Shown here: one piece after another, positions 1 to 25,308 of the stretch
Layout of the letters: each line of letters starts with the position of its first letter
Position numbering within the stretch: the first letter of the stretch is position 1
Origin: a virus
Length of the DNA: 25,308 bases
IMG/VR virus record: IMGVR_UViG_3300006875_000148
Coordinates: 1-25,308 of that record
Direction: 5' to 3' (one strand)
Position numbers and translations under genes: made by a program
Notes under the pieces: generated by a model
Seen by the model: the letters and a program-made list of their open reading frames with translations, nothing else
Told to the model about the DNA's origin: nothing
The model's database searches: none

Positions 1-528
1 TCCATTTGAAGTGCTAAGTCCAACTTGTTCAAAATAAATTCCGTCTCTATCATCAAAATATCCAGTTCTTTTAGTTGCATTTTGTTGAGGTGCATAAAAA
101 TTAAAAGAACTAAAAATTAACTGTCCTTTTCCTGGTTGATAATTATGATAAAACTTTGTTTGGTGAATACTAAATGCAGTAGATCCAATACCAGTTTGAA
201 GTCTTGCTGCTGCCTGATTTTGTATAAATATTACTGTTGATCCTGCACCAGAAACACTATCCAAAAAGTTTGGGTCAATGGCATAAAGGTGCTTATAGTC
301 ACCAAGAGTAAATAATTCAGAAACTCTTGCTCTACCAAATGCATCAACAGCATTTGTATCTGGATTAATAGTTACAACAGTCTCTGATGATATTCCAACA
401 GTTCCGGTGACTGGAAATGGATTTTGTGGACTAATTATTTGCCCATCACTTGATGCAACGCCTACAACTTCAAAAAGAGATCTTTCCTGATTTAAATAAT
501 CTTGTGTAGTTATATTCCACTGAGCCAT
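1..528 (-). CDS. Virion structural protein, N-terminal 176 residues (truncated by window edge)
   Basis: The frame opens with ATG at 528 (MAQWNITTQDYLNQ) and stays open for 176 codons to the window edge, so the C-terminus is missing. Visible motifs are AFGRARVSELFTLGDY around residues 60-75, a YQPGKGQ segment near 135, and KRTGYFDDRDGIYFEQ near 153-168. From memory, this pattern (AFGRxRVS, then YQPGK, then RxGYFDxxxGIxFE) belongs to a family of marine phage virion proteins of unknown exact role. The start codon overlaps the stop of the 105-residue gene as TAATG, so the two are probably translationally coupled. It lies after gp67 and the gp68-position gene, where T4 would proceed to the gene 21 protease. 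A head or head-surface protein is possible but not shown. Confidence 0.7.
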   Translation of the reverse strand, partial: MAQWNITTQDYLNQERSLFEVVGVASSDGQIISPQNPFPVTGTVGISSETVVTINPDTNAVDAFGRARVSELFTLGDYKHLYAIDPNFLDSVSGAGSTVIFIQNQAAARLQTGIGSTAFSIHQTKFYHNYQPGKGQLIFSSFNFYAPQQNATKRTGYFDDRDGIYFEQVGLSTSNG

Positions 529-845
529 TAATCAATCCATTCCAATTTTGACGGGTGATATCTTTGTGCGTTTTTGATGTTTAAATTTTTTTCTAAAACA
601 GGATAGATTTGATGAACAACTGCTCCGGGATAATTGGATTGTAATTGTTCACCAAGTTCTCTTGTGGAAGGAATTCCGTTTTTAGTAACCATTTCTAAAC
701 GATATAAGCTTCCATTCCACATTACATCGGCAACATACTCTTCACCAACTTGTTGTTGTTCTGGTTGAGAATTTACATAAAGATTTCCTGTAAAATCTCC
801 AGCAATATTGATTGATTCTGAAATAAATTGCTTATAGGATTTCAT
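528..845 (-). CDS. Putative internal head protein with capsid-targeting-like N-terminus (gp68 position)
   Basis: This 105-residue protein starts MKSYKQFISE. That matches in length and pattern the 10-residue capsid-targeting sequence of the T4 internal proteins (MKTYQEFIAE), which the prohead protease gp21 cuts after Glu10. ISE fits the gp21 (I/L)-x-E cleavage rule. The mature part (about residues 38-78) contains VMWNGSLYRLEM and EQLQSNYPGAVV, and resembles residues 411-452 of the 555-residue protein at 7607-9274. The gene follows gp67, where T4 carries prohead-core gene 68, but no sequence likeness to gp68 is evident. ATG at 845 overlaps the gp67 stop as ATGA. A Shine-Dalgarno-like GAGGA lies inside the acidic codons of gp67. 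Packaging into the head is inferred; the function is unknown. Confidence 0.85.
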   Translation of the reverse strand: MKSYKQFISESINIAGDFTGNLYVNSQPEQQQVGEEYVADVMWNGSLYRLEMVTKNGIPSTRELGEQLQSNYPGAVVHQIYPVLEKNLNIKNAQRYHPSKLEWID

Positions 846-1021
846 TCTTCCTCTTCGTAATCTTCCTCACCTTCTTCATCTTGTCCAAACATACTTGCCG
901 CTACTGCTGGACGGAAAGCATCAATTTTTTCTGCTGATTTAGAAAATAGTATATCTTTAATCTTATCACTGATCTGCGATGGTGGTTCATCAGCGATAAT
1001 CATATCCAAAAGGTCATCCAT
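842..1021 (-). CDS. g67: Prohead core protein gp67-like
   Basis: This 59-residue protein starts MDDLLDMIIADEPPSQISDK, continues with IKDILFSKSAEKIDAFRP, and ends in a strongly acidic tail (residues 48-59 are nearly all Glu/Asp). T4 gp67 (PIP) is a small prohead scaffold-core protein with the same layout: a short helical N-terminal part and an acidic tail, encoded just after the portal gene. T4 gp67 is about 80 residues, so this one is shorter. The gene sits directly after g20, with a late promoter motif overlapping the g20 stop. Its stop overlaps the next start as ATGA. The call rests on position, the acidic tail and resemblance to marine-phage gp67 homologues. Confidence 0.8.
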   Translation of the reverse strand: MDDLLDMIIADEPPSQISDKIKDILFSKSAEKIDAFRPAVAASMFGQDEEGEEDYEEEE

Positions 1022-1045
1022 TTTAAATACCTAAGTAATTTTCTT

Positions 1046-1053
1046 TATTTATA
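1046..1053 (-). promoter_or_regulatory. Late promoter motif TATAAATA upstream of g67
   Basis: The minus strand reads TATAAATA here, identical to the T4 late promoter -10 box, 24 bases before the g67 ATG at 1021. It overlaps the g20 stop codon (ATA TAA ATA). Promoter activity is inferred from motif and position. Confidence 0.6.
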
Positions 1054-2731
1054 TCTCACCACCCTTGGGCATTTGTGGTGCTTTTATTCCTGGGGCTTCG
1101 GTTGCTGCTCCCTGTGATTCCAAATCTGGTTCCATTACTGGTTGACCCAAATCCATTTGAGATGATTGGTCTAATGGCATACCTGTTGCTGGATCTACCG
1201 GAGCATTTGGATCTGGAATAAGACCATCTTTAATTTCTTTTTCTATTAGAGCATCTTGCTCAAGAATTTCAACATCGGTTTGGCGAAGAATCTTTCTTCT
1301 TACATAATCTTGAGAGAAATATTTTCCAACATATGGTTCGGCAACTTGAACCATATTAAGTCTCTCAGTCATTAACTCAGCATCTTTTAATTCTGAGAAA
1401 TGATTATCATAAAGGAAATCATATTGAATATGCTCGCTCATTATTTCCCAATCTTCTGGGGTAATAATGTTTTTGAGAATTAACTGAGTTCTCAACATAT
1501 CATTAAACATATTTGAGAATCTCTTTCTCAAACGTCCAACAAATTTTGTAAACTTAAGTTCGTCTCTTAAAATCTCAGAAGAACGACCTAAGTTAAATCC
1601 ACCTTCACCATCCATTCTTGATGGAGGAACATTCAGTGAACGATATAGTTTTTTCTTAAAATATTCAATATCAGTGATCTCTCCAAGATTTTGACCACCA
1701 GGAAGTGTGGTGATTTCGGTTCCTCTACCACCTTCACGACGAGGGAGCCAGAAATCTTCAAGCATTGCCATATACTTTTTATCATCACGAATTTCGCCAG
1801 TGTTAGCGTCATACACTAACTTATTACGATAACGCATCATAACATCACGGAGATATTGCTCTGCTTTGACCTTGGGTAGATTGCCAACATCAATATAGAA
1901 AATTCTACGCTCAGGAGCACGAGATAATCTATAGATAACCAGTGAATCTTCAATCATGCGGAGCTGATTAAGAGACTTGATTGCTTTGTGAAGATATGAA
2001 AGAGTATTTCCCTTATTTCTATCTACTAATCCTGATGTACAATATGTAATAGAGTCTTTGGACATTTTAATTCCTTGACTCGCACCAGTAGCGTTTATGT
2101 TTCCTGTTGGTTGAGATCCTTTCGGATTATAGATAAAATATTCTTCAATATCAGGAAAGCTATAATCCATTGGATTATCACTTTGGATTTTTGAAATATT
2201 AAATCTATCTTCTGGCTTCTTTTTATTCTGTCTAACATAACGCATCTTCATTGCGTCAATATAACGCAACTCTTGAATTCCGTCTTGGGGATTTTTTAAA
2301 TCAATTACTTTATGATAGTAAAGTCTACCATCAACATACCAATTTCTATAAATTTCGTGAGACTTTTTATCAAAATCCAGTAAATCTAGAACGAATTTGA
2401 ATTCTTGTCTGATTTTCTTTTTAATCCCATCGCTAGCATTTAAATTATCTAAATCTATTTGGACGGGAGTATCATTTGTATCTGATACAATTGCTTCATT
2501 TACAATGTCTTCAATAGCACTATCAACTTCTGGATGAAGTGCCATTTCTCTATATCTTTTGATTAATTCATATTCAGTTCTATAAACACCCTCAATATCT
2601 ACATAGGAACCAAAAAAACCACTACTCATGTAGTGGTCAACCCCGTCCTCGTTGTTTTGAGGAACAGGGGAGACTACTCCAGGAGATAGTGGCTCATTAT
2701 CTTCTATAGAAAATCCAAATAACTTTGCCAT
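1049..2731 (-). CDS. g20: Portal vertex protein gp20
   Basis: This 560-residue protein matches T4 gp20 (524 residues) along its length. Shared segments include YEVD/HPEVD-type N-terminal text, WYVDGRLYYHKVID, SGLVDRNKG, YLHKAIKSLNQLRMIEDSLV, IYRLSRAPERRIFYIDVGN, LVYDANTGEI, MLEDFWLPRREGG and TTLPGGQNLGEI. The portal is a dodecameric ring at one head vertex. It nucleates prohead assembly, docks the gp16/gp17 terminase for DNA entry and later carries the neck. The C-terminal 60 residues are rich in Pro, Gln and Asp/Glu, an extension relative to T4. The ATG at 2731 follows a 36-base gap after g19, with a NATAAATA motif overlapping the g19 stop. The gene is intact and unambiguous. Confidence 0.97.
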   Translation of the reverse strand: MAKLFGFSIEDNEPLSPGVVSPVPQNNEDGVDHYMSSGFFGSYVDIEGVYRTEYELIKRYREMALHPEVDSAIEDIVNEAIVSDTNDTPVQIDLDNLNASDGIKKKIRQEFKFVLDLLDFDKKSHEIYRNWYVDGRLYYHKVIDLKNPQDGIQELRYIDAMKMRYVRQNKKKPEDRFNISKIQSDNPMDYSFPDIEEYFIYNPKGSQPTGNINATGASQGIKMSKDSITYCTSGLVDRNKGNTLSYLHKAIKSLNQLRMIEDSLVIYRLSRAPERRIFYIDVGNLPKVKAEQYLRDVMMRYRNKLVYDANTGEIRDDKKYMAMLEDFWLPRREGGRGTEITTLPGGQNLGEITDIEYFKKKLYRSLNVPPSRMDGEGGFNLGRSSEILRDELKFTKFVGRLRKRFSNMFNDMLRTQLILKNIITPEDWEIMSEHIQYDFLYDNHFSELKDAELMTERLNMVQVAEPYVGKYFSQDYVRRKILRQTDVEILEQDALIEKEIKDGLIPDPNAPVDPATGMPLDQSSQMDLGQPVMEPDLESQGAATEAPGIKAPQMPKGGEI

Positions 2732-2761
2732 AATTTATTAGTTTAGAATTAATCTTTAGAC

Positions 2762-2769
2762 TATTTATT
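2762..2769 (-). promoter_or_regulatory. Late promoter motif AATAAATA upstream of g20
   Basis: The minus strand reads AATAAATA, fitting the NATAAATA form of T4-like late promoters. It overlaps the g19 stop (GGC TAA TAAATA) and lies about 30 bases before the g20 start at 2731. Activity is inferred. Confidence 0.5.
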
Positions 2770-3367
2770 AGCCGTTAGAACCGCCAGCCGCAACTATGTT
2801 AAATGATTGAACTTGGAATTCTACGGTAAATTCTTCAATTGTGTCTGAAGAATCATAGGAAAGATCAATTGCTGAAACATTTGTTGGGAAAATATCAACA
2901 AATTCATACTCAGCAAGAACGGAGTTAGCGTTTCCACTGTTATCTTGGCTGCTTGCTGTTGATCCTCTACCCAGCTGGAATACTCTGGCAGTAGCCATGT
3001 ATGCTGAAGGATCAGTTGCTCCAAGATTGAGTTCAAGACTCGCAATTTGATTTGACCACTCTTCAAATGCTCTTCTCAATACGAAGTCTTCATCATTGAT
3101 GACAGTTACTGTCCATGCGTCAATAGTTCTATCACCAGCTACCTTGAATGTTCTTCCACGGAAAGGAACATCAATGGATCCAATGTTTTGTGCTGGAAGC
3201 TGTGCTGCTTTACACATAAACTGGAATTTGTCAGCGTCAAATGTTGGAAGGTCAAATCCAAGTTCACTCAATGTCATCTCGACCACAAATAGATTGGGGC
3301 GAGCACCGCCCCCAACGAGTGATGATTTAAACTGAGAGATAGTTTTGTTTTCTTTTGTTGTTGCCAT
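2768..3367 (-). CDS. g19: Tail tube protein gp19
   Basis: This 199-residue protein resembles T4 gp19 (163 residues). Shared features are the early ARPNLFVVEM, the FMCKAAQLPAQNIGSIDVPF stretch (T4: FQCKATALPA), VAGDRTIDAWTVTVINDE, IFPTNVSAIDLSYDSSD, and the final strand EEFTVEFQVQSF. gp19 hexamers stack into the inner tail tube through which DNA passes. The extra length relative to T4 lies in an N-terminal arm and a Ser/Gly/Asn-rich loop (GRGSTASSQDNSGNANS), probably surface-exposed. The ATG at 3367 has an excellent Shine-Dalgarno (AAAGGAGG) 7-8 bases upstream, the strongest in the window. That fits a protein made in very high copy. Confidence 0.96.
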   Translation of the reverse strand: MATTKENKTISQFKSSLVGGGARPNLFVVEMTLSELGFDLPTFDADKFQFMCKAAQLPAQNIGSIDVPFRGRTFKVAGDRTIDAWTVTVINDEDFVLRRAFEEWSNQIASLELNLGATDPSAYMATARVFQLGRGSTASSQDNSGNANSVLAEYEFVDIFPTNVSAIDLSYDSSDTIEEFTVEFQVQSFNIVAAGGSNG

Positions 3368-3374
3368 TGTTAAG

Positions 3375-3382
3375 TCCTCCTT
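3375..3382 (-). promoter_or_regulatory. Strong ribosome binding site of g19
   Basis: The minus strand reads AAGGAGGA-type sequence just ahead of the g19 ATG at 3367, near-perfect complementarity to the 16S rRNA tail. A weaker TCTAAATA, one base off the late-promoter form, lies just upstream at 3387-3394. It is too uncertain to call as a promoter. Confidence 0.65.
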
Positions 3383-3402
3383 TTGTTATTTAGATTATAA
3401 AG

Positions 3403-5619
3403 TTAAACTGTACCAGCTACTTCTTCAAAACTTACACCAGTTCTGGTAGCAACAAAGGTCAGAGTTACATAGTTAATAGACTTAGCAGGCTTCAGGAAGA
3501 TGTCTGCTCTGAATTCATTATTATCAATAACATCAGGAGTATTGTTTGAACTATCACAAACAACTAAGAATCCATAAAGTCCTCTCTTTGCTTGAACATC
3601 GCGGAGATATGGTTCAACAATATTTCTAAAGTTTGCTCTTGTTAGCTCATCATTCAGTTCAAAGAGTTGTGCTTGTGCTGCTCTCTGAAGTGCTTGTTCA
3701 ATTGTGAGGAACAAGCGGCGAACATTGATTCTATCAAACGCTGAAGAGTATCCTAGAGCAGTCTTATCGCCAAATAGGAGAGTACCGATTCCAGGTTGAG
3801 TAACAATAGCGTTTATTCTCTGAGGATATAACTTATCTCTCTGTGCCTTGCTTGGGTTGTATGCCAACTTAACAGCATTGTTTATGATGCCACGCTGTTG
3901 ACCAGCAGGAGAGAACCATGGATAGGCAACAATGTTGGTGCGAGTCATTAGACCAGCAACATCCGCATTACATGGAATGTAACGGAACTTGTTGTTAAAT
4001 CTATCATAGGTGTACTTGTATCCACTATCAAAAACAGCATATGATGAAGATGATAGTGAACTGAAGTAGTTAACTAGATTATTTGTTTGAGTCGTAGTGT
4101 TTGTTATTCCGATTAGGTCTCCTCTGTGAGGACCAACTGTAGCAACACAATCTTTTCTTTCATTTGCAAGAGAGATTAGATAGTTTGCTTTTGCTTGAGA
4201 GTCTGCCCTATCTGTTAATCCAGGACCCATGATTAGGTAATCAACTTCCACTTCATCTTGATTTGAGAAGAGTCCATAAGAAGTGATTAGATTACCTAGA
4301 GTTGCTTTCATTCCACCAGCAGCAGAGTAGTCAACTCCACCCCCTAAAGTGTAGGTTACATTTCCAATTGCCGAGAAAGTTACATCCTGTGCGTTTTGTC
4401 CCCACAGACCATCTCCAGTTGTGATTGGAGTAAAGGAAGCAGCAGCGACTCCACTATAGGTAGTGAATCCAGTAGCTCTTGGAGCGGTTCCCCAATAAGC
4501 ATCTGCAGCAGATGATGGATTTCCCCCAGCATATACTTGAGTTGAAAAATCAGCAATGTACTGCTCGTACCAAATTCTCTGTGGAGAATTGACAGAGGAA
4601 ATTGAATCAAGTGCTTTTGAAAGTCCTACATGCTTCTCCAGGATATTGCCTTGAATTCCTGTTACAGATCCTAAGTCATCAACAACAACAACATGAATTC
4701 CATCACCTTTACCACTTCTTTCTAAAGAATATGCATTTGATGTTGGTTTTGGAGCAATAGACTTCCAATAAACTGTGCTATTTGTTAATCCGAGAGTCTG
4801 TTGATCATACCAGTCAGTTACAGTTGCTGGTGTATATGGGGCAGTGGCAGAAACACCAGTATTGATACCAGAACTATTTACAAAATAAACTGAATCTGAA
4901 GTATCAAAAGAGTTGAATGCTCCACCTTCTGCATAGTCAATTTTTGTTTCTGTTCCAGCAGAGGAAACTCTAGAAACGATTTTTACTGTAATTTTGCTAT
5001 TTGAATTTGTCGCATCTGTGCTAACACCCGTGATAATTCCTTTTAGGTGTCCAGTAAATGTTGAAGTGCTTCCAGAACCGGCAAGAGTTCCAGATACTGC
5101 TGCAGTAATACCATAACCAATAACAGCACCAGCATTGCCTAAGTTTGTGGTAGTGATACCGATAATTTGGTCTGCTAGGTCATCAATTACACAAACCTTT
5201 AATGAGTTTGCCCAAGAACCAGGGTTCTTTGCTGCCCAATTAAAATCGTTTGCTTCTGCGTGATTATTGATATAATCATCATAGTTATCAATGTCTAATG
5301 ACGTTGTATACGCTGCACCAACGCCAGCATTTGAGTTATTGAGAGTTGTTCCACCAGTTCGTACAACCTTTAGAACTCCACCATATGAGAGAAAAGATGA
5401 AGCACTCATCCAGTATTCGTATTGGGAATCTGTTGAGAGTGGTTTTCCGAATACGTTAATAAGGTCTTGTTCTGTTGTGATGTCAATTGGGTAATCAACA
5501 GGTCCAATTGGGAAAGGTCCAGCAATGGCACCAATATTATCTAAAACATTATCAGCTCTTCCTACAGTTAGATCAACTTCCCTGACGAGTACGCCTGGAG
5601 ATAATTGAGGAGTCGCCAT
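3403..5619 (-). CDS. g18: Contractile tail sheath protein gp18
   Basis: This 738-residue protein begins MATPQLSPGVLVREVDLT, the typical T4-like sheath N-terminus, followed by AGPFPIGPVD. The C-terminal third carries the conserved sheath core: VAYPWFSPAGQQRGIINN, ALGYSSAFDRINVRRLFL, ANFRNIVEPYLRDVQAKRG and a last strand block ending TGVSFEEV. Sheath subunits surround the gp19 tube and contract on infection. It is longer than T4 gp18 (659 residues). The extra length is probably in the Ser/Thr/Gly-rich middle (about residues 90-400), which in sheath proteins forms protruding outer domains. The ATG at 5619 has a GGAG 6 bases upstream and a NATAAATA motif about 36 bases upstream. Confidence 0.96.
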   Translation of the reverse strand: MATPQLSPGVLVREVDLTVGRADNVLDNIGAIAGPFPIGPVDYPIDITTEQDLINVFGKPLSTDSQYEYWMSASSFLSYGGVLKVVRTGGTTLNNSNAGVGAAYTTSLDIDNYDDYINNHAEANDFNWAAKNPGSWANSLKVCVIDDLADQIIGITTTNLGNAGAVIGYGITAAVSGTLAGSGSTSTFTGHLKGIITGVSTDATNSNSKITVKIVSRVSSAGTETKIDYAEGGAFNSFDTSDSVYFVNSSGINTGVSATAPYTPATVTDWYDQQTLGLTNSTVYWKSIAPKPTSNAYSLERSGKGDGIHVVVVDDLGSVTGIQGNILEKHVGLSKALDSISSVNSPQRIWYEQYIADFSTQVYAGGNPSSAADAYWGTAPRATGFTTYSGVAAASFTPITTGDGLWGQNAQDVTFSAIGNVTYTLGGGVDYSAAGGMKATLGNLITSYGLFSNQDEVEVDYLIMGPGLTDRADSQAKANYLISLANERKDCVATVGPHRGDLIGITNTTTQTNNLVNYFSSLSSSSYAVFDSGYKYTYDRFNNKFRYIPCNADVAGLMTRTNIVAYPWFSPAGQQRGIINNAVKLAYNPSKAQRDKLYPQRINAIVTQPGIGTLLFGDKTALGYSSAFDRINVRRLFLTIEQALQRAAQAQLFELNDELTRANFRNIVEPYLRDVQAKRGLYGFLVVCDSSNNTPDVIDNNEFRADIFLKPAKSINYVTLTFVATRTGVSFEEVAGTV

Positions 5620-5654
5620 TTTTTTCTCCGTAAAGTCTCAGTTTATCTACAAAA

Positions 5655-5662
5655 TATTTATT
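5655..5662 (-). promoter_or_regulatory. Late promoter motif AATAAATA upstream of g18
   Basis: The minus strand reads AATAAATA in the 83-base gap between the zinc-finger gene and g18, about 36 bases before the g18 ATG. Of the six motifs, this is the only one lying wholly in intergenic DNA. No convincing terminator hairpin is visible in this gap. Activity is inferred. Confidence 0.55.
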
Positions 5663-5702
5663 AAAAACTTACTTTTCGCAGGGGAAATGGGACGTGAATT
5701 AA

Positions 5703-5933
5703 TTACCAGTCAGGATATTCCCACTTATCAAGAACTCTACTAACCATTCTACTGGTGACAACTCTTTTAATTGTGCAATCTTTACACTCATATGAATAAG
5801 AAGAAGAAACAGCTCCTCTATCTTTACGTGTTCTATAAAAACTGTCTATTAGATTTTTAGTTTCTCCACAAACTCTACACCTTCTATCAACAAGCAACAA
5901 ATGACCTAAGTTTATCTGCTTGTCTATTTCCAT
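5703..5933 (-). CDS. Small four-cysteine zinc-finger protein downstream of g17
   Basis: This 76-residue protein has two CxxC pairs, Cys19/Cys22 (CRVC) and Cys50/Cys53 (CKDC), separated by 27 residues, the layout of a zinc ribbon or treble clef. Between them lies IDSFYRTRKDRG, and a basic stretch (TIKRVVTSRMVSRV) follows. The ATG at 5933 forms a TAATG overlap with the g17 stop and has GGGAG 8 bases upstream. An in-frame GTG at 5948 would add five residues but has no comparable site. The Cys/basic layout resembles zinc-binding parts of phage HNH-type or transcription-related proteins. No HNH catalytic histidines are visible, so I call only a zinc-binding protein. Coupling to g17 hints at a late role. 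Confidence 0.82.
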   Translation of the reverse strand: MEIDKQINLGHLLLVDRRCRVCGETKNLIDSFYRTRKDRGAVSSSYSYECKDCTIKRVVTSRMVSRVLDKWEYPDW

Positions 5934-7588
5934 TACCTGTACTCCCACATATATGCCATGTCACCATACTCATCAGTAAACCATCTATCTCCACTAGAAT
6001 CTACAAAGGTTTCTTCATCATTCATACCATCTACGATAAATCCAAATGGTGCCATGTCCTGTTCAATCTGATTTTTCTGCTCATCGTATATTCTCTTTCT
6101 TACGTCTTGATCTGTTAATTCTTTAAAATAGTCTTGAGCAACTAACCAAGCATATATTACTAAGCACATTGCTAGGTCGTCATTACAACCCTCTTCTGCC
6201 TCAAAAGAATTATGCTTTTGGACAAAAGTTGTCAATTCAGATATAATCTCATAATCTTTAAATATTAATTTATCTTCTTCAATAATAGTTTTTAAATTTA
6301 GAGATCCAACTTTTTTTACCGTCTTGGACATTTTAACTCCCAACTGAGTCTTCTTTCCAGAAAATCCTTGTCCAACTATTTGTCCAGCTCTACCTCTCAT
6401 AGAACACATTAAAACATTCTGATATTCCAAGTCATAATGAAGAAGTGATGCTACCTGATCACCTATATCATTAACCTCACATAAAATATAAGCACCATTA
6501 TAATTTTTTGCTACTTCATATATGATATTAGGAAATAGCATTGGTTTAATTTCATTATTCCTGTACTTTGCCACCACTTTATGTGGAAAGTTAGTTATAT
6601 CAACTACAACAAAAGCAGAATAATCTTCACTTACTCCTCTAGCAACATCAACAGTAATCACATAATCATGTTCATCTTGAACATCTTCATACACGTCTAG
6701 TCCGGCATTTCTTTTTAATGGATGATCGTATACTAGATTTCTAAGTTTGCTTGGAGCAATAAGTGTATCTACAGATCCTAGGAATTCGCATTCAAACTCA
6801 ACCTTAAATTGTTGCTCTGATGTATTGGCAATTGTTTGAGCTTTCCATGCCTCATCTCTTCCAGGAACTTCACTCCAATGAACATCGGTAAAGATATATT
6901 CATTTTTACCTTTCTCGGCATCATGCCACATTCGGTAAAAATGATTCATACCCTTTGGGGTAGAAACAATAATTACTTTTGTAGATTTACCTGAAGAAAT
7001 TGTTGGATATACTGAACTAAAGAAGTCATCCGCAATATGATTGGGGACAAACGCAAATTCGTCCAAAAAGATAATATTGAATGACATACCACGAACCGCA
7101 GAAGCAGAAGTAGAAGCAGCGAGGATTTTACTTCCGTTTTCCAATTCCAAGGAACCTTTGTTCCAAGAAATGATACCCTGCTGCATCCACTTTGGTAAGT
7201 TTTCATAAGCAGTTTGAAGTCTGTCTAATAGTTCTCTAGCAGTTGCTGCTTTGTTTGCAAGAATACCAATATTTACATTATCATTAAAAACTGCATAATG
7301 TAAAAGAAAAGATACTACAGTGGTAGATTTTCCCGTCTGGCGGGGCATCTTGCAAATATTAAATCTATTTTGGTGAAATCTATTTACAAGTTTTTCTTGA
7401 AATGGATACATCTTGAACGGTTGTAATCCATAGTCAAGGGTGACAATTTTTACATAATTTTTAGCAAAATATACCGGATCATCTTTACATTTAATAAACT
7501 CTTCAATTTGCTCCTGAGTAAACTCTATTGGAGTATTTGCTTTCTTTAAGAGTGGATTACCAAGGTAAATATCATTTCCATTTGACAT
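5933..7588 (-). CDS. g17: Terminase large subunit gp17 (packaging ATPase and nuclease)
   Basis: This 551-residue protein is the DNA-packaging motor docked on the portal. The N-terminal ATPase shows Walker A PRQTGKST (residues 82-89), Walker B NIIFLDEFAF (171-180, with D176 and catalytic E177) and coupling motif VSTPKG (209-213). The C-terminal RNase H-like nuclease, which cuts the concatemer, shows acidic residues in VDVARG (D314), CEVNDIGDQV (E371/D374) and CNDDLAMC (D470/D471), matching the T4 gp17 triad pattern. The T4 protein is 610 residues. ATG at 7588 is preceded by AAGAGGA at optimal spacing, 18 bases after the 555-residue gene. The stop overlaps the next start as TAATG. Unlike T4, the gene is not adjacent to g16. 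Confidence 0.97.
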   Translation of the reverse strand: MSNGNDIYLGNPLLKKANTPIEFTQEQIEEFIKCKDDPVYFAKNYVKIVTLDYGLQPFKMYPFQEKLVNRFHQNRFNICKMPRQTGKSTTVVSFLLHYAVFNDNVNIGILANKAATARELLDRLQTAYENLPKWMQQGIISWNKGSLELENGSKILAASTSASAVRGMSFNIIFLDEFAFVPNHIADDFFSSVYPTISSGKSTKVIIVSTPKGMNHFYRMWHDAEKGKNEYIFTDVHWSEVPGRDEAWKAQTIANTSEQQFKVEFECEFLGSVDTLIAPSKLRNLVYDHPLKRNAGLDVYEDVQDEHDYVITVDVARGVSEDYSAFVVVDITNFPHKVVAKYRNNEIKPMLFPNIIYEVAKNYNGAYILCEVNDIGDQVASLLHYDLEYQNVLMCSMRGRAGQIVGQGFSGKKTQLGVKMSKTVKKVGSLNLKTIIEEDKLIFKDYEIISELTTFVQKHNSFEAEEGCNDDLAMCLVIYAWLVAQDYFKELTDQDVRKRIYDEQKNQIEQDMAPFGFIVDGMNDEETFVDSSGDRWFTDEYGDMAYMWEYR

Positions 7589-7606
7589 AATATAATCCTC
7601 TTAATT

Positions 7607-9274
7607 TTAATTACAGTTCCAGCGACGAAGGGCTTTGTTGATTCTTGAATCTGGATCTCTTGCAGTTTCTGCAGAAGTCAGTCTCTTCTTCATTCCACTC
7701 ATTCTACTGCAGAAAGATTTGCGACGTGCTGCTCTTTTACCTGTTGGTTTTTTCTCAGTTACTGCTGTTTGAAGTTTTGAACCTGGATTCTCACTACGAT
7801 AGGCATCTACTGCTTTTTGGCTTAAACCATCAGTCTTATCCTTGCGGTTTACTGATTGCCAATCCTCCACTTGAAGAAAAGGTTCTCCAGGTTCTCTCTC
7901 AGATACTTTAGAGTAAATGACTTTTGCTCCTGGATAAACTTTTTGAATCTGCTCCTCAACTTCCTTTTTATTTGGAAGTTTGGCTTGAGGAAAAAACATT
8001 TTAAGAGAATAACTTTTTCCTCTCCACATCGCAATAACCATCATTAAATTTCCAGTTTTTGCTTGAATTCTAGTTGCTTCATCAACTTGGGATTTAAACC
8101 CTTTGATTGGTTCTGGTTTAATCAGATCAATAACTTCAGCGAAAGTATTTCCATCGGCATCTTCAATAGTTACATCTTCTTTTTTAACACAACGATTATA
8201 CTTTTTACCAAACAATTTTTGAGTTCCTTTCTTTTCATATCCAGACCAACATTTCATTTCTTCCATTTCTCCACCATTAACATAATCTGCTGCTGTATCA
8301 ATATAATCTGCTGCCTTGGTAATTTTTGACTGTACCCATGCTTCCAAATTTCCTTCGCCATTGGAAACTTTTGTTTTGAGTCTTCTAACAGCATCAACAA
8401 TCGTATTTAACTCGGAACGAGCCATTGAATATTCCTCATCTTTTACTGAGACTTTATCCCAAGCTTTGGCACCATAAGAGCATTCCGATCTTGTTTCTCT
8501 TTTAGCACATAATGGGCAATATCTTTCTTCTTCGTGCATATGCATTTCCTCAGTCTTAGTTCCCCAGTTAGCAGCACCTACCTTACGACACTTAACAAGT
8601 GCTCCAGAAGCATATGCACTTGGCCAAACGTCATAACGTGATTTCACTTTATTGTAGCAAGCATCTTTTTTGCCACTGCCCTTACCTGGTTTATCTTTTA
8701 CTTCTTGTAGGTCCATTTCTTCAGTTCTTACGTTAGTTGGTTTTGCTCCACCAAACTTTTCTGGTTGGTTGGGATCTAAACGATTTTTTCTTATTCTTGC
8801 TGTCTCTTCTTCTTCTGACGATAGATTTGCTGCCATCTTAGAGCTTCCACATTTTGGTGTAGAAGTTTGTCCAGGTTGGCGAGCGCATGGTTTACCAGCC
8901 CATTTGCCGCCAAGTTGAACCCAACCAGATTTTCCATCAGAAGATTTTGACTTCCCAAACCAATCTCTAAGACCTTCATCTCCAGATTTTGTTTCCTCAT
9001 ATGCCAAACCCCTTTTTGTGTGCTTAAGCTCCCCTTTTTGTTTAGCAATAAGTTTTCTTGAAGCAACTTCTGCTCCCACTGGAGCACTCGTTACATTTTC
9101 ATCTGGAGTTTTTTTACTTGGTTTATCATAAATGTCAACATCCCCATCAGCATCACGGTCAACATATTGAACTGTTGCGTGATGTACTAATTGTTTCAAA
9201 TCTAAATTAGGATCCAACTGATGTTGTTTTCCTTTTAGATGTGGTGTTTTGTGTGAGAATTTGGGGTATTTCAT
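7607..9274 (-). CDS. 555-residue multi-module cysteine/basic protein between the terminase genes
   Basis: The function is not recognised. Modules in order: an EF-hand-like loop DRDADGDVDIYD (39-50); a WFGKSKSSDGKSGW...GGKWAGKPCARQPGQ block with Cys130 and Cys142 (about 100-180); a GKKDACYNKVKSRYDVWPSA block with ASGALVKCRKVGA (201-234); CPLC (253-256) plus Cys265; a helical segment with VQSKITKAADYIDTAADYV (314-332); KCWSGYEKKG...NRCVKKE (341-366); a domain at 411-472 (AMWRGKSYSLKMFFPQ, EQIQKVYPGAKV) shared with the 105-residue protein at 528-845; and a basic C-terminus, RRKSFCSRMSGMKKRL and ARDPDSRINKALRRWNC (517-554). Similar modules recur in marine T4-like phage proteins. The start at 9274 overlaps the 51-residue gene as ATGA. 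The position suggests a packaging, head or internal-protein role, but this is unproven. Confidence 0.9.
   Translation of the reverse strand: MKYPKFSHKTPHLKGKQHQLDPNLDLKQLVHHATVQYVDRDADGDVDIYDKPSKKTPDENVTSAPVGAEVASRKLIAKQKGELKHTKRGLAYEETKSGDEGLRDWFGKSKSSDGKSGWVQLGGKWAGKPCARQPGQTSTPKCGSSKMAANLSSEEEETARIRKNRLDPNQPEKFGGAKPTNVRTEEMDLQEVKDKPGKGSGKKDACYNKVKSRYDVWPSAYASGALVKCRKVGAANWGTKTEEMHMHEEERYCPLCAKRETRSECSYGAKAWDKVSVKDEEYSMARSELNTIVDAVRRLKTKVSNGEGNLEAWVQSKITKAADYIDTAADYVNGGEMEEMKCWSGYEKKGTQKLFGKKYNRCVKKEDVTIEDADGNTFAEVIDLIKPEPIKGFKSQVDEATRIQAKTGNLMMVIAMWRGKSYSLKMFFPQAKLPNKKEVEEQIQKVYPGAKVIYSKVSEREPGEPFLQVEDWQSVNRKDKTDGLSQKAVDAYRSENPGSKLQTAVTEKKPTGKRAARRKSFCSRMSGMKKRLTSAETARDPDSRINKALRRWNCN
9125..9160 (-). 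other. EF-hand/dockerin-like calcium-binding loop in the 555-residue protein
   Basis: Residues 39-50 read DRDADGDVDIYD. Asp at loop positions 1, 3 and 5, Gly at 6, a hydrophobic residue at 8 and an acid at 12 fit the canonical 12-residue EF-hand loop. Calcium binding is inferred from the pattern only. The flanking helices are not obvious, so a dockerin or thrombospondin-type single loop is also possible. Confidence 0.55.
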
Positions 9275-9426
9275 TCAACTGGTTTTGATTTGGTCTCTTC
9301 ACCTTTTGCTCTTTTTCTTCTCGCTGCACAATGAGCGCGTTGAGAAAATCCTTTCGGATTTGAGCAGTCAATACTCTTTTTATATTTATTAGTCCACTCC
9401 TCTTGAAACTGTTTAAACGTTTTCAT
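9271..9426 (-). CDS. 51-residue cysteine/basic small protein with MKTFKQF N-terminus
   Basis: ATG at 9426 opens a 51-codon frame ending TGA at 9271. The protein starts MKTFKQFQEE, continues KSIDCSNPKGFSQRAHCAAR (18-37) and ends in a basic, then Lys/Glu-rich tail. Cys21 and Cys33 sit in a compact module rich in Arg and Lys. The first ten residues resemble the T4 capsid-targeting sequence (MKTYQEFIAE) and the N-terminus of the 105-residue protein, but no (I/L)-x-E cleavage site is formed. The gene overlaps the end of g16 by 14 bases and the 555-residue gene by ATGA. Both overlaps support a real coupled gene, although no clear Shine-Dalgarno is visible. The function is unknown; DNA binding or packaging with the head is possible. 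Confidence 0.75.
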   Translation of the reverse strand: MKTFKQFQEEWTNKYKKSIDCSNPKGFSQRAHCAARRKRAKGEETKSKPVE

Positions 9427-9844
9427 CGGTAGGTTTTTTTAGTAGTTTTGCCAATTCCGCAGTTGAACCAACAAATAAAGCATTTGTTACATTTGTTGGA
9501 CCTCTTGTTTGTTTTTCTTCTTCTACTTCTTTTAGTTTTTTCTGGAGATCCATTAATTTATCTGTAGCATCGGCAACATTTTTAATTAATTGTCCAGCTA
9601 CCTCATAGGCTCTAGGCATTTCACTTTCTTGGGCTAATTCCAAAATTCCATTTATAGCTTCTTGACCTTTTTCAATCAAAGAATATAAATTTCCTCTAGT
9701 GTATTCATAGTCTTTTTTTACATCATCAATCGCAGATGATAACTTTTCAATTTTTTCCGTCGAATCTACTTGATTGGATTCGACAATCTCGCTTTCTACA
9801 TTAAAAGCGTCATCTAGCTTATCAAATTTCTTTGTCATTTTCAT
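9413..9844 (-). CDS. g16: Terminase small subunit gp16
   Basis: This 143-residue protein is mostly helical and charged. The central region, AINGILELAQESEMPRAYEV followed by AGQLIKNVADATDKLMDLQK (residues 63-102), matches the conserved core of T4 gp16 (164 residues), which includes a PRAFEV-like segment. gp16 forms rings that regulate the gp17 ATPase and nuclease and initiate packaging. The region around 95-113 is a likely coiled coil. The start at 9844 forms an ATGA overlap with the g15 stop. A second in-frame ATG at 9838 (MTKKFD) is an alternative. In T4, g16 overlaps g17 directly. Here the 51- and 555-residue genes intervene. Confidence 0.92.
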   Translation of the reverse strand: MKMTKKFDKLDDAFNVESEIVESNQVDSTEKIEKLSSAIDDVKKDYEYTRGNLYSLIEKGQEAINGILELAQESEMPRAYEVAGQLIKNVADATDKLMDLQKKLKEVEEEKQTRGPTNVTNALFVGSTAELAKLLKKPTDENV

Positions 9845-10842
9845 GAAATACTTCCACTAAATCCAAAATCATCACCTTCTTCTATTAGGGTATTATCAGT
9901 AGATGTTATTGATTTAATTTCAGCTCCAGATAGGTGAGATGTTATTGTGGTATCATCTCTACCACGATCTACTGTTAAAACATTTCCAGATTTTGATTTT
10001 ACATATACTTCTTCGCCTTCAATATCAAGATATGTATTGATTGATATTGAAGAAGCATCGTTAACAGTAACTAAAGAATCAGTTGTTGTTATATCTTTTG
10101 AAAGATTAGTCAAAACAATGCCAGTATAATTTTTAATAGCTCTTGGTTGAGATGAGTAAACAACTTCACGAGTGGTATTGTCTCTACTATCTCCAGTAAG
10201 ATAGCTGATAGAAACTTGCTTGACAATATCTTTGGTTGCCGAAGACATTGGACCAAATAGGTATGTTTTTGCTGTAAATCTTAAAGTATAAAGTAAAACT
10301 CTTCTTGTTGTAAAGTTACCCTCATAATCATCCTGCATTGTAATATTTTCTAGAACTATTGGTATGTCTCTTTTTTCATTAATAGATTCAACCAGCTCTA
10401 CAGTTAAATTATAAGATGGTTGAAAATATGGGAGTATTTGTTCTATTATCTGAAGAGCATCATCGTTCAACTTTGACATAATGCTGAGTTCAAACTGCAT
10501 ATTATATGGAACTGGCATATATGCCTTTTTTGTTTCTGTTCCTGTAGTAGAATCTTTAGCAGTAAAAGTTTGTGTTGTTGTCACTTTTCTTGCTGGATCA
10601 TAAGTCAATCCAGTAAATTCAAATGACATTCTAGGCAAAGTTATTGCTGTTGGTTTATTTAAATCTGGCGATTGTTCAAGCCTAGCAAGAAATTTTTGTG
10701 TTGGTCCATATGCTAAAGGAACCTTCAAAATACTTACAACTTGATCAGAACTATTTGTATGTCTTATCTCAATATTGTTAAATAAAGTTCCGAACGCAAT
10801 AACAGTTCTTCTTAAAATTTCGTTGTAAAAGTATTCAAACAT
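9841..10842 (-). CDS. g15: Tail completion and sheath stabiliser gp15, with C-terminal extension
   Basis: This 333-residue protein starts MFEYFYNEILRRTVIAFGTL, very close to T4 gp15 (MFGYFYNSSFRRY). It shares the core MQFELSIMSKLNDDALQIIE and QILPYFQPSYN (residues 115-144). gp15 caps the finished tail as a hexamer, stabilises the sheath and joins the tail to the neck. T4 gp15 is 272 residues. The extra C-terminal part (about 245-310) is a beta-rich unit: TTDSLVTVNDASSI, YLDIEGEEVYVKS, NVLTVDRGRDDTTITSHLSG. This unit also occurs in the 2722-residue virion protein. The start is preceded by only a weak Shine-Dalgarno, with a CATAAATA motif about 41 bases upstream. Confidence 0.94.
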   Translation of the reverse strand: MFEYFYNEILRRTVIAFGTLFNNIEIRHTNSSDQVVSILKVPLAYGPTQKFLARLEQSPDLNKPTAITLPRMSFEFTGLTYDPARKVTTTQTFTAKDSTTGTETKKAYMPVPYNMQFELSIMSKLNDDALQIIEQILPYFQPSYNLTVELVESINEKRDIPIVLENITMQDDYEGNFTTRRVLLYTLRFTAKTYLFGPMSSATKDIVKQVSISYLTGDSRDNTTREVVYSSQPRAIKNYTGIVLTNLSKDITTTDSLVTVNDASSISINTYLDIEGEEVYVKSKSGNVLTVDRGRDDTTITSHLSGAEIKSITSTDNTLIEEGDDFGFSGSIS

Positions 10843-10882
10843 TTTTTTACCTATTATATAACTTTGGAAGTCTTATAACTTT

Positions 10883-10890
10883 TATTTATG
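10883..10890 (-). promoter_or_regulatory. Late promoter motif CATAAATA upstream of g15
   Basis: The minus strand reads CATAAATA and contains the g14 stop codon (CCA TAA ATA), about 41 bases before the g15 ATG at 10842. It fits the NATAAATA late-promoter form. Activity is inferred. Confidence 0.5.
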
Positions 10891-12316
10891 GAATTCCAAA
10901 AGGGTTAAATTCATTAAAGTCTATAATTTGATCCGCTTCAATTTCAATTTCATCATTATCCGAATATCCATCTTTGTTTATATTTGTATCTACATTTCTT
11001 ATTTGATATGAAGCACTAGATGCTGAACCAACAACAGTTTCAGCATTAACAAAAGAACCACTAATATTTGAAACTTCAAGTTCATTTGTAACAGCACTCC
11101 ACTTTCTAACTCTTGCAGTTGTTCCACTAGTTTGTCCTGTTACAATTTCATTGAATTGGAAGGTTCCTATTCCTGAACTATATGGAGAAGAAATTACAAT
11201 AGTTGGTGCTACACTATATCCTAAACCAGCATTTGTGATTCTAATTGATGTAATCGTTCCTGCAGCACTAACGACTGCTGTTGCTGCAGCAGAAACAGTT
11301 GCTACACCACTAAGGAATATTTGGTTTGTAAACTGTATTGTGGGAGATGTAGAATATCCGGATCCACTAGATGTTATACTTACAATACCGACAATTCCAC
11401 TGCCAATAGTTGCTGTAGCAGCAGCACCAGCTCCGCCGCCACCAATAAACCTAATTCCAGGAGATACAGTATAACCAGAACCAGCATTAATGATATCTAC
11501 TGCTTGAACAGATCTTGCCGCTGGATTTACATTATCGTTACAGGCAACAACACCTCCAATCATTACAGCAGATGCTATTCCAGAGACACCTCCAGAGGGA
11601 GCAGAAGAAATCCCAACTGTTGGAATACTGGTATAACCTCCACCTCTATTTGTAATTGTAATTAATCTAATTCCACCATTTACAATAGTTGCCGTTGCTG
11701 TTGCAGTAGTACCTGAACCAATTAGAGTTAAAGTTTGAGTTCTTCCTACAAAAGTCTCCTCTCCATCAGCGCCAGTGGTTCCTTCTAGAGTATCATCAAT
11801 ATCATCAACGCCAGTATCAATAATTTCATCTTCATATCTGAACAGTTCGCATCTTAATTCATAAACATAATTTTTTTGTAATTGATAGAATGGTTTCTCA
11901 TGCTCTACAAATTTAATTTCAAATAATCTATCCCCCAATGGAAAATAAACCAAATCTCCTTCTTTTGGTCTTGATGAAAGTTTTATATTTGCCTTATCTT
12001 TTGTGAGTGGAGAAATATACTCTTCAAATCTTTCCTTTGAAATTATTAAAGTTATTTCATTTAATGCCTGTATTCCAAATTTTGATAGAATTGTAGTATT
12101 ATCTCCATATCCATCAAAGTTTTCTACATATGCTTCAATCGGATAAGCATTATCAAACTTTGATTCAATTACTTCTTTAATTATTGTTTTTTCAGTTACA
12201 TATTTTCTAGGTAAGTAATATATTTCAACGCCATATATTCTCAACTGTTCGTTGATTAAATCTTGTATTAGACTCTGCTCTTGTCTTGTTCCCTGTTGAA
12301 AGAAAGGATTTAACAT
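10886..12316 (-). CDS. g14: Neck protein gp14 with internal beta-repeat insertion
   Basis: This 476-residue protein's first 165 residues resemble T4 gp14 (256 residues): LNPFFQQG, IYGVEIYYLPRKYV (T4: MRGVECYYVPREYV), AYVENFDGYGD, LSKFGIQALNEITL, RPKEGDLVYFPLGDRLFEIK and PFYQLQKNYVYEL. gp14 joins gp13 in the head-tail neck. Residues about 200-380 hold four glycine-rich GxGY units ending at Tyr228, Tyr282, Tyr321 and Tyr367. A FNEIVTGQTSGTTARV unit follows (388-403). The C-terminus (DEIEIEADQIIDFNEFNPFG) returns to a gp14-like acidic end. The insertion explains the extra length over T4 and is of a type shared with baseplate proteins in this window. ATG at 12316 lies 5 bases after g13. Confidence 0.93.
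   Translation of the reverse strand: MLNPFFQQGTRQEQSLIQDLINEQLRIYGVEIYYLPRKYVTEKTIIKEVIESKFDNAYPIEAYVENFDGYGDNTTILSKFGIQALNEITLIISKERFEEYISPLTKDKANIKLSSRPKEGDLVYFPLGDRLFEIKFVEHEKPFYQLQKNYVYELRCELFRYEDEIIDTGVDDIDDTLEGTTGADGEETFVGRTQTLTLIGSGTTATATATIVNGGIRLITITNRGGGYTSIPTVGISSAPSGGVSGIASAVMIGGVVACNDNVNPAARSVQAVDIINAGSGYTVSPGIRFIGGGGAGAAATATIGSGIVGIVSITSSGSGYSTSPTIQFTNQIFLSGVATVSAAATAVVSAAGTITSIRITNAGLGYSVAPTIVISSPYSSGIGTFQFNEIVTGQTSGTTARVRKWSAVTNELEVSNISGSFVNAETVVGSASSASYQIRNVDTNINKDGYSDNDEIEIEADQIIDFNEFNPFGIP
11177..11719 (-). repeat. GxGY beta-repeat block within gp14
   Basis: Four diverged units of about 40-54 residues cover residues about 200-380. Each follows a pattern of alternating Ala/Thr, then VxxxGxIxxIxITNxGxGY, then xxxPTIxIS. 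Example segments are IRLITITNRGGGYTSIPTV and ITSIRITNAGLGYSVAPTI. They are coding repeats, not DNA repeats with a separate function. Similar units occur in the gp7-position protein, gp8 and the giant protein. Confidence 0.8.
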
Positions 12317-12321
12317 GTGAA

Positions 12322-13170
12322 TTAACCAATCATGTCTAATGGTGGAAGTTCATAAGTATTTGACATTTTTTCCATAATGACATCAAGTTCTCTTTGAGCA
12401 TCATCATATATTTGTCTTCCATTTAATTCAACTCCTCCGGGTAACTTTACTCCCTGGAATTTAATCAAATTTTGTCCCCATTGTTTCTTTATCAATGAAG
12501 TTAGATACATTTTTAGGAATGAATCGTTCCAAACTCTAGTATAGTCTGATGGATCTAAGGCTCGATAGCAATCAATAATAACATAGTCTCCAGCTCTTAC
12601 ACTACCCCAATCTATGTCCAAGTAAAGTCTATCTTGTCTTTGATTAAATCTTATCTGTTTTTGGGTGGTAAGTAAAAAGTCAATATCTTCAAGATATGTT
12701 TTTGTCATGGCATAAGTCAATATTTCAGTAGATCCCCAATAGTAAATATCATTTAAAAATAATTGATATTTTACACTAAACATATTATTAGTAGTTGTAT
12801 TACTACCATCAAAGTGATATATTTTTGTAATTCCAATAACTGAAGGTGGAATTTGTAAAAAGTTACTATTTTCTTTATAGTTAAAAGTAGTTGTGGTTCC
12901 AACTATAGAAGTTGTTGCTGAAGTAGTTACAATACCTGCTGTTGGAGATTCTCCATTAGGTGCTCTACCTCTATTAATATCATCTTGAGTTAATTGATAC
13001 TTTAGAAATACTTGACCTACGCCATCAAAATGTCTTTCTTGGAAAAATTGTATAGCATCGTCTACCAAATCATCTATTTGTTCGTCTGCTACGTTAATTT
13101 CTAGTACAGGGGCACCAAGTTTCCTCTTACAATAATCTATTAATTCTTGCCTGGAAGTTGGTTGCGCCAT
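12322..13170 (-). CDS. g13: Neck protein gp13
   Basis: This 282-residue protein has the T4-like gp13 N-terminus, SRQELIDYCKRKLGAPVLEI, NVADEQIDDLVDDAIQFFQE and RHFDGV. The middle is WGSVRAGDYVIIDCYRALDP, and the C-terminus has LTSLIKKQWGQNLIKFQGVK and LPGGVELNGRQIYDDAQREL. In T4 (309 residues), gp13 binds the portal and gp14 to form the neck that lets the tail attach to the filled head. ATG at 13170 has a strong GAGAGGA 8 bases upstream. A CATAAATA motif lies 20 bases upstream, so the leader would be very short. Confidence 0.95.
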   Translation of the reverse strand: MAQPTSRQELIDYCKRKLGAPVLEINVADEQIDDLVDDAIQFFQERHFDGVGQVFLKYQLTQDDINRGRAPNGESPTAGIVTTSATTSIVGTTTTFNYKENSNFLQIPPSVIGITKIYHFDGSNTTTNNMFSVKYQLFLNDIYYWGSTEILTYAMTKTYLEDIDFLLTTQKQIRFNQRQDRLYLDIDWGSVRAGDYVIIDCYRALDPSDYTRVWNDSFLKMYLTSLIKKQWGQNLIKFQGVKLPGGVELNGRQIYDDAQRELDVIMEKMSNTYELPPLDMIG

Positions 13171-13189
13171 TTTTTAATTCCTCTCAAAA

Positions 13190-13197
13190 TATTTATG
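13190..13197 (-). promoter_or_regulatory. Late promoter motif CATAAATA upstream of g13
   Basis: The minus strand reads CATAAATA and contains the stop of the 58-residue gene (CCA TAA ATA). It lies 20 bases before the g13 ATG. If active, transcription would start close to the GAGAGGA ribosome site. Activity is inferred. Confidence 0.5.
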
Positions 13198-13369
13198 GTT
13201 TGCTTAACATACTAGAAAGAACTTCTTGTTGCTTCATGTATAGTTTCATGTAAGCCTTTCCAATATTTCTTAAATTTTCAATATCAGTTATAGAATCAAT
13301 CTCTATACATGCTTTAGCATATTCAAAATTTTTAGATAAGTTTTCTAAAGTTATTTTATCAGGATCCAT
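13193..13369 (-). CDS. Small helical protein of unknown function upstream of g13
   Basis: This 58-residue protein starts MDPDKITLENLSKNFEYAKA and contains IENLRNIGKAYMKLYMKQQE. It looks all-helical, with one Cys (21) and no recognised motif. ATG at 13369 overlaps the preceding gene's end by 11 bases and has AGGAG about 9 bases upstream. Those features, and the tight fit before g13, support a real gene. It resembles small conserved proteins seen in this position in marine T4-like phages (from memory). No function is assigned. Confidence 0.75.
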   Translation of the reverse strand: MDPDKITLENLSKNFEYAKACIEIDSITDIENLRNIGKAYMKLYMKQQEVLSSMLSKP

Positions 13370-13583
13370 TTACCAAACTCCTAAGTAAAGTTTTAATTTC
13401 ATTCAAATCATCTTTCATATTAGCAAAATCATTTTCTAGATTTTGTAGTTTTTGTTGCTCCTCCTCTTTTACTTTTTTTCTAGAAACATACTCTTGATAC
13501 TCTGTCATTTTTGTGTTTATGATTGAATTTGTTTTTGGGTCACGAATAAGACCATCGTGACCCTCTACTTTAATATAGTTCAT
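13359..13583 (-). CDS. Small coiled-coil protein of unknown function
   Basis: This 74-residue protein begins MNYIKVEGHDGLIRDPKTNS, a short beta-type head. A likely coiled coil follows from residue 33 to 72 (Lys/Glu/Gln-rich, with LQNLENDFANMKDDLNEIKT). The ATG at 13583 comes one base after the giant gene's TGA (TGATATG), suggesting translational coupling. An in-frame TTG at 13598 inside the giant gene would add five residues but is a poorer start. The layout is typical of small conserved proteins in marine T4-like phages. Its coiled coil could mediate trimer or hexamer assembly with tail proteins, but this is only a guess. Confidence 0.8.
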   Translation of the reverse strand: MNYIKVEGHDGLIRDPKTNSIINTKMTEYQEYVSRKKVKEEEQQKLQNLENDFANMKDDLNEIKTLLRSLVNGS

Positions 13584-13584
13584 A

Positions 13585-16500
13585 TCATGCCAGAGCAATA
13601 ACTCTTAGATCCTTTATTCTAGGAACATAAACCTGATTAGTTGAGGTAGCAACCAATTTAATTCTATAACTTCTAAATGGGGGAAGATTATCTGCGGTGA
13701 AATTATACTCCTTAAAATCTAGAAGTTCAGAATTAAATTCAAGCGAGGTGGATGGTGTAACATAAGAATCAGGTCTTCCACTATTATTTTCTGGAGAAAT
13801 TATTTGAGATCTAAAATCAAGATTATCGTATCCAGGGAAAGGCGTGAATATTGGTTCAAATCCAGGATTTTCTCCTATAGAATAGAAAGCTCTTATGTCA
13901 CAATATGAATTAATATAAGCATTAAGAATAGTCTTTATAGAAGTTGCTGGTGTTTCTAAGGTTATTTCTTTAGAAATATATTGGAAGGCAGTTGGGTCTT
14001 CAAAAATAGATCCAGTTCTATTATCTGTAGCATAATTTGTTATTACGCTATTTACTCTGTTTGAAGTAAGAATTGTACTTACTCTTTGAGTATCAACAAC
14101 TGGAGATAGATAAGTATTAGTTGTATCAAGTCTCAATCTCATATTTAGAGATTTGTTTCCAGGTAAAGATCCTAGGTTAGAATCTTCATTTATTTTTGAG
14201 CATATCATTCTTGGTGAAGAAAGATAATTTGCTTGATTAACCGAAATTTGTTCAAATCCAGCATCAACAAACGCAATTTCATTACCACTAATACTTGTTC
14301 CTGTTACTGTTCTAGCTTCCGCACTTAAAGATGTTCCTTGAACTGTTAGATTTTGGACGATTGGGGTAATAATTTCATAAGCAATATTTTGAGTTGCTCT
14401 TATTTCATATCCACCGCCAGATTTGGTTTCATTTTGATATAATTTTCTAAATCCAGTTCCAGAAGATCTATCAGTTCCATCAGATGACATGTCAAGTTTA
14501 ATATTGTAGTAATCAAAGTCAACTGGATTGGAAACAGTTGCGTTATCAAGATCGTGAGTCTTATTGATTCTCCTTAGAGAAACTCCATTACTTTCATACT
14601 TATAAACTTGAGAACCTATCGGATATGTAAGAGGATTTGTTCCTCTTACAATAGTTCCACCAATAACATTTCCAGTCACTGAGGTATATTCAATAATTTC
14701 ATTACCAATCTTCAAGTATCCTGGATTTGTTGTTCCTACACCAACACCTTCAAAAATACCAAAATTGGAAGCATTATCTACACTTATTGTTCCGGTAGAA
14801 TCTGAAGCATAAGCAACGGTTAGTTTTGTTGGTTTTACATCAGATTCAACGCCAGATATTGCTACTAAATTTCCTTCAGCATACATTCCATGATTTTTAT
14901 GATTTACTTTGATGTGTAAACCATCTGTAACAGTTGTAATTTCACTAGCATATATTCCACCACCAAGAGAAGCATTCAAGTCAGTTGTTATTCCGGAGTT
15001 GTTGATGTAAGTAATTGTATTTGCTGATCCAACTTCAAAGTTTCCTTGGACATTATCAATTATCAGTTGATTTGTATTGGCAATAGAAACTATAGTAAAT
15101 TTAGCATCTCTGCCTACTGATACTGAACCTAAAGTTGTGATTTCTACAGTATCGCCAACTCTATAACCATTTCCACTGCTAACAATTGTTGCTGCTATAG
15201 CAACTCCATTATTAATGGTTACATTTGCTGTTGCCCCAGAACCATTTCCAGTTAATCTGGAAAGAACCACATTATTATATGTGGCAGAACCTGATGATGG
15301 AGTATATCCTATTCCAGCATTTGTGATTGATAAAGTTCCTGTAGCAATTCCAGCATTTCCAACATAATTTCCACTAGCTCCAGTTCCAACTTGAACTATG
15401 GTATTTCCAAGTGTTAAGTCTGTATCATTAATAGTTGAAGATAGACTTACTCTTACTCTTTGGGAATTGAAGTTTAGTGAATTTGGTAGTAATTTGGCAA
15501 TTTGATTATTACCTTCAGAAAGTTGAGGGCTATAGAATTCAGCAGTACCATTTTCAATAAAGTCTGCTCTATACAGAGTAAACTTCAGATCTTCCCACTG
15601 ACTTGCTTCCCAAGTAGAGGCATTTTGCGACTTGAACAATGAACCAAGATATGGTTGGTTGGAAATAAATGTTTGAGTAATTAAATCATTTTCTCCAATT
15701 CTGGAAATATAAACACTATACTTTGTGGAATTGGATGCTAGACAAATACAATATTCTTTTCCTCCTTCCAGATAAATTGGTGCCTTAAATTGAATATTTG
15801 TAGCAATGCTTCCATCACCAGATGTTGTGATTTCTCCTGGTTCTAAAACAATTTCTGAGAAAGGAATTACATTTTGAGTTGGGAATCCACCCTGCATTGT
15901 TCTCAACTGGAAAGTTACTGGGATGTCTGTATCATCCTTTGATCTAAAGAATACATCACAACTTGTCAAAAATACACCAAATTCATTGTCAACTAAGAAT
16001 GACTGAGCAAGAGGATCATACCATCCAATAATTCCCTGCCTCTGAGTTTGAGCAATAACTCTACTATTTACAAGTTGACTTCCAGTTGTTCTAGCAACAG
16101 ACTGTTCTTCAAATACTTGTTTATTTTCAATTCTAGCATTTCTGACCGAAATAATGTTTTCTTGTACAGTTTCTAAAGTTCCGCTTGAGGTAAATGCTTC
16201 TTCAGCAATTGTTGTAGCAACATTTTGATCATTTGTATCATCATTTACTAAAGTAAATGTTTTTGTTCCAGCTTCAAATCTTGGGTGAACATTGAGATTT
16301 GGATTTGGAATATAAAAACTTCCAATTAATGTTGCTGATAGATCGGAAATTAGTCGTACATTGTTAATTGTTGCTTGTGCCTGACTTGATTGGCCAACAA
16401 GAATCATTCCAGATTCTACCCATCCACTAAATTCTCCTTGTGAAGCATTTGATAGTGAGAATGTGTCAATATTCAATATTGTAGATGTTGATGAGTAAGA

Positions 16501-19500
16501 TTCTTGTAATACTTGAGAAGTATATGGATTTTGTGGGAAGGTTGTTGTTGGTACATTATATGGACCTTCCTTATGATTTGACTGAGATACTCTAAATGTT
16601 ATCTTTGCTGAAGTATTTTCAGTTCCCTGCCCAAGACCTGTTTGTTGAACATATCCGGTAACAGTTTCGCCAACCTCAAACACTCCAGATAACATTGTAA
16701 TTTCAAGTAGTTTTGGTACACAATAACGAGTTACATCTACACCATCAAAGAAAGCATAAAGTCTAGTTAGTGGTTTAACTTTTTTGGAGATAAACTGGAC
16801 ATTTCTAGACCTCATGTATGGAACGAGGTCTCTGCGAACAACTCTATCTCCGACTGATGTTTGATCAAATTGCTCAGTAACTATCGTCTGAACACCAGTT
16901 CTTGACATTACACCAGTGTCACGAACTTCTCTAAATGTGTCCTCAAATGTCGTATCTGTTAGTGTTCCCCAAATAGCTCTAGCTCCACCACCCCAAGCTT
17001 GACCAAACTGAGTTCTTGTTCTTGTTGTTTGAATAACATCTTGACCAGTCCAGTTAGTTACCCATGCGTTCCAAATGGTTGGAGCAAATCCAGTTTGAGG
17101 GTCAACATTTAGTGTTCTAGCAGAATTTGCTAATGTTTCAGCATAATTTCCTTCAGCATTGATGATTTTTGCTTCAAGTCTTGTAGTATCAATCCAAGTG
17201 TCTGTTGCTGGAATTAATTCTACGGTTCCTTGCCAGAAACTAATTAAGAAAGGAGTGACACTTTCAGATCTAGTAGCAAAAGTTTGTTTTAACCATTCAA
17301 CTTCCGCATAATCTAAGGTTAAAATATCCCCAGTTTTTCTTACATTAATTCCTTCAATTGGTTCAAAAGCAAGATCTGTTGTTGGGTCAACACCAACGAC
17401 AGGGCCCTCTATTAAATCAATTGAAGTTGTATAATGTCCTGGTCTTAGTTCCTTATTTTTTGTATCAACACTATTTTTAATTAATACACGATCTTCTTGC
17501 GCTAAGAAAGATGAGAAATTGTCAACAAAGAAGCCAGATTTAAATCTATTTAATCCATCAGCATCTGGAACAAACAAGTTGGCAGTGTTTGATTCTAGTA
17601 AAGATAAAGTCGTATAATATTCAAGATTTTTAATTCTATTTTCAAGTTGTTTAATATCAACCATTCTATATCTTTTATGCTCAAGAAATTCAATAGAAGC
17701 ATCAGAAGTAGAATATAAGTATGGTGGAAGGTTAATCGTAGCAATCTCTAAAGAATCATCTACAGAAACTGGTTTTTCTGGTTTTTCTGAAGGTTCTCCA
17801 TATTTTACTTGAAGTTTTCCATCTTTACCTAGGTATATTCTATCAATTCGTCCGAGATAGAATGAAAAAGTCGCAAGAAGTGTTTCATCAGATGCTAATA
17901 CACTTGTAGAAGAATTTCCAGTTGAGTCAAAAGTTCTTCCATAAAATTCTAGAGGAGAACGACTTCCCTCAGAAACTGTATAATTAGAAACTCTTGGTCT
18001 AATGTCAATGATATCTGATACTCTATTGTTATCAATTACTGGGACTTCTAAAGAGTAGTCAAAAGTATCATATGAACTAGCAGTTGTAATGTCTCCATCG
18101 TCGGTGGAATCATAGTAACCATTGCTGAAGTAAATTTTTAATTTTTTAGTTGGCTCTGACGAGTCTGATTTTCTGGTAAGATATCCATAACCATATTGAG
18201 TACTAGACTGTCCATTATTGTAAGTATAATTAAAGGAAACATCAAAACTAGGTGAATCTAATGTTATAATTTGACCTTGGACAGCACTTTCCCCAAAAAC
18301 AATAGTTTCTCCCTCATTAAAAGTATTCTGATTTTTGTAAATAAATGAAATTTGGGATGAGGTTAATTTTTCGGCAACTATCGCTATTGCTCCACTTGTT
18401 TGTCCAACAAGTTCTTCTCCAATAATAAGTTCTTGAGTAGTTGATGAAGAAGTTGTGAGAGAAGCAAGAACCGCTTTTGGTGGAGATGGATTTGATGTAT
18501 CTGCCGATTCATAAATTCCATGAATTTCAATAATATCGGCAGTATTTAATGAAATATTTTCGTCCTGAACTCTGGTGCTATATGGATAGTTGCCAAAAGT
18601 TAATCCATCGTTAAGAGTGGTTGCTCCTATTCCAGAACCCTCATATTTTGAATTGCTGATTAGAACAGAATTTACTCTATTTTTTCTCTTTACTTTTGAT
18701 TTTGGATTAATCTTTTGCAGAGTTGCGGTTAAAGTTGCTCCAGTATCATTTCCACCTAAATTGTAGATTTGTAGTTGAGTTCCTCCAGCAATGAAGGCAA
18801 ATCTATCTGCGGTTAGAACTTCTGCTTCTCCATCAGACCTAATCAATGAATATCTTTCAACATCAAAAGCAGCAAAAGTTTCATTATCACCAGCAACTAC
18901 ATTTGCCGATAACTGATTACCAGAAATATTGACAGTAAAAGATTTCCTTATGGTTAAAGATCCTGCTGAAAGATCTACAGAGGAAATGTTATTTTTTGGA
19001 AGTTTTGTGTATAAAGTATTATCATCTGAAGATTCTAAAGCAGTACTAATAACCTTAAAATCTGTAACATCTAAAATAGAAGAAGATGGTAAAAGTGAAG
19101 AAGTAATTCCACTTATTGTCTGAACCTCTTGAATCTCAATAGAAGTTGTTCCTACACTAACAACTCTTGCCACAACTGGATCTGGTAGAGTCGTATCTGT
19201 GTATGTTATCAGATTATTCTTAAATATTCTATTGGAACCTGGGAATGATGGATTTGGAGATTTTACGGTGCTAGTAAATATTGGATTTGAGATAATTACT
19301 TCATCACCAATCACCAATCGTGAAACTCTGGTAAATGTTACCGCAGTTCCAGTTATCATGGACGAAACATTGGTAAATGTAACCGCTGTTCCAGTTGATA
19401 TTAAAACTCCTGCAGTATTTCCCGTCCCTATATTTACAAAAGTGTCTCCTATTGAAACAATACGAACATTTGTGAGAGCAGTGCCTACAGAAACAGAACT

Positions 19501-21753
19501 TACTCCAGCAACAACTCCAGTTACAATTCCGACAAAAATTGAAGTTGAACCAACACCAACATTAGAAGATATAGATGTTACTAATGGCTGACTTGAAGTA
19601 CTTCCAGCACTTATTCGGACAAATGTATCACCAACAGCAACAATTGGTGCATTAGTTAAAGCTGTTCCAACTGTAATACTACTTCCTATGGTAATTGCCT
19701 CTGTGGAAGCATCAATAAAAATAATGTCAGAACCAAATCCAACAGTTGTTGTTAATTCGGTTTCAAGAGAAGTTCCTACACCATCAGCTTGTGATTGAGA
19801 AATTCTGATAAAAGTATTGCCGACAGAAACTATAGGAGCGTTTGTTACAGTTCCTGTTCCTGCTGTAATTGAATTTCCTATTGAAATTGAAATATTGTCA
19901 ATTCCATTGAGACTGAATTGATTTGTATCCAGATAAATTACAGTAGATCCTACACCAACAGTGGATGATAGTGTTGTTCTGAATAATTCTTCATTAATGA
20001 AATATTTTTCAACTCCAACTGTAGCAATTCCAACATTGAAACTTGTAGATTGAATAACATCAGCATTAAAGGTGGAAGCACTTCCAACTTTTCCATAAAC
20101 AGATTTTACATCAGAAATTCCATGTGCAGTTACTGCTACACCAATTACTCCCGATTCTATGCCATCAAAAGACAGTGATTCATTTGGAATAAAAGTCCCC
20201 TTTACATCATAAATTGTTAAAGACCTTGAATCGGTTATACTATTTCTTAGGAATCCACTGGCTCCACTATTATTTCCTTTAATATAAGTTGGAACCGATA
20301 AAGTTACTGGATTATTTAAATGGATATTTGTAAATGTTTGAATATCAAATAAAGATACATGCCATTCATTTAAATTTTTATTTGTTACTTCATATGAACC
20401 AGATTCTAGTTTAAAATCATAAGCTCTAGCAACACCAATTTCCGTTCCGGAAGCGGTTGTTCCTGAAGAACCAACTCTTTGATTTCTCAAACTGACAACA
20501 TAAGTATTTCCTAGTCCAATTTGAGGAGCACCTAAGACTCTATTGAGTTTTAGAGTTGGTCCAGTATTATAAACTACGGATTGATTGGTTAAAGTTTTTA
20601 CTGTTCTTGGCTTTGGGACATCTAAAAATGTCGTAGAAATTAAATCTACTTCATATCCTCTAACAAAAGCTTTTCCTGGAGAAACTTGATATAATGCTAA
20701 ATTATCCGTTGGAGTAGAACCACCATATGTAAATTGCCCTCTATTAAATATTCCTCTATTTCCCTTATTATTGTTTAAAGAATCTTTTACCGAAATATCA
20801 AATGAAGATACAACATAATCTCCAGATTCGGCATATGTTCTTCTTGCCAGTTCGTCTGTAATTAGATTATAATTACTTGGGATAGTTTTTGTGCGAATAC
20901 TCCCATCAGAAATTGTTGCTAACTCAATAAAGTTATTGTCATCAAAGTCGGTTAAACTTTTTTTAAATAGAAATGTGGATATCTTTAATCTATCTGCGCC
21001 AGGTGCTGCATAATTATTTTCTCCCTGAGAATTATCTGTAAGCGTTTCGTCAATATCTGATGTAATTATCTCTTCATTGATATACAGACCGATTCTATAA
21101 TTTGGAGTGTTTGAATATTGATCGAGAATTAAGGTTTCTGTATTTACATTTACAAAATTACCTCTAATAAAGTAAACCCCCTCAGAAATATTAAATGAAG
21201 AACCCACAGCAGCTGCATTATTTGCTAAAGTAACCGCAAATGGAGATCCAGATTCAATTGTGGTATTTCCAAGTAATCCTGAAGTAATAGTTATATTTGA
21301 TGTTAATAGTTCACCATCAGAAAACTGTTGAGTTGAATTATTTTGGGTATTTGAACTCAAGTAGTTTATGTATAGTGTTAAATTACCTCTTTCAGAATCT
21401 TGTGAAAATAAAACTTTGTCTACAACAGCAGTTACGCCAGATGTTTGACCTGTTATTTTTGCCCCAACTAATTGTTCAATATATGCTTCTACTGGAACTC
21501 CAAGATAATTATTTTGAAGTTGAATAGCATAATATAACGCATTATATCCAGTATTTCCTGGTATTACTTTAGCACCCTCTTTGAAAAAATGCTGACCAAA
21601 TCTTTCAATTTGATTTTGGAGAATAGACTGTAAAGTTGTTAATTCTCTTGCCTGAACAGGATATCCTGGTTTAAAGAGTACACGATGATAGTCATTATTT
21701 GGATTAAAGTCATCAAAATACGGTGCTACATTGAGGTTTGTTTGTTGAGACAT
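13585..21753 (-). CDS. Giant 2722-residue virion structural protein (DUF4815-type)
   Basis: The N-terminus, NVAPYFDDFNPNNDYHRVLF with KPGYPVQARELTTLQSILQN, and the later RYRMVDIKQLENRIKNLEYY (about residue 1360), SVGDRVVRRDLVPYMRSRNV, RLYAFFDGVDVTRYCVPKLL (about 1630-1680) and GWYDPLAQSFLVDNE (about 1907) match, from memory, the DUF4815 family of T4-like marine phage baseplate or tail proteins. It occupies the place of T4 genes 9-12 and wac, so it may be a large baseplate-periphery or fibre-attachment component. Between its conserved blocks are beta repeats: VGxGST units (595-810), TSG-type units, GxGY units (about 2140-2205), and a beta unit shared with gp15 (about 2310-2385). The start at 21753 is 6 bases after g8, with only a weak Shine-Dalgarno. 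No frameshift or stop interrupts 8.2 kb. Confidence 0.9.
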   Translation of the reverse strand: MSQQTNLNVAPYFDDFNPNNDYHRVLFKPGYPVQARELTTLQSILQNQIERFGQHFFKEGAKVIPGNTGYNALYYAIQLQNNYLGVPVEAYIEQLVGAKITGQTSGVTAVVDKVLFSQDSERGNLTLYINYLSSNTQNNSTQQFSDGELLTSNITITSGLLGNTTIESGSPFAVTLANNAAAVGSSFNISEGVYFIRGNFVNVNTETLILDQYSNTPNYRIGLYINEEIITSDIDETLTDNSQGENNYAAPGADRLKISTFLFKKSLTDFDDNNFIELATISDGSIRTKTIPSNYNLITDELARRTYAESGDYVVSSFDISVKDSLNNNKGNRGIFNRGQFTYGGSTPTDNLALYQVSPGKAFVRGYEVDLISTTFLDVPKPRTVKTLTNQSVVYNTGPTLKLNRVLGAPQIGLGNTYVVSLRNQRVGSSGTTASGTEIGVARAYDFKLESGSYEVTNKNLNEWHVSLFDIQTFTNIHLNNPVTLSVPTYIKGNNSGASGFLRNSITDSRSLTIYDVKGTFIPNESLSFDGIESGVIGVAVTAHGISDVKSVYGKVGSASTFNADVIQSTSFNVGIATVGVEKYFINEELFRTTLSSTVGVGSTVIYLDTNQFSLNGIDNISISIGNSITAGTGTVTNAPIVSVGNTFIRISQSQADGVGTSLETELTTTVGFGSDIIFIDASTEAITIGSSITVGTALTNAPIVAVGDTFVRISAGSTSSQPLVTSISSNVGVGSTSIFVGIVTGVVAGVSSVSVGTALTNVRIVSIGDTFVNIGTGNTAGVLISTGTAVTFTNVSSMITGTAVTFTRVSRLVIGDEVIISNPIFTSTVKSPNPSFPGSNRIFKNNLITYTDTTLPDPVVARVVSVGTTSIEIQEVQTISGITSSLLPSSSILDVTDFKVISTALESSDDNTLYTKLPKNNISSVDLSAGSLTIRKSFTVNISGNQLSANVVAGDNETFAAFDVERYSLIRSDGEAEVLTADRFAFIAGGTQLQIYNLGGNDTGATLTATLQKINPKSKVKRKNRVNSVLISNSKYEGSGIGATTLNDGLTFGNYPYSTRVQDENISLNTADIIEIHGIYESADTSNPSPPKAVLASLTTSSSTTQELIIGEELVGQTSGAIAIVAEKLTSSQISFIYKNQNTFNEGETIVFGESAVQGQIITLDSPSFDVSFNYTYNNGQSSTQYGYGYLTRKSDSSEPTKKLKIYFSNGYYDSTDDGDITTASSYDTFDYSLEVPVIDNNRVSDIIDIRPRVSNYTVSEGSRSPLEFYGRTFDSTGNSSTSVLASDETLLATFSFYLGRIDRIYLGKDGKLQVKYGEPSEKPEKPVSVDDSLEIATINLPPYLYSTSDASIEFLEHKRYRMVDIKQLENRIKNLEYYTTLSLLESNTANLFVPDADGLNRFKSGFFVDNFSSFLAQEDRVLIKNSVDTKNKELRPGHYTTSIDLIEGPVVGVDPTTDLAFEPIEGINVRKTGDILTLDYAEVEWLKQTFATRSESVTPFLISFWQGTVELIPATDTWIDTTRLEAKIINAEGNYAETLANSARTLNVDPQTGFAPTIWNAWVTNWTGQDVIQTTRTRTQFGQAWGGGARAIWGTLTDTTFEDTFREVRDTGVMSRTGVQTIVTEQFDQTSVGDRVVRRDLVPYMRSRNVQFISKKVKPLTRLYAFFDGVDVTRYCVPKLLEITMLSGVFEVGETVTGYVQQTGLGQGTENTSAKITFRVSQSNHKEGPYNVPTTTFPQNPYTSQVLQESYSSTSTILNIDTFSLSNASQGEFSGWVESGMILVGQSSQAQATINNVRLISDLSATLIGSFYIPNPNLNVHPRFEAGTKTFTLVNDDTNDQNVATTIAEEAFTSSGTLETVQENIISVRNARIENKQVFEEQSVARTTGSQLVNSRVIAQTQRQGIIGWYDPLAQSFLVDNEFGVFLTSCDVFFRSKDDTDIPVTFQLRTMQGGFPTQNVIPFSEIVLEPGEITTSGDGSIATNIQFKAPIYLEGGKEYCICLASNSTKYSVYISRIGENDLITQTFISNQPYLGSLFKSQNASTWEASQWEDLKFTLYRADFIENGTAEFYSPQLSEGNNQIAKLLPNSLNFNSQRVRVSLSSTINDTDLTLGNTIVQVGTGASGNYVGNAGIATGTLSITNAGIGYTPSSGSATYNNVVLSRLTGNGSGATANVTINNGVAIAATIVSSGNGYRVGDTVEITTLGSVSVGRDAKFTIVSIANTNQLIIDNVQGNFEVGSANTITYINNSGITTDLNASLGGGIYASEITTVTDGLHIKVNHKNHGMYAEGNLVAISGVESDVKPTKLTVAYASDSTGTISVDNASNFGIFEGVGVGTTNPGYLKIGNEIIEYTSVTGNVIGGTIVRGTNPLTYPIGSQVYKYESNGVSLRRINKTHDLDNATVSNPVDFDYYNIKLDMSSDGTDRSSGTGFRKLYQNETKSGGGYEIRATQNIAYEIITPIVQNLTVQGTSLSAEARTVTGTSISGNEIAFVDAGFEQISVNQANYLSSPRMICSKINEDSNLGSLPGNKSLNMRLRLDTTNTYLSPVVDTQRVSTILTSNRVNSVITNYATDNRTGSIFEDPTAFQYISKEITLETPATSIKTILNAYINSYCDIRAFYSIGENPGFEPIFTPFPGYDNLDFRSQIISPENNSGRPDSYVTPSTSLEFNSELLDFKEYNFTADNLPPFRSYRIKLVATSTNQVYVPRIKDLRVIALA
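15140..15340 (-). repeat. GxGY beta-repeat pair within the giant protein
   Basis: Two units contain ITNAGIGYTPSSGSA and AATIVSSGNGYRVGDTVEI, separated by a Gly/Ala/Thr-rich GNGSGATANVTINNGV stretch. They match the pattern of the repeats in gp14 and the gp7-position protein. Boundaries are approximate. Confidence 0.7.
19328..19971 (-). repeat. Tandem VGxGST/ISVGTALTNAPIVSVGDTF repeats within the giant protein
   Basis: Three diverged units start at Val599 (VGVGSTVIYLD), Val671 (VGFGSDIIFID) and Val732 (VGVGSTSIFVG). Each is followed by a second half such as VGTALTNAPIVAVGDTFVRI. They are followed by a shorter tandem pair, TGTAVTFTNVS and TGTAVTFTRVS. At DNA level this pair is a near-identical 24-base repeat with 42-base spacing (19331-19354 and 19373-19396). 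The units look like beta-strand modules of a fibre or shaft. Confidence 0.8.
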
Positions 21754-21759
21754 AATTCT

Positions 21760-23307
21760 TTAGAACTGCAAAATGACTTTAATATCTTCTTTTTGATTTG
21801 ATGACCTAGTAATTGCTGGTCTGTTGTCAACGTAAATAATGTTTCCTGAATGTCTTTTTACTTCTGGATCTGAGACTCCATTAGTAAAAGTCTGCCCAAG
21901 GTAGTAGGTCCTATTATTTATTACGGTAGATATGCCGGAATAAGTGTTGTCAATGGAAAGAGTTAGCGATCCTCCTACGATAGATAAACTACCCCCAGTT
22001 CCTGGGGAAGATGTAAACTCTGTCAGGTCAAATCCATATGATGGATTTGTTTGTGCTGTACCAACTGTATTAAATCCAGCGAGTGTTCTATCTTGCCAAT
22101 ACTTAAGAACTCCCGTTGTTTGATTGTAACTAATTACTCTACCAATAGCAGTTGTTCCTGTGGAAACTGTTTGTGTAATAAAAGAATCGGCGGTAAAAGT
22201 AACTGAACTATATCCAGCTCCAGTTAAACGTAGAGCACTTGTAGCACTTGCTCTATCTGAGGTTAATATTGTGCCTGTGGTAACCTCTGGGTTTTCTACA
22301 ACACCAACTCTAGCAATTTGATTTCCCGTTATAAAATCTGGATTTTCGTTATTATTCTCAATTCTTGAATACATTAAAACGTTATATGCACCAAGTTCTC
22401 TGTAAATATCATATCCATGTCCACCTTTTGGTGAAGTTATTACATTGAATGTTGGTCTTGTTGTTCCTGTTGGAACATTACCTGCCACTAAATCAACATT
22501 TCCATAAGTATATCCAGAACCTTGATTTGAAACGGTTACTGATTGAACCTGTTGATCATTATTTACAACAATAGTACATTCCGCACCAGTTCCATCACCT
22601 CTGATTGGAACTCTTGTGTATGTTGTATTTGCTGTCCCTATACCAACTCCTCTGTTTGTTATAGTAACTATTTTTATAGACCCATCAATCGCATTATCTC
22701 TTACTGAAGCATTTTCTGTTGATGTTCCCCAGTCTTGTGGAACCGGAATAAAATCTGAAGATTCAAATTTTATTACATCAGATGGCCTAATCGTATACAA
22801 ATATTTCCAAACATATCCATCACCACTAGATCCCGCTGCTCTAGGCTCTAAATCAGTAAAAGTTGGTTCATCTAATGAAGGTTTTCCATTTGGCGTTTCT
22901 GGAGTAATTCCATTTTGTAAACAAACATATACTCTATACTCACTATTCATTACAAAGTAAAAAGCAGAGTATAAGTTAGTGGCACCAGAAACCTTAGCTA
23001 CATTTGATCTGCTATAGTCGTGGCGGTACATGTCATAAGTAACACCAGAAGTCCAAACTCTTTTTGGAACAACTTGACGAATATCTGAAGAATTAATTTT
23101 CTTCAAAGCAATCATAGTATCCCAATAATCATTCTCCTGGTCAAAATTGTCTTTTGGAGCAGGAGGACTTTGATCCCAATCAGTTTGATAATCTGTTGGA
23201 TTTGGTAATCCTATAAATGAGTAATAAGAATTTGATGCTGCAGTGACGCCAGCAACAAAATTCTTCGCATTTAATATTCTAATCTGATCAGTTATAATTG
23301 CGGACAT
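21760..23307 (-). CDS. g8: Baseplate wedge subunit gp8 with beta-repeat insertion
   Basis: This 515-residue protein matches T4 gp8 (334 residues) at both ends. The N-terminal half has IALKKINSSDIRQVVPKRVW (T4: VIPRRDWG), YDMYRHDY and SSGDGYVWKYLYTI (T4: GDGYVWEYLFEI). The end, VKRHSGNIIYVDNRPAITRS and EDIKVILQF, parallels T4 MRHSGEMIYMENRPPI...INILFTF. gp8 dimers form part of each baseplate wedge. The extra residues, about 210-460, include GxGY-type units (VSNQGSGYTYGNVDL, LTGAGYSSVTF) and a TAIGRVISYNQTTGVLKYW module. ATG at 23307 lies 19 bases after a TATAAATA motif and has no evident Shine-Dalgarno. Confidence 0.93.
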   Translation of the reverse strand: MSAIITDQIRILNAKNFVAGVTAASNSYYSFIGLPNPTDYQTDWDQSPPAPKDNFDQENDYWDTMIALKKINSSDIRQVVPKRVWTSGVTYDMYRHDYSRSNVAKVSGATNLYSAFYFVMNSEYRVYVCLQNGITPETPNGKPSLDEPTFTDLEPRAAGSSGDGYVWKYLYTIRPSDVIKFESSDFIPVPQDWGTSTENASVRDNAIDGSIKIVTITNRGVGIGTANTTYTRVPIRGDGTGAECTIVVNNDQQVQSVTVSNQGSGYTYGNVDLVAGNVPTGTTRPTFNVITSPKGGHGYDIYRELGAYNVLMYSRIENNNENPDFITGNQIARVGVVENPEVTTGTILTSDRASATSALRLTGAGYSSVTFTADSFITQTVSTGTTAIGRVISYNQTTGVLKYWQDRTLAGFNTVGTAQTNPSYGFDLTEFTSSPGTGGSLSIVGGSLTLSIDNTYSGISTVINNRTYYLGQTFTNGVSDPEVKRHSGNIIYVDNRPAITRSSNQKEDIKVILQF

Positions 23308-23325
23308 TTGATGGCGTTTTTTATC

Positions 23326-23333
23326 TATTTATA
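23326..23333 (-). promoter_or_regulatory. Late promoter motif TATAAATA upstream of g8, inside a palindrome
   Basis: The minus strand reads TATAAATA, a perfect T4 late-promoter box, overlapping the upstream stop (CTA TAA ATA) and 19 bases before the g8 ATG. It lies within a perfect inverted repeat with 8-base arms and a 2-base centre (23321-23338). Activity is inferred. Confidence 0.6.
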
Positions 23334-25308
23334 GATAATTTTTATACTTCAATGATTGGTTTCTATTGATTATTGCCGAAGTAGTAATTCCACTAACACC
23401 GTTATTTCCGTAGAAATTAAATTCATTACTCTCTGATCTGGAAGTTAGAAGTATTTTTCCCCAACTATAATTTCCAAAATAATTTGATGTTGTAATGATT
23501 CCAGAATTAGTTATTCCCATACCAGTTACAGTTACATTAACGCGAGAAACAATAGTTGTTCCAATTCCGGTTATATTAGATGTAACATTAGAAACTGATG
23601 CCACTTGATAAACATTATCAATAAAACTAGTTCCAATCGCTATTGTGGATCCGCCAATGTCCTTTGATAAAATTGAAGTTGATGATGTTCCAACATTGGA
23701 ATCATAGACTACAAAGTAGTCTCCTGTAGAAATTTCACTTATAGTAACAGCAGCTCCAACTCCCATAATACCAGTGTCCCTCAAGAAAGAATTTTGAGGA
23801 ACATGTAAATCAAAAATCATTTGATAATCTGAACCAGATGTGGTAGTTCCAAAACCAACAATTATTCCAGAATCTCCAGAGTAGGATGAAACATTATTTG
23901 TTTCTACAATTGATGTTGGTGGAGAAATCAGAACAACTGGTGGATTTGATACTGTATAACCAGTTCCAGCATTTGTTAGAGAAATTGTAGTGACAATTCC
24001 CGATGTTATTGAAGCGGTAGCAGTTGCTGGTGTCCCGATCCCATTAGATTGTGCTGTACTTCCAATTGTAACTGTTGGAGCAGACAAGTAACCACTTCCT
24101 CCATCAGAAATACTGATAGACGTTATAGTGCCAGCAGTAGAAACTATTGCTGTGGCAGCTGCGGCAACTTTTTCATCTTGGGAAATAAGTGTTATCTTAT
24201 TTTGGAATGTTAGACTTGTCGCACTCTCATTTTGAGCATTGAAGAATGGTCTCAGATTATCAACATAAATTACGGTTGAACCAATTCCAACAGATTTGAT
24301 TATGTAAGCAGATGGTGTAATGATTGGTTCGTATAACATTCTGTCTTTAGCAATTTCTTGCTCATCAATAATCTTATCCTCAGTTTGGCGACACCAAGTA
24401 ATTGTTCTTGATAGTGATTCGTCACTAGTGTTTCCTGGTCCAAAGTATGGATTGGTATTAACTAAATCAGTACCACGAATAAGAGTTACAGTTCTGTCTT
24501 CCTCTTGGAGGGTTGGTGATTGTCCAATTGAAGAATCATATCCAAAAACTAATTGATCTCCAATCTTAACTGTTTCAAGGATGTTTCTTTCAATAACATC
24601 AACAGAACCACTACCTCTATAGAAGAGAATCTTACAAGTATCATTTGTTCCGGGAATTCCTAAACTTATTCCTTTTGGAGCTTCGGTAAATGTTATGACG
24701 CTTCCGCCATTAAATACATACCCTTGACCAGGAACTTGTAAGATGTCATTGACAAATACGAGCAGAAGGTCTTGAACATTAATATTAGAACCTTTAGCAG
24801 CCTTAATTGAGATTAAGTCGCCATTTACCGTAAGTGGGAAGGTTGTAGTTTCTCCATCAAAAAGATTGGAAATATTATCAAGTGCTTGGAGCTCTCCCAG
24901 AGACCATCCTGTAAATTTATCCGAGAATATATTTTGAATTGTAATCTGGAATTCGTTGAAAGATGATGTGGTTGGAATACCAGTTAGTCCACCAACAGGA
25001 ACCGTCAGTATTTCATTTTCTCTATATCCATATCCAGTATTTTTAATTTCAAAATCAATAACACTAGATCCTTGACCAACAACGATGTCAATCGTTGCTG
25101 CTGTACCTAAACCTGCGATTGTTGTGGAGCTGTAAATTAGAGGAATATCAGAATATGATAGTGGAGAATCAATAATTACTTCTGGTGGATTTGTTGATGT
25201 ATATCCAACTCCAGGATTGGTAATAGCGATACTAACAACACTTCCACCACTTACAGCAGCAGTTCCAATAAATTCAATATAGAATCCATTAGAATCTGAA
25301 GTTTGAAC
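23329..25308 (-). CDS. Large virion structural protein at gp7 position, C-terminal 659 residues (partial)
   Basis: The frame is open from the window edge (25308) to the stop at 23329, so the N-terminus is outside. The internal Met at 24339 is not the start: the sequence ahead of it (DDEQEI-type text, RTITWCRQTEDKIIDEQEIA then KDR) continues without a stop. Visible parts are two GxGY units near the edge; a domain with VNGDLISIKAAKGSN, LLLVFVNDILQVPGQGYVFN, GGSVITFTEAPKG; then TNPYFGPGNTSDESL, TWCRQTEDKII, VGIGSTVIYVDNLRPFFNAQ, and two more GxGY units. The FVND-LQ-Y-F-GGS-ITF pattern resembles fibre and tail-protein beta domains. The gene precedes g8, where T4 has baseplate wedge gene 7, but I see no direct likeness to T4 gp7, so it is named by position only. 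Confidence 0.85.
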   Translation of the reverse strand, partial: VQTSDSNGFYIEFIGTAAVSGGSVVSIAITNPGVGYTSTNPPEVIIDSPLSYSDIPLIYSSTTIAGLGTAATIDIVVGQGSSVIDFEIKNTGYGYRENEILTVPVGGLTGIPTTSSFNEFQITIQNIFSDKFTGWSLGELQALDNISNLFDGETTTFPLTVNGDLISIKAAKGSNINVQDLLLVFVNDILQVPGQGYVFNGGSVITFTEAPKGISLGIPGTNDTCKILFYRGSGSVDVIERNILETVKIGDQLVFGYDSSIGQSPTLQEEDRTVTLIRGTDLVNTNPYFGPGNTSDESLSRTITWCRQTEDKIIDEQEIAKDRMLYEPIITPSAYIIKSVGIGSTVIYVDNLRPFFNAQNESATSLTFQNKITLISQDEKVAAAATAIVSTAGTITSISISDGGSGYLSAPTVTIGSTAQSNGIGTPATATASITSGIVTTISLTNAGTGYTVSNPPVVLISPPTSIVETNNVSSYSGDSGIIVGFGTTTSGSDYQMIFDLHVPQNSFLRDTGIMGVGAAVTISEISTGDYFVVYDSNVGTSSTSILSKDIGGSTIAIGTSFIDNVYQVASVSNVTSNITGIGTTIVSRVNVTVTGMGITNSGIITTSNYFGNYSWGKILLTSRSESNEFNFYGNNGVSGITTSAIINRNQSLKYKNYL
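23920..24165 (-). repeat. GxGY beta-repeat pair in the gp7-position protein
   Basis: Two units contain AGTITSISISDGGSGYLSAP and TTISLTNAGTGYTVSNPPVV. The first closely resembles a gp14 unit (AGTITSIRITNAGLGYSVAP). Two further units, ITNPGVGYTSTNPPEVII and IKNTGYGYRENEILTV, lie nearer the window edge at about 24995-25250. Confidence 0.8.

Follow-up and report, generated by a model that had tools for sequence, protein, structure and literature searches.

A T4-type capsid-targeting leader on p105, a candidate head-internal protein of T4-like cyanophages

Results

The p105 locus

The window, by which we mean the whole stretch of DNA analysed here, is a 25.3 kb virus record whose minus strand carries a T4-like morphogenesis block. 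Among the genes there are those of the terminase small subunit, of a 51-aa ORF and of a 555-aa DUF6321 protein, then gp17, an endonuclease VII-like ORF, gp18, gp19, gp20, a 59-aa ORF and p105, past which a virion structural gene begins; the names gp18 and gp19 come from gene order plus sequence matches. The endonuclease VII-like ORF is small (5703–5948, minus strand; PHROG 4723, E 6.7e-35) and lies between gp17 and gp18. The portal protein gp20 (1049–2731, minus strand; Pfam PF07230, E 6.9e-195) is followed by the acidic ORF of 59 amino acids (842–1021, minus strand; PHROG 14164), which stands at the gp67 position and is given that name by position only. Its stop codon overlaps the p105 ATG at 845 (ATGA). 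The p105 ORF (528–845, minus strand) encodes 105 amino acids and matches PHROG 1742 (E 4e-39, residues 1–99 against positions 1–99 of the 108 in the profile); the Pfam search returned no family matching it. Downstream of p105 only the 5' part of the virion structural protein gene is present (1–528, minus strand; PHROG 1645). A tblastn search found p105 matches in 137 phage records, 117 of them Synechococcus phages, 18 named Cyanophage and two Prochlorococcus phages. The sequence-only reading of this DNA had spoken of a marine phage, which is not established: the window is an IMG/VR fragment and its named relatives are marine, estuarine, lake and reservoir isolates.

A T4-type leader at the N-terminus of p105

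The N-terminus of p105 is MKSYKQFISE|S, its first ten codons lying at 816–845 (minus strand). In the T4 record MKTYQEFIAE|A opens both IPII and IPIII, while IPI has a related but longer leader, MKTFKEFTSTTTPVSTITE|A. The sequence-only reading had named IPI and IPIII as examples of T4 carriers of the ten-residue form; this holds for IPIII, and for IPII too, but is inexact for IPI because of its longer variant. In T4, genetics ties targeting mainly to residues 4 and 7 and processing to residues 8 and 10; the cleavage rule of gp21, the prohead protease, is L/I-x-E (PMC9026906). The ISE of p105 conforms to this rule, as that reading had said, and predicts a cut between Glu10 (816–818) and Ser11 (813–815, minus strand), which would leave a mature protein of 95 residues (531–815, minus strand). 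Besides the leader, the only (I/L)-x-E site in p105 is LGE at residues 64–66.

Could the likeness be due to chance, or could the segment be a plain N-terminal helix that plays no part in targeting? It is short, the alignment of the p105 family profile with T4 IPI by hhalign is weak and covers only residues 1–14 of each (E 0.0026, probability 11.7%), and p105 is so far not among the reported virion proteins. Against this, a 30-base degenerate leader pattern matches the window once and none of 100 shuffles, the chance of a leader estimated from composition is 2.4e-5 for about 26 genes, and the leader is confined to the starts of ORFs: past residue 12, the motif core was found 0 times in 75,589 and 78,205 residues from six-frame ORFs of at least 100 aa of S-SCSM1 and S-SZBM1. 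Since the leader also occurs on unrelated virion proteins detected by mass spectrometry (MS; below), we consider chance likeness very improbable. The identification of a T4-type capsid-targeting leader with a predicted gp21 site on p105, which is the central claim of the sequence-only reading, is well supported by these figures and by the retention of the segment in homologues.

Another ORF of the window, the basic 51-aa ORF (9271–9426, minus strand), opens with MKTFKQFQEEW, in which F4 and F7 are present and a hydrophobic residue 8 is absent. Its product is possibly targeted without being trimmed. Contigs in which this ORF recurs include L005, L018 and L036.

Conservation of the leader

The conservation argument rests on two sets of sequences. 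The first is an alignment of 16 sequences, the window and 15 isolates, the latter being those of the 137 matching records taken with a full-length homologue. A weak match in S-SCSM2R lies outside this set; S-PRM1 was excluded from the alignment, its match being a 704-aa protein in which the domain is present and the leader absent; and four residues upstream of the Met were trimmed from Syn33_106, whose annotated start lies further 5'. The second set came from an IMG/VR query with p105 residues 26–105, which omits the leader and was chosen to avoid bias. A count of 96/96 leaders is biased, because the search patterns that produced it contained the leader, and the claim does not rest on it.

All 16 aligned sequences show M-[KR]-[STN]-[FY]-x-x-F-[ILM]-x-E-S, and mean column entropy rises from 0.62 over residues 1–11 to 0.76 over residues 12–24 and 1.34 over residues 25–105. 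The body-only query found at least 595 relatives (in at least 600 stretches), and the leader is present in all of the best 80, with F/Y4, F7, I/L/M8 and E10 in 80/80. Homologues devoid of the leader, which the sequence-only reading had named as evidence against itself, were sought, and the leader proved to be present both in these best 80 and in the 15 isolates. Aromatic residues at positions 4 and 7, and E10, are thus found in 16/16 and 80/80 sequences. Residue 8 is Ile in the window; a Met at this position, off the strict I/L, occurs in 4/16 and 3/80. The conserved positions 4, 7, 8 and 10 are those that T4 genetics needs, so that p105 fits, except for Met8 in some relatives. At the DNA level, 43 distinct leader sequences show 127 synonymous and 58 nonsynonymous codon differences from the window; residues 1, 2, 3, 7 and 10 are invariant while codons 2, 3, 7 and 10 vary. 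In one homologue (L217, 373–798) about 36 extra, mostly basic residues separate leader and body, and the leader is still N-terminal.

Other proteins that carry the leader

The sequence-only reading had proposed that further N-termini of this form should exist; they were found in cyanophage genomes, while in the window the strict pattern occurs only once. Sixteen whole cyanophage genomes gave 25 matches to the strict pattern, 13 in p105 and 12 in other genes (the p105 of Sf-FS3, S-SKS1 and S-PRM1 gave no match in this search), and 19 long p105-holding IMG/VR contigs gave 35, 19 in p105 and 16 in others; the reversed control gave 0 in both cases. Apart from the cytidylyltransferase/NMNAT, these other carriers include a glucosaminidase (E 8.8e-17), a DUF6321 protein (E 1e-23), a HiPIP-like protein (E 6.2e-5), a second p105-like protein (L110; PHROG 1742, E 4.8e-5) and basic proteins. 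The cytidylyltransferase is present in 16/16 isolate genomes searched and carries the leader in 14, in a shortened form in S-SZBM1 (MRFRQFIIEA), from a GTG in Sf-FS3 and in a separate short frame in S-SKS1; it lacks the leader in S-CAM9 and S-PRM1. In L349 (contig G014:19877, plus strand) the leader is fused to an S-adenosylmethionine (SAM) lyase domain (PF23780, E 1.4e-14), which makes this protein a candidate injected anti-restriction enzyme. It recalls the SAM hydrolase found in S-CREM2 virions.

A stricter pattern run on IMG/VR hit at least 120 stretches, of which 87 matches in 80 loci are listed. Among these listed matches 74 of the 75 closed ORFs are at least 50 aa long, all 74 start near the first possible start, and in every one the open frame ahead of the motif ATG is shorter than 30 codons. 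This restriction of the leader to ORF starts counts against chance likeness. Judging by their likeness to IPIII (L436), some of the listed matches come from T4-like enterobacterial phages, and p105 accounts for two. At E 1e-4, Pfam assigned these 74 ORFs to DUF5661 (5), DUF6321 (4), cytidylyltransferase (4), lytic transglycosylase-like (3), DUF6267 (1) and two GNAT families (1 each), the rest matching no family.

Some loci deserve separate mention. L360 (contig G009:79736–81555) holds four tandem leader genes, three of them basic and one weakly GNAT-like with a match below the Pfam cut-off, and resembles the tandem ip genes of T4. In L361 (11488–11949, contig G002) the leader is on a protein that looks ADP-ribosyltransferase-like by eye and recalls T4 Alt; similar proteins occur in L370, L376 and L405. 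The L361 protein has no Pfam or PHROGs match, and the structure predicted for the ADP-ribosyltransferase-like cargo, with a mean pLDDT of 49.8, does not confirm the likeness. In T4 itself gp61.1 (L486; NC_000866 18966–19130, minus strand), a hypothetical protein of 54 aa, opens with MKTFKEFIKED and adjoins 61.2 (adfA, against DarT toxins). By its N-terminus gp61.1 is a candidate for a further T4 internal protein.

Virion proteomes

Published virion proteomes include the cytidylyltransferase for S-SCSM1 (PMC9602691), S-SZBM1 (PMC9146016, Table 1) and S-CREM2 (PMC10665884), the three phages in which we checked its leader. It was also detected in S-SM1 virions as T4-GC190 (PMC3037559), to which the Syn33 record links this family, and is cited for virions of S-CBWM1. 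In S-CREM2, leader-like N-termini are borne by four MS-detected proteins: SAM hydrolase (MKDFDSFLEE), an APH-like kinase (VKRFDAFLTE), gp13 (MKDLHSFLTE) and the cytidylyltransferase (MKNFSSFLTE). A relaxed pattern applied to the whole S-CREM2 genome matches exactly three ORFs, all three in the 52-protein virion list, with a chance probability of about 0.013 if 218 CDS are assumed. The argument rests on this whole-genome result and not on hand-picked S-CREM2 genes, among which 4/22 MS proteins match versus 0/16 others. In T4 the relaxed pattern finds IPII, IPIII and gp61.1, and none in the reversed control. Over the three cyanophages searched with the relaxed pattern, 4/6 matching ORFs are MS-detected or labelled virion protein, and both misses are p105.

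In S-SCSM1 the orthologue of p105 is SSCSM1_30, which is labelled hypothetical in a record that labels both its neighbours (29 and 31) virion protein; 48 CDS carry this label there versus 45 proteins in the paper. Table 1 of the S-SZBM1 paper (30 entries; PMC9146016) holds no 105-aa entry for p105, which is number 191 by inference, while the p105 structural neighbour of 424 aa matches an entry by length. The orthologues of both phages have usable tryptic peptides, and small size alone does not account for the missing p105, because proteins of 61–93 aa are labelled virion in S-SCSM1. Possible reasons are a low copy number, loss as the head matures, or limited depth of the data. Since both virion data sets lack the orthologues, the proposal of the sequence-only reading that p105 is packaged and possibly injected is, for this protein, an inference.

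Two side observations belong here. In S-SZBM1 a 165-aa gene immediately upstream of p105 (gp084; NC_070839 122628–123125, minus strand) opens with MKTFKQYITEA and has a DUF6321-like sequence; it is absent from the virion table of that phage (PMC9146016). S-SCSM1 gene 93 and S-CREM2 gp12 (Cas9-like), virion-detected or so labelled, have leader-like C-terminal ends, KKKRTFKEFLEYIE and KTFRDFLN respectively; in T4, the C-terminus of Alt undergoes processing (PMC9026906).

Gene neighbourhood of p105

The genes that follow the structural gene lie past the edge of the window. In L005, a contig with an identical p105, tblastn and ORFs place a structural gene and a 181-aa ORF after p105, then gp21, gp22 and gp23; gp21, expected in the genes next to p105, is thus the third gene past it. 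The gp23 of L005 contains GSFLTEA, the same letters as T4 gp23 around residue 65, the cut site at which the T4 protein loses its 65-residue propeptide. More generally, we compared two overlapping sets of 80 loci each, one from a leader-containing pattern and the other from the body-only query. Going upstream from p105, the first gene recognised is the gp67-position ORF in 80/80 and 73/80 loci respectively, and a structural gene (PHROG 1645 or SSCSM1_31 type) comes next downstream in 77/80 and 78/80, the remaining five loci ending within 30 bases of p105. gp21 was found further downstream in 49/80 and 45/80, many loci being too short. In the isolates examined gp17 is found downstream of the p105 pair, either immediately or after a few intervening genes, and in contigs L209, L210 and L217 p105 adjoins a DUF6321 protein and gp17. 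The gp68 position of p105, pointed out by the sequence-only reading, therefore stands for the window's lineage; it is lineage-specific and gives no clue to the identity of p105. We accordingly rejected gene position as a guide to what p105 is, as well as homology to gp68 (hhalign probability 0.1).

This neighbourhood bears on two alternatives. p105 might be a partner or chaperone of the adjoining virion structural protein and use its leader-like segment for that purpose, as the near-constant presence of the structural gene could suggest. We find this quite improbable, since two types of partner occur, which the searches did not join, and since the leader is also found on proteins away from such a neighbour, for example the cytidylyltransferase. 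Alternatively p105 might be a transient prohead core or assembly protein like T4 gp67 and gp68, leader-targeted, cleaved by gp21 and eliminated before packaging or in the course of it. Its place between gp67 and gp21 in the window's lineage, its absence from the two virion data sets and its second LxE (L64 in 16/16 sequences, E66 in 14/16) all go in this direction, but the core position is not conserved, p105 has no similarity to gp68, and, whereas T4 gp22, gp68 and gp67 have 16, 5 and 3 gp21 sites, p105 has one beyond the leader, inside a predicted helix. We judge this second alternative unlikely, though less so than the first.

The body of p105

AlphaFold2 models mature p105 as a small alpha/beta domain (whole protein: mean pLDDT 71.6, pTM 0.46). 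Means of ten-residue blocks are 75–91 for residues 31–80 and values fall below 50 for residues 5–15 and 22–31; the model has a beta-beta-alpha-beta core (residues about 33–82), with the leader and much of 5–31 poorly ordered, an appearance that would suit a cleavable tail. Mature p105 has 7 K/R versus 11 D/E and is not basic. A p105-like domain occupies codons 414–452 of the 555-aa DUF6321 protein of the window (7919–8035, minus strand; hhalign probability 92.6, E 4.5e-7), where it is internal and the leader is absent. The DUF6321 proteins of cyanophages (PHROG 727) are larger than p105 and contain a domain homologous to its body. A p105-like domain is also present in SSCSM1_29, labelled virion protein, and the single-domain DUF6321 protein S-CREM1_179 carries the leader. 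A viral fold library returned seven entries at E ≤0.001: a family member, DUF6321 proteins, an S-SCSM1 virion protein and unnamed ones. Among solved structures the highest-scoring match, still a weak one with Z 4.9 and an rmsd of 2.3 over 50 residues, is to T7 Gp2 in its complex with RNA polymerase, and just behind it come ribosomal proteins, phi29 p6 and phycobilisome linkers. Fold was rejected as a guide to function, all matches to solved structures being below the level that indicates more than a common arrangement, and because of these weak scores we name no target for p105.

Discussion

In this work we analysed a small cyanophage protein, p105, which is a well-supported addition to the known class of proteins with a T4-type capsid-targeting sequence. 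We propose, with a probability of about 0.6, that it is a head-internal cargo protein of T4-like cyanophages whose leader acts in targeting. Phe/Tyr4 and Phe7 of the leader would dock the protein to the prohead core, gp21 would cut after Glu10, and the 95-residue domain would stay in the head. Most likely it would then enter the host together with the DNA, like the leader-bearing T4 internal proteins, and act there early. The steps of this proposal are not equally firm. That T4-type head targeting operates in cyanophages is very probable, because the leader sits on unrelated proteins of which several are virion-detected, and the targeting and cleavage of p105 are likely by analogy with T4 and with the other carriers. 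Retention in the mature head and injection are only plausible, with chances about even, and together with the target they are the least certain parts. Several observations count against the cargo reading: p105 is unreported in two virion data sets, its mature form is not basic as T4 internal proteins are, the second LxE could let gp21 destroy it, the IPI profile probability is low and some relatives have Met8.

The comparison with known systems points to both likenesses and differences. Like p105, T4 IPI, IPII and IPIII are small proteins with an N-terminal M-K-[ST]-[FY]-x-x-F in a lineage that has gp21, and IPII and IPIII share with p105 the I-x-E at residues 8–10; p105 differs in having an unrelated body and in belonging to phages of Kyanoviridae. 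For the T4 proteins packaging, cutting and injection are established (PMC9026906, PMC12373910), whereas for p105 they are proposed here. T4 gp68 shares with p105 the position past gp67, in the window's lineage only, and its start has no such leader. The closest parallel within cyanophages is the virion cytidylyltransferase/NMNAT (T4-GC190), which has the same type of leader and co-occurs with p105 in 15/16 genomes. It is, unlike p105, an enzyme of about 290–440 residues found in virions of several phages, and the residue after its cut is Ala in most cases versus Ser in most p105.

Enzymes such as NMNAT, kinase and SAM hydrolase recur in cyanophage virion proteomes, whose authors were unable to separate true cargo from carry-over (PMC10665884, PMC9602691). 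A conserved T4-type leader on virion-detected enzymes offers both a mechanism and a direct test of cargo status. In T-even phages the leader search is established and yielded many ip genes, and the internal proteins block type IV restriction (PMC12373910). In cyanophages we recognised no report of the leader among the entries listed by a full-text search of mainly open-access literature, nor in passages of PMC5694885, and in PMC9026906 cyanophages appear in a reference title only.

A broader reading, to which we give even odds, is that T4-like cyanophages use the leader as a general loading code to pack varied effectors in the head and inject them, p105 being among them as an early inhibitor of a host machine. 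At the same odds, such effectors would cover NAD synthesis, SAM hydrolysis against restriction, a kinase, ADP-ribosyltransferase-like and GNAT-like proteins, a cell-wall hydrolase, DUF6321 proteins and the p105 domain. If it is true, the leader would be a tag with which to list effectors genome-wide, and ten residues would predict which uncharacterised cyanophage proteins may enter the host first, candidate anti-defence proteins included.
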